Origin: Oceanobacillus senegalensis | GTDB lineage: Bacteria > Bacillota > Bacilli > Bacillales > Amphibacillaceae | Reading direction: 5' to 3' | DNA: 64,000 nt | Assembly (NCBI RefSeq): GCF_900176885.1 | Contig: NZ_LT839648.1 | Coordinates: 382,428-446,427, forward strand | Shown: positions 1 through 64,000 of the stretch, one piece after another | Layout of the letters: every line of letters starts with the position of its first letter | Position numbering within the stretch: the first letter of the stretch is position 1 | Program-made: the position numbers and the translations under genes | Notes under the pieces: model-generated | The model's database searches: none | The model's input: only the letters and a program-made list of their open reading frames with translations | Told to the model about the DNA's origin: nothing

Positions 1-792
1 GCAGCGATTTCTTTTGTTGGTTCACAGCCTGTTGCAGAATATGTGTACAAGCGTGGAACAGAAAACTTGAAACGTGTGCAAGCATTAGCTGGTGCGAAAA
101 ACCACTCTATCGTATTAGGTGATGCAAATCTAGACAATGCTTCTACACAAATTTTGAATGCGGCATTTGGTTCTGCTGGGGAACGTTGTATGGCTGCATC
201 TGTTGTAGCGGTGGAAGAATCTGTTGCAGATGAATTTATTGCTCAATTGAAACAAAAAGCGGATGACATTGAAATTGGAAATGGATTAGATGAAGGGGTA
301 TTCCTTGGACCAGTTATCCGTGATAACCACAAAGAACGTACATTAGGCTATATTGAACAAGGTGAGAAAGAAGGAGCAAAACTTGTTCGTGATGGTCGTA
401 AGGATGAAGCGGCGAAACAAGAAGGCTACTTTGTTGGACCAACTATTTTTGACAATGTATCAACAGAAATGAAAATTTGGCAAGATGAAATATTTGCACC
501 AGTATTATCCATTGTTCGTGTGAAAGATTTAGGAGAAGCAATCGATGTGACGAACCAATCTCGTTTTGCAAATGGTTCTTGTATTTTCACAAGAGATGGT
601 GGTAGTGTTCGTCAATTCCGTGAAACCATTGATGCAGGTATGTTAGGAGTTAATATTGGGGTTCCAGCTCCAATGGCATTCTTCCCATTCTCTGGCTGGA
701 AGGATTCCTTCTACGGTGATTTACATGCTAATGGAAAAGATGGACTTAACTTCTATACGCGTCAAAAAGTAATTACAACGAAATGGGTATAA
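1..792 (+). CDS. mmsA: Methylmalonate-semialdehyde dehydrogenase (CoA-acylating), 3' part
   Basis: The reading frame is open from the first base of the window, so the 5' part lies outside; 263 codons are visible. The product belongs to the CoA-dependent aldehyde dehydrogenase family (MmsA/IolA), which converts malonate or methylmalonate semialdehyde to acetyl- or propionyl-CoA in inositol and valine catabolism. Seen directly are the SFVGSQPV motif of the nucleotide-binding region, the GSAGERCMA stretch carrying the catalytic Cys, and the C-terminal [15 protein letters not shown] block typical of MmsA rather than generic aldehyde dehydrogenases. Whether it belongs to an iol operon (then iolA) cannot be judged because the upstream genes are missing. 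A strong terminator follows directly. Confidence 0.93.
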
Positions 793-814
793 TTTGCTAG
801 GTTATGAATAGAAG

Positions 815-853
815 AAAAAGCTGTAAGATTCCTTTGGTCTTACAGCTTTTTTT
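815..853. terminator. Bidirectional terminator between mmsA and the hydrolase
   Basis: A 14-bp perfect stem (AAAAAGCTGTAAGA with its complement) encloses a 9-nt loop. A/T runs on both sides let it work for both convergent genes. The stop codon of the minus-strand hydrolase lies inside the stem. Confidence 0.9.
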
Positions 854-1688
854 CATGGATGCAAGACCGATAATTCAGCCATGTTACTAAATCATTGAGA
901 AAGACTTCCCTTTCCAAATCATCAAATGGTCGATGCCTCATGTTTTCATAATCTAAAAGCTGTTTATCTTTGGAAGAGACGGTTTCGAAATATTGATGGA
1001 CTTTTTCTTGTGGTGTGATTTCATCATCGAGGCCAAACTGAAAAAGAACTGGTATTTGGATGGAAGCAGCCTTTTGATCGAGTACTTTTAATGTTTTTAA
1101 CAAATACTTACCTAACCCAGGTGTCACAAAGGAATGACGTAATTCGTCGGTTTTTAACTTTTCAATCATGAGTGGATCTTGTGTTAACAAGTCATAACGT
1201 TGCCTATTATTTAATTTGTAATCAGGTTTCATCCTCCCCATGATAGCGAATATGATTTTTTCTGTTCTAGATGTCTTATAGGAAATAGCAGGAGAAATGG
1301 CTATTAATCCGGCAATGTCTTTCCCATGATAGATCACATAATCTAAGCCAATTATTCCACCAAGGTTATGGGATAGGATATAGTGAGGAAGGTCGGGAAA
1401 ATCTTTCACAACTAGTCTTCGAAAAGCATGTAAATCCTTGCGATAATCTTCCCATGATTGTATAAATCCCCTTTTTCCTGAACTTCTCCCATGCCCACGC
1501 AGGTCAAATCCATAAACAGCATATCCCTGTTCTAACAGGATTTCTTGAATAGGCTGGAATCCACCACTATGGTCCCCAAGTCCATGAACCATGATGACAG
1601 CTGCTCTAGGATTCGTTTCCGGAAAACCAGCTCGATAAAATAGCTTTATTCCACCTTTCCCTGTAAAAGTACCTTCTGTTAATCGCAA
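840..1688 (-). CDS. Alpha/beta-hydrolase (monoacylglycerol lipase-like) with altered nucleophile elbow
   Basis: The 282-residue product resembles the lysophospholipase/monoacylglycerol lipase group (YtpA-like). Seen are the oxyanion motif VHGLGDHSGG, FDLRGHGRS, a GLDDEITP segment with the expected acidic residue (D222), and H252 near the C-terminus. The nucleophile elbow is unusual: where the family has GHSMGG this protein has SHNLGG, so Asn108 replaces the catalytic Ser. I start at the TTG at 1688 because AAGGAGG lies 7 nt upstream; the longer frame to 1757 would read through that site. Members normally hydrolyse acyl esters of membrane lipids. This one may be inactive or repurposed. It has no operon partner and converges on mmsA. 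Confidence 0.8.
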   Translation of the reverse strand: MRLTEGTFTGKGGIKLFYRAGFPETNPRAAVIMVHGLGDHSGGFQPIQEILLEQGYAVYGFDLRGHGRSSGKRGFIQSWEDYRKDLHAFRRLVVKDFPDLPHYILSHNLGGIIGLDYVIYHGKDIAGLIAISPAISYKTSRTEKIIFAIMGRMKPDYKLNNRQRYDLLTQDPLMIEKLKTDELRHSFVTPGLGKYLLKTLKVLDQKAASIQIPVLFQFGLDDEITPQEKVHQYFETVSSKDKQLLDYENMRHRPFDDLEREVFLNDLVTWLNYRSCIHEKKL

Positions 1689-2035
1689 AAAATCCCTCCT
1701 TATCATGACGAAAGGCCCTTTTCGTATTTTTAGCATTTGAATGGTGATGTATAGCATATCTCGTATTCAATCCAGACGATTCCTGTATTTAGGAGAACGT
1801 GTACTTGATTTCCATAGCGGTATTTCATGCACACATTATATCTATTATCTCAAAACAAGCCTATTTAAAAACACTTTACGAAAGAAAGTTAGTTACCATT
1901 CTATAGGTTTCTATGCCTTAAGTAAATGTCGGAAATACCATGTCCAAATTACGGATGATTTTCTGATTTTGGTGCATCTTAAGGTAATAGTTGACAACAG
2001 GAGAGTTGTATTACATTCAAAGGGAGGTTTCTTTT
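1689..2035. other. Divergent intergenic region
   Basis: 347 bp between two divergently transcribed genes; it must hold both promoters. I could not assign a convincing -35/-10 pair. A frame of about 100 codons crosses it, but its translation is unlike any protein I know and it runs into the transporter gene. Confidence 0.4.
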
Positions 2036-3610
2036 ATGAACACAAAGCTAATTGATTGGCCAACTTTTATAGGTGCCTTTTTAATTTTATTAGCTGTAAC
2101 CGTGCCGTTAATCCTGTTTCCTGAGGCAGGGGCGGAAGTGATTAATATGGCTAATACATTTATGACTACAAAATTGGGAGTCTTTTATATTTTACTTGGT
2201 ATTTCCTCGTTATTCTTCTTGTTGTATGTAGCGTTTAGCAAGCATGGAAGAATTAAGCTTGGCAGCAGAGAGGTTAAAAGAGAGTTCAATACATTTTCAT
2301 GGGCAGCTATGCTATTTTCAGCTGGTATTGGCTCAAGTATTTTGTACTGGGGAATGATTGAGTGGGCGTATTACTATCAGGGGCCACCATTTAATGCTGT
2401 CCCAGAGTCTAGAGAAGCCATCGAGTATGCAGCAACCTATGGAATTTTTCACTGGGGGCCAATCGCATGGGCTATCTATACTTTACCAGCATTACCCATT
2501 GCTTACTTTTATTATGTTCGTAAAAAACCGGTGCTGAAAATTAGTGAATCCGTTCGTCCAGTGCTAGGAAAACTGGTTGATGGACCTTTAGGTGTAATCA
2601 TAGATGTTTTGTTCATGTTCGGTTTAATGGGTGGAGCCGGAACGACATTGGCGCTTGGTACTCCGATGATTGCAGAAGGGGTAAGTGAGGTAACGGGATT
2701 TCCCGTTACAATGGGTCTCCAGACTATCATTATGCTAGTCGCTACAGTCATTTTTGCGCTTAGTTCCTACTCAGGGTTACAAAAAGGAATTAAGGTTTTA
2801 AGTGATGTTAATATCTATTTAGCATTGTTTATTTTAGCATTTATCTTTTTATTTGGGCCAACGATATTTATTAGTGAAACAACGGTTTCAAGCTTAGGCA
2901 TACTAATGGATGACTTTTTTAGGTGGGCTACTTGGTTGGATCCCCTAAGCAATGTGGATGGTTTTGCAGACACTGGATTTCCAGAATCATGGACGATTTT
3001 CTATTGGGCATGGTGGCTTGTTTATGCTCCATTTGTTGGCTTGTTTGTTGCGAGAATATCTAGAGGTCGAACGATTCGTGAAATGATATTAGGAACGATG
3101 CTTTGGGGGACACTCGGATGTATTTTATTCTTTGGTATATTAGGGAACTTCGGGGTTTATTTACAAATAAGTGGTTCCTTCGATATCATCGCATACATGA
3201 ATGAATTTGGTGCACCTGCAGCGATTATTGAAATTTTAAATCAATTACCAATGCCATGGTTAATTGTATTTATTTTCACGATATTGGCACTTATTTTCTT
3301 GGCAACTACATTTGATTCGGCTTCCTATATATTGGCTTCCGTTGTGCAAAAACACATTGATACAGGGGAACCATTACGCTGGAATCGATTGTTTTGGGCC
3401 TTTACTCTTTTGCTACTCCCATTGACATTGATGTTCATTGGGGGATTAGAAACACTGCAAACCGCAAGTATTGTTGCTGGTTTCCCGGTTATCTTTATCA
3501 TGTTTTTACTAGCCTGGTCCTTTATCAAGGCATCAACCCATGACTTAAAAGCCCAAAGAGAATACCGAACAGCAGTGATCCATATTGAACGTAAACCTGG
3601 GAGGAAATAA
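2036..3610 (+). CDS. BCCT family transporter (betaine/carnitine/choline type)
   Basis: This 524-residue, about 12-TM protein belongs to the betaine-choline-carnitine transporter family, which imports compatible solutes or quaternary amines at the cytoplasmic membrane. Support comes from the conserved GIGSS segment followed by WGMIEWAYYY in the third helix region, and the WWLVYAPFVGLFVARISRGRT signature of the TM8 region. The IEW wording recalls the carnitine (CaiT-like) branch more than the Na+-coupled OpuD/BetL branch, so the substrate is open. The start at 2036 has AAAGGGAGG 9 nt upstream; an upstream in-frame TTG at 1991 has no such site. It is monocistronic and followed by a terminator. 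Osmotic induction is plausible but not visible. Confidence 0.93.
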   Translation: MNTKLIDWPTFIGAFLILLAVTVPLILFPEAGAEVINMANTFMTTKLGVFYILLGISSLFFLLYVAFSKHGRIKLGSREVKREFNTFSWAAMLFSAGIGSSILYWGMIEWAYYYQGPPFNAVPESREAIEYAATYGIFHWGPIAWAIYTLPALPIAYFYYVRKKPVLKISESVRPVLGKLVDGPLGVIIDVLFMFGLMGGAGTTLALGTPMIAEGVSEVTGFPVTMGLQTIIMLVATVIFALSSYSGLQKGIKVLSDVNIYLALFILAFIFLFGPTIFISETTVSSLGILMDDFFRWATWLDPLSNVDGFADTGFPESWTIFYWAWWLVYAPFVGLFVARISRGRTIREMILGTMLWGTLGCILFFGILGNFGVYLQISGSFDIIAYMNEFGAPAAIIEILNQLPMPWLIVFIFTILALIFLATTFDSASYILASVVQKHIDTGEPLRWNRLFWAFTLLLLPLTLMFIGGLETLQTASIVAGFPVIFIMFLLAWSFIKASTHDLKAQREYRTAVIHIERKPGRK

Positions 3611-3631
3611 TCAATGAAGAGGGACAGTTGC

Positions 3632-3676
3632 AAAAAGCACTTGCACGTAGGTGTGATAAACTTGCATGTGCTTTTT
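3632..3676 (+). terminator. Terminator after the BCCT gene
   Basis: AAAAAGCAC...TGCA pairs with TGCA.GTGCTTTTT around a loop of about 20 nt, 20 bp after the stop codon, ending in a T run. Confidence 0.75.
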
Positions 3677-3859
3677 GTCTAGGTTCTATCAATTTCGTTA
3701 TAAAAAAGGAAGCCTTTTTACTGGTTTCATTGAAGGATGCTGCAATCAACCCGCTTTCCAAAAAGGAATTATACGCTTTAAGTAATTGGAAAACATGCAA
3801 AATTTCCTCCATCAAACTTCCTGAATTTCAATAAAATTTTCTTTTTATGGACTCAACTG

Positions 3860-3888
3860 GTGACATGCAGTCATTTTAAACTTATAAT
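3860..3888 (+). promoter_or_regulatory. Sigma-A-type promoter of metA
   Basis: GTGACA, a 17-nt spacer and a perfect TATAAT lie about 44 bp before the metA start. No S-box or T-box was recognised in this leader, although methionine genes of the family often have one. Confidence 0.6.
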
Positions 3889-3931
3889 GATAGATAAACA
3901 TTCAGAAAACTTTGGGGAGGGAGAGTAGTAT

Positions 3932-4837
3932 ATGCCAATTAACATGCCAAAGGAATTGCCCGCACGCAAGTTACTAATGAAAGAGAAGATTTTTGTTATG
4001 GATGAAGATAGGGCGCGTACGCAAGATATCCGTCCATTAAATATATTGATTTTAAACCTAATGCCTGAAAAAGAAAAAACAGAATTACATTTATTGCGTT
4101 TGCTAGGGAATACCCCTTTACAAGTAAACATTACATTTTTACGAACAGCCACCCATCAATCGAAAAATGTCAGTAGTTATCACTTAGAATCCTTTTACAG
4201 TACGTTTGAGGAAGTGAAACACCAACGCTATGATGGTTTAATTATTACTGGAGCTCCGATTGAGCATTTAGAATTTGAAAGTGTGGACTATTGGGAAGAA
4301 CTGAAAGATATAATGGATTGGGCAACAGAAAATATAACTTCGACGCTACATATTTGTTGGGGAGCACAAGCAGCCCTTTACTATCATTATGGAATTAATA
4401 AATTCGCTCTACCTGAAAAATATTTTGGTATTTTTAAGCATCAAGTTGCAGATCCAACTGTTAAGCTTGTCCGCGGATTCGATGAATTATATCTTGCACC
4501 ACATTCCAGACATACCAGTGTTTATAAAGAGGAGATTGAGAATCATCCGGAATTAGACTTACTTTCCATATCAGAGGATGATGAGCCATTTATCATTATG
4601 TCTAAAGATGCTAAGAATATTATGATTACAGGACATTTAGAGTATGATGCGGTCACACTTGCAGAGGAATATCAACGTGACTTAGATCGTGGAAGAAAAA
4701 TTAGTATGCCGAAAAATTATTTTCCAAATGATGATACAACCAAAAAACCGCTATATACTTGGCGAGCGCATAGTCACTTATTGTTTTCTAACTGGCTGAA
4801 TTATTACGTATATCAAGAAACTCCATATCAATGGTGA
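3932..4837 (+). CDS. metAA: Homoserine O-acetyltransferase (MetA family)
   Basis: This 301-residue enzyme acylates homoserine in the first committed step of methionine synthesis in the cytoplasm. It matches the MetA (class I glutamine amidotransferase-like) family over its full length. Visible catalytic residues are Cys142 in ICWGAQA, His235 and Glu237 in GHLEYD. Residue 111 is Glu (GAPIEHLEF); in this family Glu at 111 goes with acetyl-CoA and Gly with succinyl-CoA, so O-acetylation is the better call even if it is annotated as a succinyltransferase elsewhere. The start is preceded by GGGGAGGGAG. It stands alone, with its own promoter, between the BCCT gene and a YkvS-like gene. Confidence 0.95.
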
Positions 4838-4965
4838 CATGATTACAATAATGTAAATTTCATGTAAGATTTTTTAATAAATAATGTAAGTATTGTGAAT
4901 TCCATAGTATAATAGAGAAACTATTCTAATATCATCTTAGTAAATACAAGAAATTAGTTTCTAAT

Positions 4966-5029
4966 AAAGGCAAAGATGGAAAGGTTGCGGCCATCTGCCT
5001 TTTATGGAAAACCTTATGAAAAGGGTTTC
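4966..5029 (+). promoter_or_regulatory. Two hairpins in the leader of the ykvS-like gene
   Basis: The first hairpin pairs AAAGGCA and GATGG (with a 2-nt bulge) with CCATC and TGCCTTT around an 11-nt loop, positions 4966-5002. The second pairs GAAAACC (5007) with GGGTTTC (5023). The first could end metA transcription, but it lies 130 bp downstream and close to the next start, so a leader element is equally possible. I do not recognise a known riboswitch class. Confidence 0.4.
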
Positions 5030-5064
5030 AAATGCTAAAAAACTTACAGAAAAGGTGAGATAGT

Positions 5065-5319
5065 ATGGAGAATGTGAAAAAGAGTAAGTTGGATTTATTC
5101 GAGGTAGATAAGAATAAGGCCGAGCCTGGTGACATCGTTCAGTTTCAACGAAATAATGTCGTTTTAAAAGGAATGGTTATGCCATCTAATGGGGAAAATA
5201 GTATTATAGTTGATTTATCTGACATGGATATAAAAGACCTAGAAGAAATCAATCATGGCTACTCCAATACAGTAGTATCCCATCGTAATTATAAGATTAT
5301 TGAGAGAAAAGACGGGTAA
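5065..5319 (+). CDS. YkvS-like DUF2187 family small protein
   Basis: An 84-residue protein whose second half matches the DUF2187/YkvS family of Bacillaceae. The family core is seen as GDIVQFQRNN, KGMVMP, IIVDLSDMD and VVSHRNYKII. The pattern suggests a small beta-barrel (KOW-like) fold, but no function is established and I do not assign one. The first 20 residues are lysine-rich and not part of the family core. The ATG has AAAGGTGAG upstream. A hairpin-rich leader precedes it and a clear terminator follows, so it is a single-gene transcript. Confidence 0.8.
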   Translation: MENVKKSKLDLFEVDKNKAEPGDIVQFQRNNVVLKGMVMPSNGENSIIVDLSDMDIKDLEEINHGYSNTVVSHRNYKIIERKDG

Positions 5320-5357
5320 TAGGTTGGATCATATTTGATATTTCTATCTGTTTAAGA

Positions 5358-5395
5358 GGTTAACAGTCACTTTTGTTACTGTTAACCTTATTCTA
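5358..5395 (+). terminator. Terminator after the ykvS-like gene
   Basis: A 10-bp perfect stem GGTTAACAGT/ACTGTTAACC is followed by a T-rich tract. Confidence 0.85.
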
Positions 5396-5492
5396 TTTAG
5401 AGATGGTGGATAGTAATCTGCGGGATTATGGAAGATGAATATCAGCTTTTTTATTCATTAGTCTTGACGTTACATAGGTTTCTTAGTGAATT

Positions 5493-5532
5493 AAAAAGGA
5501 TGGTTTGGCGAGGAGCTAAAACCATCCTTTTT
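5493..5532 (-). terminator. Terminator overlapping the corA stop codon
   Basis: AAAAAGGATGGTTT pairs with AAACCATCCTTTTT; on the minus strand the corA stop codon begins in the loop. Runs on both sides make it usable in both directions. Confidence 0.85.
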
Positions 5533-6469
5533 TTCGGAAGTAGGCAATCATGGAGAACGACACGATAAACATAATGATAAGGATGATAAAATATCCATAA
5601 TCCCACGTAAGTTCAGGCATATTAACAAAATTCATCCCATAAATTCCAGCAATGAATGTTAGCGGTGCAAAAACCGAAGTGATTACAGTAAGAATTTGAA
5701 TGACTTTATTTTGTTGGTAGGAGTTAATCGAAATAAAATTATCTCGGATGTCATTCGTAATCTCCCTGTTGGAATTCACCATATCGGTAAGCTTTAATAA
5801 GTGATCATAAATATCTGCAAAATACTCTCGCCTTTCCTTGATACCAGGCAAATGGTGGGTGTTCAGAATTCGGTATAAGAGGTCACGAATCGGGTTTATG
5901 GTATGGCGTAACTTCAGTAGTTCATGACGTAATTCGAATAAATGATCTAATAGGATGTGCATGTCTAGCCGATTTGGGTTTTCCTCCACCTTATTAATTT
6001 CCTCCTCAAGCTGATAAATAATCGGAAAGAAATTATCTACAACCTTGTCAAAGATTTCATAAAATACATGGTATTCATCCCAGCATTCTAGGTTCTCCTG
6101 TTTAATGGTCATATTCCAGACCTGATTCACTTCAATTAAATTAGCCAAATGAAACGTGACAAGGTAATTATCCCCAATAAAAATATTTATTTCATTCTGA
6201 TGGTAAAGATCCTTTCCAATCGTACGGATTACGATAAGAGAATATCCATCATAGTAATCTAGCTTGGAACGTTGCTGACCGTAAATACAATCCTCTATGG
6301 CAAGTGGATGAAAATGCAGCACTGTATCCAGCTTTTTTATTTCTTCATCTGTCGGGTTATTAAAGTCGATCCATACCCATTTAAAATGTTCCATTTTATT
6401 TGTGTCCCTATCCAGACTTTGCTTTATAATCCTCTCATTGTCATTTGTAATAGCCAACATCTGAATCAT
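5516..6469 (-). CDS. corA: CorA family Mg2+/Co2+ transporter
   Basis: This 317-residue protein has the CorA layout: an acidic cytoplasmic N-terminal domain, a long helical stalk (about residues 130-255) and two C-terminal membrane helices. The signature YGMNF, the GMN selectivity motif, stands between TM1 and TM2. The protein ends in a short basic tail, as usual. CorA channels form pentamers and admit Mg2+ and sometimes Co2+ or Ni2+. The start at 6469 has AGGGGAG 7 nt upstream. It is a single gene with its own terminator, convergent with the ykvS-like gene. Confidence 0.95.
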   Translation of the reverse strand: MIQMLAITNDNERIIKQSLDRDTNKMEHFKWVWIDFNNPTDEEIKKLDTVLHFHPLAIEDCIYGQQRSKLDYYDGYSLIVIRTIGKDLYHQNEINIFIGDNYLVTFHLANLIEVNQVWNMTIKQENLECWDEYHVFYEIFDKVVDNFFPIIYQLEEEINKVEENPNRLDMHILLDHLFELRHELLKLRHTINPIRDLLYRILNTHHLPGIKERREYFADIYDHLLKLTDMVNSNREITNDIRDNFISINSYQQNKVIQILTVITSVFAPLTFIAGIYGMNFVNMPELTWDYGYFIILIIMFIVSFSMIAYFRKKGWF

Positions 6470-6603
6470 GACGGAATCTCCCCTATAATTTATATACCAT
6501 ATAACTATTCCCTAAAATCCTGGACTTATTCTAGTTAATACCTACAATTTTCAGTTCCATTTTTACTTAAAGATAGGTTGCAACCTTTGTTTTAGGAATG
6601 TAG

Positions 6604-6870
6604 TTAACAAACGGATTACTAACACCGCCGAACAGTGTGAAAGTGGCTTGGGGATTAGCACAATCATCCGTCGCACTAGTTTTATTATATGTAGGAGGAT
6701 TAACGGCCTTGCAAAATACCATCATTGCCGCCGCTTTACTATTTTCATTTGTTGTTATCCTAATGATCATCGCACTCATAATAATCGTTGAACCAAGAAC
6801 TAAGAATAATGAAAGGAAAAAAGCTGCATTAGGGTCCCCACTTCATGAAATAGGTCTATTTTTCGATTAA
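6604..6870 (+). pseudogene. Remnant of the C-terminal part of a BCCT (OpuD/BetL-type) transporter
   Basis: The frame opens just after a stop at 6601 and encodes about 88 residues. The segment [24 protein letters not shown], then a hydrophobic helix and a charged tail corresponds to the last transmembrane helix and C-terminus of a BCCT transporter. No start codon with a ribosome binding site is present and the first roughly 400 residues of a transporter are missing. I read it as the surviving 3' end of a deleted gene. A strong terminator still follows. It is a different sequence from the intact BCCT gene at 2036. Confidence 0.75.
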
Positions 6871-6912
6871 CAATATCCAAAAGGTTTGGAAAGCTTAATA
6901 CTCGTTCATACT

Positions 6913-6953
6913 AGCATACAAAGTCCTTATGTAGGGACTTTGTATGCTTTTTT
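6913..6953 (+). terminator. Strong terminator after the transporter remnant
   Basis: A nearly perfect 14-bp stem (AGCATACAAAGTCC and its complement), a 7-nt loop and a run of T. Confidence 0.9.
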
Positions 6954-7001
6954 AATGAAATCTAGGAATCCCATTATGAGGGAAGAGAGAGGATAATAGA
7001 T

Positions 7002-7385
7002 ATGAAGAAAAATACGCTTGTATATTCAATTAGGCCATTGGAAAGCGGAGTTATCAGGAGAAGGGATGCTGTAATAAGAAGGTATAGTGAACAGTACCAA
7101 CTGCATATCATTAGGACGTACAGTGATATTGGCTACCCTGCTTCTAATTTAAAAAGGCCTGCTTTAAATGAGATGGTAAAGTATCTGAGTGAAACTAGTG
7201 AATCCATCGATACCATTCTTTTCTTTGCAATGGAACGTTTTGAAAAAGATTTGCGAAGAATTGACTACTTCATGCCAAGACTTAAGAAGCATGTCAATCA
7301 TATTTTGTTTGTTCAAGATTATCAGGGAGCTTTGGTGGAAGAAGTAGAAACACTTGATCATGGAAGGTCTTATAAATCTAGTTGA
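7002..7385 (+). CDS. Small resolvase-like (serine recombinase N-terminal domain) protein
   Basis: The 127-residue product has the pattern of a serine recombinase catalytic domain: an initial strand LVYSIRP, YSDIGYPASNLKRPAL (compare the family's YSD.GiSG..l.RPal), ILFFAMERFEKDLRR (compare lDRl.Rd) and a final strand ILFVQDYQGAL. The catalytic Ser normally found in YxRVS is not in place (YSIRP), and there is no DNA-binding or zinc-ribbon C-terminal domain. It is therefore unlikely to recombine DNA by itself. The start at 7002 has GAGAGG upstream. It lies between a decayed transporter and the UPF0182 gene with no recognisable site or mobile element nearby. Confidence 0.55.
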   Translation: MKKNTLVYSIRPLESGVIRRRDAVIRRYSEQYQLHIIRTYSDIGYPASNLKRPALNEMVKYLSETSESIDTILFFAMERFEKDLRRIDYFMPRLKKHVNHILFVQDYQGALVEEVETLDHGRSYKSS

Positions 7386-7509
7386 CCTATTCGGCAATCG
7401 CAAGTAAAACTCAGGAAGATGCGTATGTCCTGTGCTCTAAAATAGGGGACAATGGACTTCACATCTGGTAGGATAGAGATAGGAGTAAAAGTATTTGAGG
7501 AGGTTAGAT

Positions 7510-10311
7510 ATGGATTTTAGGGGAGGTACGAATGGCTCGAATAGACCGAATAAGGAACAAATGAGGAAAATGAAGAAAATTGGAGGTCGTTCCGGAACGA
7601 TCATTGGAATAATCCTAGTGTTAATTATTATCGCCTCTATCGGTCTAAGTTGGGTTACCGAGTACATATGGATGGATTCACTCGATTTTGGTAGCGTGTT
7701 TACCACCATAATTAGTACGAAAATTATACTTGGTGTGATAGGATTTGTGCTATTTGCACTGATTACGTATGTTACATTGTTTTGGATAAAACGTGCATAC
7801 TTTTCGCACTTTGATAATCATCAGCTACCACCATTTTTCCAGCAGCGGAAGTTATTGAATTGGATAATTTTTGGTATTACCATTTTCATAGGTTTAATTG
7901 GTAGTCTGACGGTACAAGGAATTGGTTGGGAACCGGCTCTGAAAATAATGAACTATGTAACGTTCGGTAAAACAGATCCATTTTTTAATATGGATATATC
8001 TTTTTATATGTTTATTTTGCCGTTTCTACAGTTCGTTGTAAATCTCTTATTAAGTTTGAGTATTTTTGTTTTAATTATAGAGGTTGGTGCCTATTCGGTT
8101 TTCCATATGTATCGTATGAGCCGAACCGCAAAGCTGCATCTTAGAGTAACCATTCTAATTGTTGGAATTCTTTTAGCATGTACCCATCTATTAGAACCGT
8201 TTGGAACATTGCTTACCAATCGGGTGAATATGTTTCAGGAAAGTGTTGTGCATGGCTTAAGTTATACAGACCGCATAATTAATATACCAGTATCATTCAT
8301 TCTAGCAGCGGTAGCCATTCTTGGAGCTATCTGGCTTACTATTGCACTCCGTAGAGGTAGCTTAAATGCCATGGTAAAGCCAGTAATTCTTTACATTGCC
8401 TTAATTATCTTAGGCCAAGGTGCATCTGTAGTTGTTCAAAACTTCATCGTTTCTCCTAATGAATTCCAAAGGGAGAAACCTTATTTAGAGCATAATTTGA
8501 ATTTCACACGAGCTGCCTATGATTTAGAAAACATGGAGGAAAAAGATCATCCTGGAAATGTTGATTCATTAGATGAAGAATTGGTGGAGCGTAATGCGCA
8601 AACGATTGATAATGTACGAATCAATGATTCAAGACCATTACTGGATGTTTATAACCAATTACAGACATTCCGAACCTACTATCAATTTAATGATATCGAT
8701 ATTGATCGCTATGAAATTGATGGTGAGTATCAGCAAGTATTCATAGGTGCACGGGAGTTGAATACAGTAGACTTACCTGAACAGGCAAAAACATGGGTAA
8801 ACCAGAACCTTCGTTATACGCATGGATATGGGATTGCCATGAGCCAGGTGAATGATGTGACCTCACAAGGGCAACCCGAATATATGGTAAGGAATTTACC
8901 GCCCCAAGGGGTAATAGATATCGAACGTCCACAAATTTACTTTGGGGAAGAGGATTATCAAAGTGTCATTGTGGATTCAGAGGTAGATGAATTCGATTAT
9001 CCATCAGGTGAGCAAAATGTAACGACAAGATATGAGGAAGAGGCTGGAATCCCATTAAGTGGGTTGAATCGTTTATTATTTGCTATTGATGAAGGTTCAT
9101 TCCGAATCTTAGTTTCTGGGCAAATAAATGATGATAGTAAGCTTCTACAAACCAGAAATATTATGGAGCGTGTCAATCGAATCGCGCCATTTTTCGAATA
9201 TGATACGGACCCATATATTTTCATTCGAGATGACGGTAGTCTAGCATGGATGTTGGATGCTTATTTAACTGAAGAGGGCTACCCATACGCAGAAAGTTAT
9301 GAGGGAAGAAAAAATTACATTAAAAACCCGGTGAAAGTCGTGATTGATGCGTATACGGGAGAAGTTGATTTTTATATAACGGAACCAAATGAGCCACTTG
9401 TACAAACGTATCAAAAGATGTTCCCTGACTTATTTGAGGATGAGATTCCGGAGGATGTACAAAGCCATTTCCGTTACCCAGAACGCTTATTTAAAATTGA
9501 AGCAGCTATGTTTGGAACATACCATATGACAAATCTAGAACTCTTCTATAATCGAGAGGATTATTGGCAGTTCCCAACAGAAAGGTACTACAATGAAGAT
9601 ATTGTGATGGAACCATACTATATGACCATGAAGCTACCAGAATATGATGAGGAAGAATTTATCTTGATGATGCCATACACACCACGAAACCGGCAAAATA
9701 TGATTGCATGGATAGGTGTCCGAAATGATGGCGAGAACTATGGTGAGAAATTTGTATATCGTTTTCCAAAACAAGAAAATGTCTATGGACCACAACAAAT
9801 TGAAAATCGTATCAATCAAGATAGCTATATTTCTCAGGAATTAAACCTTTGGTCGCAGGGTGGATCATCGGTTATCCGTGGAAATCTACTGGCCATTCCA
9901 ATTGAGGATACAATCCTTTATGTAGAACCAATTTACATTGAATCCTCCAATGAAACATCACTTCCAGAAGTAAAACAGGTGATTGTTGCATATGACGACC
10001 ATATTGTCATGGAAGCTACGTTTGATGAGGCACTGGATGAAATTTTACGTAGAGTGGAAGATGGAATAGACCCAGAAGAAGTACCAGTTCCTGATGGGGA
10101 TGGAACCGTACCAGATGATGGGGCCGCAGATGCACCAACAGAAGAAGGGACAGATGAAGGAGAAGCTCCTGAAACAGACCCAATCTTAGGTGCTGAAGAA
10201 ATGCTACAGGAAGTCTCCGACCTATTTGACGCGTATCAAAGCGCTCTATCGGAAGGTGATTGGCAAAAAGCCGGAGAAATCATGGCTGAAATTGAAGGAA
10301 TGCTAGAGTAG
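7510..10311 (+). CDS. UPF0182 family large membrane protein
   Basis: This 933-residue protein matches the UPF0182 (COG1615) family in length and layout. It has about seven membrane helices in the first 320 residues (from GTIIGIILVLIIIASIGLSW onward), then a large presumably extracytoplasmic domain with conserved stretches such as RTYYQFNDIDIDRY, YTHGYG and RIAPFFEYD. A low-complexity acidic, proline-rich linker (about residues 855-895) precedes a short helical tail. No biochemical role is established for the family. AGGAGG 7 nt before the ATG at 7510 fixes the start; an in-frame TTG at 7495 overlaps that site. It is a single gene followed by a terminator. Confidence 0.88.
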   Translation: MDFRGGTNGSNRPNKEQMRKMKKIGGRSGTIIGIILVLIIIASIGLSWVTEYIWMDSLDFGSVFTTIISTKIILGVIGFVLFALITYVTLFWIKRAYFSHFDNHQLPPFFQQRKLLNWIIFGITIFIGLIGSLTVQGIGWEPALKIMNYVTFGKTDPFFNMDISFYMFILPFLQFVVNLLLSLSIFVLIIEVGAYSVFHMYRMSRTAKLHLRVTILIVGILLACTHLLEPFGTLLTNRVNMFQESVVHGLSYTDRIINIPVSFILAAVAILGAIWLTIALRRGSLNAMVKPVILYIALIILGQGASVVVQNFIVSPNEFQREKPYLEHNLNFTRAAYDLENMEEKDHPGNVDSLDEELVERNAQTIDNVRINDSRPLLDVYNQLQTFRTYYQFNDIDIDRYEIDGEYQQVFIGARELNTVDLPEQAKTWVNQNLRYTHGYGIAMSQVNDVTSQGQPEYMVRNLPPQGVIDIERPQIYFGEEDYQSVIVDSEVDEFDYPSGEQNVTTRYEEEAGIPLSGLNRLLFAIDEGSFRILVSGQINDDSKLLQTRNIMERVNRIAPFFEYDTDPYIFIRDDGSLAWMLDAYLTEEGYPYAESYEGRKNYIKNPVKVVIDAYTGEVDFYITEPNEPLVQTYQKMFPDLFEDEIPEDVQSHFRYPERLFKIEAAMFGTYHMTNLELFYNREDYWQFPTERYYNEDIVMEPYYMTMKLPEYDEEEFILMMPYTPRNRQNMIAWIGVRNDGENYGEKFVYRFPKQENVYGPQQIENRINQDSYISQELNLWSQGGSSVIRGNLLAIPIEDTILYVEPIYIESSNETSLPEVKQVIVAYDDHIVMEATFDEALDEILRRVEDGIDPEEVPVPDGDGTVPDDGAADAPTEEGTDEGEAPETDPILGAEEMLQEVSDLFDAYQSALSEGDWQKAGEIMAEIEGMLE

Positions 10312-10357
10312 TCATTTCTCAAAACATGTTAAACGGATAAGTAACTATATAATAGTA

Positions 10358-10397
10358 GAAAAGCGAGCGGTGTTTATACATGCCGTTCGCTTTTTTG
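10358..10397. terminator. Terminator after the UPF0182 gene
   Basis: AAAAGCGAGCGG pairs with CCGTTCGCTTTT (one G-T pair), with T runs beyond. It can also serve the convergent amidase gene. Confidence 0.85.
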
Positions 10398-10471
10398 TGG
10401 GATTATACTTTTTCTTGTAGACTACTGTTTGGACCAAATTTTCGTGGGTTTGTGGTCTTCCGTAAATGTAG

Positions 10472-11464
10472 TTATTTCATGGATGCTCGAATTTCTTTTA
10501 TTTTTTCTTTTACTAAAGGATAAAAGTATTTCCTCGCACTTTCTGTGGAATTTCCTCCGAAAAAGTTAGAGCCAGGACAGGATTTTACTTCATTGCTTTT
10601 TGCATTGTCAAAAACTCTCTTCTTTGTTTTGTAATGCCACCAATGATGATAGGTGATGGTGTCAATGGACGGGTTTAATTCGAATTTAATGCTAAGTAGG
10701 GCTGTGATATAAACGATGGTATCCCTTTGTTCCTTTGTCATTACATCTTCTCCAATATCAAAGTTTCCAATATGTTCAATGGCTATCCCATGCTTATTTG
10801 CTTTTGGACCAATAGAGCCTTCAGGTGCAATATTCAATGGGCGAGATACTGCAATTTTTCCATCTGGAAAGGTTGTGATATTTTGCGCAATATTACTCCA
10901 CCCCATTTGATTCATATGGTGATTTTGCATGCTTTTTAACATTTGGAAATGATTATCGCCAAGAAAATTTCTATAGGATGGTTTCCAAGTATGGTGTTGT
11001 TGGATTACATGAATCTCTCTTGTGAACGCATGATTAATTAACCAATCCCTAAATTCTTCCTTCGTCATTAAAATATGCTGTCCATCCATTTTCATTTTCT
11101 TCGGATTTATTTTTAAAATCAGTCCAGGGTGTAGCTGTTCTGATGAAAGGTTGTTGGTTTTCTTTATTAACTCAGAAGTTGAGTGATGTAACAAGGCTAG
11201 ATTTTCTAATGATTCTCCAGCTTTTACCTCTTGGATGGATGGAACCCATAATTGCTGTCCTTCAACCAGTGTATCGAATTGTAGACCATTGGTGATTTTT
11301 AAGTTCTCTACAGTGGTTCCATACTTTTTTGCAATGCTTGGGAGTGTGTCTTCTGATTTTACTTTATACAGATTAGGAGGAGTACTTTCGAGTGCTTGAA
11401 TAGGGCTAACTGGTAGTAAAAGAATGATGATTACTAAAAGGATACATGAACGTCTTGTTTTCAT
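10472..11464 (-). CDS. Secreted N-acetylmuramoyl-L-alanine amidase with LysM domains
   Basis: The 330-residue precursor starts with a signal peptide (basic MKTRR, hydrophobic core to about residue 24). Two LysM peptidoglycan-binding motifs follow: YKVKSEDTLPSIAKKYGTT..L and EVKAGESLENLALLHHST..L. The C-terminal half (about 130-330) is an amidase_2/PGRP-type domain, with HHTWKPS, GIAIEHIGNFD, TYHHWWHYKTK and SCPGSNFF supplying zinc-ligand histidines and the Cys. It should cleave the bond between muramic acid and the stem peptide. I place the start at 11464, where AAAGGA is 8-9 nt upstream and the signal peptide begins cleanly; ATGs at 11473 and 11497 are alternatives. It is a single gene. Confidence 0.82.
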   Translation of the reverse strand: MKTRRSCILLVIIILLLPVSPIQALESTPPNLYKVKSEDTLPSIAKKYGTTVENLKITNGLQFDTLVEGQQLWVPSIQEVKAGESLENLALLHHSTSELIKKTNNLSSEQLHPGLILKINPKKMKMDGQHILMTKEEFRDWLINHAFTREIHVIQQHHTWKPSYRNFLGDNHFQMLKSMQNHHMNQMGWSNIAQNITTFPDGKIAVSRPLNIAPEGSIGPKANKHGIAIEHIGNFDIGEDVMTKEQRDTIVYITALLSIKFELNPSIDTITYHHWWHYKTKKRVFDNAKSNEVKSCPGSNFFGGNSTESARKYFYPLVKEKIKEIRASMK

Positions 11465-11726
11465 ACCAAACATCCTTTCACTGTTGGAAGTATACATTAC
11501 ATAGTCTTCTGTGTATTTCTGGTTTTATCCCAAAATATACATATTAATTTAAAAACGGAATATAATTAGTTAGTATTCAAATGAATCGCATCAGCTCTTA
11601 AAATTATTGGATTTATTCGTTCATTTAACAATCAGTCAGGATGAAAAAATCTTCACGGATTGAAGATTCATTTTATCATTATTTGTCTACAAAAATGAGG
11701 TGGTAGCAGACGCTATTACATTTTGT

Positions 11727-11755
11727 TTGACAACTAAACAAAAAGAAAGTAATGT
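11727..11755 (+). promoter_or_regulatory. Probable larE promoter in a 415-bp intergenic region
   Basis: A consensus TTGACA, a 17-nt spacer and TAATGT lie 125 bp before larE. The rest of the region 11465-11879 holds only a weak hairpin (AATCTTCA/TGAAGATT, 11647-11669) and AT-rich sequence; I see no gene. Confidence 0.5.
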
Positions 11756-11879
11756 TTAATTATAGATAGAGTCAAAGTAAATAATATAGAATATATTTAT
11801 GAAAGGCTTTACGTTTTATACGTTGAAACAAATTTTATTTCATTAAATCCCCTGTTTTAGGGAAATAGAGGTGAATGGG

Positions 11880-12719
11880 ATGGCAGATTTACAAGAAAAA
11901 AATCGTCAGTTAGGTAAGACATTAAAAGACATGGGCCGTGTGATGGTTGCCTTTTCTGGTGGTGTAGATAGTGCAGTTGTATTGAAAAGAGCACAAGAGG
12001 AATTAGGAGATAATGTATTGGCTGTTGTTGTTGCTTCCGAATTATTCCGTGAATCAGAATTTGATGCAGCAGTTCAATTTGCAGAGGATATGGGAGTTCG
12101 TGTTCATAAAACGGAAATGAAAGAACTTGAAAATCCACATATCGTAGCAAATAATCCAGACAGCTGGTATCACAGTAAGAAATTACTTTATACTCACTTA
12201 AATGAATTAGCTGAAGAGATGGGATATCCATATGTATTAGATGGCATGATCATGGATGATGAGGAAGATTTCCGACCTGGATTGAAAGCGAGAACGGAAG
12301 AAGGTATTCGCAGTGTTCTACAAGAGGCAAAGATGTACAAAACGGATGTGCGTGCTTTGGCTAAAGAACTAAATCTTCCAGTGTGGAATAAACTTGCATC
12401 TTGCAGTCTAGCATCTCGATTCCCGTATGGTACAAAGCTTAATAAACGTATCGTAAATCAGGTGAATCAAGCTGAGGTATATCTAAAAGGGATTGGCTTT
12501 GATGAAGTTCGTGTACGGTACCATGAGAATGTTGCTAGAATTGAAGTGTCTCCTGAGAAAATCATGGAATTAGTTGAAAAACGTGAACAAGTACAACATA
12601 AACTGGTATCATTAGGATTTGACTATATTTCTGTTGATTTACGTGGATACCGTACAGGAAGCATGAATGAAGTGCTGCCAGAAGCATCACAGGAAGAAAA
12701 GCTAGCAGCGAACGCTTAA
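11880..12719 (+). CDS. larE: ATP-dependent sacrificial sulfur transferase LarE
   Basis: This 279-residue enzyme converts the biscarboxylic mononucleotide made by LarB into the bis-thiocarboxylate used in the nickel-pincer nucleotide (NPN) cofactor. The N-terminal PP-loop SGGVDS (residues 26-31) activates the carboxylate with ATP. DSWYHSKK, LDGMIMDDEEDFRPGLKAR and the ASCSLASRFPYG motif follow; Cys175 there corresponds to the sacrificial Cys of Lactiplantibacillus plantarum LarE, whose sulfur is given up as the Cys becomes dehydroalanine. This is the single-Cys rather than the Fe-S type. I start at the ATG at 11880, with AGAGGTG 6-7 nt upstream; an ATG at 11871 sits on that site. A terminator separates it from larC1. 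Confidence 0.94.
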   Translation: MADLQEKNRQLGKTLKDMGRVMVAFSGGVDSAVVLKRAQEELGDNVLAVVVASELFRESEFDAAVQFAEDMGVRVHKTEMKELENPHIVANNPDSWYHSKKLLYTHLNELAEEMGYPYVLDGMIMDDEEDFRPGLKARTEEGIRSVLQEAKMYKTDVRALAKELNLPVWNKLASCSLASRFPYGTKLNKRIVNQVNQAEVYLKGIGFDEVRVRYHENVARIEVSPEKIMELVEKREQVQHKLVSLGFDYISVDLRGYRTGSMNEVLPEASQEEKLAANA

Positions 12720-12753
12720 GAAGTGTGGGCAGCAAGTAAGTTCACAAATGGAT

Positions 12754-12794
12754 AGCAGTTTTTAATCTCTAGCAGATTGAAAACTGCTTTTTTT
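12754..12794 (+). terminator. Terminator between larE and larC1
   Basis: AGCAGTTTT pairs with AAAACTGCT around a 17-nt loop, followed by seven T. It implies that larE and larC1 are separate transcripts. Confidence 0.85.
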
Positions 12795-12939
12795 ATGGAG
12801 AGAATGGATCTAGATTTTGTCGGAATTTGATTGTGAAGTGATATGGATGGGAATAATTTTTAGGATAGGATTTTTATAACCGTTCTATTTGTATATTAGG
12901 GAAGTATCTATGAAATTTTGTCTAAAGGAGTTTTATAAA

Positions 12940-13767
12940 ATGAAATTATTGTATCTTGATTGTTTTTCCGGTATAAGTGGTGATATGACGATTGGAGCCC
13001 TTCTTGATGCGGGAGCAGACTTTGAACTCCTAAAAAAAGAACTAAAAAAGTTAAAGTTTGAGGATGAATATGAGTTAAAAGTTAATAAAGTCAATAAGAA
13101 TGGAATTACCGCAACGAAATTCGATGTGATTTTAACGCAGGAGGATCATCATCATTCTCATGTACATGAAAGTCACGAACATCATACTCATGATGGAGTG
13201 GACGAGCACACACAAGACCATACTCATACTCATTCACATGGCCATGGACACCACCATCACCGTAGCTACCGTGATATCGTTCAAATGATTACCAATTCAG
13301 ATTTATCTCAAAAAGTGAAGGATATGTCATTACGTATTTTCAAAAAGATTGGTGAAGCAGAAGGTCGTATTCACGGAATGCCATTAGAAGATGTACATTT
13401 TCATGAGGTAGGTGCAGTGGATTCTATTATTGATATTGTTGGTACAGCTATTTTAATCGAACAACTAGAAATCGATGAAGTGAAATCGGCTTCCGTTCCA
13501 ACTGGTTCTGGAAACATACATATCGACCATGGGGTATATCCAATCCCAGCACCAGCTACATTGGATATTTTACGAGGGGTTCCGATAGCAGCAAGTGATT
13601 TGAAAGTAGAATTGACAACTCCAACTGGTGCAGGAATTGCTGCAGTGCTGGCAAATGAATTCTGTTCATTTCCGCCTATAAAAGTTAAAGAAATTGGATA
13701 TGGTGCAGGCACCAAAACATTCCCTCATCATCCCAATGTTTTACGCGTTGTTATTGGAGAATTATAA
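12940..13767 (+). CDS. larC1: Nickel insertion protein, N-terminal half (LarC1)
   Basis: The 275-residue product is the N-terminal module of the LarC nickel insertase, which loads Ni into the pincer nucleotide in a CTP-dependent reaction. It begins LLYLDCFSGISGDM, typical of the family, and later shows HFHEVGAVDSIIDIVG, SVPTGSG and PTGAGIA. A His-rich segment (residues 70-107, with runs such as HGHGHHHH) is the expected metal-loading region. It ends at RVVIGEL, where full-length LarC proteins continue into the second domain. A stop follows, then larB. AAAGGAG 9 nt before 12940 fixes the start. The C-terminal module is encoded separately at 15108. Confidence 0.93.
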   Translation: MKLLYLDCFSGISGDMTIGALLDAGADFELLKKELKKLKFEDEYELKVNKVNKNGITATKFDVILTQEDHHHSHVHESHEHHTHDGVDEHTQDHTHTHSHGHGHHHHRSYRDIVQMITNSDLSQKVKDMSLRIFKKIGEAEGRIHGMPLEDVHFHEVGAVDSIIDIVGTAILIEQLEIDEVKSASVPTGSGNIHIDHGVYPIPAPATLDILRGVPIAASDLKVELTTPTGAGIAAVLANEFCSFPPIKVKEIGYGAGTKTFPHHPNVLRVVIGEL

Positions 13768-13820
13768 AAGTAGTAGAATTCGACGGGAATCTACAAATTA
13801 TGGGGAGTGATAGGCACCAA

Positions 13821-14561
13821 ATGGAAGATATATTGAAGAAAGTTCAGGAAGGCTCTTTGAGTATAGAAGAGGCTAAGGAGCAGTTAGCAACTTATGAGGA
13901 TTTAGGATTTGTAAAAGTGGATCATCATCGAAAAAAACGTCAAGGTTTTCCTGAAGTCATCTATGGAGAAGGAAAGTCAGTAGACCAAATTACTACGATT
14001 ATTGAAGCCATTAGAGCTAAAGAAAACGATATTTTAGTAACGAGAATTTCTCAAGAGAAGGCAGATGGAATCTTACAAAAGCATCCTGAGTTATCTTATG
14101 ATCAAGTTGCAAGAATTGTTTATTGGAAGGCAAAACCTAGTAACCAAAATAAAAATAACTATATTGCAATCATTTGTGCAGGAACATCTGACTTACATGT
14201 AGCAGAGGAAGCGGCCCTAACAGCAGAAGTGCTAGGTAGTAATGTTCGGAGATTCTATGATGTTGGTGTTGCAGGCATTCATCGATTGTTGGACAAGGCA
14301 AATGATATTCAACAAGCAACAGCTTCTGTTGTTGTTGCAGGAATGGAAGGTGCCCTACCAAGTGTTGTAGGAGGCCTAGTATCCCATCCCGTGATTGCAG
14401 TACCAACGAGTGTTGGTTATGGAGCTAATTTCCAAGGGTTATCTGCTTTATTAACAATGCTAAATTCTTGTGCAAGCGGGATTAGTGTCGTTAATATTGA
14501 TAATGGCTTTGGTGGTGCGTATAATGCCGTGCTAATCGATCGACTAGCAAATAAAAAGTAG
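13821..14561 (+). CDS. larB: Pyridinium-3,5-biscarboxylic acid mononucleotide synthase LarB
   Basis: The 246-residue protein matches LarB, which carboxylates the nicotinic acid ring of NaAD and releases AMP, the first step of NPN cofactor synthesis. An N-terminal helical segment (MEDILKKVQEGSLSIEEAKEQL) is followed by a PurE-like alpha/beta domain with ICAGTSDLHVAEEA, YDVGVAGIHR, VVAGMEGALPSVVGG and VAVPTSVGYGA. The start at 13821 is chosen by homology and a nearby AGG; an in-frame ATG at 13800 has no ribosome binding site. It sits 53 bp after larC1, so the two are probably co-transcribed. The order larC1-larB-larC2 is unusual. Confidence 0.93.
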   Translation: MEDILKKVQEGSLSIEEAKEQLATYEDLGFVKVDHHRKKRQGFPEVIYGEGKSVDQITTIIEAIRAKENDILVTRISQEKADGILQKHPELSYDQVARIVYWKAKPSNQNKNNYIAIICAGTSDLHVAEEAALTAEVLGSNVRRFYDVGVAGIHRLLDKANDIQQATASVVVAGMEGALPSVVGGLVSHPVIAVPTSVGYGANFQGLSALLTMLNSCASGISVVNIDNGFGGAYNAVLIDRLANKK

Positions 14562-14611
14562 ATATAATTTGTAGCGGTTTTAGGGATGGAAGTCTATTGC
14601 ATATAATAGAT

Positions 14612-15046
14612 AGGATGCGCAGTAACTAGACGAAGCTAATCGGTGCATTAATACCGCTACGGAAATACACTACGCGGACCTTAGGGCGCTGCTGAGCCAC
14701 CTCCGTGCTAACGCTCTCCGCAGTCTCACCTAGGCTTTTCATTCCACTGGAGTCTTCGTGTATTTCCCCCGCTATTTTTGCACATTATTCTTCTATTCTT
14801 ATTTTAGCTATAGTCATGATTGATGGAGGGAGGACCAGTCGACTCCTTGAAAATAAAATCAATTTCCTAACGAAGGTGTAATACTGACAGGGCCTTCCTT
14901 GTCCTGTGGGAATAACAGGTATCTAAAGACTCCGAAGCAATGGTCTTCCATTGCGGAGGCTGAAGTCCAGCCCTAAGGTCCACGACTGCTCGCAGTGGAA
15001 ATCAACGTGCACCGGCAAGCTTTACCTAGTTACGTCGTATTATCCT
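14612..15046 (+). repeat. Composite repeat with imperfect terminal inverted repeats, copy A
   Basis: A 435-bp non-coding block fills the gap between larB and larC2. Its ends are imperfect inverted repeats: AGGATGCGCAGTAACTAG at the left mirrors the complement of CTAGTTACGTCGTATTATCCT at the right, and homology continues to GGTGCA at 14647 and its complement at 15009. Inside, GGAAATACAC (14661) and GTGTATTTCC (14759) bound a first sub-repeat. The second sub-repeat carries CCTTCCTTGTCCTG and CCCTAAGGT. The same arrangement recurs inverted at 63198-63629. No coding sequence is seen. It resembles a non-autonomous MITE-like or long palindromic intergenic element of Bacillaceae. The remaining gap sequence (14562-14611 and 15047-15107) holds nothing evident. 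Confidence 0.75.
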
Positions 15047-15107
15047 TCTAATGCGACGTAAGAATGGTGTACGAATAGTTGTTTGTATAACTTAGGAGAG
15101 GGGGTAA

Positions 15108-15578
15108 ATGATGTCAAAAAAACATCCTCCTAATAATGAACACATTGATTCCAACATGATAAAAATGGAAGTAAATCTCGATGATATTTCTGGTGAATGG
15201 CTTGGATATGTGATGGATCGTCTTTTTGAGGCTGGGGCAAATGATGTGTTTTATACCCCGATTTATATGAAGAAAAATCGTCCAGGTATTTTACTGCAGC
15301 TTCTATGTTCGAACGGTAAGATGGAAAAAATGAAAGATATTCTATTGAAAGAGACGACCACTTTGGGTATTCGCTATTACCCCCTGACCGTCCATCGCAT
15401 GGAGCGAAGATTTATTAAAGTGGAAACGCCTTGGGGGACGATTACAGTCAAACAAGGCGTTGATAAGGATGGAGAAGTTTTTCAAAGTTCACCAGAATAT
15501 GAAGACTGTAAGAAAATTGCAGAAAACCATGGTATTCCTCTCAAACAAGTATATGAAGCGGTTTGGAGTAGGTTGTAA
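15108..15578 (+). CDS. larC2: Nickel insertion protein, C-terminal half (LarC2)
   Basis: The 156-residue product matches the C-terminal module of LarC, which trimerises and binds CTP/Mn in the full-length protein. The family stretch is clear from about residue 19: KMEVNLDDISGEWLGYVMD, LFEAGANDVFYTPI, MKKNRPGILL, ETTTLGIRY and SPEYEDCKKIA. It has its own ribosome binding site (GAGAGGGGG) and two adjacent ATG codons (15108 and 15111), so it is translated independently of larC1. In L. plantarum LarC1 and LarC2 are joined by ribosomal frameshifting; here larB and a repeat lie between them, so the halves must act as separate chains. Confidence 0.92.
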   Translation: MMSKKHPPNNEHIDSNMIKMEVNLDDISGEWLGYVMDRLFEAGANDVFYTPIYMKKNRPGILLQLLCSNGKMEKMKDILLKETTTLGIRYYPLTVHRMERRFIKVETPWGTITVKQGVDKDGEVFQSSPEYEDCKKIAENHGIPLKQVYEAVWSRL

Positions 15579-15596
15579 ATACTTCTTTTATTAAGA

Positions 15597-15629
15597 AGCT
15601 AGGGAGCTGAATAAAATCCCTAGCTTTTT
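15597..15629 (+). terminator. Terminator after larC2
   Basis: Perfect 9-bp stem AGCTAGGGA/TCCCTAGCT followed by T5. Confidence 0.9.
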
Positions 15630-15843
15630 ATATGATTATGATGAATAGAAAATGATTATATTTCCCTATTTCTGTCGAATTATTTCCCGAGAAATATTTT
15701 TTATGTCGAACCTTGAGAAACCTTGATAGATAAGGGGGAATTTGGAAAATAGTCCTTTCAAAAATAGGAATAGATACGTATAATATAAGAGACATAGATT
15801 AATTACGGACAGAGGGGAATATATTTTGGATGGAGGTATTCGG

Positions 15844-17583
15844 TTGAGCTGGAAAGAAAACTATGAAAAATGGAAGCAATTTACGGAGTTAAATGAGGAC
15901 TTAAATGCGCAACTAGAAAAATTAGAGGAGGATCCAAAGCAACTGGAGGATGCCTTTTATAAAACACTTGAATTTGGAACAGGTGGAATTCGCGGTGAGT
16001 TAGGTCCAGGAACGAACCGAATGAATATTTATACCATTCGAAGAGCATCCGAGGGACTGGCACAGTACATAACTGGGCATGGTGAGGAAGCTATGAATCG
16101 AGGAGTCGTTATTGCTTATGATTGTCGTTTTAAATCTCCAGAGTTTGCGATGGAGGCTGCGAAAACATTAGGAAAGCATGGTATACATACGTATGTATTT
16201 GAATCATTGCGATCCACTCCTGAACTATCATTTGCAGTTAGATACCTACATGCATATAGTGGGATTGTCATTACTGCTAGTCATAATCCTCCAGAATATA
16301 ATGGGTACAAAGTTTATGGTGAGGACGGAGCACAGGTTCCACCCGCTATTGCTGAAGAAATTATTTCAAAGGTAAATGGAGTAGAAAATGAATTAGCAGT
16401 AGAAGTTGGGGATGAACAGAAACTTAAAGAAGCGGGAATCCTTAATATAATTGGTGATACGGTAGATCAGGCTTATTTAAATCAATTAAAGACGGTTTGT
16501 GTCAATCCGGATATCATTAAAGAACAATCAGATGATTTCCGAATTGTTTATACTCCATTACATGGAACAGGAAATAGACCGGTACGAAAAGGACTAGAAA
16601 TGATTGGGTTTAAACATGTTCAAGTTGTAGAAGAGCAAGAACTTCCTGATTCTAGTTTTTCTACGGTGAAATCACCTAACCCTGAAGAGCATGCAGCATT
16701 CGAATTAGCTATACAGTATGGGGAAAAAAATGATGCAGATATTTTACTAGGGACAGACCCTGATACAGACCGAGTAGGTGTAGCAGTCCGAAATCAAGAT
16801 GGGAAGTTTCAAGTTTTAACTGGTAATCAGGTAGGGGCTCTATTATTGCATTATTTAATCACCGAGAAGAAAAGGCAAGGTGATTTATCCACAAATGCAA
16901 CAGTCCTTAAAACCATTGTAACCTCTGAAATGGGACGGGACATAGCGGCAACAAATGGATTGGAAACCATTGACACGCTAACTGGTTTTAAATTTATAGG
17001 GGAAAAAATAAAAGAATTTGAAGAAAGAAAGGATCGTAGCTTTTTGTTCGGATATGAGGAAAGCTATGGTTATTTAGTAAAAGACTTTGCCCGTGATAAA
17101 GATGCGGTACAGGCATGTTTGTTAATTGCTGAGGTAGCTGCATATTACAAATCTCAAAATAAGACATTATATGAGGGACTATTAGATGTCTTTGAACAAT
17201 ATGGTTACTATAGGGAGAATTTAGAGTCCCTAACCTTAAAGGGAAAAGATGGTGCAGAGCAAATAAGTAATATTTTAAGTGCCTTTAGAAAGAATCCTCC
17301 AAAGGATATGGCAGGAAAGAAAGTAGAGATTACGGAGGACTATCAAACTAGTAATCGTGTATTTGTTACGGAAGATAAGGAAGAAGAAATTCATCTACCG
17401 AAATCCAATGTCTTAAAATATAAACTATCAGATGGATCTTGGTTCTGTCTAAGACCATCTGGTACAGAGCCAAAGATTAAATTCTATTTTGGCGTAAAAG
17501 GTGAATCATTAGAAGACAGTGAAAACAAATTAGATGATTTACGAAAAGCAGTGATGGATCGAGTAAATATAGAAATGAACTAA
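15844..17583 (+). CDS. pgcA: Alpha-phosphoglucomutase / phosphomannomutase
   Basis: The 579-residue enzyme interconverts glucose 1- and 6-phosphate and supplies UDP-glucose for glucolipids and wall polymers. It is collinear with B. subtilis PgcA. Motifs are [12 protein letters not shown] near residue 45, the catalytic phosphoserine loop [13 protein letters not shown], the metal loop DPDTDRVG, the sugar-binding GYEESYGY and the phosphate-binding RPSGTEPK near the C-terminus. I start at the TTG at 15844 because GGAGG lies 7 nt upstream and the protein then begins SWKENYEKW as in its homologues; an ATG at 15826 contains the binding site. It is monocistronic, with a TATAAT at about 15780. Confidence 0.95.
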
Positions 17584-17592
17584 ATAGTAAGT

Positions 17593-17708
17593 AGGCTGGG
17601 ACATAACGATAGGATTTCACTCAAAATGCGAACAATGTACTCTGGAGCATATGCACCAATCATGTTCGGGTTTTGCGTTGGAAAATTACTTTTGTCCCAG
17701 CTTTTTTT
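17593..17708 (+). terminator. Long GGGACA-type hairpin after pgcA
   Basis: AGGCTGGGACATAA at 17593 pairs with TTTTGTCCCAGCTT ending at about 17702, enclosing about 85 nt, and is followed by T7. Elements with this TGGGACA frame recur downstream of genes in several Firmicutes and work as terminators; that part is from memory. Confidence 0.7.
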
Positions 17709-17722
17709 ATAGAATGTCAATA

Positions 17723-18184
17723 TTATAAACCGTCATTAATATCGATAAATTTTCGGAATTCATTTTTCTTTGGAATAATCACTTCTAGTAGGCCATTCTG
17801 AAAGGAAGCTTTTGTTTCTTTCTCAGGGATTTCGAATGGGATGGTGATAACGCGTTCTTTGTATTGAAGTGATTCTTGTTTGCTGTAAGCATGGTTCTTT
17901 TCATCCATTGCATCTAAACTGCTCGATTCCTTTGCCATTATCCGTAAACTACTCCCGACAATTTCTAGGCTTATTTGTTCTTTCCGATATCCCGGTAAGG
18001 CCGCTTTTACAATAATATGTTTATCTGTTTCCTCTACATCCACTTTAAAACTGCTTAAATTAAATTGTGTTTGAATGTGCTTGAAGGATTCATTAAATAC
18101 AGAATCCATTTTCCTCATGAAATCATGCAATGGTCGCATATCTAAATCAAATCCGTCTGGAAAATTTCCTTTTTTAAAGGACAT
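17723..18184 (-). CDS. Small heat-shock protein (Hsp20/alpha-crystallin family)
   Basis: The 153-residue protein has a central alpha-crystallin domain: FKVDVEETDKHIIVKAALPGYRKE through an A.FQNGLLEVIIPK strand that matches the family's A.y.nGvL.i..pk signature. The N-terminal 50 residues are variable and helical. Such proteins are ATP-independent holdases. The start at 18184 has GGAGG 7 nt upstream; an ATG at 18214 would include that site. No CIRCE-like inverted repeat was seen upstream. It is divergent from the FAD monooxygenase gene, and the hairpin at 17593-17708 lies just past its stop. Confidence 0.88.
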   Translation of the reverse strand: MSFKKGNFPDGFDLDMRPLHDFMRKMDSVFNESFKHIQTQFNLSSFKVDVEETDKHIIVKAALPGYRKEQISLEIVGSSLRIMAKESSSLDAMDEKNHAYSKQESLQYKERVITIPFEIPEKETKASFQNGLLEVIIPKKNEFRKFIDINDGL

Positions 18185-18375
18185 CCTACCGCCTCCAATT
18201 CCTTTTTTATTCATAGCCTATGCTGAAGCGCAGGATAAAGTATGGGTACTAGCCCTGACCTATTTACACAGTATTCGACAAAATACGAAACTTTTCGGAA
18301 AGTGACAGATACCACCATTTGTGTAACAATCAGAATAAGGTAGTTTTTGTGAATTGATGTAATGGGGGAGTATTT

Positions 18376-19614
18376 ATGGTAGAGAAAAGAAAGGCAATGA
18401 TTGCCGGTGGTGGAATAGGTGGTTTAACCGCTGCGTTGAAACTTCATGAAGCAGGTGTTTCGGTACAGGTTTTTGAAAGTGTTCGGGAGATTAAAGCCCT
18501 TGGTGTGGGCATCAATGTACAGCCACATGCGATCAAAATATTGTCAGAGCTAGGGCTTGCCGATGAATTAAAGCAAATTGGTGTAGAGACAGCTGATTTA
18601 TCGTATTATAACAAATTTGGTAAACTCATTTGGCAAGAACCACGTGGAATGAACGCCGGGTATCGTTACCCACAGTATTCCATTCATCGTGGGGAGTTGC
18701 AAATGCTTTTATTAAATGCGGTTAAAGAACGACTAGGTGAGGATTCAATAAAAACTGGACATCAGCTTATATCCTTTCAACGACATTCAGATATAGTGGA
18801 GGCTCATTTTGAGGATAAGAAGACAGGTGAAAAACTTGGAAGCTATACGGCAGATATGCTCATTGCAGCGGACGGTATTCATTCGACGATTCGAAAATTT
18901 TATTATCCGAATGAAGGAGAACCAATTTTTAGTAACCGAATTCTATGGCGTGGTATCACAGAGGGAGAACCATTTTTAACTGGAAAATCGATGGTCATGG
19001 CGGGACATCAAAATCAGAAGTTTGTGGCTTATCCAATCAGTCCTCAGGCTGAAAAAACAGGCCATTCTGTTATCAACTGGATTGCGGAGCTTTGGGTGGA
19101 TGGGGATGCACCATCCAAGGCAGATTGGAATAAAAAAATTGATAAGTCCAAATTTGCACCAGATTTTGCTTCATGGGATTTTGGCTGGTTGAATGTACCC
19201 CAACTGATAGATGAAGCAGAGGCTGTTTTTGAATTCCCAATGGTTGACCGCGATCCCCTTCCACAGTGGACATTTGGTAGGGTGACATTATTAGGGGATG
19301 CAGCACATCCCATGTATCCAATTGGTTCTAATGGTGCTTCCCAAGCAATAATCGATGCTGAAGAATTAGGTCTAGCAGTCCAAAAAGAAGCATCACTCGA
19401 TGCAGCATTACAAGCTTACGAGTCTGCGAGATTAACGCCAACTGCTAATATAGTGAAGAGTAATCGCAAAAATGGACCAGATAGTGTGATGCAAATCGTA
19501 GAAGAACGTGCACCAAATGGATTTAATGCTTTACATGATGTTATTTCACAACAAGAACTAGAAGACATTGCAAACCAATACAAGAAAATCACCGGCTTCG
19601 ATCGAGCAAGATGA
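18376..19614 (+). CDS. FAD-dependent aromatic monooxygenase (PhzS/hydroxybenzoate hydroxylase-like)
   Basis: The 412-residue protein is a class A flavoprotein monooxygenase. It shows the N-terminal Rossmann motif AGGGIGGL, the mid-protein DG motif (AADGIHSTIRK) and the second FAD motif GRVTLLGDAAHPMYPIGSNGASQAI. The closest groups I recognise are PhzS-like and salicylate/3-hydroxybenzoate hydroxylase-like enzymes, which add hydroxyl groups to aromatic rings with NAD(P)H and O2. The substrate cannot be told, and no aromatic pathway genes are adjacent. ATG 18376 has GGGGGAG upstream. A hairpin terminator at 19646 follows. Confidence 0.85.
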   Translation: MVEKRKAMIAGGGIGGLTAALKLHEAGVSVQVFESVREIKALGVGINVQPHAIKILSELGLADELKQIGVETADLSYYNKFGKLIWQEPRGMNAGYRYPQYSIHRGELQMLLLNAVKERLGEDSIKTGHQLISFQRHSDIVEAHFEDKKTGEKLGSYTADMLIAADGIHSTIRKFYYPNEGEPIFSNRILWRGITEGEPFLTGKSMVMAGHQNQKFVAYPISPQAEKTGHSVINWIAELWVDGDAPSKADWNKKIDKSKFAPDFASWDFGWLNVPQLIDEAEAVFEFPMVDRDPLPQWTFGRVTLLGDAAHPMYPIGSNGASQAIIDAEELGLAVQKEASLDAALQAYESARLTPTANIVKSNRKNGPDSVMQIVEERAPNGFNALHDVISQQELEDIANQYKKITGFDRAR

Positions 19615-19645
19615 GTTATGTGGGAAATTGAATGATAGGAAATGT

Positions 19646-19677
19646 AAAGTGCTCAGATACAATCTGAGTGCTTTTTC
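19646..19677 (+). terminator. Terminator after the monooxygenase gene
   Basis: AAAGTGCTCAGA pairs with TCTGAGTGCTTT (two G-T pairs) around a 5-nt loop, then T5. Confidence 0.75.
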
Positions 19678-19760
19678 AATGAAATTATTTTTAGCCCACA
19701 AGAAGGATTATTCCTTTTTGTTAGCGAAATATATAATAAACTGGAAAGGGGAAACGTTTC

Positions 19761-20573
19761 TTGAAAACAGTCATAGACATGCAAGATGTATCATGGAAGA
19801 AAGATGGAAAAACGATTTTATCTAATGTGAAATGGAAAGTTAACAAAGGCGAGCATTGGGCACTGCTTGGCTTGAATGGTTCTGGCAAAACGACCTTGTT
19901 AAACATAATTAATGGATATATCTGGCCTTCCACTGGGACAATATCCGTCTTAGGACAAACCTTTGGAAAGACTGATTTACGGGAATTAAGAAAATCTATC
20001 GGCTGGGTAAGCACATCTCTTCAGGAAAGGTTGAATGAGAGGGCGCTCACAGAGGATATTGTTGTTAGTGGAAAATTTGCTTCCATTGGATTATACGAAG
20101 TGGCGAAACCGTCAGATTTTGAACAAGCATATCAAATAATGGAACAGATTGGATGTAGTCATTTGATTGGTCGAACGTATCAAACCTGTTCACAGGGAGA
20201 AAAACAGAAGTTATTAATTGCAAGGGGATTAATGACAGACCCTAAACTACTCATTTTAGATGAGCCGACAAGTGGATTGGATTTTCTTTCTCGAGAAGAT
20301 TTGCTCACTTCTATTCAAAAATTAGCAACAAAGCAAGAGGCACCAACCATATTATATGTAACCCATCATATAGAGGAAGTATTACCGATTTTTAATCAAA
20401 CTTTATTACTTCGAGAAGGTTCTATATTTGAACAAGGAAGGACAGAAGATTTATTAACCACGGACATGCTAACTGATTTTTTCCAAACCCCAATTGAAGT
20501 GGAATGGAAAAATAAACGTGCATGGATGTCTGTGGCTGTATCTGGTGAAAGGGAAGATGCTATAACAACATAA
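19761..20573 (+). CDS. ABC transporter ATP-binding protein (YlmA-like)
   Basis: This 270-residue protein is a single ABC ATPase domain with Walker A GLNGSGKTT, a signature loop written CSQGEKQK (instead of LSGGQ), Walker B LLILDEPTSGLD and the switch His in YVTHHIEE. The divergent signature and overall wording resemble B. subtilis YlmA and ModF-like ATPases. No permease or binding protein is next to it, so the partner is unknown. I keep the TTG at 19761 as start (AAAGGGG 9 nt upstream); the next ATG at 19779 has no site. Confidence 0.85.
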   Translation: MKTVIDMQDVSWKKDGKTILSNVKWKVNKGEHWALLGLNGSGKTTLLNIINGYIWPSTGTISVLGQTFGKTDLRELRKSIGWVSTSLQERLNERALTEDIVVSGKFASIGLYEVAKPSDFEQAYQIMEQIGCSHLIGRTYQTCSQGEKQKLLIARGLMTDPKLLILDEPTSGLDFLSREDLLTSIQKLATKQEAPTILYVTHHIEEVLPIFNQTLLLREGSIFEQGRTEDLLTTDMLTDFFQTPIEVEWKNKRAWMSVAVSGEREDAITT

Positions 20574-20626
20574 TGTAGAAGAAAACAATAAGTTTTTTAT
20601 CGTTGGAGTCTCACTGTTAAATTTTA

Positions 20627-20671
20627 TAAAAAACGCTGCCCCATTCTCATCTATTAATGTTAATGGGGCAG
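20627..20671 (-). terminator. Terminator of the LLM monooxygenase gene
   Basis: On the minus strand TGCCCCATT pairs with AATGGGGCA around 16 nt, followed by GCG and a T run. Confidence 0.75.
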
Positions 20672-20688
20672 ATGAGATCAATCTTATT

Positions 20689-22077
20689 TTACACCTTTTC
20701 CGCTAATCCGATTGAAACCTTTTTGGCTGGATGATTATCTGGTAAATGGACATGCCCTTTTCCAAATAGGTTTTCACGTAATGTGGATGCTTCATATTCT
20801 TTACGAAAACTTCCTCTTTCTTGGAGGATAGGTATCACATATTCAATAAAATCTTCAAAGGTATCAGGACTTGCTGCTTGGATAATATTAAATCCATCTG
20901 CATCTCCCTCGTTAGCCATCAATTCTAATTCATCAGCCACTTGTTCTGGGGTACCGATAATTTTTGTTGCACCTATCCCTAAACCATGATGAAGTACAGC
21001 CTCTCTAACGGTCCACAGTTTGTTTGTAGTTGCAATGGTATATTTTTGTAAAAAGCCATGAGAAGCATTTGTTTCTAAATTTTCTACATATTGATTTGGA
21101 TCGTATGTAGAAAAGTCGACTCCCGTATGACCGGACAATAAGGCTAATGTCCCTTCATAACTAACGTACGAAGTTAATTCCTGATACTTTAATTTTGCTT
21201 CTTCTTCTGTTTCACCAACAATAGGGACAATACCAGGAAAAACTTTAATGTCTTCTGGATTCCTTCCAGCTCTCTTTGCTCTCTCCCTGATATCTGCAAC
21301 AAACGTTTTTAATTCAGAAATATTGTTAGCTAAGGTTGTGAATATCGCTTCCGCATGTGTGGCTGCAAAGTTTCTTCCTCTTTCAGAAGCTCCTGCCTGA
21401 AATAAGACAGGTGTACGTTGAGGGGAAGGTTCTACTAGATGAACACCAGGAACGCTAAAAAACTTACCACTATGGTGAACGGGATGAACTTTATTTGGGT
21501 TTGTATATACACCTGAAACTTCATCCGCTATAACCGCATCATCTTCCCAACTTTTTTCCCATAGTTTATAGACGACTTCCATATATTCATCTGCACGTTC
21601 ATAACGCATCCTATGTTCCATTTGCTCTTCCAATCCTAAGTTAATGGCTTCACTTCTTAAGTAGGATGTAACAATATTCCATGCGACACGTCCTTTCGTT
21701 AAGTGATCTAGTGTTGATAAATCGCGTGCTAATTTATAAGGTTGTGTATACGTCGCTGAGTATGTTGGTGCAAATCCTAAATTGTCCGTTACTGCTGCCA
21801 TTGCAGAAATTTGCAGTAATGGATTATGCAATGGAACTTGGACGGCATGTTTCACGGGTGTTTTGTGATTATCCCCATATACATCATAAATCCCATGTAC
21901 ATCCGCTAAAAATAAAGCATCAAATTTCCCTCGTTCAAGTAATTTGGCTAAGTTAATCCAATAATCTAAATCACCATGTTGTCGTCCCTTATCCTTTGGA
22001 TGTCTCCATAATCCAGGTGAATGTGGAGCAACAGTATTTTGTGTAAATCCATTTAAACGAATTTGTTTTTTCATCAT
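20689..22077 (-). CDS. LLM-class FMN-dependent monooxygenase (NtaA/SnaA/DszA family)
   Basis: The 462-residue protein belongs to the bacterial luciferase-like superfamily, NtaA/SnaA/DszA branch, which uses reduced FMN and O2. Family landmarks are KQIRLNGF at the start, FDALFLADVHG, ISAMAAVTDNLGFAPTYS, DHLTKGRVAWNIVTSYL, PVLFQAGASERGR and DGFNIIQAASPDTFEDF. Many members split C-S or C-N bonds. The SAM riboswitch upstream strongly suggests a role in sulfur scavenging or methionine-related metabolism. Two adjacent ATGs (22077 and 22074) follow an AGGGAGAGGG site; an upstream ATG at 22134 is less likely. A reductase partner is not adjacent. Confidence 0.9.
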   Translation of the reverse strand: MMKKQIRLNGFTQNTVAPHSPGLWRHPKDKGRQHGDLDYWINLAKLLERGKFDALFLADVHGIYDVYGDNHKTPVKHAVQVPLHNPLLQISAMAAVTDNLGFAPTYSATYTQPYKLARDLSTLDHLTKGRVAWNIVTSYLRSEAINLGLEEQMEHRMRYERADEYMEVVYKLWEKSWEDDAVIADEVSGVYTNPNKVHPVHHSGKFFSVPGVHLVEPSPQRTPVLFQAGASERGRNFAATHAEAIFTTLANNISELKTFVADIRERAKRAGRNPEDIKVFPGIVPIVGETEEEAKLKYQELTSYVSYEGTLALLSGHTGVDFSTYDPNQYVENLETNASHGFLQKYTIATTNKLWTVREAVLHHGLGIGATKIIGTPEQVADELELMANEGDADGFNIIQAASPDTFEDFIEYVIPILQERGSFRKEYEASTLRENLFGKGHVHLPDNHPAKKVSIGLAEKV

Positions 22078-22257
22078 TACCCTCTCCCTTTGATAATAGT
22101 GAATCGTTTTCCTTAAGCGATTAACGGCCCTCATTTTCTAACCTCACCTATTTTCTTAAACTATATTTTTTCACCCCCCTTACATAAAAAAGTTAGGTTA
22201 TCCCATAGGTTTAGTAGGCATTAAGATATAGAAATGCCTTCGAGAAAAGGTTGATGC

Positions 22258-22292
22258 ACCAAAAAACCCCTTCCAACGAGGGAAGAGGTTAC
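22258..22292 (-). terminator. Riboswitch-controlled terminator
   Basis: On the minus strand AACCTCTTCC pairs with GGAAGGGGTT, followed by a T run, immediately after the S-box aptamer and about 180 nt before the monooxygenase start. Confidence 0.8.
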
Positions 22293-22308
22293 TATTTACT
22301 ATAAACTC

Positions 22309-22424
22309 GCCCTCATCTTTCAAGCTGTATGCTTGCTGGAATGGGCACCTTTTCTCTTAAACATTTAAGGATGGTTGCCGCAGGATCATCGGACCAGTTT
22401 CCTACCCTGACTCTTGATAAGGAA
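22309..22424 (-). promoter_or_regulatory. SAM-I riboswitch (S-box) aptamer
   Basis: Read on the minus strand, the consensus S-box blocks appear in order: CTTATCAAGAG, CAGGGTAGG, CTGGTCCGATGATCCTGCGGCAACC, AAGGTGCCCATTCCAGC and AAGATGAGG closing the P1 stem. The terminator at 22258-22292 completes an OFF switch: when S-adenosylmethionine is plentiful, transcription should stop before the LLM monooxygenase gene. This links that gene to sulfur/methionine supply. Confidence 0.92.
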
Positions 22425-22695
22425 AAATATTCAATTTTATTAATTTAAAAACATGGTAACACCTCAGTGGATATCTGTCAAACGCAAAAATTAAAAATTA
22501 TTTGTTAATTAATGGACAAGGAAATGATCATTCCTATACCAAAGAGATTGAAAAAAATGTGGTTGAAAATGGAACTTGCTCGGACAACCAAGAGGCAGGA
22601 ATCCCCACTGATTAAAGATTCACTTTATAAACGATATGAAATCATATGGTATAGTGAAACTACATGAGACAACGTAGAAAACTTGGGAGGTTAAC

Positions 22696-23550
22696 ATGAA
22701 ACTATTTGCATTAGATATGGATGGAACATTGCTTTCATCCGATGGTACGATCAGTGAAGCGAATCACTCCATGATGAAGAAAGCACAAAGTCAAGGTCAT
22801 ATGGTGGTCATTGCCTCTGGACGCTCTATCCATGACACCATTCAAATTTTAAAAGAAGCAGAACTAAACTGCCCAATTATTGCTGGAAATGGTGCTATCG
22901 TCTTTCATGAGGGAAATATGCTAAGAAATCTTTATTTGTCACCGGAAAGGGTGGAGGAGATAATTAGTCTAGCTCAGGAAATTGATGTTTATTTTGAACT
23001 TTATACCAATCAAGGTGTATTTATAGAAGAATGTGGGCGTAACTTTTTAATAGAAGAGGCTAGGAATCAGCGGGAAAAAGATCCTCATAACTTTCTATGG
23101 GATAGGGCTGAAAGAATCATTGAAGGGCAATTTCTGCAAAAGGGAATTCAAATTATCCCAAGTTACCTGAATCTAGATTACGAAAAACTAGAAATCTACA
23201 AAGTATTTGTTCTATCCTTTCATTCGGATAAGCTTATGAAACTAGAAGAGATATTGCGAGATAGACATGACCTGTCGATAACAACGTCTGGTAAGGAAAA
23301 ATTGGAGATTGGTCACCCTAAAACAAGCAAAGGAAATGCTTTAAAATTTTTAGCTAACTATCTTCAAATTCCACTTGAACATACCATAACATTTGGTGAT
23401 AATTTAAATGATTTATCCATGTTTCACGTATCAGGTACGAGTGTTGCCATGGGAAATGCAGAGGATATCGTTAAAAAAGAAGCCGATTTTGTTACGAAGC
23501 ATCATGATGAAAATGGTGTTGCGTTTGGGATGGGGCGGTTTTTATCTTAG
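22696..23550 (+). CDS. HAD superfamily phosphatase, Cof type
   Basis: The 284-residue protein is a Cof-type (class IIB) HAD hydrolase with motif I DMDGTLLSSDG, motif II ASGRS, a cap domain over about residues 85-190, and motifs III/IV KGNALK and FGDNLNDLSMF. Family members dephosphorylate sugar phosphates, phosphorylated cofactors or FMN; the substrate cannot be inferred. ATG 22696 has TTGGGAGG upstream. It is a single gene that ends in a shared bidirectional terminator. The 270 bp upstream of the start contain no gene, only a short stretch with a possible transposase-tail reading. Confidence 0.88.
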   Translation: MKLFALDMDGTLLSSDGTISEANHSMMKKAQSQGHMVVIASGRSIHDTIQILKEAELNCPIIAGNGAIVFHEGNMLRNLYLSPERVEEIISLAQEIDVYFELYTNQGVFIEECGRNFLIEEARNQREKDPHNFLWDRAERIIEGQFLQKGIQIIPSYLNLDYEKLEIYKVFVLSFHSDKLMKLEEILRDRHDLSITTSGKEKLEIGHPKTSKGNALKFLANYLQIPLEHTITFGDNLNDLSMFHVSGTSVAMGNAEDIVKKEADFVTKHHDENGVAFGMGRFLS

Positions 23551-23581
23551 GTGAAGGGGGCATTAATACCCCTTATCTCAA

Positions 23582-23623
23582 AAATAGATGAATGCCTCAC
23601 TTTTAAAGGCATTCATCTATTTT
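23582..23623. terminator. Bidirectional terminator between the HAD and SDR genes
   Basis: AAATAGATGAATGCCT pairs perfectly with AGGCATTCATCTATTT around an 8-nt loop; A and T runs are present on both sides. Confidence 0.9.
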
Positions 23624-23636
23624 CTAAAATACTAGT

Positions 23637-24404
23637 CTATTTAATTGTATTCCCGCCATCTATCACAATATTTTCCCCTGTGATTAGGTTTGAAGCATCA
23701 CTAGCAAGGAATAAGGCGATGGCAGCTACCTCTTCCGGATAACCAAACCGTCCTAATGGAATTTCTTTTTTGGCCTTTTCACCTTTTTCTCCCGCCCAAG
23801 CCTTTTTACCTAACTCTGTTAAGATAACAGTTGGGGAGATAGCATTTACCTTAATACCAAACTGTGCCCATTCATAGGCTAATACCTTAGTCATTCCAAG
23901 AACACCAGCTTTACTTGCTCCATAAGCCACGTGGTTGTCTAAAGCAATTACCGCCGCTTGGGATGCTAGATTGATAATTTTACCACCATGTCCTTGTTTA
24001 ATTAATACATTACCAACTTTTTGACTCATTTTAAACGTGCCCGTTAAATTAATATCCAATGTTTTTTGCCAATATCCATCTGAAATATTTTCAGCATCGT
24101 CTAGTAATGCAATTCCAGCACAGTTTACTAGAATATCAATTTTTCCAAAATTCTCTTTAGCGCCTTGGATAGCTTTATCCATGCTTTCGTTATCTGTAAC
24201 ATCACATTGGAAACCAACGGCATTTTCCGAATCTATTTGCTTCGCTGTATCCATTACATCTTCCTTTAAATCTAGTATTGCGACCTTTGCCCCTTTTTCA
24301 AGGTAAAGCTCTGTAATTGCCTTACCGATTCCGCTTGCTCCCCCAGTTACTAAAGCAACTTTATCTGTAATGTTGAAGTTTGTATCATAACCTTTAAATT
24401 CCAT
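23637..24404 (-). CDS. SDR dehydrogenase of the tetritol cluster (D-threitol dehydrogenase-like)
   Basis: This 255-residue short-chain dehydrogenase has the NAD-binding TGGASGIG, NCAG, the catalytic Ser (NLASQAAV) and YGASK, and ends IDGGNTIK. It resembles polyol dehydrogenases annotated as D-threitol or galactitol/sorbitol dehydrogenase. It lies 82 bp downstream of the DeoR-type regulator on the same strand, so the two are probably one transcript divergent from the rest of the cluster. The inferred role is oxidation of a tetritol to erythrulose beside the zinc-dependent enzyme at 25521. The start at 24404 has AGAAGGA 6-7 nt upstream; an ATG at 24437 is weaker. Confidence 0.8.
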   Translation of the reverse strand: MEFKGYDTNFNITDKVALVTGGASGIGKAITELYLEKGAKVAILDLKEDVMDTAKQIDSENAVGFQCDVTDNESMDKAIQGAKENFGKIDILVNCAGIALLDDAENISDGYWQKTLDINLTGTFKMSQKVGNVLIKQGHGGKIINLASQAAVIALDNHVAYGASKAGVLGMTKVLAYEWAQFGIKVNAISPTVILTELGKKAWAGEKGEKAKKEIPLGRFGYPEEVAAIALFLASDASNLITGENIVIDGGNTIK

Positions 24405-24486
24405 TTTATTTCCTTCTTTCTTTTCAGTGTTTTTCATTTGATTCCGCTTTCAATTGTGGGATTAAAAAAGAGAGCAGACTCTTTTA

Positions 24487-25254
24487 TTAATTTGTCAAAA
24501 TAATTTCGATATTGTTCACTGCAAGGTGATTTTCAATGTCACTAGTTATCGGTTTATCCGTAATAATTTTGTCTATTTGGTTCAGTTTAGCGAATAATGC
24601 ACTTGATGATTTATTTATTTTTGAAGAATCAATTAGGGCAATTACTTGTGATGACCTTTTTACAATTTCCTTTTTTAATTGAACTTCATAAAGATTAAAG
24701 TCTTCTAGACCAGTTTCAACGGAGAAACCATTTGCAGATGTAAACATGATATCAATATTGACGTAATCAAGGATATTCAATCCAAGCGTTCCTTCAATGG
24801 AGGTAGATTTATTAGTTACAACTCCACCAACCATAATTACCGTTAGATCTTGATTCTCTTTTAATTCAATGGCCGCTTGTAATCCAGTTGTTACCACTGT
24901 TAACCGAATAGGCATTTCTTTTAAAAGCTGTGCTAAACCCAATGCTGTTGAACTTGCATCCAGGAGTATACATTGCTTTTCTTCTATAAATTCAAGTGCC
25001 TTTTCAGCAATTTCCATCTTTTCCTTTTTATTTTTCTTTTGTCGGACATTAAAGCTTGTGTCGTTTTCTTCATTAAGTACTGCACCTCCATGAGTGCGAG
25101 TTAATAGCCCATCATTCTCCATTTTGTTTAAATCACTTCGTAACGTGGCTTCAGACACTCCTATTTTTGATGCTAGTTCTTTGACAGTAATCCGTTTTTT
25201 TTCTTGCAATAGCTCTATAATTCTGTCTCTTCTTTCTGTTGCAAACATCTTCAT
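24487..25254 (-). CDS. DeoR/GlpR family transcriptional regulator
   Basis: The 255-residue protein has the DeoR layout. The N-terminal helix-turn-helix (RRDRIIELLQ, VKELASKIGVSEATLRSDLNKMENDGLLTRTHGGAV) is followed by a DeoRC sugar-phosphate sensor domain with ILLDASSTAL, VVTTGLQAA, VGGVV and ALIDSSKINKS. Such repressors usually release DNA on binding a phosphorylated pathway intermediate; here erythrulose phosphate or erythrose 4-phosphate is a reasonable guess. The start at 25254 lies 6-8 nt after AAGGGTG. It is divergent from the zinc dehydrogenase gene, and CGAAA-type boxes sit at three cluster promoters. Confidence 0.9.
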   Translation of the reverse strand: MKMFATERRDRIIELLQEKKRITVKELASKIGVSEATLRSDLNKMENDGLLTRTHGGAVLNEENDTSFNVRQKKNKKEKMEIAEKALEFIEEKQCILLDASSTALGLAQLLKEMPIRLTVVTTGLQAAIELKENQDLTVIMVGGVVTNKSTSIEGTLGLNILDYVNIDIMFTSANGFSVETGLEDFNLYEVQLKKEIVKRSSQVIALIDSSKINKSSSALFAKLNQIDKIITDKPITSDIENHLAVNNIEIILTN

Positions 25255-25318
25255 GAACTTCACCCTTATCTAGTTTCTATTATTATCTTATTTCATTTAT
25301 CTCCAATAATCAATAGAT

Positions 25319-25348
25319 CACTTTCATTTACTATTAATTCGAAAGTGA
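25319..25348. promoter_or_regulatory. Inverted-repeat operator candidate in the divergent region
   Basis: TCACTTTC and GAAAGTGA form a perfect 8-bp inverted repeat with arm centres 22 bp apart (two helical turns). The right arm is part of TTCGAAAGTGAA, which resembles boxes at 25409, 28045 and 29925. A likely site for the DeoR-type regulator. Confidence 0.55.
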
Positions 25349-25403
25349 AGGAAATAAATTATATATAAAATCACACATATACGAAAAAAAAACAAAAATT
25401 ATA

Positions 25404-25431
25404 TTGACAATTCGAAAATAAATGCTAAAAT
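25404..25431 (+). promoter_or_regulatory. Promoter of the tetritol catabolic operon with overlapping operator box
   Basis: TTGACA, a 16-nt spacer and TAAAAT lie 90 bp before the dehydrogenase start. The spacer contains AATTCGAAAATAAA, a variant of the box in the upstream inverted repeat, so repressor binding would occlude RNA polymerase. Confidence 0.65.
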
Positions 25432-25441
25432 AAAATTGTAT

Positions 25442-25456
25442 TTGAAAACGATTGCA
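25442..25456 (+). promoter_or_regulatory. Catabolite-responsive element (cre)
   Basis: TTGAAAACGATTGCA matches the CcpA consensus WTGNAANCGNWNNCW at every fixed position. It lies 10 bp after the -10 box, where CcpA blocks initiation or elongation, so glucose should repress the operon. Confidence 0.75.
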
Positions 25457-25520
25457 GTTTTAAAATACTTAATTATTTTCATTATAATAGGAAATAAAAA
25501 TAGGTTAGGGAGAGATAGTA

Positions 25521-26630
25521 ATGGAAAAAACATTAGAAAACACAGCAAAACAAAACCTTGAAATACCTGAAACGATGAAAGCTGTTGTTGCGTATAGCCC
25601 TGGAGATTATAGATATGAAGAAGTAGAAACACCAAAATTAGATAATGATCAAGAAATTATTATTGAAGTAGAAGCTTGTGGTATTTGTGCAGGAGATGTT
25701 AAAGCATATGGGGGAGCTCCTAGTTTCTGGGGAGACGAAACTCAACCAGCATATATTAAAGCTCCTATGATTCCCGGTCATGAATTTATTGGCCGTATTG
25801 TACAAAAAGGTTATGCAGTCAAAGATTTTGAGGTCGGGGATCGTGTAATTTCTGAGCAAATTGTTCCATGTGAAGAATGTCGTTTTTGTAAGCGTGGCCA
25901 ATATTGGATGTGTGAAAAACATGATCTATATGGTTTTCAAAACAATGTAAACGGTGGCATGGCTCAATACATGAAATTTACAAAAGAAGGTATTAACTAT
26001 AAGGTCCCTGAGGATTTACCACTGGAAAAAGCGATTTTAATCGAACCTTATGCATGTAGTTTACACGCTGTACAAAGGGCTAATATTGAATTAGGTGACT
26101 TTGTTGTACTTTCTGGTGCTGGTACTCTTGGTCTAGGAATGATTGGTGCGATTAAGAAATCTGGTGCTGGTAAGCTAGTAGTACTAGATATGAAAGAGGA
26201 TCGTTTAGAGCTAGCTAAGAAATTTGGTGCAGATATCGTAATGAACCCTGCAGAGGTAGATGTGGTTAAAGAAATTAAAGATATGACAGAAGGGTATGGT
26301 TGTGATATTTATATCGAAGCTACTGGACATCCATCATCTGTTGAGCAAGGATTGCATGCAATTAGAAAACTGGGTACATTCGTTGAGTTTAGTGTATTTG
26401 GTGAACCTGTTTCTGTTGACTGGAGTATTATAAGTGACCGTAAAGAATTAGATTTATTAGGTTCTCACTTAGGACCTTACTGCTACCCACTTGTAATTGA
26501 CGGCATCGCTAATGGGGATTTCCCAACAGAAGGTGTCGTAACACATCAATTACCATTAGAAGAATTTGAAAAAGGCTTTGAATTAATGAAGAAAGGTGAC
26601 AAATCATTAAAAGTTATTCTTAAACCGTAA
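25521..26630 (+). CDS. Zinc-dependent polyol dehydrogenase (erythritol/L-threitol dehydrogenase-like)
   Basis: The 369-residue medium-chain dehydrogenase has catalytic zinc ligands in EACGICAGDVKAYG and PGHEFIG and four structural-zinc Cys residues in PCEECRFCKRGQYWMC. A Rossmann motif GAGTLGLG is followed by an acidic residue (VLDMKED), so NAD is the likely cofactor. The sequence recalls dehydrogenases described for erythritol/L-threitol use (EltD). It is the first gene of the operon, after a ribosome binding site AGGGAGAG. The expected reaction is tetritol to erythrulose. The substrate call rests mainly on the downstream erythrulose-type kinase and RpiB-like isomerase; another short polyol is possible. 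Confidence 0.82.
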   Translation: MEKTLENTAKQNLEIPETMKAVVAYSPGDYRYEEVETPKLDNDQEIIIEVEACGICAGDVKAYGGAPSFWGDETQPAYIKAPMIPGHEFIGRIVQKGYAVKDFEVGDRVISEQIVPCEECRFCKRGQYWMCEKHDLYGFQNNVNGGMAQYMKFTKEGINYKVPEDLPLEKAILIEPYACSLHAVQRANIELGDFVVLSGAGTLGLGMIGAIKKSGAGKLVVLDMKEDRLELAKKFGADIVMNPAEVDVVKEIKDMTEGYGCDIYIEATGHPSSVEQGLHAIRKLGTFVEFSVFGEPVSVDWSIISDRKELDLLGSHLGPYCYPLVIDGIANGDFPTEGVVTHQLPLEEFEKGFELMKKGDKSLKVILKP

Positions 26631-26663
26631 CTTTTGGGGATTTAAAAAAAGGGGGAGAATAAC

Positions 26664-27935
26664 ATGCCTGACTTAACAAAGAATCAATCTTTTTTAGATA
26701 AAATCGGTATACCATCACATTTAGCTTGGGGATTTTTCGGTGTACTCCTATTTATGATGGGGGACGGTTTGGAGTTAGCATGGATTAGTCCATATCTTGT
26801 TGAACAAGGATTATCCGTTCAACAAACTGCTGTACTAACAACTTCCTACGGTGTAACGATTGCCATTGCAGCTTGGTTCTCTGGGGTTCTTGTTGAAGCA
26901 ATCGGTCCAAGAAAGACCATGTCACTTGGTGTAATATTTTATATAATTGGACATGCTTTATTTGTTGGAATAGCAATCCCTGACTTAAATTATGGATTGA
27001 TGATACCGACATATGCACTACGAGGCTTTGGTTACCCACTATTTGCCTATGCATTCTTAGTTTGGGTGACCTACCGTACACCTCAACACCAATTAGGAAA
27101 AGCAGTAGGTTGGTTCTGGTTTGTATTTACTGCGGGACTAAGTGTATTAGGAGCTTATTATTCTAGTTGGTCTATCAGTATGATTGGGCATACCGCAACA
27201 CTTTGGAGCGCAATCTTTTGGGTTTTAATTGGTGCATTTTTCGCCATTGTAGTTAATCGAGATAAGTTTGAAATGGAAGTCAAATCAAGTGAAGGTTCTA
27301 AATCAAAGGAATTACTTAAAGGTATTACGATTGTGAAGAAGGAGCCAAAGGTTGGGATTGCTGGTATTGTACGTGTCATTAACCAAGCGTCTCAATATGC
27401 ATTCCCATTGTTCTTACCACTATATTTAGCTGATCAAGGAATAAGTACAAGTACATGGTTAAATATTTGGGGAACTATCTTTATTGCTAATATCGCTGTT
27501 AACTTAGCATCTGGATATATTGGAGATAAATTTGGCTGGAGAAATACGGTTACGTGGTTAGGTGCAGTGGGTTGTGGAGTATTTACCCTCATGTTATTCT
27601 ACACACCACAAATATTTGATGGCAATGTTTTCTTAGTTGGTGTTGTTGGATTCTTATGGGGTGCATGTTTAGCAGGTTTCGTTCCATTGTCTGCTTTAAC
27701 TCCATCATTAGTTGGGGATGGAGACAAAGGAGCAGCGATGTCTATTCTTAACCTTGGAGCTGGACTATGTGTATTCGTAGGACCTGCACTTGTTGCATTA
27801 TTCTATGATTTAGTAGATACACAAGGTATGATGTGGATTCTAGCTATTCTATACTTTGTTGCTGCTATTCTTTCTAGATTCTTAAAACTTCCTGAAGAAG
27901 AAGGTAAAGATGAAGTAGTTGGAAAATCAGCTTAA
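26664..27935 (+). CDS. MFS polyol transporter
   Basis: The 423-residue protein has about 12 membrane helices and an MFS-like A-loop (SGVLVEAIGPRKTM) between helices 2 and 3, with a related GYIGDKFGWRNT in the second half. It resembles the ribitol/D-arabinitol permease branch (RbtT/DalT-like) of MFS proton symporters. It follows the dehydrogenase by 33 bp with its own GGGGGAG site and is very likely in the same operon, supplying the polyol from outside. A hairpin without a T run lies just downstream (about 27977-28004), possibly an mRNA processing or stability element. Confidence 0.85.
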   Translation: MPDLTKNQSFLDKIGIPSHLAWGFFGVLLFMMGDGLELAWISPYLVEQGLSVQQTAVLTTSYGVTIAIAAWFSGVLVEAIGPRKTMSLGVIFYIIGHALFVGIAIPDLNYGLMIPTYALRGFGYPLFAYAFLVWVTYRTPQHQLGKAVGWFWFVFTAGLSVLGAYYSSWSISMIGHTATLWSAIFWVLIGAFFAIVVNRDKFEMEVKSSEGSKSKELLKGITIVKKEPKVGIAGIVRVINQASQYAFPLFLPLYLADQGISTSTWLNIWGTIFIANIAVNLASGYIGDKFGWRNTVTWLGAVGCGVFTLMLFYTPQIFDGNVFLVGVVGFLWGACLAGFVPLSALTPSLVGDGDKGAAMSILNLGAGLCVFVGPALVALFYDLVDTQGMMWILAILYFVAAILSRFLKLPEEEGKDEVVGKSA

Positions 27936-28038
27936 TGACATGTTTAAAATCTCTAGTGAAAGCAATTAATAATAAGTGAGGACAAGGATGTCGTCACTTA
28001 TGGTTCAATTTATAATTATATAGATACTATTGAAACTA

Positions 28039-28067
28039 TTGAAACGAAATGAAACTAAAGGTATTAT
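28039..28067 (+). promoter_or_regulatory. Internal promoter before dhaK with operator-like box
   Basis: TTGAAA, a 17-nt spacer and TATTAT lie 54 bp before the dhaK-like start. The spacer begins CGAAATGAAA, matching the CGAAA-type box at the other promoters of this cluster. Confidence 0.55.
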
Positions 28068-28120
28068 GTTTTTAATATTTTGTTAGTTGGATAAACAAAT
28101 TAACAAGGAGGAATACATCG

Positions 28121-29125
28121 ATGAAAAAGCTAATTAACAATCCAAAGAATGTAGTAGAAGAAATGGTAGAGGGCTATGTAAAAGCTCATCCTGAATATAT
28201 AAAACAATTACCCGAAAATGATAGATCTTTAGTAACTGCTAGAGAAACACGTGAAGGAAAAGTAGGTATCCTAATTGGTGGTGGTTCTGGTCATGAGCCA
28301 GGTTTTATGGGATACGTAGGAGATGGCATGGCTGACGGTGTAGCTGTTGGAAATATCTTTGCCTCCCCATCACCAGATCCCATCCTAGAAGTAACGAAAG
28401 CAATAGACAAAGGTGCCGGTGTGGTTTATCTCTATGGTAACTATGCTGGAGATGTTATGAACTTTGGAATGGCAGCTGAGATGGCGGATTTAGAAGAAGA
28501 TATTCAAGTAGGTATGGCATTAGCTTCAGATGATGTTGCATCTGCTCCAAAAGAAGAAAAGGAAAAACGCCGTGGTATTGCAGGGGAATTTTTTATTTAT
28601 AAAGCAGCAGGAGCAGCAGCGGACTTTGGTTATAACTTAGATGAAGTAGTACGAGTCGCGAAAAAGGCAAATGAAAATACTCGTTCCATGGGTGTAGGTT
28701 TAAGCCCTTGTTCATTACCGCAAACTGGCGAGCCAAGCTTTGAAATTGGCGATGATGAAATGGAAATTGGACTAGGACATCATGGGGAACCTGGTATTGA
28801 AAAAGGAACAATTCAACCAGCAGATGCTGTAGCCGACAGACTTGTAGCCGACATTTTAGCTGATATCGAAATTAATAATGGTGACAAGGTTGCTGTCTTA
28901 GTTAATGGTCTAGGTTCAACACCTAGAATGGAATTATACATTGTTTATAGAAGAGTAGAACAAATCCTACGTGATAAAGGAATCGAGATTTACCGTTCCT
29001 ATGTTGGTGATTACATCACATCATTAGAAATGGGTGGAATGTCTGTGACGTTAATGAAACTAGATGATGAATTAGAAAAGGCAATTGATCATCCAGTAGA
29101 TTGTCCAATGTTCGTACAAAAATAA
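28121..29125 (+). CDS. DhaK-family keto-sugar kinase subunit (erythrulose kinase-like)
   Basis: The 334-residue protein is a DhaK-type substrate-binding subunit. It has IGGGSGHEPGFMGYVG and AVGNIFASPSPDP at the substrate site, and His221 in HHGEPGIE, the residue that holds dihydroxyacetone or a homologous ketose as a covalent hemiaminal. The nucleotide-binding partner DhaL follows 30 bp downstream. No DhaM phosphocarrier gene is present in the window, so ATP is the probable phosphate donor. In erythritol/threitol pathways homologous pairs act as D- or L-erythrulose kinases, which fits the isomerase and transaldolase genes next door. Dihydroxyacetone remains an alternative substrate. Confidence 0.88.
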   Translation: MKKLINNPKNVVEEMVEGYVKAHPEYIKQLPENDRSLVTARETREGKVGILIGGGSGHEPGFMGYVGDGMADGVAVGNIFASPSPDPILEVTKAIDKGAGVVYLYGNYAGDVMNFGMAAEMADLEEDIQVGMALASDDVASAPKEEKEKRRGIAGEFFIYKAAGAAADFGYNLDEVVRVAKKANENTRSMGVGLSPCSLPQTGEPSFEIGDDEMEIGLGHHGEPGIEKGTIQPADAVADRLVADILADIEINNGDKVAVLVNGLGSTPRMELYIVYRRVEQILRDKGIEIYRSYVGDYITSLEMGGMSVTLMKLDDELEKAIDHPVDCPMFVQK

Positions 29126-29155
29126 TTGTTAACTTAAAGAAGGAGGACTATGGTC

Positions 29156-29812
29156 ATGAATATTTCAGCAAAAGAACTAAAAGATTTTTTCAAAGTAGTA
29201 GTCAATATGATTGAAGATGAAAAAGATTATCTTTGTGAATTAGATAGAAAATTAGGGGATGGGGACCACGGAGTTACCATGTCGATTGGCTGGCAAGCAG
29301 TAAATGAAAAACTTGAAAGCGAACTAGCTGATGAAGAAGATTGTGCAAAAATCAGCTTGACTGTTGGTAAAACATTCTTAAGTGCTGTAGGTTCTTCTGT
29401 AGGTCCACTATATGCGACAGGATTTATGAGAGGCGCTAAGATTGTTAAAGGTAAATCTGACATGAATGATGCTGATTTAGCGCAATATTGGATTGCTTTT
29501 GCAAAAGGAATTAAAGAACGTGGACAAGCTGAAGTTGGCGATAAAACAATGATTGATACATTAGAACCTTTTGGTAATGCACTAAACGATAAATTCGCTG
29601 AATCTGCAGACTTCCTAAGCTCATTCACAGAAGCTGTAGCGGAAGCGAAAAAAGGAATGGAATCAACGAAAGATTTAGTATCTAAGAAAGGTCGCTCTAG
29701 CCGTTTAGGAGATCGCTCTGTAGGTGCTCAGGACCCTGGTGCAACATCTGCTTATCTTATTTTAGATTCATTCCTTACATTTGTTAATGAGAATGTAGAA
29801 AAAGCGGGCTAA
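29156..29812 (+). CDS. DhaL-family kinase subunit
   Basis: The 218-residue all-helical subunit binds ADP/ATP and Mg2+ and transfers phosphate to the substrate held by DhaK. Motifs are the Mg-binding DRKLGDGDHGVTM, GKTFLSAVGSSVGPLYATGF, GDKTMIDTLEPF and the lid region SRLGDRSVGAQDPGATS. The ATG at 29156 is 9 nt from AAGGAGG; the ATG at 29150 is too close. A terminator follows, and the next gene has its own promoter. Confidence 0.9.
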   Translation: MNISAKELKDFFKVVVNMIEDEKDYLCELDRKLGDGDHGVTMSIGWQAVNEKLESELADEEDCAKISLTVGKTFLSAVGSSVGPLYATGFMRGAKIVKGKSDMNDADLAQYWIAFAKGIKERGQAEVGDKTMIDTLEPFGNALNDKFAESADFLSSFTEAVAEAKKGMESTKDLVSKKGRSSRLGDRSVGAQDPGATSAYLILDSFLTFVNENVEKAG

Positions 29813-29843
29813 GGGATTGTTAAGGAAGTTAATAGAAATCTAA

Positions 29844-29879
29844 TAGGGAATCAGGCTGTAAATCTGGTTCCTCTTTTTA
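29844..29879 (+). terminator. Terminator after dhaL
   Basis: AGGGAATCAG pairs with CTGGTTCCT (G-T pairs) around 9 nt, with T5 following. Confidence 0.75.
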
Positions 29880-29921
29880 TGAAAAGAAAGCAAATGAAAA
29901 AACAAAAAATAAAACAAAAAT

Positions 29922-29967
29922 AAACGAAAGATAAATTGTTGAAAATAAATAAAAAAGGATTTAAAAT
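29922..29967 (+). promoter_or_regulatory. Promoter before the RpiB-type gene with operator-like box
   Basis: TTGAAA (29939), a 17-nt spacer and TAAAAT (29962) form a good sigma-A promoter. AACGAAAGATAAA lies immediately upstream of the -35 and matches the cluster's CGAAA-type box. Confidence 0.6.
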
Positions 29968-30015
29968 GAAAATATATAAAAGAACAATAAAGATAGGTGA
30001 AAGGGGTTTGCAACT

Positions 30016-30501
30016 ATGAAACTAGCAATCGGTAGTGACCATAATGCATTTGATTTAAAAGAAACGATTAAAGATTATTTAAAAGGTACAGAGCATGAAG
30101 TGGTTGACTTTGGTTGCCATTCTAAGGACTCGGTAGACTATCCAGATGTAGCATTTGAGGTTGCTGAGGCAATCAGTAAAGGGGAAGCAGAACGTGGAAT
30201 TTTAATTTGTGGTACAGGTATTGGTGTATGTATCGCAGCAAATAAATATCCAGGAATTCGTGCAGCATTAGCTCATGATACGTACTCTGCAGAGCGTGCA
30301 CAATTAAGTAACAATGCACAAATTATTACAATGGGTGCACAAATTATTGGTCCTGAAGCAGCGAAGAAAGTGGTTGAGGCTTATTTAAATGTAGAATGGG
30401 AAGAAGGTTCAAAACGTAAAGTCGATAAAATTAATGAAAAAGCAGAAGAATTCTTAGCTGATAATTACAAAGAAGTAACACAAGGCGGTTTTGGTTGCTA
30501 A
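30016..30501 (+). CDS. RpiB/LacAB-family sugar-phosphate isomerase (erythrulose-4-P isomerase-like)
   Basis: The 161-residue protein matches the RpiB fold: [11 protein letters not shown] at the N-terminus, the catalytic Cys65 in ICGTGIG, and [16 protein letters not shown] with substrate-contacting residues. RpiB members isomerise ribose 5-P, allose 6-P or, in tetritol pathways, D-erythrulose 4-P to D-erythrose 4-P (DerI). Position between an erythrulose-type kinase pair and transaldolase/transketolase supports the last role. A housekeeping RpiB role cannot be excluded. The start has AAAGGGG upstream. Confidence 0.87.
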
Positions 30502-30551
30502 TCAATTTCTTTAACGGTTTACAACTCATTATAAATTTGGAGGTTGTTCTT

Positions 30552-31214
30552 ATGAAATTTTATTTGGATACAGCAAATGTAGAAGAAATCAATCGTATTA
30601 ATCGTTTAGGCTTATTGGATGGTGTTACAACAAACCCTTCTATTATTGCTAAAGAAGGTAGAGATTTTGAAGAAACAATTAAAGAGATTTGTAGTATTGT
30701 TGATGGTCCTGTTAGTGCAGAGGTTATTGGGCTTACGGTTGATGAAATGGTTGAAGAAGCAAGGAATATCGAAACATGGGCAGATAATGTGGTTGTTAAA
30801 ATTCCAATGACAGAGGCAGGGTTAGAAGCAGTTCATATCCTTTCTAAAGAAGGAATCAAAACAAATGTAACTCTTATTTTCTCTGTTGCTCAAGGATTAA
30901 TGGCAGCAAAAGCAGGTGCAACGTTTGTAAGCCCATTTGTAGGAAGAGTGGATGATATCGGTGAGGATGGAATCGAGCTTATCCAAAACTTAAATCAAAC
31001 GCTAATAAACTATAATTTTGACACAGAAATAATCACAGCTAGTGTTCGTACCATTGGACATTTAGAAAAAGCTGCAGTTGCTGGTGCGCATATTGCAACA
31101 ATCCCAGGATCATTACTACCAAAACTTTGGAAGCATCCATTAACAGATAATGGAATTCAGCAATTCCTAGCAGACTGGGAAAAGGTTCCTAAAAAAGCTG
31201 AAACATTATCTTAA
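30552..31214 (+). CDS. Transaldolase (small, TalC/MipB type)
   Basis: The 220-residue protein belongs to the short transaldolase/fructose-6-phosphate aldolase group, shorter than classical TalB. It begins [13 protein letters not shown] and shows [14 protein letters not shown], the Schiff-base Lys83 in VVVKIPMT, and TNVTLIFS. It would react erythrose 4-phosphate with fructose 6-phosphate, drawing the tetrose phosphate into the pentose phosphate pathway. TTTGGAGG lies before the ATG at 30552. It is 50 bp after the isomerase gene and 15 bp before transketolase, a tight operon. Confidence 0.92.
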
Positions 31215-31229
31215 GGAGGTATTGGAATA

Positions 31230-33245
31230 TTGACAATTACTACTCAAACTTCCATTGAACAATTATCCATTAATACCATTCGTACTTTATCCATTGATGC
31301 CATTGAAAAAGCGAATTCCGGACACCCTGGTTTACCAATGGGTGCCGCACCAATGGCTTATACATTATGGACAGACTTTATGACACATAATCCAAAGCAT
31401 TCAAAATGGTTTAACCGTGATCGCTTTGTGTTGTCTGCAGGTCATGGTTCCATGCTTTTATATAGCTTGCTTCACTTATCAGGTTATGATGTTTCTATGG
31501 ATGATATCAAAAACTTCCGTCAGTGGGGCTCTAAAACTCCAGGACATCCGGAAGTACATCATACCGATGGGGTAGAAACGACTACTGGACCACTTGGCCA
31601 AGGTATTTCAACTGCTGTTGGGATGGCGATGGCTGAAGCTCATCTAGCGGCACAATATAATAAGGAAAATTTCCCTATCGTTGACCACTATACCTATGCA
31701 CTTGTAGGGGATGGGGATTTAATGGAAGGAATCTCTCATGAAACAGCATCTCTTGCAGGACATTTAGGTTTAGGGAAATTAATCGTCTTATATGACTCAA
31801 ATGATATTTCATTAGATGGTGATTTAGATCGTTCTTTTTCTGAAAATGTAGCTAATCGCTTCAAAGCATATGACTGGCAAGTACTTCGTGTGGAAGATGG
31901 TAATGACATAAAAGCAATACAAGAGGCAATGAAAACTGCGAAACAAAACACCACACAACCAACATTAATTGAAGTGAAGACGGTTATTGGTTATGGTTCT
32001 CCAAACAAATCAGGATCATCTGATTCGCATGGTGCGCCTCTTGGGGAAGAAGAAGTAAAATTGACGAAAGAAAATTATAATTGGTCACATGAACCTTTCT
32101 TCGTACCAGAAGAAGTTTATGCAGATTTCCAAGAAAAAGTAGTTCAAAAAGGTACAGACGCAGAAGATAAATGGAACCAATTAGTTGCTGATTATAAACA
32201 ATCTTACCCAGAATTAGGGAAGCAGTTAGACCTTGATATTAATGGTGAATTACCTAAAGACTGGGATAAGGACTTACCAGTTTATGAAGCAGGAAAAGAT
32301 ACGCTTGCAACACGTGCTTCTTCTGGTGAAGTATTGAATGCGATTGCCAAAGCTGTTCCAAACTTCTTTGGCGGGAGTGCTGATTTAGCTGGTTCGAACA
32401 AAACAACCATCAACAATGCAGCAGACTTTTCAAGTGAAAATTATGCTGGAAGAAATATTTGGTTCGGTGTGCGTGAATTTGCGATGGCAGCTGCATTAAA
32501 TGGGATGGCTCTACACAGTGGCTTGAAGGTATTCGGTGGAACCTTCTTCGTATTCAGTGATTATTTACGTCCAGCTGTTCGCTTGTCTTCCCTTATGAAG
32601 GCTCCTGTGACATATGTATGGACACACGATTCCATTGCGGTTGGTGAGGACGGTCCAACTCATGAACCGGTTGAACATTTAGCGGCATTCCGTTCGATGC
32701 CAGGCTTATCACTTATTCGCCCAGCAGATGGGAATGAAACACAGGCAGCATGGCGACTAGCAGTGGAATCAACTGATCAACCAACTGCATTAGTTTTAAC
32801 AAGACAAAATCTACCTACATTAGAAGGCACAAAAGAAAAAGCATATGAAGGCGTGAAAAGAGGTGCATATGTTGTCAGTGATTCAAGAAAAGAAACACCG
32901 GATGCACTGATTCTATCTACTGGATCAGAGGTTCAGCTAGCTGTTCTAGCTCAAAAGGAATTAAAAGAGAAAAACATCGATGTTCGTGTGATCAGCATGC
33001 CATCATGGGATCGGTTTGAAGCACAAAATCAGGCATACAAAGATGAAGTTATCCCACCGCAAGTGAAAAAGCGCTTAGCTGTTGAAATGGCAGTTCCATT
33101 TGGCTGGGAACGTTACACTGGTGACGAAGGGAAAATCCTTGGAATTGATACCTTTGGTGCTTCGGGAAACGGTAATAAAGTGATGGAAGAATTCGGATTT
33201 ACTGTTAAGAATGTTGTGAAACAGGTTGAGGATTTATTTCAATAG
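31230..33245 (+). CDS. tkt: Transketolase
   Basis: The 671-residue enzyme has the full transketolase layout. The thiamine diphosphate domain has [21 protein letters not shown] and the Mg/ThDP motif [12 protein letters not shown]. The pyrimidine-binding domain has [17 protein letters not shown] and [18 protein letters not shown], and a C-terminal domain follows. It exchanges two-carbon units between ketoses and aldoses, including erythrose 4-phosphate. I accept the TTG start at 31230 (AAGGAGG 10 nt upstream, 15 bp after transaldolase). Its place in this operon suggests a pathway-dedicated copy in addition to a housekeeping tkt elsewhere. Confidence 0.95.
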
Positions 33246-33337
33246 ATGAGGAAAAGGAACTCTGGAATTTATTAAAACGGATAAAATGTTAACAACTTTA
33301 TTTCATGTCAAAAAATATGCTTTATTATTAAACATAC

Positions 33338-33372
33338 AAAACGCTTGGATTTTTTAAGTCCAAGCGTTTTTT
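33338..33372 (+). terminator. Terminator at the end of the tetritol cluster
   Basis: AAAACGCTTGGA pairs perfectly with TCCAAGCGTTTT around 9 nt and ends in T6. Confidence 0.92.
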
Positions 33373-33467
33373 AACACTATTTATCCTCTATCATTAAAGC
33401 AGTTAGTTTGGGTTGGGGATTAAATGATTATACATATTCAATTATCCCACCATTGGAGTGGAACTAA

Positions 33468-33482
33468 ATGTAATCGCTTTGA
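33468..33482 (+). promoter_or_regulatory. cre-like site before the acetoin reductase-like gene
   Basis: ATGTAATCGCTTTGA differs from the CcpA consensus at one fixed position on either strand. It lies 79 bp before the gene start. Confidence 0.35.
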
Positions 33483-33560
33483 ATAATGAAATACATGTTT
33501 ACAAAGAATATGGTAGAACTAAACATTTTCAGATTACCATCATATAGGGAGGAATTTATA

Positions 33561-34337
33561 TTGAGCAAAAAGGTAGCAGTTATTACAGGATCAGGTCAAG
33601 GAATAGGGAAAGCGTTGGCTGAACGCTTAGCGAATGAAGGCTTTTCCATTGTGTTAAGTGATATTAATGAAGAAACTTTATCAGGAACTGAGAAAGAATT
33701 TAAAAATAATGGTCATGACGTTACATCGTTCGTTGGGAACGTTGCAAAACCAGAAGATCAAGCTTCCTTAGTTCAACATGCTGTAGATACGTTCGGCAGT
33801 GTAGATGTTTTCATTAATAATGCAGGTGTGGAAGGACAAGTCGCCCCTCTTACAGAAGTAGACCCTAAACCGATTGATTTAACATTAGATGTGAACATTA
33901 AAGGTGTTATCTACGGCATTCAAGCTGCAGGGAATCAAATGAAAAAACAAGGATCTGGTGGAAAAATTATTAACGCTTGTTCTATCGCAGGACATGAAGG
34001 CTTTGAAATGTTAGGAGTGTATTCGGCTACCAAATTCGCAGTAAAAGGTCTAACACATACTGCAGCAAAAGAACTTGCACCACATAAAATAACTGTAAAC
34101 TCATACTGCCCAGGTATTGTCGGTACAAGTATGTGGGAACGCTTAGACGAAAAAATGATGGAACATATGGGAACGAAGAAAGGAGAAGCTTTTGCTAAAT
34201 TCTCAGAAGGTATTGCACTTGGACGCTCTCAAACGCCTGAAGATGTAGCTGATCTTGTATCATTTTTAGCTTCGCCTAATTCTGATTACATTACAGGACA
34301 AAACATACTAACAGATGGTGGCATGGTGTTCAGATAA
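33561..34337 (+). CDS. SDR: diacetyl/acetoin reductase-like (2,3-butanediol dehydrogenase)
   Basis: The 258-residue SDR has [17 protein letters not shown], the catalytic Ser (ACSIAGHEG) and YSATK, followed by [18 protein letters not shown], wording typical of ButA-type (S)-acetoin-forming diacetyl reductases. Members interconvert diacetyl, acetoin and 2,3-butanediol with NAD(H). I start at the TTG at 33561, where TAGGGAGG is 8 nt upstream; the frame can be extended to 33486 but that extension has no homologue-like sequence. It is a single gene, separated from the tetritol cluster by a strong terminator. Confidence 0.82.
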
Positions 34338-34402
34338 GTTCCTATTAACATCTAATCAATGAAGTCTAATACATCTATTAAAATGGATGTATTAGGATAA
34401 GT

Positions 34403-34452
34403 AAGACACTTATTCATCTGATGCTTATTGTTCGGATAGGTGTCTTTCTTCT
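34403..34452 (+). terminator. Possible terminator after the SDR gene
   Basis: AAGACAC pairs with GTGTCTT around a 30-nt, partly structured loop and is followed by a T-rich tract. A second hairpin (CTAATACATC/GATGTATTAG, 34368-34397) precedes it without a T run. Confidence 0.45.
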
Positions 34453-34586
34453 TTGTCATTTTCCCCATACCTGTAAAAAAAATGTAATCCTTTTACAATA
34501 TATTTTTAATAAAAGCCTAACAAAATATGACAATTTCAATGATAGAATGACATATAGATGAAGTTATATGAAGGAGAAGTTGGAAA

Positions 34587-36419
34587 TTGTCGAAAAGGTT
34601 TTATTGGTTCCTAATGATTCTTGTTTTGATGATAGGAATCTATCAGGCTAGTAATATATTTAATGAAGCGGAAGTGCTGATTGGCTATGAGAATGAGGAT
34701 GGGAAACAGAAAATACTAGAACATAGCAGTAATGTGGAACATCATTATCAAAATTTATCCGCTTTTTCTGTAACGATGAATAAAAATAGAATTCAGGATC
34801 TAAAAAAGCATCCGGATGTTGCGTACATAACGGAGAATATAGAAGTCTCCATTTCCGCCGACCAAATAACAGAAATATCTGAGTTATTGGCTACAACTTC
34901 GGAAACGGAGAATTGGAATATTAAATTGACGGGTGCTGAAAAAGCATGGATGGAAGGCAGTACAGGAAAAGGGGCAGATATTGCAGTTATTGATACAGGG
35001 GTTTCTCCTCATTCCGATTTAATAATTGATGGGGGTATTTCAACCGTTGAATATACAGATAGCTGGCATGATGATTTTGGTCATGGTACCCATGTGGCGG
35101 GAGTGATTGCGGCAAGTCATAATGGAGATGGAGTCGTTGGGGTTGCTCCCGATGCAAATATCTATGCCGTTAAAGCATTGGATGAGAATGGTGAAGGTCA
35201 GCTTGATGATATATTGGAAGCAATAGACTGGTCAATAGAGAATGGGATGGACATTATTAATCTTTCACTTGGAACAGAGATTGAGAATCCTTTATTGGAA
35301 GAAATTCTCGAAAAAGCATACGAATCTGGAATTTTAACCATTGCTGCGAGTGGAAATAGTGGTGAAGATTTAGTAATTTATCCAGCGAAATATAAAAATG
35401 TCATCGCAGTATCTGCAGTGGATGGAAGGATGAACCCTACGACCTTTACCTCAACAGGTGAGGCAGTGGAGTTCTCTGCGCCGGGCATAAATATTAAAAG
35501 TACATATTTGGATAATTCATACGGTATTGCAAGTGGTACGTCTCAAGCTGTTCCACATGTAACAGGAATGTTGGCCCTTCTGATGGAAAAGTATCCTGAA
35601 AAGTCGCATATAGAATTGCGAGAGGAATTAATACACCATGTAAATGATTTAGGAGCAGATGGCAGAGATGCTGTCTATGGACACGGATTTATTTCTTACC
35701 TACCGGATGATCAGAAAGCTCCGAATGAAGTGTCTGGTTTAACCATTAATGAAATTACTACTAATTCCGTAACATTCAGTTGGAATAATCCTACTAATAT
35801 TGATTTTAATAGAGTTGCTATTTATATGAATGATAGTTGGATAGGTAATGTAGATGGTGAAAAGAACTCCATTTTTTCATTAGAAAACCTTGAAGCAGGA
35901 AAAGAATATGTGATGACATTGTACACGGAAGATCAAATAGGGAATATGTCAAACGGTGTTACCATGACATTTACTACATATTCTGACGATACTACAGAAG
36001 ATAGTTTTAAAACAGCGAATAATGGTGATTTGATTTCTGAGGAAAATAGGGTGGAATCCACAAGCACAGGGCAAAATCAAGAACAAGCGGAGTCAGTTCG
36101 TGAATTCTCTTCCACTAAGAGGGATTTTGGAGAGGGAGAATTAGCTCCATCTGATTTAAACAGTAAGACAGAGAATCGTTCACCTCATAACATGACGAAT
36201 AGCTCAACAGAAGGAAATCAGTCTGATTTAGAAGAGGAAGAAAAACTAGAATCACTTAAGATGAGAAATGCTTTGCCCGAAGATAGACAGCAATCATCGA
36301 TTCTGAAGATAGAAGAAGTAGAAAATAGTGACAGCAACTTTATCATAAAAACAATTGAATTTATCCGACAAGTCATCGTATCTATTGGTAATTGGTTTGG
36401 TGTTACGTTTGGTTTGTAA
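34587..36419 (+). CDS. Subtilisin-like serine protease (S8) with fibronectin type III domain and C-terminal hydrophobic tail
   Basis: The 610-residue precursor has an N-terminal hydrophobic signal or anchor (residues 5-22), a propeptide I9-like region (about 30-90) and a subtilase domain. The catalytic triad is Asp136 in VIDTGVS, His166 in GHGTHVAG and Ser319 in SGTSQAVPH; Asn257 is the oxyanion residue. GTSQAVPH is a mild variant of GTSMA.PH. A fibronectin type III domain follows (about 385-470), then a charged, Ser/Glu-rich linker and a final amphipathic helix (about 590-610) that may tether it to the membrane or wall. I accept the TTG start at 34587 with AAGGAG upstream. A single gene, probably exported. 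Confidence 0.88.
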   Translation: MSKRFYWFLMILVLMIGIYQASNIFNEAEVLIGYENEDGKQKILEHSSNVEHHYQNLSAFSVTMNKNRIQDLKKHPDVAYITENIEVSISADQITEISELLATTSETENWNIKLTGAEKAWMEGSTGKGADIAVIDTGVSPHSDLIIDGGISTVEYTDSWHDDFGHGTHVAGVIAASHNGDGVVGVAPDANIYAVKALDENGEGQLDDILEAIDWSIENGMDIINLSLGTEIENPLLEEILEKAYESGILTIAASGNSGEDLVIYPAKYKNVIAVSAVDGRMNPTTFTSTGEAVEFSAPGINIKSTYLDNSYGIASGTSQAVPHVTGMLALLMEKYPEKSHIELREELIHHVNDLGADGRDAVYGHGFISYLPDDQKAPNEVSGLTINEITTNSVTFSWNNPTNIDFNRVAIYMNDSWIGNVDGEKNSIFSLENLEAGKEYVMTLYTEDQIGNMSNGVTMTFTTYSDDTTEDSFKTANNGDLISEENRVESTSTGQNQEQAESVREFSSTKRDFGEGELAPSDLNSKTENRSPHNMTNSSTEGNQSDLEEEEKLESLKMRNALPEDRQQSSILKIEEVENSDSNFIIKTIEFIRQVIVSIGNWFGVTFGL

Positions 36420-36442
36420 TCTATAGTTAAAAGTTCGGTTTA

Positions 36443-36484
36443 CTAGACTGTTAATGAATGGCTCATTAATAGTCTATTTATTTT
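36443..36484 (+). terminator. Terminator after the subtilase gene
   Basis: TAGACTGTTAATGA pairs with TCATTAATAGTCTA (one bulge/mismatch), followed by a T-rich stretch. Confidence 0.75.
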
Positions 36485-36592
36485 GTGATTCACACTTCTT
36501 ATTGGAGGTTTTCAACAAAAATTGGAGCTGAAATGGTCCCATCATATTTTTCATCTAATTAGTCAAGACTAGAAGGAAAAAGGGGAAATTTG

Positions 36593-37306
36593 ATGGAGCT
36601 TATCCAGAGATATGTTTCAAAGGAATTAACCCATTTTGTTGGTCGTCATCAACCGGAGGATGAGCGGTTTGATTTATTAATTGATATCATAAAAAGTGGT
36701 TGGCTTTTACATAAAAATATCCCAGGCGATATTCAAGTTCAAATCAATACGGATGCAAAAGGATTGGAGGATATCGTTACACCTGGAATCACGTGTTTTG
36801 CGGATATTCCAATTAATGATTTATCCCTACATATGGAGAAATATAGTAATTTTGGATTATCTTTTAAAAAGGATTTTCTGGTGGAGAAAGGGGCAAACCC
36901 TGTTTATTATATAGCAACGAATGGTTTAATAGAAAAACAAAAAGAAGGTAAGGAACAGCGAGAGAGTTATTTTGAAGAGAATATTAAAAGCTATTTTACG
37001 TTAATGAGGGATGTAAAGGAAAGGATACAAAGGAATTCCGATGAAAATAAAGCAATGGAATTACAAATGCTCCAACACTTAGATACCTTTCTTGTAAAAC
37101 ATATTTTTGCATACCTGAAACCTTTTGATGCCTCTAAAACGGACGCGGATGAGGAAAATTATTATTTAGAAAGAGAATGGCGCATTGTAGGTGATGTTCC
37201 GTTTGTCATGAATGACATTACACGTATATTGATTCCTGAGCGGTATGGCAAGAAATTAAGAGAGGTACTGCCAGATTACCACGGACAAATTTCATTTACA
37301 GAGTAA
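36593..37306 (+). CDS. AbiGi-like abortive-infection protein (orphan)
   Basis: The 237-residue cytoplasmic protein resembles the AbiGi family described as the antitoxin partner in abortive phage infection systems. Diagnostic-looking segments are YVSKELTHFVGR at the N-terminus, ITCFADIPINDLSLHMEKYSNFGLSF, FLVEKGANPVYYIA and the C-terminal YLEREWRIVGDVPF. The middle (about 110-160) is helical and charged. In AbiG systems it stands beside AbiGii, a nucleotidyltransferase-like toxin; no such partner is next to it. Neighbours are a protease gene and pantothenate kinase, with terminators on both sides, so it is transcribed alone. ATG 36593 follows AAGGGG. The family call is from motif memory; function in this cell is inference. 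Confidence 0.65.
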   Translation: MELIQRYVSKELTHFVGRHQPEDERFDLLIDIIKSGWLLHKNIPGDIQVQINTDAKGLEDIVTPGITCFADIPINDLSLHMEKYSNFGLSFKKDFLVEKGANPVYYIATNGLIEKQKEGKEQRESYFEENIKSYFTLMRDVKERIQRNSDENKAMELQMLQHLDTFLVKHIFAYLKPFDASKTDADEENYYLEREWRIVGDVPFVMNDITRILIPERYGKKLREVLPDYHGQISFTE

Positions 37307-37349
37307 CGTAGGTTAAAGGCAATACCAACCTCTTGGATATTTCTTAAAT

Positions 37350-37378
37350 AGAACCGGGCTGCTTTTAACCCGGTTCTT
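37350..37378. terminator. Bidirectional terminator between the AbiGi-like gene and coaW
   Basis: AGAACCGGG pairs with CCCGGTTCT around 10 nt. It serves two convergent genes. Confidence 0.8.
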
Positions 37379-37393
37379 CTCATGCTAGGAAGC

Positions 37394-38194
37394 TCACAAT
37401 AGGGTACCGATTGCTCCAGCATGGGACCCTTTATCAAGGAAGATGGGGTCATAGGAATAGTAATCCTGGAATCCACTTAATACGCTTTTTAATGGTTCGT
37501 TTCCGTTTAAGGTACTTCCGACAAAGACTACCTTTTTCATTTGATTTGCTTGTACACATTGTACCGCAAGTGTGATGATGGTTTCTCCTATCATCTGAAT
37601 GAGGCTTGCTACATAATCCTCTACTCTAGCTGTTTTATTCACGTGTGCTTTTCCAAAATTAGCTGCCGTTAAAGCACCTGGGATTGGCGGTTCATGAGGT
37701 GCATAAATGTCTTTTACTAACAAATCACTATTATGGTTTGATCCCTTTTTCGCAAGTTCTATAATCTGATGAAAATCCTTTCTACCTGTAATGATAGAGC
37801 CCATTCCTAATAATGTTCCACCACCTATTCCACTTCCCGCAACACGAGTGGTTGCATCGGAACTAACATGGAAAATCGATGTGCCTGTACCAATGCTAAC
37901 AAGGATGAAATCTTCATCAAAGCTTGGCTTCTCTTTTTGTAATAGATATCTTGTCCCTTTAGCGATGGCCTCAAATTCTTCTACCATATTGGTTTGCTGA
38001 TTCACTGCAGTTTTTATTTGAAAGGATTTTCCTCCGGTAATAAATAGATTCGCATCCGGCTTTAGCATTTGCAACCAATTAAATAAGTTATTTAGATCCT
38101 GATAATCATAGGATTTCACATGAAAATCACCACGTTCTTCATATGCCATTTTAATTAATGATCCGCCTGCATCGATTCCGATTTTTTCTGTCAT
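37394..38194 (-). CDS. coaW: Type II pantothenate kinase
   Basis: The 266-residue protein matches the type II pantothenate kinase of staphylococci and bacilli, an acetate/sugar kinase-fold (ASKHA) enzyme that phosphorylates pantothenate as the first step to coenzyme A and is not feedback-inhibited like type I. Motifs are the phosphate loop GIDAGGSLIKMAY at the start, VSIGTGTSIFHV, the glycine-rich GSGIGGGTLLGMG, and VVFVGSTLNGNEPL near the end. A pantothenate symporter-like gene (panF) is present at 48116. The gene stands alone on the minus strand. Confidence 0.93.
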   Translation of the reverse strand: MTEKIGIDAGGSLIKMAYEERGDFHVKSYDYQDLNNLFNWLQMLKPDANLFITGGKSFQIKTAVNQQTNMVEEFEAIAKGTRYLLQKEKPSFDEDFILVSIGTGTSIFHVSSDATTRVAGSGIGGGTLLGMGSIITGRKDFHQIIELAKKGSNHNSDLLVKDIYAPHEPPIPGALTAANFGKAHVNKTARVEDYVASLIQMIGETIITLAVQCVQANQMKKVVFVGSTLNGNEPLKSVLSGFQDYYSYDPIFLDKGSHAGAIGTLL

Positions 38195-38421
38195 TATTCA
38201 TAGTCCTTTCCGCCATTTATTTCCGACTATTATTTTTGCCATTTTTCTATATTCGATAGTTTTAACATCATTTCCTTCTAATATTGGCATGAAGCACGGA
38301 AATTCATTAAAATAGAGATTGATGAAACTTTTTATGCACCACTAACGTAATAAAAGTATAAGAGGTTCTGAACACATATGATATTTAATGATATAGAAAT
38401 GATATATAGGAGTTGATTAAC

Positions 38422-39066
38422 TTGAAGGCCATTTTACAATTTATCGCATCATCCATAAGCTCTACCTTTGGGATGATGGCGATATGGCTGATTAGTTTTT
38501 TAGGATTTGAACTAACCTTTGTACTCTCTGGAATCGTATCTCTTCTTGGAGGAGTTGCCTTATTTTTCATTACATGGGAAATGATCCAAGTTGGCTTTAT
38601 ACGGAAAAATGGACTTACGAGAAAAGAATATCGATATATTGAATCTAATTTAAAGGAAGCCAAGGGAAAAATTTCGCGACTACAGCGTGCTTTAATGAGT
38701 GTTCGAAGCATTGATCAAGCGAAACAGAATTTCGAAATCATACGCACCGTTCGTCGTATTTATACGAATACAAAGAAGGAGCCTAGTCGTTTTTATAAAG
38801 CAGAGGGTTTCTTTTATGAACGTCTGGATTCCTTAGTAGAATTAGCTGATAAATACGCATTTCTATCTTCCCAGCCTGGTAAAACATCTGAAGTAAAGAC
38901 ATCCTTGCAAGATACCCGTCGTACGATTCAGGGGTTAGGGGAATCTGTGAAAAAGGATTTGTATATCATGCTTGATGAAGATATCGATACATTGCATTTC
39001 GAATTAGACGTTGCTAAAAATTCTATTAATCGAATGAAGAAAAAAGATAGGAGGATGTTTAAATGA
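38422..39066 (+). CDS. xpaC: XpaC family membrane-associated protein
   Basis: The 214-residue protein begins with two hydrophobic helices (about residues 5-25 and 32-52) and continues with a charged, mostly helical cytoplasmic part ([23 protein letters not shown], then a four-helix-like segment). This is the XpaC architecture (5-bromo-4-chloroindolyl phosphate hydrolysis protein); despite the name its activity is unclear. It overlaps the downstream telA-like gene by the ATGA sequence, the same pair as xpaC-yaaN of B. subtilis. I start at the TTG at 38422, with AGGAG 9 nt upstream. Confidence 0.85.
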
Positions 39067-40214
39067 ACGAGCAAAAACGAGAAGTGGATGAACTTTTAGC
39101 CAACCCGTTCGGTAAACCTGAAACGAATGATGTCTCCATTTCACAGACGCCAACTGAAATGGATAAACCAAAAAAGGTAATGGACATACTACCATATGAG
39201 GATCAGCAAAAGGCCCTTCAGATTGCAAAGCAGATTGACCATACCAATCAGCAATCCATCACAACATACGGAACAGAAGCCCAAACCAAATTACATGATT
39301 TCTCCCATTCGATGCTGGAGCATGTGGATAACAATGATGTTAGTGAAATTGGTTCGATATTAAAAGACTTAATGAAAAAATTAGAACAAGTTAATCCGGA
39401 TGAATTAAAGCCAGAAAAGCGTGGTTTACTGTCGCGGATGTTTGGGAAAATCTCTAGTACAGTCAATGAAATTCTTTCTAAATACCAAAAAACTGGTGCA
39501 CAAATTGATCGAATTAGTGTGAAGCTAGACCGTAGTAAAAACACATTAATGAAGGATAACGAACTCCTTCAACAATTATTTGATAAAAATCGTGATTTCT
39601 ATGATGCGTTAAACATCTATATCGCTGCTGGTGAGACAAAGCTTGAAGAATTGGAAACACAGACCATTCCAGCATTAAAGCAAAAGGCAGACCAGAGTCA
39701 AAACCAAATGGATGTACAGGAAGTAAACGATGTGATGCAATTTGCAGAACGTTTAGAAAAACGGATGCATGACCTACAGCTAAGTAGGCAAATCACGATG
39801 CAAAGCGCGCCACAAATACGGCTTATTCAAAACACCAACCAAGCACTTGTCGAAAAAATCCAGTCCTCTATTTTAACGGCTATTCCATTATGGAAAAACC
39901 AAATTGCGATTGCACTTACCTTGCTTCGCCAGCGCAATGCCGTCGAAGCACAGAAGAAAGTCTCTCAAACAACCAATGACTTATTGCTGAAAAACTCTGA
40001 AATGTTGAAAGTAAATACCATAGAAACGGCAAGGGAAAATGAAAGAGGATTAGTCGATATTGAAACCTTAAAACAAACGCAGGAAAACCTAGTTTCCACC
40101 ATTGAAGAAACACTACAAATTCAAACAGAGGGAAGACAGAAACGCCAGCAAGCTGAAAAAGAACTTCAAGGAATGGAAAACGAACTAAAACAAAAACTCC
40201 TAGAACTTCGATAA
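39063..40214 (+). CDS. TelA/YaaN family toxic-anion-resistance-like protein
   Basis: The 383-residue cytoplasmic protein matches the TelA family named after tellurite resistance. It is almost entirely helical with long coiled-coil segments. After a variable 50-residue start come the family stretches [34 protein letters not shown] and [31 protein letters not shown]. Translation is coupled to xpaC through a 4-nt overlap, suggesting that the two act as a membrane-bound complex in envelope stress. Tellurite resistance as a physiological role is not proven for the family. Confidence 0.88.
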
Positions 40215-40262
40215 AAAGCACTTCGATCATTGAAGGAGCTTGGAACTTCCCAGAATAACAAG

Positions 40263-40298
40263 AAAACTGTTAGCTGTTATGGCTAGCAGTTTTTTTTA
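40263..40298 (+). terminator. Terminator after the telA-like gene
   Basis: AAAACTG-TTAGC pairs with GCTAG-CAGTTTT around 7 nt and is followed by T8. Confidence 0.85.
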
Positions 40299-40485
40299 GG
40301 ATAGGATGGAGAGTGCATTTGGAGCAACTAATATTGTAAGCAGTACCCACTATAGTTGTTGGAAATGACAAATATGAATAGCTCATGATAAAATTTTATA
40401 AATAGACCCTCCTTTATCTGACTGGGAATAGAAAGCAAAAGAAGGTTAAATATAAGCATGTCAGATTGTTTTAAGGAGAGATGAT

Positions 40486-41718
40486 ATGTCAGGATCAAAA
40501 AAAGATACCAATTCATATATGCTATCGGAAAAAGATAAAAAAAGTAGAAGCCGTGCATTAATTGGTGCAGCGTTCTTAATGGCAACCTCTGCAGTTGGGC
40601 CAGGTTTCTTAACGCAAACCGCGGTATTTACCGAAACGTTACTTGCTAGCTTTGGTTTTGTTATCTTGGCTTCCATTGTATTAGATATCGGTGCACAGCT
40701 AAATGTCTGGAAGATAATTGCAGTAACAGGAAAACGAGGTCAGGAGATTGCGAGCGCCGTTGTACCTGGTTTAGGTTTTATTGTGGCAATTTTTATAGTT
40801 ATTGGTGGACTTGCATTCAATATTGGAAATATAGGTGGTACAGGCCTTGGAATCAATGCAATGTTTGGAATAGATCCAAAAATTGGTGCCATTATTTCTG
40901 CTGCTATTTGTATTTTTATTTTCCTTTCCAAGGAAGCTGGTGCAGCGATGGACCGGATTGTAAATATCCTTGGTGGAGTACTCATTTTATTAATTGCTTA
41001 TGTTATGTTTGTAAGCCAACCCCCTATAGGAGAGGCAATTTATCGTACATTTATTCCATTAGAACTAGATTTTTATGCGATTATTACTATCGTAGGTGGA
41101 TCAGTCGGTGGTTATATTACGTTTTCGGGTGGCCATCGACTTCTAGATGCAGGAATAAAAGGAAAAGAAAGCTTACCAGAAGTTACGAGAACGTCCGTTA
41201 CAGGAATACTAGTCGCTTCATTGGTTCGAATTTTGTTGTTTTTAGCTGTGTTAGGTGTTGTTTCTGCAGGTGTTAGCCTTGATCCAACTAATCCAGCGGC
41301 AACTGTTTTCCAACATGCTGCTGGTGATATCGGTTACCGACTTTTTGGTTTAGTTTTATGGATTGCAGGGATTTCTTCTGTAATTGGAGCAGCCTACACT
41401 TCTGTATCCTTTTTACGCACGTTTCATAAGAAAATTGATGAAATGTATCGCTACTGGATTATTGCGTTTATTTTATTTTCTACCGCAGTATTTGTTTGGG
41501 TTGGGCAAGCGGCGACATTACTCGTATTAGCAGGTGCTGTAAATGGATTAATTTTACCGTTAACATTAGGTTCGATTATTATAGCTGCACATCATTCAAA
41601 AATTGTAGGTGATTACAAGCATCCCATTTGGTTAACTGTTTTCGGTGTTATTGTGGTCATTTTAACAGCCTACTTAGGGATACAAACATTATTCCAAATG
41701 ATACCACAGTTATTTTAG
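40486..41718 (+). CDS. NRAMP-family transporter of the 5-oxoproline cluster (YcsG-like)
   Basis: The 410-residue protein has about 11 membrane helices of the NRAMP fold, with SAVGPGFLTQTAVFTE in the first helix. True Mn2+/Fe2+ NRAMPs carry DPGN there; here that metal-binding motif is absent. The gene directly precedes pxpB, pxpA and pxpC, and B. subtilis has ycsG in the corresponding ycsF-ycsG-kipI-kipA region. From this linkage I infer uptake of 5-oxoproline or a related organic acid rather than metal. GGAGAG lies before the ATG. The stop is 45 bp before the pxpB start, so one operon is likely. Confidence 0.83.
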   Translation: MSGSKKDTNSYMLSEKDKKSRSRALIGAAFLMATSAVGPGFLTQTAVFTETLLASFGFVILASIVLDIGAQLNVWKIIAVTGKRGQEIASAVVPGLGFIVAIFIVIGGLAFNIGNIGGTGLGINAMFGIDPKIGAIISAAICIFIFLSKEAGAAMDRIVNILGGVLILLIAYVMFVSQPPIGEAIYRTFIPLELDFYAIITIVGGSVGGYITFSGGHRLLDAGIKGKESLPEVTRTSVTGILVASLVRILLFLAVLGVVSAGVSLDPTNPAATVFQHAAGDIGYRLFGLVLWIAGISSVIGAAYTSVSFLRTFHKKIDEMYRYWIIAFILFSTAVFVWVGQAATLLVLAGAVNGLILPLTLGSIIIAAHHSKIVGDYKHPIWLTVFGVIVVILTAYLGIQTLFQMIPQLF

Positions 41719-41763
41719 TAGGATATGAAAATAGGAATAATTTTTATAATTGGGGGGGATATG

Positions 41764-42489
41764 ATGTTTCAAATAGATCCCATAGGTGATAAGGGATTAC
41801 GAATTCAGCTTGGGGAAACTATTTCCAAAGAAACAAATGAGAAGATTCGAAGTCTTTCCCTGTTATTAGAGAAAGAAAATATTTCTGGAATAGTGGAGTG
41901 GATTCCTACTTATACAAGCCTCTCTATCTATTACGATCCATACTATATTTCTTATGAAAAATTGAAAGAAAGAATAGGTACATTGGCAGGGAAATTTTCA
42001 CAGATTGAATTACCACCCGCAGAAGTCATGCATTTTCCAGTCTTTTACGGTGAAGAGATGGGGCCTGATTTATCGAATGTTGCCAAACATAATGGACTAA
42101 CAGAGGAAGAGGTTATTGAGATTCATACGGGCTCGGATTATCTTATCTTTATGATGGGCTTTACTCCGGGTTTTCCATATTTAGGAGGAATGTCGGAAAA
42201 AATTGCAACACCGCGTTTAGCGGAACCACGTTTAAAAATACCGGTTGGTTCTGTAGGGATTGCAGGATCTCAAACTGGTGTATATTCGATGGAAACACCG
42301 GGTGGATGGCAGTTAATCGGAAGAACACCTCTCGAATTGTATGACCCAACTAGAGAGAAACCTATATTACTTCAAGCTGGTAATTATATTCGTTTTGTTC
42401 AAGTTTCCAAAACAGAGTATATCGAGATAGACAATCTCGTGAAACAAAATAAATATCATCCACATATTGAACCATTTAAGGGAGAGTGA
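41764..42489 (+). CDS. pxpB: 5-oxoprolinase subunit PxpB (KipI family)
   Basis: The 241-residue protein matches the KipI/PxpB family, which with PxpA and PxpC forms the prokaryotic ATP-dependent 5-oxoprolinase that opens 5-oxo-L-proline to glutamate. Seen are IVEWIPTYTSLSIYYDP, the hallmark FMMGFTPGFPYLGG, RLKIPVGSVGIAGSQTGVY and PGGWQLIGRTP. In B. subtilis the homologue was first known as an inhibitor of the sporulation kinase KinA. The start is one of two adjacent ATGs (41761/41764) after a GGGGGGG tract. The next gene starts 5 bp after its stop. Confidence 0.93.
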   Translation: MFQIDPIGDKGLRIQLGETISKETNEKIRSLSLLLEKENISGIVEWIPTYTSLSIYYDPYYISYEKLKERIGTLAGKFSQIELPPAEVMHFPVFYGEEMGPDLSNVAKHNGLTEEEVIEIHTGSDYLIFMMGFTPGFPYLGGMSEKIATPRLAEPRLKIPVGSVGIAGSQTGVYSMETPGGWQLIGRTPLELYDPTREKPILLQAGNYIRFVQVSKTEYIEIDNLVKQNKYHPHIEPFKGE

Positions 42490-42493
42490 GAAA

Positions 42494-43261
42494 ATGGACG
42501 AATATTTTGTTGATCTAAACAGTGATCTTGGAGAAAGTTATGGGGCTTTTACAGTTGGTCAGGATGATTTAGTCATGAATTATATTACTTCTGCTAATAT
42601 TGCTTGTGGTTACCATGCTGGAGACCATAATGTTATTCAACAATCCGTGAAAAAAGCAACGGAAAAGCAAGTAGGAATAGGAGCCCATCCAGGTTTTCAA
42701 GATTTACACGGATTTGGTCGTAGGATGATGCAAATAGATACGGATGAATTATACAATTTGATGGTATATCAAATTGGTGCTATCCAAGCATTTGCCAAGC
42801 TGAATAACAATAATTTGCAACATGTTAAACCACATGGTGCTTTATATAATATGGCAAGCAAGGACAAAGAAATGGCCCAAGCTATTGCACAGGCTGTATA
42901 TGATATAGATTCCAACCTGATTTTATTTGGACTTGCTGGTGGAGAGCTGGTTAATATGGGACGGAAGGTTGGACTAAGCGTTGCAGAAGAAGTTTTTGCA
43001 GATAGAACCTATCAGCCTGACGGGACATTGACAAAAAGGACGGAAAAAGATGCCATCATAACAGATGCGGAAGAAGCGGTGTATCGAGTTATTCGCATGG
43101 TTAAGGATGGAAAAGTAGAAGCTATGGATGGTTCGGATATACCCATTCAAGCTGATACTATTTGTGTGCATGGGGATAGTCCGAAATCATTAGAATTTGT
43201 TAGCAAATTAAAAGAAGGTTTGCTGGATAATGGAATTAACATAAGAAGAGTAGGGTTATAA
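42494..43261 (+). CDS. pxpA: 5-oxoprolinase subunit PxpA (LamB/YcsF family)
   Basis: The 255-residue protein is the YcsF-type catalytic subunit of 5-oxoprolinase with a polysaccharide-deacetylase-like barrel. Conserved are VDLNSDLGESYGAF, SANIACGYHAGDH, GAHPGFQDLHGFGRR, VKPHGALYN and EVFADRTYQPDGTL. GGGAGAG lies before the ATG at 42494. It is packed between pxpB and pxpC with intervals of 4 and 1 bp, so the three subunits are certainly co-transcribed. Confidence 0.95.
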   Translation: MDEYFVDLNSDLGESYGAFTVGQDDLVMNYITSANIACGYHAGDHNVIQQSVKKATEKQVGIGAHPGFQDLHGFGRRMMQIDTDELYNLMVYQIGAIQAFAKLNNNNLQHVKPHGALYNMASKDKEMAQAIAQAVYDIDSNLILFGLAGGELVNMGRKVGLSVAEEVFADRTYQPDGTLTKRTEKDAIITDAEEAVYRVIRMVKDGKVEAMDGSDIPIQADTICVHGDSPKSLEFVSKLKEGLLDNGINIRRVGL

Positions 43262-43262
43262 A

Positions 43263-44222
43263 ATGGCAAAAGCTGTGATAGAAGTAGAAAAATCAGGTTT
43301 ATCAACCTCCATACAAGATCTTGGACGAATGGGTTATCAACAATATGGGATGGTTGTATCAGGGGCCATGGATATATTAGCTCTACAGGTTGGAAACTTG
43401 TTAGTTGGGAACAAGAGAGATGCTGCGGGGATTGAAGTTGTCATTATGGGACCTAAGCTGCGTTTCTTAAAGGATACGATTATTGCAGTGTGTGGAGCAG
43501 ATCTCTCGGCAAAGTTAGATGGAAAAGACATCCCTATGTGGACATCGATTTCTATAAAGAGCGGACAAATTATAACATTTGGGCAGCCGAAGAACGGGGC
43601 TTACGCATATGTATGCATAGCAGGTGGGATTGAAACACCGATGGTTATGGGAAGTCGTTCTACATATGTGAAAGCTTCTATCGGTGGCTTTCAAGGTAGG
43701 TTTTTACGAAAAGGAGATGTATTAGAGACGGGGACACCAATCATAAAGCAACGAAGGATGAAGCGGTTAACGAAGGACAGTATCCCAATATATGATACAG
43801 AACGAAAAATAAGGGTAGTATTGGGACCTGACTTAGATGCGTTTCAGCGTTCCAGTGTCGAAACATTTCTCTCTGAAACATACAAAATTACCAAAAAGGC
43901 AGATCGAATGGGAGCGCGTTTGGAAGGGCCAAAACTTGAACATGTTAATGGAGCAGATATTATATCTGATAGTATATTTCCGGGGACGATTCAAGTGCCA
44001 GCGAATGGCCAACCGATTGTACTCCTGGCAGATAGGCAGACAACAGGAGGTTATACTAGAATTGCCAACGTAATTTCTGTTGATTTTGCACGTGTCGCAC
44101 AAAACTTACCAGGAGCTGAATTACAATTTGAAGCAATAAGTGTAGAAAAAGCACAAACCTTGCATGTGAAAAGAGAAAGATTTCTAAGGATATTAAGCAT
44201 GGCAGCAGGGGTAGTTAGCTAA
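43263..44222 (+). CDS. pxpC: 5-oxoprolinase subunit PxpC (KipA family)
   Basis: The 319-residue protein matches KipA/PxpC, the biotin-carboxylase-carrier-like partner of PxpB. Motifs are STSIQDLGRMGYQQYGMVVSGAMD near the start, AYVCIAGGIETPMVMGSRSTY, and the C-terminal ADRMGARLEGP followed by PANGQPIVLLADRQTTGGY. It completes the pxpBAC operon, which ends at a clear hairpin terminator. Confidence 0.94.
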   Translation: MAKAVIEVEKSGLSTSIQDLGRMGYQQYGMVVSGAMDILALQVGNLLVGNKRDAAGIEVVIMGPKLRFLKDTIIAVCGADLSAKLDGKDIPMWTSISIKSGQIITFGQPKNGAYAYVCIAGGIETPMVMGSRSTYVKASIGGFQGRFLRKGDVLETGTPIIKQRRMKRLTKDSIPIYDTERKIRVVLGPDLDAFQRSSVETFLSETYKITKKADRMGARLEGPKLEHVNGADIISDSIFPGTIQVPANGQPIVLLADRQTTGGYTRIANVISVDFARVAQNLPGAELQFEAISVEKAQTLHVKRERFLRILSMAAGVVS

Positions 44223-44264
44223 GTTTTTACTTCGGTTGTAAACGAATGGAAGATTTACTTTGTG

Positions 44265-44309
44265 AAGCAGTGTGGTACGGATAATTGGCTGTACCATACT
44301 GCTTTTTAT
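44265..44309 (+). terminator. Terminator after pxpC
   Basis: AAGCAGTGTGGTAC pairs with GTACCATACTGCTT (one mismatch) around 12 nt, then T5. Confidence 0.88.
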
Positions 44310-44414
44310 TTTGAACTTGTCATTTCATTTTAGGCATTATTTGAATAGTAATAAATTGTCTGAAAAAATATAGACAAAAACTATTAGTAATGTTATATTA
44401 CTTTTTAATACCAA

Positions 44415-44738
44415 ATGAACGACAATTATCGACAGGCTATTTGATCCTTGAAAAAGGAGTAGAAGTTGTCAATATAATCGTTCATAAAATGCGTTATTTG
44501 ACCTCATTTGATAGAATTTGAGAATAATTGTAAAATAAGTTTCCAAAAAACAAGTTTTCTGTTAATTGGTTATTTACAAATAGTAATGAATTCCTGTACT
44601 ATTATGATTAACTAGTTGGTGATTTATATGTCGCTGTAGTCACTTAGGATTAGAGTGACAATAAATGACAGAACTATTAAAAAATTTTAAGAATGTCAGG
44701 TACATATGGGGGTGACTGTTGCGTAATTAAATGAACGA
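44415..44738. promoter_or_regulatory. Repeated ATGAACGA boxes upstream of the TRAP operon
   Basis: The octamer ATGAACGA occurs at 44415 and 44731 and in inverted orientation at 44478. The first and inverted copies extend to a longer similarity (about 15 of 18 bases). They lie in a 568-bp gene-free stretch before dctP and could be operators for a regulator of the TRAP genes, which is not in the window. I see no gene in this stretch. Confidence 0.35.
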
Positions 44739-44790
44739 GATTTATATTTACACTACTAAGTAATAGAGGCTATTTTAGGGGGGATTTTGA

Positions 44791-45804
44791 ATGAAAAAGA
44801 GATTTAGTTTTTTAGTTACGATGGTTGCTCTTCTAGTATTTCTAGCAGCTTGTGGCAGTGGTTCTGAATCAAGTGGAACTGCCGATGGGGGAGAAGAGGA
44901 ATATGTATTGCAAGCAGGTCACTCCTTACCAGATGACCACCCTTATCATCTTGGATTTTTAGAAATGGCGAAGAATGTTGAAGAAAGAACAGATGGACGC
45001 GTGAAAATTGAAGTGTTTCCATACAGTGAAATTGGTGCAGAGCGTGAGTTAACAGAAGGCCTCACACTAGGAACAGTAGACTTAGCCATGTCTTCAACAG
45101 CGCCAGTTACAAACTTTGTTCCAGAATTAGAAGTATTAGACGTACCATTTATTTTTAATGATCGTGAATCAGCAGTTGAAGTATTAAATGGTGAAATCGG
45201 GGATGAATTATTTGCTGCAATGGAAGAAAAAGGTATCATTGGACTTTCATGGGGAGAGAACGGATATCGTCATATTACAAATTCTGTTCGTCCAGTTGAA
45301 AAACCAGAGGATTTAGAAGGTTTGAAAATTCGTGTACAAGAAAATGAAATCCATCTAGCAGCATTTGAAGAGCTTGGTGCACAGCCTACTCCAATGGCTT
45401 GGACAGAAGCATTGACTGCACTACAGCAGAATACAGTTGAGGCACAGGAAAACCCGGCAATTGTAGCTGACCAATATAAACTTTATGAATCCAATCAAAA
45501 ATATATGACATTAACTGGTCATGTATACTCTGTAGCGGTTTACATGATGAGTAAGCAAACATACGACGAACTTCCAGAAGATTTAAGAGAAATCGTGCTT
45601 GAAGAAGGACAAAAAATCGGAGAAATGCAACGTGACATGATTGTGGAAATGGAACAAGAATCATTGAAAACATTGGAAGAACAAGGTGTAGAGATAATTG
45701 AAGATGTGGATACTGCTCCATTCCAAGAAGCCGTTCGTCCAACATATGAAATGGTAGAACATCAAGATCTATTAAATAAAATTTTAGATGCACAAAAGCA
45801 ATAG
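44791..45804 (+). CDS. dctP: TRAP transporter substrate-binding lipoprotein (DctP family)
   Basis: The 337-residue precursor has a lipoprotein signal ending in FLAACGSG (lipid-modified Cys21) and then the DctP fold: LQAGHSLPDDHPYHLGFLEMA, LTLGTVDLAMSS, FIFNDRESA and ITNSVRPVEKPEDLEGLKIRV. The last contains the conserved Arg that salt-bridges a carboxylate in this family. It captures an organic acid outside the membrane for DctQM. The following dehydrogenase genes suggest a hydroxy-acid or sugar-acid substrate. ATG 44791 follows TTAGGGGGG. Confidence 0.94.
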   Translation: MKKRFSFLVTMVALLVFLAACGSGSESSGTADGGEEEYVLQAGHSLPDDHPYHLGFLEMAKNVEERTDGRVKIEVFPYSEIGAERELTEGLTLGTVDLAMSSTAPVTNFVPELEVLDVPFIFNDRESAVEVLNGEIGDELFAAMEEKGIIGLSWGENGYRHITNSVRPVEKPEDLEGLKIRVQENEIHLAAFEELGAQPTPMAWTEALTALQQNTVEAQENPAIVADQYKLYESNQKYMTLTGHVYSVAVYMMSKQTYDELPEDLREIVLEEGQKIGEMQRDMIVEMEQESLKTLEEQGVEIIEDVDTAPFQEAVRPTYEMVEHQDLLNKILDAQKQ

Positions 45805-45904
45805 ATGAATTAATAGAGTAGAAATGAAATGGAAATAGGAGAATTTTGTTTTCTCCTATTTCGTTATAAGCGGTTGTATACATTTTGTGGAGGAGGGGAG
45901 CTCG

Positions 45905-46396
45905 TTGCAACGAATAATAGATTACATAAATATTGGTATGAAGCATTTTTTAAATATAATAATGGCGGTTCTAGTAACAACCACATTTCTACAAGTTGTG
46001 TTTCGCTTCGTACTGGAAAGTCCACTAGCATGGACAGAAGAATTGGCGCGATATAGCTTAATCTGGCTAACCTTTTTAGGAGCAGCCTATGCGATGTCGT
46101 TAAAACAACATATTTTAGTAGAGTTCTTTACAAACTTATTTCCTCCTATAGGTAGAAAAATATTCGAAACATTGGCAGTAATTGTGAGTATGACTTTTTT
46201 TATCCTTATGATGTATCAAGGATGGCAGCTGGCAATGAGTGCGATGGCACAAACATCTCCTGTATTAAGAATCCCAATGGGGTATGTTTATGCGGTGATT
46301 CCGATTAGCGGCTTTTTCCTAGCTGTTAATCAGATTTCTGTATATATAAAGGACATGAATAAGGGGGATAACCAAGATGACAATCCTGCTGTTTAG
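45905..46396 (+). CDS. dctQ: TRAP transporter small permease (DctQ family)
   Basis: The 163-residue protein has four membrane helices and the DctQ signature WTEELARYSLIWLTFLGAA. It bridges DctM and the binding protein. I prefer the TTG start at 45905, which has AGGAGGGG 6 nt upstream, over the in-frame GTG at 45887 that overlaps that site. Its last 20 bases overlap dctM, a sign of translational coupling. Confidence 0.9.
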   Translation: MQRIIDYINIGMKHFLNIIMAVLVTTTFLQVVFRFVLESPLAWTEELARYSLIWLTFLGAAYAMSLKQHILVEFFTNLFPPIGRKIFETLAVIVSMTFFILMMYQGWQLAMSAMAQTSPVLRIPMGYVYAVIPISGFFLAVNQISVYIKDMNKGDNQDDNPAV

Positions 46397-47642
46397 CTTA
46401 TTAATTGCATTATTCTTAATTGGGGTCCCCATTGCAATTGCACTTGGTACGTCAGCTTCTGCTATATTTTTAATCGAAGGTAATGTCTCTTTAATCGTTA
46501 TCATGCAACGTATGTTTAATTCAATAGATTCCTTTCCATTGTTAGCTATTCCATTTTTTATTCTAGCAGGGAAACTTATGGAATCAGGTGGTATTTCAAA
46601 GAGATTAATTCATCTTGCTAATGTTATTTTTGGTAGAATCAAGGGTGGTTTAGCCATTGTATCGATTGTAGCTTGTGCGTTTTTTGCGGCTATCTCTGGG
46701 TCGGCTGCTGCCACTACAGCGGCAATTGGGGGGCTATTGATCCCTGCGATGGTAAAACGTGGATATGATAAGGATTTCTCAACAGCTGTACAAGCTGCTG
46801 GTGGGACGATTGGTATTATGATTCCGCCTAGTGTGCCACTTGTTCTATACGGTGTTGCGGCAGGTGTTTCCATTGGTGATTTATTCATTGCTGGTATTGT
46901 TCCCGGAATTCTTGTAACCATGTCACTGATTATACTAGTTTATATTATTTCATTACGTAACGGATATGGTGGAGAAGAAGCCTATACGTTTAAAGATTTT
47001 GTAAAAGCATTTTTTGATGCCATTCTTGCCTTATTAATGCCAGTTATTATTTTAGGTGGTATTTATGGCGGAGTGTTTACACCGACAGAAGCAGCAGTAG
47101 TTGCAGTGGTTTATGGTTTGGTAGTTGGTTTATTTATTTATCGAGAGATTAAATGGAAGGAATTATCACAAATTTTTACATCATCTGTAATAACGAGTGC
47201 TGTTATTTTATTTATTATTGCAGGTGCTGCAGTATTTGGCTATTACCTTACAAGAGAACGGGTACCAAGAGAAATGGTCGATTTCATGCTAGGAATTACA
47301 GATAATTGGATTTTCGCCTTGCTTATTCTCAACCTATTACTTCTAATAGTAGGTACTTTCCTAGAAACATCTGCAGCAATTATTATTTTAACACCAATCT
47401 TAACACCGATAGCAACTGCACTTGGCATAGACTTAGTACATTTTGGTATCATCATGATTGTGAACCTAGCAATCGGGTTTATCACTCCACCTGTTGGTGT
47501 GAATCTATTTGTGGCTTCCAATATAGCTGGAACAAAGATAGAAAAACTAATTCGCGCTATCATCCCTTTTATTCTTGTTATGATTATAGATGTTATTATC
47601 CTTTCCTTTATACCTGGAATTAGTTTGTTTTTAACACAATAA
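46377..47642 (+). CDS. dctM: TRAP transporter large permease (DctM family)
   Basis: The 421-residue protein has about 12 membrane helices and is the Na+-driven transport subunit. Typical segments are the initial LLFSLLIALFLIGVPIAIALG, AAISGSAAATTAAIGGLLIPAM, QAAGGTIGIMIPPSVPLVLYG, GVFTPTEAAVVAVVYG and the C-terminal AIGFITPPVGVNLFVA. It starts inside dctQ with its own GGGGG site. The operon may continue into the yhdT-like gene 183 bp downstream; no clear terminator was seen between. Confidence 0.94.
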   Translation: MTILLFSLLIALFLIGVPIAIALGTSASAIFLIEGNVSLIVIMQRMFNSIDSFPLLAIPFFILAGKLMESGGISKRLIHLANVIFGRIKGGLAIVSIVACAFFAAISGSAAATTAAIGGLLIPAMVKRGYDKDFSTAVQAAGGTIGIMIPPSVPLVLYGVAAGVSIGDLFIAGIVPGILVTMSLIILVYIISLRNGYGGEEAYTFKDFVKAFFDAILALLMPVIILGGIYGGVFTPTEAAVVAVVYGLVVGLFIYREIKWKELSQIFTSSVITSAVILFIIAGAAVFGYYLTRERVPREMVDFMLGITDNWIFALLILNLLLLIVGTFLETSAAIIILTPILTPIATALGIDLVHFGIIMIVNLAIGFITPPVGVNLFVASNIAGTKIEKLIRAIIPFILVMIIDVIILSFIPGISLFLTQ

Positions 47643-47825
47643 AGGAACATGTAGATATATTTATAAGGCTATTTATTGTAAATTGTTGCTTTAAGATAGT
47701 TGGTGCTTTCATATCGCTATGTATCTGCGTCTTTATCCTTCTAATCCATTTTTAGGATGTCAGATATACATATATTGAAGCAGTAATGTTAGATTTGTTC
47801 TAAATAATAGGAAGGAGTAGAGTGA

Positions 47826-48119
47826 ATGGCTAAAAAAAATCAAGACCGGCGTTTTAAAATAGCCAATCGGGAGGCGCTAATCGGCTGTGGATTAGCTGTG
47901 ATTAATATTTTATGGTGGTATGGATTTGCCTTTGGATTAGGTTCCAAACCTCCAGAGGAATACAGTTACATATTAGGATTTCCTGCATGGATTTTCTTAA
48001 GCTGTATTGTTGGTGTAGTTGTCATGATTGTATTAGTCGGAATTGTCGTCAAGTTTGTGTTGAAGGAAGTTCCTTTTGAGGACGAAGATGACCAGAAAGA
48101 TGAGGTGAATTCTGCATGA
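47826..48119 (+). CDS. YhdT/DUF997 family small membrane protein
   Basis: The 97-residue protein has two hydrophobic helices (about residues 20-40 and 50-75) and an acidic C-terminal tail. It matches the YhdT (DUF997) family, whose genes typically lie next to panF-type symporters. Its stop overlaps the next start (ATGA at 48116), so translation is coupled and the two proteins probably act together, perhaps as an accessory subunit. GGAAGGAG lies before the ATG. Confidence 0.83.
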   Translation: MAKKNQDRRFKIANREALIGCGLAVINILWWYGFAFGLGSKPPEEYSYILGFPAWIFLSCIVGVVVMIVLVGIVVKFVLKEVPFEDEDDQKDEVNSA

Positions 48120-49585
48120 ATTGGGCTGTATTAACTCCACTGTTAGTATTTTTAGTAGTGATTTTCTTTATTGGTTTATGGTCTAATCGAAAAATGGCCA
48201 AAGCGGATGGGTTCTTAAGTGATTACTTTTTAGGTAGCCGTGAATTTGGTGGTCTTGTATTAGCTATGACGATGGTTGCTACCTATGGGAGTGCATCCAG
48301 TTTTTTGGGGGGACCAGGTGCTGCATATACGATTGGATTTGGCTGGGTTTTATTGGCCATGACACAGGTTGCAACAGGCTACTTCACGTTGCTAATTTTA
48401 GGGAAGAAATTTGCAATTGTAACCCGAAGATACAATGCGGTTACTCTCATTGACTTTTTAAAAGAAAGATACAAAAGTACACCAGTTGTATTATTGTCAG
48501 CTGTCAGTATCATCATCTTTTTATTCTCTGCAATGGCAGCACAATGGGTTGGAGGGGCCTACCTCATTCAGTCATTAACTGGTATAAGCTATATCGGAGC
48601 TATGTTTATCTTTACTGTATCCGTACTCATTTATGTTACCATTGGTGGATTTCGTGCCGTAGCGATAACGGATACCATTCAAGGGATAGTCATGTTCTTT
48701 GGAACTATGATTCTATTAGTAGCGGTTATTGTTGCAGGTGGTGGGATATCCAATATAATGAACGATTTGGTTACTATTAATCCCAATCTGATTACCCCAT
48801 TTGGACATGATGGTTCATTAACTCCTGCGTATATTTCTTCGTATTGGATCTTAGTTGGGGTAGGAGTTATTGCTCTTCCGCAGGTTGCCGTCCGAGCGAT
48901 GTCTTATAAAAATGCAAAATCGATGCACCGAGCTATTATGATAGGAACGGTGGTTGTAGGTTTTATTATGCTAGGGATGCACTTAATTGGTGTGTTTGCT
49001 AGACCAGTATTACCAGGAATTGAAGTTGCAGACCAGGTTATTCCACTAGTGGCACTTGATGTGTTACCACCTTGGATTGCGGGAATTGTCTTAGCTGCAC
49101 CACTGGCAGCCATTATGTCCACGGTTGATTCTTTATTAATCTTAGTTAGTTCCGCTGTTGTAAAGGATGTATATATTAACTATATTAAGCCAGATGCATC
49201 GGATAATCAGGTGAAAAAAGTTAGTATGGCAGTGACATTTATCATTGGTGCGATTGCATTTATTTTAGCAATCAACCCACCTGAATTGTTAATCTTTCTG
49301 AACTTATTCGCGTTTGGTGGATTAGAAGCAGCATTTATGTGGCCATTAGTTCTCGGATTATATTGGAAGTATGCTAACAAATATGGAGCTATTGCTGCAA
49401 TGGTGACCGGGATTGGTTCCTATATTGCCATTCATTTTTACAACCAAGCATATGGTGATTTATTAGGAGTACATACCGTTACTGTACCTGTCTTTTTATC
49501 ATTAATTGCATTTGTCCTTTTTAGCTTGATATTTAAACAAGAAGCATATGAGTTTCCAACACAGAATTTGAAAAAAGAAGCCTAA
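48116..49585 (+). CDS. panF: Sodium:solute symporter, PanF-like (pantothenate or organic acid)
   Basis: The 489-residue protein has about 13 membrane helices of the SSS family. Conserved are YFLGSREFGGLVLAMTMVATYGSASSFLGGPGAAY in the first helices, TIGGFRAVAITDTIQG, and SYKNAKSMHRA. The wording and the yhdT partner point to PanF, the Na+/pantothenate symporter. The surrounding TRAP, hydroxy-acid dehydrogenase and aldehyde dehydrogenase genes make another carboxylate substrate possible. It is co-translated with the yhdT-like gene. Confidence 0.82.
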   Translation: MNWAVLTPLLVFLVVIFFIGLWSNRKMAKADGFLSDYFLGSREFGGLVLAMTMVATYGSASSFLGGPGAAYTIGFGWVLLAMTQVATGYFTLLILGKKFAIVTRRYNAVTLIDFLKERYKSTPVVLLSAVSIIIFLFSAMAAQWVGGAYLIQSLTGISYIGAMFIFTVSVLIYVTIGGFRAVAITDTIQGIVMFFGTMILLVAVIVAGGGISNIMNDLVTINPNLITPFGHDGSLTPAYISSYWILVGVGVIALPQVAVRAMSYKNAKSMHRAIMIGTVVVGFIMLGMHLIGVFARPVLPGIEVADQVIPLVALDVLPPWIAGIVLAAPLAAIMSTVDSLLILVSSAVVKDVYINYIKPDASDNQVKKVSMAVTFIIGAIAFILAINPPELLIFLNLFAFGGLEAAFMWPLVLGLYWKYANKYGAIAAMVTGIGSYIAIHFYNQAYGDLLGVHTVTVPVFLSLIAFVLFSLIFKQEAYEFPTQNLKKEA

Positions 49586-49636
49586 GGTGATGTTACTTAT
49601 TGAATGTAAAAGCATCGGAACGAATGAAATGAGATT

Positions 49637-49864
49637 ATGAACGGGTTGTTTCTCTTACACAAAAACTGGTTCAAATCTGGTGTTCCTGGTGCAACAGATG
49701 GAATGTTCCTACATGTGCATGGTGCACCAATAGTAACTATTGGTGCAGGAGACAGAGATATTCCACATCAAATTGATGAATATGTAGAGGTAGAAGAATT
49801 GGAAGAAACAACCGAAATTTATCGGACTGCAGCCCTCCATTTTTTAGCAGTAGGAAATGAATAA
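49637..49864 (+). pseudogene. C-terminal remnant of an M20-family metallopeptidase
   Basis: The 75-codon frame reads FKSGVPGATDGMF, APIVTIGAGDRDIPHQIDEYVEVEEL and ends AALHFL. This matches only the last 60 or so residues of M20 peptidases (ArgE/DapE/PepT group), including the family's C-terminal metal-ligand His. The catalytic N-terminal domain is missing and there is no good ribosome binding site, so I take it as the leftover of a deleted gene between panF and the dehydrogenase. Confidence 0.75.
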
Positions 49865-49943
49865 GGTACTTACTATTGCATGAAATATTGGCAATAGCCG
49901 GGTTTCGCAAAATATAGATTTAACAACTAATGAGGTGTGAGAG

Positions 49944-51017
49944 ATGACAACATTAAATATTGCAGTATTACCAGGGGATGGTATTGGTCCTGAGGTAACG
50001 AAGGAAGCAGTAAAGGTATTAGAAGCACTTACAAAATTAGATGATTCGTTTAACATTAAAACAACTTCCTTTAACTGGAATAGTGAATATTATTTACAGC
50101 ATGGTCGCATGATGCCGGAAGATGGATTAGAACAATTAAAGGAGTTTGATAGTATTCTGTTCGGTGCGATTGGTGACAGTCGAGTTCCTGACCATATTTC
50201 CGTTTGGGAACTGATTATGCCAATTCGGAAAAACTTCCAGCAGTTTGTGAATTTCCGTCCTATTAAACTATTAAAGGGCTTGGACAGCCCATTGAAAAAT
50301 GAAAAACCAATTGATTTTGTGATTCTTCGTGAAAATGGGGAAGGCGAATATTCCAATATGGGTGGAACTATGTTTCAAGGGGAACAACGAGAAATGGCAG
50401 TCCAAAATACGATTATGACACGACAAGGTGTGACGCAAATCGCTGAATTTGCCTATGAATATGCTCGTGAACATAATTTTACAAAAGTAACCAGTGCAAC
50501 GAAATCCAATGCTATTATCCATACGATGAGATTTTGGGATCGAGTTTTTGAAGAAGTAGTAGAAAAGAATGAAGATATCGGCTATGAAAAATATTATATT
50601 GATGCATTAGCTGCATACTTTGTGCAACGTCCTGAGGATTTCCAAGTTGTTGTTTCATCCAATCTATTTGGTGATATTTTATCTGATTTAGGTTCTGCTA
50701 TTGTTGGGGGATTAGGTGTTGCTCCATCCGGAAATATCAATCCCAAACGTGAATTTCCATCCATGTTCGAAGCTGTTCATGGTTCTGCACCTGATATTGC
50801 TGGGAAAGGAATTGCCAATCCAATCGCACAAATCTGGTCTGCTGCACTAATGTTAGAGCATCTAGGTCGTAGGGATTTACATGACAAGGTTCTTTTCGCC
50901 ATCGAATCCGTCTTAGAAGAAAAGGCAGTATTGACACCAGATATCGGTGGATCAGCAAGTACAGCAGATGTCGGGGATGCCATCATTAGAAAATTACTGG
51001 TTAAGGAAGTGAGTTAA
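49944..51017 (+). CDS. Tartrate/D-malate dehydrogenase-type beta-decarboxylating dehydrogenase
   Basis: The 357-residue enzyme belongs to the isopropylmalate/isocitrate/tartrate dehydrogenase family. It shows LPGDGIGPEVTKEA at the start, FGAIGDSRVPDHISVWELIMPIRK (wording typical of TtuC/YcsA tartrate or D-malate dehydrogenases rather than LeuB), LRENGEGEYSNMGG, and the metal-binding FGDILSDLGSAIVGGLG. It oxidises a 2-hydroxy dicarboxylate with NAD and may decarboxylate it. Together with the TRAP genes this suggests hydroxy-acid catabolism. GAGGTGTGAG lies before the ATG. The next gene starts at the base after its stop. Confidence 0.88.
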   Translation: MTTLNIAVLPGDGIGPEVTKEAVKVLEALTKLDDSFNIKTTSFNWNSEYYLQHGRMMPEDGLEQLKEFDSILFGAIGDSRVPDHISVWELIMPIRKNFQQFVNFRPIKLLKGLDSPLKNEKPIDFVILRENGEGEYSNMGGTMFQGEQREMAVQNTIMTRQGVTQIAEFAYEYAREHNFTKVTSATKSNAIIHTMRFWDRVFEEVVEKNEDIGYEKYYIDALAAYFVQRPEDFQVVVSSNLFGDILSDLGSAIVGGLGVAPSGNINPKREFPSMFEAVHGSAPDIAGKGIANPIAQIWSAALMLEHLGRRDLHDKVLFAIESVLEEKAVLTPDIGGSASTADVGDAIIRKLLVKEVS

Positions 51018-51767
51018 ATGTCCTATGAAGGAAAAACATTTATTATAACAGGTGCTAGTGGTGGAATGGGGAAGGCCACTGTTGATTTATTACTAGAAGC
51101 TGGTGCCAATGTAGTTGGTTGTGACTTAAACGTGGGAAAATTGAGGGAGTATGAGCAAAATGCTAGATTCTTAGCAGTAGAAGGTAATCTTTTAGAGGAA
51201 GTTACAGTAAAACGAGTTTTTAAAGAGGCATCGGAACATTTTGGTGAGATTAGTGGTCTAGTAAATATAGCAGGAATTGCTCAACCTGCTACACCGATAG
51301 AGGAAGTAAGTTTAGAAGATTTTCATAAGATTGTGGATATTAATTTAACCATGTCATTCTTAACATGTCGTGAAGCTGCTAAATATATGAAGAAACAAAA
51401 ATCTGGGAAAATCGTTAATATCGGTTCCGTTTCGAAAACAAGACCAAGACCAGGATTACAGTCTTATATTGCTTCAAAAGGTGCCATCGAATCATTCACT
51501 AAGGCACTAGCTTTAGAGCTTGCGGACCATCAAATTAATGTAAATATCTTACATCCAGGTCCAGCAGATACCAGTATGTTGGGTAAATTTACAAAAGCTG
51601 ATGGAGATGTAGATGAAGCAAGAAAGGAAATTTTTGAAAAGAGTGTTCCATTAGGTAGGTTAATACAGCCAAATGACATTGCAAACTCTATTAAATTTCT
51701 ACTTTCCGATGAAGCTAGCATGATTACTGGAACAGTATTGCATGTAGATGGCGGAAGAAATCTGTAA
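51018..51767 (+). CDS. SDR family oxidoreductase of the hydroxy-acid cluster
   Basis: The 249-residue SDR shows TGASGGMGKATVD, NIAG (in place of NNAG), the catalytic Ser in IGSVSKTRP, and YIASKGA. It ends LHVDGGRNL. Its start follows the dehydrogenase stop without a gap, with AAGGAAG inside the preceding gene as ribosome binding site, so the two are co-translated. The substrate is unknown; a 3- or 2-hydroxy acid or polyol is likely given the neighbours. Confidence 0.87.
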   Translation: MSYEGKTFIITGASGGMGKATVDLLLEAGANVVGCDLNVGKLREYEQNARFLAVEGNLLEEVTVKRVFKEASEHFGEISGLVNIAGIAQPATPIEEVSLEDFHKIVDINLTMSFLTCREAAKYMKKQKSGKIVNIGSVSKTRPRPGLQSYIASKGAIESFTKALALELADHQINVNILHPGPADTSMLGKFTKADGDVDEARKEIFEKSVPLGRLIQPNDIANSIKFLLSDEASMITGTVLHVDGGRNL

Positions 51768-51792
51768 GCTATAGACCTGGAGGAGGATTGTC

Positions 51793-53235
51793 ATGAAAGA
51801 ACTAAAGATGTACATAAATGGTAAGTGGATGGATACAGCGGATGGTACGACCATAGATGTTAGAAACCCATCCAATGGAGAAGTTATAGCAACCATTCCA
51901 CAAGGTAAAGCAGAAGACGTGGATTTAGCGGTTCGAGCAGCGAAACAAGCATTTGACAATGAGGCGTGGCGAAGTGTTAAACCCCATGAGCGTGGAGATA
52001 TCTTATTTGCTATTGCAGATAAATTAAAAGAAAATCGCGATGAACTAGCAAAACTAGAAACCATGGATGTTGGGAAACCCTTATCTCAAGGATATGCTGA
52101 TGTCGATGCGGCCATTCGTTACTTCCAGTTTTATGGAGGATCTGCGGACAAGGTAATGGGGGATACCATTCCAATTGAGGATGGAATAATTGATTATGTT
52201 GTTCGCGAACCCGTTGGTGTGACAGCGCACATCATTCCTTGGAATTATCCAATTCAAATCATATCAAGAAGTGTTGCTGCAGCAATAGCTACTGGTAATA
52301 CTGTTGTCGTAAAAAGTGCGGAAGATACACCGATGACTGCCAATAAGCTAGCAACTTATTTTGATGAACTTCATTTACCTGAGGGAGTCTTTAACCATGT
52401 GACAGGATATGGATATGATGCTGGTGCGGCTTTATCCTCGCATCGATTGGTAAACCATGTTACGTTTACGGGGTCTGTTCCAACTGGTATAGCGGTTGCG
52501 CAGGCGGCGATGAAAAATGTTGTACCGGTAACATTGGAACTTGGTGGAAAATCTCCAAATATTGTATTCTCTGATTGTGATGTGGATAAAACGGTTCAAG
52601 GCGTTGTTCGTGCCATCATTCAAAATGCAGGTCAAACCTGTTCGGCAGGAGCAAGGCTATTAGTTGAAAAATCATTCAAGGATGAGTTTTTAGTGAAGGT
52701 TATTGAACAATTCAAACAGTTACAGGTTGGGCCTGGATTGGATGATAAAGATATTGGACCAATCCTCAATGAAAAGCAATTCCATCGTGTTATGGAATTC
52801 ATTGAATTAGCAAAAGAAGAAGGCGAAATTCTTGTTGGTGGTAATCGCATAACGATAGAAGGCTCTGAAGATGGTTGCTATGTGGAGCCAACTATTATTG
52901 ATGGTGTAAAACCAGATAGTAAACTAGCTCAGGAAGAAATTTTTGGTCCCGTTTTAACGGTGTTTCCATTTGAAGATACAGAAGAAGCACTAAGTTTAGC
53001 TAATAGTACAGATTACGGATTAGTAACTGGAATTTGGACGCAGGATATTTCTAGAGCCCATTACCTTGCAAGTCGTATTGATTCCGGACAAGTGTTTATT
53101 AATAATTACGGTGCAGGTGGTGGAATCCAAATGCCATTTGGTGGTTACAAGCGTAGTGGATTTGGCCGTGAAAAAGGCTGGATTGCATTGTATAACTATA
53201 CACAGGTGAAAAATGTTGCTGTGAAATACCATTAA
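51793..53235 (+). CDS. NAD(P)-dependent aldehyde dehydrogenase
   Basis: The 480-residue enzyme is a classical aldehyde dehydrogenase. Landmarks are IIPWNYPI, the catalytic Glu in VTLELGGKSP, the catalytic Cys in NAGQTCSAGAR, and EEIFGPVL. It resembles betaine-aldehyde and other broad-range aldehyde dehydrogenases. GGAGGAGG precedes the ATG. It closes the cluster that began with the TRAP genes and is followed by a perfect bidirectional terminator. Its substrate is probably an aldehyde formed by the two upstream dehydrogenases. Confidence 0.92.
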   Translation: MKELKMYINGKWMDTADGTTIDVRNPSNGEVIATIPQGKAEDVDLAVRAAKQAFDNEAWRSVKPHERGDILFAIADKLKENRDELAKLETMDVGKPLSQGYADVDAAIRYFQFYGGSADKVMGDTIPIEDGIIDYVVREPVGVTAHIIPWNYPIQIISRSVAAAIATGNTVVVKSAEDTPMTANKLATYFDELHLPEGVFNHVTGYGYDAGAALSSHRLVNHVTFTGSVPTGIAVAQAAMKNVVPVTLELGGKSPNIVFSDCDVDKTVQGVVRAIIQNAGQTCSAGARLLVEKSFKDEFLVKVIEQFKQLQVGPGLDDKDIGPILNEKQFHRVMEFIELAKEEGEILVGGNRITIEGSEDGCYVEPTIIDGVKPDSKLAQEEIFGPVLTVFPFEDTEEALSLANSTDYGLVTGIWTQDISRAHYLASRIDSGQVFINNYGAGGGIQMPFGGYKRSGFGREKGWIALYNYTQVKNVAVKYH

Positions 53236-53259
53236 TGAGGAAAGATCTTCTTTAATAAA

Positions 53260-53301
53260 TACTCCCCATCAAGTATTAGATACCTGATGGGGAGTATTTT
53301 T
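53260..53301. terminator. Bidirectional terminator after the aldehyde dehydrogenase gene
   Basis: ATACTCCCCATCA pairs perfectly with TGATGGGGAGTAT; the loop region can add GTA/TAC pairs. T and A runs flank it. Confidence 0.92.
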
Positions 53302-53320
53302 GTTTATCAAATAGGTGTAC

Positions 53321-54262
53321 TTACTCTTTTGGTTCCAAATCTTCAATGGAATTGATATTTTCCATATAAGTAGGAACAGCTAACCCAATTTTACCTTCAT
53401 CCATGTTTGCTCCTAGGTCTTCAAATTTACCTTTATACTCCTCGTATAATGCACCGTGAGTCGCAGGCAACCATGGAGAAAGAGTAGCATCAGCATCGCC
53501 TGCTGCAATTGCCTCAAACAAAATAGCCGGATCAACTGATGTATAAGTTACGTCAAACCCATGTTGTTCCATTACAACCTTAGCTACATTTCCTGTGAAA
53601 AGCATATCATCCCATACAGTTGAAGCTATTTTTATTGAAGTACCGTTGGCGGGCTCTACCCCTTCTGTCCATTTTGCAACGGTTTCTTGATTATTATCTA
53701 CCCACTGTTGTGCTACCTTTTCATAGTCAAAGTCCATTTTAGTAGCTTCAAGCAAGGCCGCCTCGATTTCTGGAAGTTCAAAATGGATTCTGTCAAGAAT
53801 GGTATGGGCCTTAGGCATTTCCTCTTTTAACCCATTTCTTGTGATTGTGGTAACGGATTCCAATTCACCAAAGACCCCTTTTGGATCTTCTAAATACTTT
53901 AGGTCATACTTTGCAAACTTGTAATGAGGTGACCATGCAGTCACAACGATTGGTTCTTCGTTTTTAATAGCTTCATCTAACTGTGTTAACATTGCAGCTG
54001 TTGAGGTCGAATTCAGTTCCCAGCCGGCTAGACTCTCATACTCTTCTAAGGCATTGAGGGTATTTTCTGTTTGTCCGGCACCAGGTTCAATACCAGTAAT
54101 CGTATATTCCATTTCTTCGCTGACATTTGTAGTGGCCTCAGATTCATTGTTAGTCGTATTGTTAGTAGTATCCTCCGTATCTCCCTGTCCACAGCCTGCT
54201 ACAACAAGAGATAAGGATAAACCAGCAATTAATCCTAATCTTTTTAATTTGAAGTTAGACAT
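53321..54262 (-). CDS. Glycine betaine-binding lipoprotein (OpuAC family), orphan
   Basis: The 313-residue precursor carries a lipobox VAGC (Cys24) and an Asn/Thr/Glu-rich linker. Its two lobes are ordered as in B. subtilis OpuAC: the GIEPGAG lobe first, then the WLPATHG lobe. Three aromatic-cage Trp equivalents are in place: W110 (VVTAWSPH), W217 (STVWDDM) and W264 (SPWLPATH). It should bind glycine betaine, proline betaine or a similar quaternary compound outside the membrane. No OpuAA ATPase or OpuAB permease gene is adjacent, so it must use transporter parts encoded elsewhere. The start at 54262 is 11 nt after AAAGGAG. Confidence 0.9.
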   Translation of the reverse strand: MSNFKLKRLGLIAGLSLSLVVAGCGQGDTEDTTNNTTNNESEATTNVSEEMEYTITGIEPGAGQTENTLNALEEYESLAGWELNSTSTAAMLTQLDEAIKNEEPIVVTAWSPHYKFAKYDLKYLEDPKGVFGELESVTTITRNGLKEEMPKAHTILDRIHFELPEIEAALLEATKMDFDYEKVAQQWVDNNQETVAKWTEGVEPANGTSIKIASTVWDDMLFTGNVAKVVMEQHGFDVTYTSVDPAILFEAIAAGDADATLSPWLPATHGALYEEYKGKFEDLGANMDEGKIGLAVPTYMENINSIEDLEPKE

Positions 54263-54720
54263 GGTGTATAGCACTCCTTTATTATTTATTTCTTGTATTA
54301 AACGACAACTATCTTAAAATTATACGCTTCTGTTTGGTATGATTCAAACAGTATATTCGGTTATTTTAGTTCATACAGAATATATAGTTTATAAATACCT
54401 AACTTTTAAAAGAGGAGGCGTACGTTTCCTTAAGTTTGCTCCATATTTGTGTATCCCATTCCTAAATTTGTTGGTGAGGGGATAGGGGAATAAACAGTTA
54501 CTGTGGAAGGTTTGTTTTCCGAAAAGTAAACAAAGTATGGCTTCTATAAGAAGGCACGAGCCTTTTCAAATAAGACAACCATTACTTTAGCATAGGATAT
54601 GGTAGATTTTTATTTTCAGCTTCTTAAAAAGTAAATTCGTTATAATGATACAGGTAGTTTCCTTTTTACAAAATTATGGTAAAATTCAGTTATAAGAATA
54701 TAGTCTGACTATGAGGTGGG
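54263..54720. other. Divergent intergenic region before glcD
   Basis: 458 bp between divergent genes. A TTATAATGAT sequence near 54640 could be a -10 box, but I find no good -35. No gene or strong hairpin was seen. Confidence 0.35.
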
Positions 54721-56136
54721 ATGATGGATCAAGCAAAACTAATCGAATTAGTTAAGATGGTTATAACCGATGATAATCGAATATTAATAGATAAAGCGGA
54801 CTTATATAGTTATTCTTTTGACGCTTCCTTTGGTAGCTATCTTCCAGAATTAGTCGTGCAGCCAAAATCCACAAAAGAGGTTTCAGCTTTGATGAAATTG
54901 GCGAATAAATATGGGATTCCTATTTATCCGCGTGGTCAAGGAACCAGTTTAAGTGGAGGACCACTTCCAGTAAATGGTGGAATCGTCCTTGATTTATCTA
55001 CATGGAATGAAAAGCTGGAAATCGATGTGGAAGATATGATTGCTATTGTTTCACCAGGAGTGCTTACTGCTAGCATTCATGAGGCTGCCTTAGAGAAAGG
55101 TTTTATTTATCCACCAGATCCAAGCAGTTCGAATGTTTCCACGATTGGCGGGAATTTAGCGGAGAATTCAGGTGGCCCTCGTGGACTCAAATATGGGGTG
55201 ACTAAGGACTATGTGATTGGACTGGAGGTTGTTACACCTGAAGGAGAAATTATCCGGACTGGTGGGAGAACGATAAAAAATGTAACGGGATATGATGTAA
55301 CAAAGTTAATGGTTGGTTCAGAAGGAACACTCGGTATCATCACGGAAGCTATTTTACGCCTTTACCCTAAACCTCAAGCAACCCAGACATTAATGGCTGT
55401 TTTTCATGACATCACTGATGCAGGAAGGGCTATTACGAACATCTTAAATTATGGAGTACTTCCTAGTAAACTCGAAATCATGGATAATGCCTCCATTACA
55501 GCAGTAGAAGCATACGAACCGCTTGGGCTCCCGACAGAAGCCGACGCATTGCTACTGATTGAATTAGATGGACATCCGGAAGCAATCCGAGACGAAATTA
55601 CAAGGGTTCAGAAAATATGTAAAAAGGAACATGTGGCGGAAATGAAAATAGCTTCGGATGAAAGTGAATCAAAAAGCCTATGGAAAGCAAGGAAGTTAGT
55701 TTCTCCTGCCATTGTACGGAAAAAGCCAACAAAAATTTCCGAGGATGCGACCGTACCTAGAAGTAACATTCCAGAAATGTTTCGTAGACTAAAGCAAATT
55801 AGGGAAAAATACCATGTTGATTTAGTTGTATTTGGTCATGCCGGAGACGGAAATTTACACCCGAATATCATTGCAGACAAACGGGATAAAGAGGAAATGA
55901 AACGAGTAGAGAAAGCTGTGGAAGAAATCTTTCGAGCAGCGATTGAGCTAAATGGTACGTTATCTGGTGAACATGGAATTGGTACTTTAAAAGCCCCGTT
56001 TATGGAAATGGAACTTGGAGAGGTGGGACTTGATATGATGAAACGAATTAAGCAAGCATGGGATCCTAATAATGTTCTTAACCCCGGAAAGATTTTTCCA
56101 GAGCCTGGTGAAAGGTTTGTGTTAAGTGATGACTAG
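54721..56136 (+). CDS. glcD: Glycolate oxidase FAD subunit GlcD
   Basis: The 471-residue flavoprotein belongs to the GlcD/FAD-binding type 4 family. The PP-binding domain shows YPRGQGTSLSGGPLPVNGGIVLDLS, SSNVSTIGGNLAENSGGPRGLKYG and VTGYDVTKLMVGSEGTLGI. The C-terminal FAD-oxidase domain shows FGHAGDGNLHPN and LSGEHGIGTLKAPF. It oxidises glycolate or another 2-hydroxy acid (such as D-lactate) to the keto acid, passing electrons to GlcF. It overlaps glcF by 8 bp. No GlcE is present, as in B. subtilis ysfCD. Confidence 0.92.
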   Translation: MMDQAKLIELVKMVITDDNRILIDKADLYSYSFDASFGSYLPELVVQPKSTKEVSALMKLANKYGIPIYPRGQGTSLSGGPLPVNGGIVLDLSTWNEKLEIDVEDMIAIVSPGVLTASIHEAALEKGFIYPPDPSSSNVSTIGGNLAENSGGPRGLKYGVTKDYVIGLEVVTPEGEIIRTGGRTIKNVTGYDVTKLMVGSEGTLGIITEAILRLYPKPQATQTLMAVFHDITDAGRAITNILNYGVLPSKLEIMDNASITAVEAYEPLGLPTEADALLLIELDGHPEAIRDEITRVQKICKKEHVAEMKIASDESESKSLWKARKLVSPAIVRKKPTKISEDATVPRSNIPEMFRRLKQIREKYHVDLVVFGHAGDGNLHPNIIADKRDKEEMKRVEKAVEEIFRAAIELNGTLSGEHGIGTLKAPFMEMELGEVGLDMMKRIKQAWDPNNVLNPGKIFPEPGERFVLSDD

Positions 56137-57406
56137 ACCGAAGCTAGCTTACGAGGAAACGTTTGATTGTGTACAGTGTGGCTATTGTTTGCCGGCCTGT
56201 CCCACTTATTTAACAATGAAAAAAGAAACGCATTCCCCAAGAGGGAGAATTAATCTTGTAAAAATGGCTGCGGAAGGAAAAATCACCTACTCGGATTTAG
56301 CGGGACCGATTGAATTATGTCTAGGCTGTCGCGCTTGTGAGGTAGTCTGTCCAACAAATGTCCAGTATGGAAGAATCTTAGAATCAGCTAAGGAAGTTTT
56401 ACAACATTCTAAAGAAAAGAAATCTCTCTTTGCAACGTTTTTATTTGGAAAGGTATTATCAAATGAAAAATGGTTAAGGTCTACAAGAATGGGCTTAGCA
56501 ATTTATCAGCAGTTTGGTTTACAAACGGTAGCTAGGAAATCGAAGCTGTTAAACCTATTTCCGGATAAAATTAAAGCCTTTGAGTCTGTCTTGCCTGAGA
56601 TGAATCGTCCTTTAAATAAAGGTAGAAGAGAGAATGTCTTTCCTGCTAAAGGACCTATGTATAAAATAGGTTTTTTTAGTGGTTGTATGATGGATAGTCT
56701 ATTTTCCACTATTAACACTAAAAGTATGAAACTTTTACAAGCAGCGGGATGTGAGGTGACGGTTATAAAAGAGCAAACCTGTTGTGGAGCCCTACAGCTT
56801 CATAGTGGCAAAAAGGAAATGGCTAAACAACTAGCTAAGGAAAATATCATTGCATGTGAAGCGTATGATTTTGATTTTATTGTGAACAGTATTGGTGGAT
56901 GTGGGGCAATGCTCGTTGAATATGAACATTTACTTTCAGATGATGATGGAGACTGGAGGAAGAGGGCCAAGGCGTTTTCGGAAAAAAATGTGGATATCAG
57001 TGTGATTTTATCAAAACTTAATCTTTCCTACACAAAGGATGTCCACAAAATAGTCACCTATCAACCATCATGTCACCTAGACAATGTACAAAAAAGGTCA
57101 GAAGAGGCCCTTCAGTTACTGAAATCTATTCCAGGCATTCATTATATGGAACTACGAAATAAAGAGATGTGTTGTGGGTCTGCAGGAATCTACAATCTTA
57201 TAAACTATGAAGCATCGATGGATATATTAGATGATAAGATGGGGAACGTTCAAAGACTAGCAAGAAATCCGGATGTCATTGTAACAACAAATCCAGGATG
57301 CTATTTACAGATGAAGCTTGGCCTTCATCGAGAGGGCCTGTCAGAGAAAATTAATGTCATTCATTTAGTAGAAATAGTCGCAGAAGCCTGTGGCATAACG
57401 GATTAG
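56129..57406 (+). CDS. glcF: Glycolate oxidase iron-sulfur subunit GlcF
   Basis: The 425-residue protein has two [4Fe-4S] ferredoxin motifs, CVQCGYCLPACP and CLGCRACEVVCP. Two CCG domains follow, with cysteines in FSGCMMDSL, QTCCGALQLHSG, YQPSCHL, EMCCGSAGIYNL and NPGC. It accepts electrons from GlcD and passes them to the quinone pool at the membrane. The ATG at 56129 and a GTG at 56126 both overlap the end of glcD, so the two are translationally coupled. Confidence 0.92.
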   Translation: MTRPKLAYEETFDCVQCGYCLPACPTYLTMKKETHSPRGRINLVKMAAEGKITYSDLAGPIELCLGCRACEVVCPTNVQYGRILESAKEVLQHSKEKKSLFATFLFGKVLSNEKWLRSTRMGLAIYQQFGLQTVARKSKLLNLFPDKIKAFESVLPEMNRPLNKGRRENVFPAKGPMYKIGFFSGCMMDSLFSTINTKSMKLLQAAGCEVTVIKEQTCCGALQLHSGKKEMAKQLAKENIIACEAYDFDFIVNSIGGCGAMLVEYEHLLSDDDGDWRKRAKAFSEKNVDISVILSKLNLSYTKDVHKIVTYQPSCHLDNVQKRSEEALQLLKSIPGIHYMELRNKEMCCGSAGIYNLINYEASMDILDDKMGNVQRLARNPDVIVTTNPGCYLQMKLGLHREGLSEKINVIHLVEIVAEACGITD

Positions 57407-57447
57407 ACAGGGATTTCTGAGTACATATACAGTTAGGAGTCGTATTC

Positions 57448-58860
57448 ATGCAAAGGGTCGCAAGCTTTGGGATAAGTGTTTCCATAATACTTTATGCCCT
57501 TTTTCATTTTATATCGTATTTCTTTGAACATTCATTATTACCTCTCTTTTTACCGATTAGTGGATTAGGAATATTTGTGTTTACCATCATGAAACTTCGA
57601 ATTTCTCATATTAAAATGCCATTTGGTCTTATGGCTGTGGGAATTATCATCATGCTTATTTCAGGGACTTCCATTCAGGAAGGCTTAATGAGTGGATTGG
57701 TGGAAATGCGTAATGTAATTGGACTATTAGTCTTTGTTCCTATGATTAGTTGGGTGCTCCAAGAAGAATCCTATATTGAATCCATGATGGGATTTGCTCA
57801 TCATTTATTAGACACGAGTCGTAAGTTTTACTTTGGACTCGTTTCCTTTACACAGGTTATTGCCTATTTTTTATTATTTGGTTCAATCATCATGATGTAT
57901 CAATTAGTGAACATGATATTGAAAAATGGAAAAGGTGAGGCATGGGAAAATTACAAAGGAACGGCATTATTACGTGGGTTTTCCTTATCCGTCATGTGGG
58001 TGGTTAGTATTCCAAGTTTTGCCTACGTTGTTGAAGTAATGGGTGCTTCACTTGGATTGTCAATCATACAAGGGTTTGGTCTGGCGATTTGTGGTGTAAT
58101 TATAGCACTTATCTTTTCCCACTTTGAGGAAAAAAAGTATGGTGTCAATTTAACTGCTGGCTTACAGACAGAAATAGATGATGTTGTTCGTCATACGTCA
58201 GATAAAAAGGAAATGCATCAGAATGTTATTGAATTTTTTATTTTATTTGCAACCTTATTTGGGTCTATTCTTATTTTGCAAAGGTTTGTGAATATAGAGC
58301 TATTGGTACTAATTTCCGTTATCGTTATTTTGTGGATAATGATTTATTATATTTATAAAAATAGGCCAAAGAAATTAGTGAACGAGTTAGGCAGATATAT
58401 CCAGTATGACATGGAAAAGCAAGGATATCAGCTATGTATTATGCTTGGGGCGGGGGTGTTAATTTACGCACTTAATCAAACTAGCTTTGCGAAAACATTT
58501 GTCGATGGCATTTATTCTTTACAAGAAGCACTACCATTCTTAAATATTCTTTACTTCTTGCCATTTATTATTATCATTCTTGGTTTCTTCGGACTAGGTC
58601 CATTAACGGTAATGGTTTTAGTTGCAGGGATATTAGAATCTATTAATCTTCCATACCCACCAGAATTAATTGTTTTAACCGTAACGTCTGGGAGTGCCAT
58701 CTCGATTTTATTATCTCCATTAATTATGCCGCTCATTGTACTTAGTGGTGCAAATGGATTAAGCGCGATAAAGAATGGGATTGCTTTTAATTGGAAATAT
58801 GCGTTGGTTATTTATGCGATGGTACAGGTTTATGTCCAAGTAAGTGTTTGGTTTTCTTAG
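57448..58860 (+). CDS. Polytopic membrane protein of unknown function next to glcDF
   Basis: I do not recognise the family of this 470-residue protein. It has about 11-12 hydrophobic segments, with a soluble charged stretch in the middle (about residues 228-260). Small-residue and proline-rich motifs occur near the C-terminus: FFGLGPLTVMVLVAG and TVTSGSAISILLSPLIMPLIV. These resemble the re-entrant regions of ion-transporter-superfamily carriers (for example DctM- or CitMHS-like). It lies 41 bp after glcF with no visible terminator between, so a permease for glycolate or another hydroxy acid is a reasonable inference. ATG 57448 has AGGAG upstream. Confidence 0.7.
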   Translation: MQRVASFGISVSIILYALFHFISYFFEHSLLPLFLPISGLGIFVFTIMKLRISHIKMPFGLMAVGIIIMLISGTSIQEGLMSGLVEMRNVIGLLVFVPMISWVLQEESYIESMMGFAHHLLDTSRKFYFGLVSFTQVIAYFLLFGSIIMMYQLVNMILKNGKGEAWENYKGTALLRGFSLSVMWVVSIPSFAYVVEVMGASLGLSIIQGFGLAICGVIIALIFSHFEEKKYGVNLTAGLQTEIDDVVRHTSDKKEMHQNVIEFFILFATLFGSILILQRFVNIELLVLISVIVILWIMIYYIYKNRPKKLVNELGRYIQYDMEKQGYQLCIMLGAGVLIYALNQTSFAKTFVDGIYSLQEALPFLNILYFLPFIIIILGFFGLGPLTVMVLVAGILESINLPYPPELIVLTVTSGSAISILLSPLIMPLIVLSGANGLSAIKNGIAFNWKYALVIYAMVQVYVQVSVWFS

Positions 58861-58921
58861 AAAAGTGTCAAAGGTTATCATGAAAAAAATTCTTATTGGT
58901 GATTTAAAAGGGGGATTTTAA

Positions 58922-59617
58922 TTGGAGTTCATGTTTAACTTTGCTCGTTGGACACATATTATTGCCGGATTTGTTGCATTAATGGTTTTATGGATCCCGA
59001 TTGTGACACGAAAAGGTAAAAAATTACATAGAGGAAGTGGATGGATTTTTGTCATTTCAATGGCAACGGTATCGGTAACAGCATTCTATATGGGAATTTA
59101 TAGAATTGTATGGGATTCTGGTACTGACCAAGATGGTATATCATTCTCGTGGTTTCTTATTTTTATTTCCATTCTAAGTGCTGCGACTGCTTGGTATGGC
59201 GTCCGTGTCCTTCGATTTAAAAGGAGAAGAGCATCGCACCGCTATTTTTTTGATTTGTTATTTCCGGTTCTGCTCCTTACTTCAAGTATAGGAATCATGA
59301 TATACGGTTGGGTGATTCATTTTCCATTACTTCAGTACTTTCCAATTATTGGTCTATTCTTAGGCGGAATACAACTACAATATTGGATTTCTATACCAAA
59401 AATAAGTTCACACTGGGTTGTTGAACACATCGTAGGAATGCTTTCTTCCTGTATAGCAACCATCACGGCATTTATCGTTTTTGGTGCTCCAAGATTACTA
59501 CAAATTGATTCCGTTAACCTGTTCATTTGGTTTCTTCCGACGATTGTTTTTGTTCCACTAGTTATTGTTTCAACGGTTTATTATGGCAAAAAGTTTGCCG
59601 GTGTTAAGAAATCTTGA
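58922..59617 (+). CDS. Seven-TM membrane protein (DUF2306-like), function unknown
   Basis: The 231-residue protein has about seven hydrophobic helices and few charged residues between them. Positions of His in WTHIIAG, KLHRGSG and SHWVVEHIVG recall small cytochrome-like or DUF2306 membrane proteins, which keep His and short loops, but I am not sure of the family. I accept the TTG start at 58922 because AAAGGGGG lies 7 nt upstream; an ATG at 58931 is too far. It is 61 bp after the 470-residue membrane protein and may share its transcript. Confidence 0.6.
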   Translation: MEFMFNFARWTHIIAGFVALMVLWIPIVTRKGKKLHRGSGWIFVISMATVSVTAFYMGIYRIVWDSGTDQDGISFSWFLIFISILSAATAWYGVRVLRFKRRRASHRYFFDLLFPVLLLTSSIGIMIYGWVIHFPLLQYFPIIGLFLGGIQLQYWISIPKISSHWVVEHIVGMLSSCIATITAFIVFGAPRLLQIDSVNLFIWFLPTIVFVPLVIVSTVYYGKKFAGVKKS

Positions 59618-59849
59618 AAATTATCCGTAAAGGACCTACCCTTCCAGCTCATTTCATTTGTTTTATCATCCTACCATTCAAATACGTTTTCATTCAACAG
59701 TATTAGATGATGTTGTATAACTTGATTAGTAAATAAAACAAATTATAAAGCAAATAAATGGATTGATGTTATTTTTCATCTTCCTCCTAGCATATATTTA
59801 TACAATAGAAGAAAGGTCAGTCCTAGTCGAGTTATAGAGGAGGGATGAT

Positions 59850-60641
59850 GTGCAGCAGTTTGATACATTACTGGTAACACATGATAAAGAGTCCAATGGT
59901 GTTTGTATGATTACCCTCTATCGACCAGATTCCTTTAATGCTATATACGCAAATGGGAAGGGATTTATTCGATAGTCTTCAGCAATTAAAGGAAGACAAG
60001 GATATCCGAGTATTGGTGATTATAGGTTTTGGAGAAAGAAGTTTTTGTGTTGGTGCTGATTTAAAAGAAAGAAATGGTATGACTAAACGACAATGGAAAA
60101 AACAGCATGATATTTTTGAAAGTGCTTTTCAAGAAATTCGTGATTTTCCTTATCCAGTAATCGCTTCCATCAATGGCTATGCGCTTGGAGGTGGGATGGA
60201 GCTGATTTTAAGCTGTGATCTTCGTTATGCGGCATCCCATGCAAAATTAGGGCTACCTGAGGCTAAGCTAGGAATTATGCCAGGGCTTGGTGCTACACAA
60301 AATCTACCTCATACGATTCCAGTTGGGGTAGCAAAAGAATATCTACTCAGGGGAAATCAAATGGATGCATGGCGTGCTAAAAATTTAGGACTTGTGAATG
60401 ATGTATTTTTTAAGGAGAAATTGGAGGAGGAAACATTAAACATTGCTAGGGAAATTGCTAAAAATGCACCATTATCTTAAAGGCATTGAAGGATTCAGTA
60501 AATAGTGGATTACATACGGATTACCATACAGCATTAAAGATTGAATTAAGTAATTACTATAAAACAGCAGATTCTGAGGACCGGTTAGAAGGTATTTTGG
60601 CCTTTAATGAAAAACGCAAACCAAATTGGAAGGATAAATAG
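59850..60641 (+). pseudogene. Enoyl-CoA hydratase/isomerase with two compensating frameshifts
   Basis: The GTG at 59850 with GAGGAGGG upstream opens a crotonase-like frame (VCMITLYRPDSFNA) that runs into a stop after a +1 shift near 59942. The next frame carries the core: VLVIIGFGERSFCVGADLKE, INGYALGGGMELILSCDLRYA and LGLPEAKLGIMPGLGATQNL. A one-base loss near 60477 creates a stop at 60478. In the original frame the C-terminal part continues to 60641 (LKALKDSVNSGL to NEKRKPNWKDK). Read across both shifts, the product would be a full-length, roughly 260-residue crotonase with the oxyanion-hole glycines intact. It was probably part of the beta-oxidation-like cluster downstream. Confidence 0.85.
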
Positions 60642-61124
60642 AACGGGGTTAAGGTTTTCAGCAAGAGAAATTTTATTCAACGATACCAAGCCGAGTGTGG
60701 TTTGGTTTTTTTATTTGATGAGAATGTTAAAGTTATTCCCTGGTAAGAGAAGAACCAACCTATTATATGATTCATGAACCCCCATAAGAGGAATGTGACA
60801 ATCGACTATTAGTCCACGTAACCCTATTCCTACTCTCTCTGAACATATTGTACAAGAATAGAGGATACTATTATTGCCTATCACCTAAAGGGTTGCATCA
60901 TTCTCACTAATATTTATTTTGAAAAAATTAACTTGATATTTAAAAATAAAACTGTTAGAATATTTTTAACAGAGGGTGAACCTTTAATCTTATTCATCAT
61001 TTGTAAGCAATTTCAAATACTTAACACATACATCTTATGAAGCCTTTTTGAAGAGTTAATTCTAATGGAAATGACTGCTTGTCATGAAAGAAAACCCTAA
61101 AAGTAGAAAAGGAGTTTGATAGGT
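60642..61124. other. Gene-free region with one terminator
   Basis: A hairpin with T run (ACCAAGCC/GGTTTGGT, 60685-60712) ends the crotonase transcript. The remaining 410 bp are AT-rich; I see no gene and could not assign the promoter of the acyl-CoA dehydrogenase. Confidence 0.5.
60685..60712 (+). terminator. Terminator after the crotonase pseudogene
   Basis: ACCAAGCC pairs with GGTTTGGT (one G-T pair) around 6 nt and is followed by T7. Confidence 0.75.
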
Positions 61125-62324
61125 ATGTTTAATTTTAGTCCATCGAAGGAACAAGAGGAGCTATTAGCACGTGCAAAAAAAATTATGGAAGAAGATGTGT
61201 ATCCAGCTGAAAAACATATCATACCAGGAGAGGGCTTGCCTCAGCATGTATTAAAGCCATTACAACAAAAAGTAAAGGATCAAAACCTTTGGGCAGCTCA
61301 TTTGCCAAAAGAAGCTGGTGGGTTAGGTTTAGGTGCTGTATTTTTAGGATTACTCAATGAAATTTTAGGCACTAGCCCAATTGGACCGCGTGTCTTTGGT
61401 ACGGCGGCCCCAGATACAGGAAATATGGAGATTTTGTTAAATGCAGGTACTGAAGAGCAAAAGCGGCAGTATCTTGATCCAATCGTAAACGATGAGATAA
61501 GATCATGTTTTGCCTTAACGGAAAAAGAAGTTTCTGGTGCAGATCCGACTGGTATTCAAACAAGTGCAGTGAAGGATGGAGATCACTATGTCATTAATGG
61601 TGAAAAGTGGTTTATCAGTAATGCAGGGTTATCTTCCTTTACCATTGTGATGGCAGTGACGAACCCTGAAAACCCTCCACATGAACGGGCAAGCATGTTT
61701 ATTGTTGACATGGATAACCCTGGTCTGGAGAGAGTTCGGGATATCGGTGTCATGGGTGATTACAGTGAGGGTGGACATTGGGAGTTACGATTTAATAATT
61801 GCCGAGTTCATGAAAGCGCTATGTTGGGAAATCCTGGGGAAGGGTTTAAGCTTGCGCAAATGCGTCTCGGACCTGGGCGTATTACACACGCGATGAGATG
61901 GCTAGGTGTCATGAACCGTAGCTTTGACTTAATGGTGAATTACGCATTGAAACGTAAAACCCGTGGAAAGCCATTATCAGAGTTCCAATCCGTTCAAAAC
62001 TTTGTTGCGGATTCTGCAGCAGAAATTGCTTCCGCTAGACTGCTAACTTTACATGCTGCATGGAAGCTAGATCAAGGGGAGGATGCACGAAAAGAAATCT
62101 CTCTTATTAAATTCCATGGCGCGAAAATAATCAATGATGTCATTAACCGCGCCATTCAAGTACATGGATCGCTAGGTTATTCCAAGGATACACCTCTTGA
62201 AGCATTCTATCGTGAATCAAGGGCAGCACATCTCTACGATGGTCCAGACGAAGTACATCGTGTGGTAGTTGCCAAACGAATTTTCAAAGAATATAAGAAA
62301 AAACAAGAAGAAGTTCAAGTATAA
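61125..62324 (+). CDS. Acyl-CoA dehydrogenase
   Basis: The 399-residue flavoenzyme matches the acyl-CoA dehydrogenase family of the larger ACAD10/11-like branch. The N-terminal helical domain (FSPSKEQEELLARAKK) is followed by FALTEKEVSGADPTGIQTSA and the EKWFISNAG block of the middle strand domain. The C-terminal helices contain RLGPGRITHAMRWLG and VHGSLGYSKDTPLEAFYRESRAAHLYDGPDEVHR. It would introduce a double bond next to the CoA thioester with electron transfer to ETF. The start at 61125 follows AAAGGAG; an in-frame TTG at 61116 is too close. An SDR gene follows 23 bp later. Confidence 0.92.
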   Translation: MFNFSPSKEQEELLARAKKIMEEDVYPAEKHIIPGEGLPQHVLKPLQQKVKDQNLWAAHLPKEAGGLGLGAVFLGLLNEILGTSPIGPRVFGTAAPDTGNMEILLNAGTEEQKRQYLDPIVNDEIRSCFALTEKEVSGADPTGIQTSAVKDGDHYVINGEKWFISNAGLSSFTIVMAVTNPENPPHERASMFIVDMDNPGLERVRDIGVMGDYSEGGHWELRFNNCRVHESAMLGNPGEGFKLAQMRLGPGRITHAMRWLGVMNRSFDLMVNYALKRKTRGKPLSEFQSVQNFVADSAAEIASARLLTLHAAWKLDQGEDARKEISLIKFHGAKIINDVINRAIQVHGSLGYSKDTPLEAFYRESRAAHLYDGPDEVHRVVVAKRIFKEYKKKQEEVQV

Positions 62325-62347
62325 GTTTAAGTTTCAGGGGGGTAAAT

Positions 62348-63112
62348 ATGACGAATCTATTGGACTTGTCTGGTAAAGTGATTTTAATTGCTGGTGGTAG
62401 TCGTGGAATTGGTGCACAAATGGCTCGTGATTACGCAGAACAAGGTGCAAATTTAGTCATTGCTAGTAGAAACCTTGATGCCTGTTCATCGTTAGGGCTA
62501 GAAATTACTGCTACATCTCATGTTGAGGTATTACCTGTTCGTTGTGATATGGCTAATCTTGATGATATTAGATCCATGTATAGACAAACGGTGGATAAAT
62601 TTGGAAAAGTTGACATTATCGTAAACAATGCTGGGGTCAATCGAACGAAACCAGCGATTGAAGTAACGGAGGATGACTTTGATTTTACATTTGATGTGAA
62701 TATCAAAGGACTATTTTTCAGTTGTCAGGAAGCTGCAAAAATAATGATGGACCAAGGACATGGAAAAATTATTAATATATCATCCGTAGGCGGTTTAAAA
62801 CCATATAAACGGATTGCACCATACACAGCAAGTAAAGCGTCTGTTATCCATTTAACCAAATCTCTTGCTTCCGAGTGGGCAAGATATGGGATTATCGTCA
62901 ATTCCATTGCTCCAGGGCTAATTAGTACGGAAATCAATGAAAAGGAATTTGAAGATGAAAGATGGTTAAATAAAATATTAAAAACCATTCCAATGCGGAA
63001 ACTAGGAGATCCGAAAGATATTTCCAACATTGGATTATATCTTGCTTCCGACCTTTCCAACTATATTACAGGCCAAACATTTCCAATTGATGGTGGAACG
63101 CTAACGGAATAG
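62348..63112 (+). CDS. SDR family oxidoreductase in the acyl-CoA cluster
   Basis: The 254-residue SDR has AGGSRGIGAQMA, NNAGVNRTKP, the catalytic Ser in ISSVGGLKP, YTASK and a C-terminal FPIDGGTLTE. Together with the acyl-CoA dehydrogenase 23 bp upstream and the broken crotonase, it suggests a pathway that degrades a branched, cyclic or fatty acyl-CoA; the SDR could oxidise a 3-hydroxyacyl intermediate or an alcohol precursor. GGGGGG lies before the ATG. It ends in a hairpin terminator. Confidence 0.87.
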   Translation: MTNLLDLSGKVILIAGGSRGIGAQMARDYAEQGANLVIASRNLDACSSLGLEITATSHVEVLPVRCDMANLDDIRSMYRQTVDKFGKVDIIVNNAGVNRTKPAIEVTEDDFDFTFDVNIKGLFFSCQEAAKIMMDQGHGKIINISSVGGLKPYKRIAPYTASKASVIHLTKSLASEWARYGIIVNSIAPGLISTEINEKEFEDERWLNKILKTIPMRKLGDPKDISNIGLYLASDLSNYITGQTFPIDGGTLTE

Positions 63113-63126
63113 TAGAAAAGCGAAAG

Positions 63127-63178
63127 AAAACTGGACTCTTGGATTTGTCGTCAACCATAAAGGGTCCAGTTTATTATT
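63127..63178 (+). terminator. Terminator after the SDR gene
   Basis: AAAACTGGAC pairs with GGTCCAGTTT around 25 nt and is followed by a T-rich stretch. Confidence 0.75.
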
Positions 63179-63197
63179 AAAAATGGTGTCGTAGTAG

Positions 63198-63629
63198 AAG
63201 GATGATGCGCAATAACTTAATTTCTCCTCTAGTTGATTTGCGCTACGGACAGTCGCACACCTTAGGGAACGGCTTCAGCGTCCGTAGCAGAAAGCCACTT
63301 CCTGCTCAGGTCTAGACACGTGCTTTTCCCGCAGGACAAGGAAGGCTTCGTCAGCGAAACATCGCACGTAAAAAATCGGTTTTTATTTTCAAGTAGTCGA
63401 CTGTCCTCCGCTCCAATTCAACCATTTTGAAAGTATTAAACAATATGACTTAAGTTTGTTTCACACCAAACCAACGAAGGAAATACACGGAGACTCCTGT
63501 GGGATGAAAAGCCTAGGTGAGACTCCGTAGAGCGTTAGCTCGGAGGAGGCTCAACAGCGCCCACGGAAAGCGTAGTGTATTTCCGAAGCGGTATTTGAGC
63601 ACTAATTTGCGTAACAAGTTAATACGCAT
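63198..63629 (-). repeat. Composite repeat, copy B (inverted relative to copy A)
   Basis: A 432-bp block whose reverse complement aligns along its length with 14612-15046. Shared landmarks in the same order are the GGAAATACAC/GTGTATTTCC sub-repeat (here 63479 and 63575), TCACCTAGGCTTTTCAT, GGAGGACAGTCGACT..TTGAAAATAAAA, CCTTCCTTGTCCTG and CCCTAAGGT. Identity is clear but far from perfect. It lies between two SDR genes, with no coding frame of note. The rest of the 584-bp gap shows only the terminator before it. Confidence 0.75.
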
Positions 63630-63696
63630 TTTATATATGATGTGACAGAAACAATTCATATGGAAAGCAACCAAAATAGAAAGGGGAAGATAGTTT

Positions 63697-64000
63697 ATGA
63701 AAATAGAAGAGGTTGTTGCAGTTGTTACAGGAGGGGCTTCTGGATTAGGGGAAGCAACCATCCGAAACATTGTCTCAAATGGCGGAAAGGCTGTCATTAT
63801 TGACTTACAAGAAGAACGTGCAACACAGCTTGTTCAAGAATTAGGGGAAGACAAGGTACTATTTGTCAAAACAGATGTAACGAGTGAAGAACATGTTCAA
63901 TCTGCCTTAAACCAGGCAGTGACCTACTTTGGTTACATAAATACAGTGGTAAACTGTGCAGGAATTGGATCAGGTGCAAAAACCTATGGTCGAAAAGGGG
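63697..64000 (+). CDS. SDR family oxidoreductase (3-hydroxyacyl-CoA dehydrogenase-like), 5' part
   Basis: The first 101 codons are inside the window; the gene runs off the right end. The start has GAAAGGGG upstream. The visible part shows the Rossmann motif VTGGASGLGEAT, an acidic residue after the second strand (VIIDLQEER) indicating NAD, and NCAGIGSGAKTYGRKG. The wording after the NCAG motif resembles type II 3-hydroxyacyl-CoA dehydrogenases (HSD17B10-like), which fits a beta-oxidation role beside the acyl-CoA dehydrogenase. Confidence 0.82.
   Translation, partial: MKIEEVVAVVTGGASGLGEATIRNIVSNGGKAVIIDLQEERATQLVQELGEDKVLFVKTDVTSEEHVQSALNQAVTYFGYINTVVNCAGIGSGAKTYGRKG

Follow-up and report, generated by a model that had tools for sequence, protein, structure and literature searches.

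The question that this locus of Oceanobacillus senegalensis raises is which substrate is served by a set of genes that joins polyol dehydrogenases and a polyol permease to a DhaK-DhaL kinase and enzymes of the pentose phosphate type. Within the window, the 64,000-nucleotide stretch of contig NZ_LT839648.1 that was analysed, nine open frames were confirmed at 23637-33245. All nine proteins exceed the Pfam cut-offs of their stated families, bearing out the gene families given in a preliminary description of this DNA (SDR, zinc dehydrogenase, MFS, DhaK/DhaL, RpiB-type, transaldolase, transketolase, and DeoR). Six of them also reach a curated NCBIfam cut-off; no such cut-off is reached by the EltD-like protein, by DeoR, or by DhaK, the last missing it by a small margin. 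The SDR and deoR genes lie on the minus strand and the seven catabolic and transport genes on the plus strand; deoR precedes the SDR gene and points away from the catabolic operon (Table 1). The cluster very probably encodes a tetritol pathway of a known kind, as far as substrates can be predicted from sequence. Specifically, we hold it to be highly probable that this is a catabolic cluster for erythritol and D-threitol, putatively controlled by DeoR and probably also by CcpA.

Table 1. Coordinates and supporting evidence of the features of the cluster and its borders.
Feature	Position	Strand	Evidence	Proposed role
Two-sided terminator-like hairpin, HAD gene/SDR gene gap	23575..23630	.	-26.5 kcal/mol, z -7.1, minus-strand fold	
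SDR dehydrogenase, GolD/DthD family	23637..24437	-	NF005309 384.2 bits vs cut-off 286	D-threitol -> D-erythrulose
DeoR-family regulator	24487..25263	-	HTH_DeoR and DeoRC above Pfam cut-offs	
Sigma-A-type promoter TTGACA-16-TAAAAT, TG before -10	25404..25431	+	11/12 consensus matches	
cre-like site TGAAAACGATTGCA	25443..25456	+	13/14 letters of the cre consensus	
Zinc-dependent MDR dehydrogenase, EltD-like	25521..26630	+	ADH_N, ADH_zinc_N	erythritol -> D-erythrulose
MFS permease	26664..27935	+	RbtT/DalT/CsbX family, TIGR00897 548.6 bits vs 375	tetritol importer
DhaK subunit	28121..29125	+	Dak1 416 bits; GLGHHGEPG for GxGIHxEPG	D-erythrulose 4-kinase
DhaL, nucleotide-binding kinase subunit	29150..29812	+	Dak2; TIGR02365 178.3 bits vs 138.3	
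Terminator-like hairpin, dhaL-rpiB gap	29846..29872	+	fold z -2.5; 2/200 shuffles as good	
RpiB-type isomerase	30016..30501	+	PRK05571 190.8 bits vs 135	
TalC/FSA-type transaldolase	30552..31214	+	TIGR00875 304.4 vs 245.95; one of two genome copies	
Transketolase	31230..33245	+	TIGR00232 992.9 vs 682.25; one of two full genome copies	
Intrinsic-terminator-like hairpin with T tail, closing the plus-strand genes	33338..33370	+	-18.6 kcal/mol, z -8.4	

In the pathway that we propose, tetritols would be imported by the MFS permease, and erythritol and D-threitol would both be oxidized to D-erythrulose, the former by the EltD-like dehydrogenase and the latter by the DthD-like SDR. DhaK-DhaL would then form D-erythrulose 4-phosphate, most likely at the expense of ATP, since a model search of the genome gave 0 matches to DhaM (the controls from E. 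coli, L. lactis, and Hfx. volcanii were found). The RpiB-type enzyme would convert this product to D-erythrose 4-phosphate (E4P), from which the transaldolase (Tal) and transketolase (Tkt) of the cluster, together with the housekeeping RpiA and an Rpe whose presence is assumed, would yield F6P and GAP in the computed stoichiometry 3 E4P -> 1 F6P + 2 GAP. For each step named in the preliminary description there is thus a gene whose family suits it, which supports its tetritol reading; the predicted substrates should be narrowed to erythritol and D-threitol, the L-threitol branch lacking its isomerase (see below). The EltD-like protein shares 53.8% identity with a protein of Providencia whose annotation is erythritol/L-threitol dehydrogenase. 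The SDR has its YxxxK motif at residue 171, and its best solved relative is 4npc, deposited as a sorbitol dehydrogenase. The RbtT/DalT/CsbX family of the permease takes its name from ribitol and D-arabitol permeases.

Tetritol pathways were reportedly described in Mycolicibacterium smegmatis by Huang et al. in 2015; DthD and DerK are names from that pathway, and tetritol uptake there is by an ABC importer, where the present cluster has an MFS permease. In the eukaryote Yarrowia lipolytica, EYD1 is the dehydrogenase and EYK1 the erythrulose kinase. The accessible text on M. smegmatis names EltD, LerK, LerI, and DerI (PMC10733421, PMC12780249), and as far as it goes the likeness is clear: polyol dehydrogenases act first, a kinase acts on the free ketose, and an isomerase leads to D-erythrose 4-phosphate. 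One of these papers also describes a selection that uses an E. coli delta-tktAB strain dependent on E4P supplements (PMC10733421). The differences are the separate DhaK and DhaL, the cluster's own Tal and Tkt, and the lack of LerI. The Brucella-type Ery pathway (EryA, EryB, EryC, EryH/TpiA2, EryI/RpiB) shares the RpiB-type last step to D-erythrose 4-phosphate, but in the accessible part of its description the polyol is phosphorylated first and EryC and EryH are needed (PMC5992420); no gene for an EryA-type kinase, EryC, or EryH is present at 23637-33245. According to the same text, the erythritol genes of Y. lipolytica are likewise clustered with an RpiB-like isomerase gene, although a TIM-like EryH homologue, absent here, is found there too (PMC5992420). 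The DhaKLM dihydroxyacetone (DHA) kinase has DhaK and DhaL in common with the cluster, which differs in having no DhaM and in showing His-His for Ile-His. Overall, our results suggest that Bacilli break down tetritols by way of a DhaK-DhaL kinase, for which we found no earlier report in a search that covered little of the subscription literature.

With the EltD-like protein as sole query, 79 named loci were retrieved, and EltD-type clusters occur in Oceanobacillus, Virgibacillus, Halobacillus, Staphylococcus, Listeria, and other Bacilli. A DhaK with His-His (HH) at the covalent-His site is present in 46/79. By a rough grouping of open frames a member of the DeoR group is found in 51/79, the DhaL group in 55/79, and the RpiB group in 57/79; this grouping drops some members (the glpX of L004 is seen in one listing and absent from the grouping), and SDRs of distant kinship (~39% identity) are included in its DthD group, making those counts rough as well. 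Seven family clusters were also chosen among 16 matches of >=80% identity, the query's own match excluded, three of them (L144, L147, L148) probably being the same records as the named loci L002, L008, and L007. Since DhaK, DhaL, and RpiB recur in these loci, their grouping is not due to chance.

The preferred reading, with erythritol and D-threitol as substrates, has to be weighed first against the use of all three tetritols, in which L-erythrulose 1-phosphate would be turned into D-erythrulose 4-phosphate by the housekeeping TpiA or by an isomerase that escaped recognition. According to the accessible text the M. smegmatis EltD acts on both erythritol and L-threitol (PMC10733421), and the protein found here is EltD-like. 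However, the genome has a single TIM-family gene, in a gap-pgk-tpi-gpmI-eno operon (genes named by eye), with no second TIM of the LerI/EryH type, and beside rpiB the cluster holds no isomerase gene. Since the only TIM is glycolytic, L-threitol should stop at L-erythrulose 1-phosphate. Furthermore, a TIM-like gene in the named loci stands beside all nine grouped fused DhaKLs with Ile-His (IH), which the DhaK motif expression missed and which were counted from the grouping of open frames, as well as in L041 (IH, two subunits) and L053, but with 0/46 of the HH DhaKs (matches to a single TIM query at E values up to 1e-5). We therefore regard the use of all three tetritols as unlikely. That IH always goes with a TIM was also considered and rejected, IH loci of Paenibacillaceae and Paludifilum having none; the IH DhaK of L050, at which no TIM was found, lies at a contig end.

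The second alternative is pentitol catabolism (ribitol, D-arabitol, or xylitol) via a pentulose, with RpiB acting on a pentose phosphate, and it turns on the RpiB-type isomerase. This protein keeps the catalytic Cys, at 65, and has Ser98 where ribose 5-phosphate (R5P) isomerases have the ring-opening His (E. coli His99, T. cruzi His102). In the accessible text of the two studies, the E. coli change H99N lowered kcat on R5P 26-fold (PMC4783025) and H102N in LdRpiB abolished R5P activity (PMC3755991). All 69 RpiBs of EltD loci have Ser at this position, and all 30 class controls, the best-scoring PF02502 matches and hence biased to typical RpiBs, have His; none of these 30 has a DhaK within its 3.4 kb. 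Among 20 further places of 12-13 kb, hand-picked from lower-scoring matches and second copies, a DhaK neighbour accompanies 6/6 Ser RpiBs (three of the six genomes being of one genus) and 0/14 His RpiBs; one Ser place, L200, is probably the same record as the named locus L005, and 5/5 are then independent of the named set. Against the DerI model the cluster protein scores 164.9 bits, under the cut-off of 240; PDB chain 5ifz passes it (248.5 vs 240) and has the same Ser. For the DerI of M. smegmatis we predict Ser at this position too. RpiA is encoded elsewhere and RpiB is single in the genome, with no second copy, so the use of ribose 5-phosphate does not depend on the cluster RpiB. The names of the permease family and of RpiB, together with Tal and Tkt, which also serve pentoses, would fit a pentitol, but the cluster has no FGGY pentulokinase, its RpiB lacks the His on which R5P activity depends in these studies, and RpiA is already at hand, leaving pentitol catabolism very improbable.

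Turning to the kinase of the proposed D-erythrulose route, its DhaK has His-His where Ile-His is seen in the displayed solved DHA kinase chains, a reference that consists of five displayed of 12 matched chains, four of them one protein, and is not a published definition. One of RpiB, EltD, or DthD lies near the HH-DhaK in 5/6 places (four genomes, two of the DhaKs identical; 3/4 by genome), L097 having none of these partner genes, and in none of 14 IH-DhaK regions, chosen by hand among the 77 IH places of 68 genomes without EltD as bait, is such a neighbour found at >=50% identity. The Fisher values of these neighbour counts (0.0004 and 0.00003) presume independence, which fails here. A rule that clusters with RpiB and EltD are always HH was rejected, as nine IH loci without TIM (Paenibacillaceae and Paludifilum) and one VH locus without TIM (Terrilactibacillus) have both genes; the HH mark is not required for such clusters. 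DhaK may also use DHA, its 398.4 bits lying just 8 bits under the DHA-kinase equivalog cut-off (406.25). Growth on glycerol or DHA, with a dehydrogenase oxidizing glycerol, DhaKL phosphorylating DHA, and RpiB, Tal, and Tkt incidental, would suit this score and the names of both subunits, but it is hardly credible given a genome without DhaM, the His-His site, the 14 partnerless IH-DhaK regions, and a product, DHA phosphate, that requires no RpiB, Tal, or Tkt, RpiB being present in 57/79 EltD loci.

Taken together with the predicted tetritol route, these residues lead us to favour, with some reserve, a tetrulose-phosphate isomerase branch within the RpiB family, in which the ring-opening His would have given way to Ser because D-erythrulose 4-phosphate cannot form a ring, and a partner DhaK in which Ile changed to His would hold D-erythrulose. 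A lost catalytic residue would thereby be tied to a simple chemical reason. These single-letter differences at the active sites seem to distinguish the enzymes for four-carbon substrates from the usual members of their families. If this is true, Ser in RpiB and His in DhaK would jointly separate tetritol clusters from ribose-phosphate and DHA enzymes whatever the genome, and genes with no annotation beyond 'ribose 5-phosphate isomerase B' or 'dihydroxyacetone kinase' could be sorted cheaply by residue.

A second layer of the same reading concerns carbon rearrangement, which may be swapped, with Tal in this cluster and, in relatives, GlpX acting as a sedoheptulose bisphosphatase or the two enzymes together. 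In close relatives rpiB is followed by a dedicated glpX, with or without Tal; the cluster of O. caeni combines glpX with tkt and has no tal. This glpX is absent from the O. senegalensis cluster, and tblastn found no remnant of it in the window, the best hit (E 1.0) lying well away from the gap in the cluster. A TIM-like LerI was rejected as the filler of the 1-kb rpiB-tal gap of relatives, the gene there being glpX. The dedicated Tal and Tkt of the preliminary description are indeed second copies, 54% (Tal) and 77% (Tkt, other full copy) identical to their genomic counterparts, and as RpiA, Tal, and Tkt are encoded separately the cluster copies are spare. The nearest solved relatives of the cluster transaldolase, 1vpx and 3r8r, were deposited as transaldolases, and its start is most likely the ATG at 30552, not the mechanical TTG at 30495.

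As for the predicted control of this tetritol cluster, scans of the window gave no overall excess of promoters (31 vs 37.4 in shuffles) or terminators (6 vs 6.0). The promoter was accepted because it is conserved in relatives (TTGAC in 15/15 aligned upstream regions), and the end hairpins because of their folding. A cre-like site as good as that of O. senegalensis stands in the same place in 5/14 relatives, with weaker forms in the other nine, and CcpA probably exerts catabolite repression through it. The hairpin between dhaL and rpiB is weaker and may act in attenuation. Past the strong terminator-like hairpin that follows the transketolase gene, and outside the cluster, the next SDR (33486-34337) is a protein of the acetoin-reductase type.

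The genes named in the preliminary description (SDR, zinc dehydrogenase, MFS permease, DhaK/DhaL, RpiB, transaldolase, and transketolase) are all present in the cluster, which is closed at both ends by strong terminator-like hairpins. The erythritol/threitol route proposed there holds, but its L-threitol part does not follow, as the LerI/EryH-type isomerase of the L-erythrulose branch is missing: the sole TIM of the genome (4.3 Mb, 99.99% complete) sits within a gap-pgk-tpi-gpmI-eno operon of glycolytic genes (named by eye). The cluster is a variant of already known tetritol pathways, and the most interesting outcome is a pair of residue marks, a serine in RpiB and a double histidine in DhaK, for which no earlier report was found in the literature searched, mostly titles and the beginnings of abstracts.

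Features of the probable tetritol cluster and its surroundings in the window
Position	Strand	Feature	Remark
20689-22134		Luciferase-like monooxygenase gene	Named by eye
22310-22423	-	SAM riboswitch	76.9 bits (gathering 44.4)
within 23637-33245	-	DthD/GolD-family SDR, DeoR regulator	Minus-strand pair
within 23637-33245	+	EltD-like zinc dehydrogenase, RbtT/DalT/CsbX MFS permease, DhaK, DhaL, RpiB, TalC-type transaldolase, transketolase	Seven genes, divergent from SDR/DeoR
25404-25431		Promoter TTGACA-16-TAAAAT	TTGAC kept in 15/15 aligned upstream regions
25443-25456		cre-like site	Just downstream of promoter; 13-of-14 match in 6/15 aligned upstream regions
29846-29872		Terminator-like hairpin	Between dhaL and rpiB (gap of 203 bases)

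In passages of PMC10733421 (citing Huang et al., 2015), EltD and LerK are described as yielding L-erythrulose 1-phosphate from L-threitol and D-erythrulose 4-phosphate from erythritol, with LerI and DerI leading on to erythrose 4-phosphate (E4P). Since EltD and DthD are present here and LerI is absent, erythritol and D-threitol would be used, both via D-erythrulose, and L-threitol would halt at L-erythrulose 1-phosphate. The E4P formed would need rearrangement by transaldolase, transketolase, Rpi, and Rpe (3 E4P to F6P + 2 GAP). Elsewhere the same genome encodes RpiA, another Tal, and another full Tkt, so the RpiB, Tal, and Tkt of the cluster appear to be spare; no RpiB/LacAB protein besides the cluster RpiB was found in this genome. 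There is a single DhaK, and a search of the genome for DhaM returned none, which points to a two-subunit kinase without the phosphotransfer subunit. The hairpin between dhaL and rpiB might set rpiB-tal-tkt apart as a separately tuned segment.

With the EltD-like protein alone as query, 79 named loci were retrieved (best 80 of 259 confirmed stretches), and single-linkage protein groups recovered RpiB (57 loci), DhaL (55), DhaK (54), DeoR (51), MFS (36), DthD (34), GlpX (at least 31), Tkt (23), and Tal (7). The counts are rough, because the contig sometimes stops short, the grouping misses some members, and distant SDRs fall into the DthD group. EltD matches occurred in 23 of the 147 genomes sampled from the family (three at only 53–54% identity) and in 5 of 16 from the genus, one of these being a 54% match without the cluster. 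Similar EltD-like, MFS, DhaK, DhaL, and RpiB sets are found on large plasmids of Klebsiella pneumoniae (L093), Salmonella (L095), and Pseudalkalibacillus (L094), which further include tal and tkt, tal, or glpX; transposase genes lie near the first two sets, and the proteins of all three carry generic annotation only.

In RpiB, according to PMC4783025, PMC3755991, and PMC4882579, a cysteine isomerises and a histidine (His99 in E. coli, His102 in T. cruzi and L. donovani) opens the furanose ring, H99N lowering kcat 26-fold and H102N inactivating LdRpiB. The window RpiB retains Cys65 and has Ser98 at the ring-opening position, and the second ring-opening histidine (T. cruzi His138) seems absent, in a less surely aligned region. 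Serine was found in 69/69 RpiBs of the named EltD loci, whereas the 30 best-scoring RpiBs of the class all have histidine, none with DhaK in its 3.4-kb region. Among 20 further places, hand-chosen from lower-scoring or second RpiB copies, DhaK and DhaL adjoin all six with serine (5/5 after removal of one probably identical to the record of named locus L005), with EltD at ≥75% also in five, and DhaK was found in none of the 14 histidine regions (15 RpiBs; Fisher, 0.00003). Because the phosphate of erythrose and erythrulose 4-phosphate sits on the oxygen needed for ring closure, these compounds have no ring to be opened, which would account for the replacement. Of five solved chains displayed, 5ifz has serine and four have histidine (two of these one protein); 5ifz, the only one scored, passes the NCBI D-erythrulose-4-phosphate isomerase model. 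Speaking against this reading, the window RpiB misses the curated cut-off of this model (240), as do relatives in L093 and in another fetched place, L099 (164.9 and 161.3), and the model, with "Rhiz" in its name, may simply be narrow.

Isoleucine precedes the covalent histidine of DhaK (IH) in the five solved chains displayed, four of them one protein, whereas histidine does so (HH) in the window DhaK and in 46 named loci, none of which gave a TIM-like gene with one TIM query. The nine grouped fused DhaK-DhaL proteins of Halomonadaceae have Ile-His (9/9) and a TIM-like gene in their loci (9/9). The mark was also searched by DNA patterns, without EltD as bait, in 398 genomes of the phylum, giving HH in five (window genome included) and IH in 68. 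Outside the window, HH occurred at six places in four genomes; RpiB, EltD, or DthD lay near five of these places and, at ≥50% identity, in 0 of 14 hand-picked IH regions (Fisher, 0.0004, the places not being fully independent). HH DhaKs form two groups in a tree (two changes; deep branches weak). Judged from sequence, HH would mark this kind of kinase without defining it, because there are exceptions: EltD loci of Paenibacillaceae, Paludifilum, and Terrilactibacillus have IH or VH and no TIM, and an HH DhaK in a fetched place (L097:8132-9142) has no RpiB, EltD, or DthD match in the 18 kb there, perhaps a different use of the mark.

Around the L097 gene lie genes for a HAD-like protein, an FGGY-like kinase, and a zinc dehydrogenase, and in Paenibacillaceae clusters (L042, L056, L059, L068, L069, and L078) HAD-type and glycerophosphodiester-phosphodiesterase-like proteins stand beside the IH DhaK (all named by eye). 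At another fetched place (L101:9828-10196) an HH DhaK is reduced to a C-terminal piece directly after an EltD-like gene, and that genome has two complete, identical HH DhaKs elsewhere.

Directly 3' of rpiB, the 12 nearest named relatives (L002-L013) carry glpX, as do 7/7 family genomes fetched from the 16 others with EltD at ≥80% identity (three of which probably duplicate the records of L002, L007, and L008). In the window, rpiB and tal are only 50 bases apart, and a glpX remnant was sought there and not found. GlpX is mentioned in a passage of PMC10733421 as an identified sedoheptulose 1,7-bisphosphatase. The glpX of the relatives would fit a variant that employs aldolase plus sedoheptulose bisphosphatase (computed stoichiometry, 3 E4P to 2 F6P), whereas the window tal fits the transaldolase variant. 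The only GlpX of the window genome is encoded near fba, the other tal, and murA (names by eye), and the cluster GlpX of O. caeni is 51% identical to it.

Outside the cluster, the SAM riboswitch precedes the luciferase-like monooxygenase gene, suggesting for this gene a function connected with sulfur.
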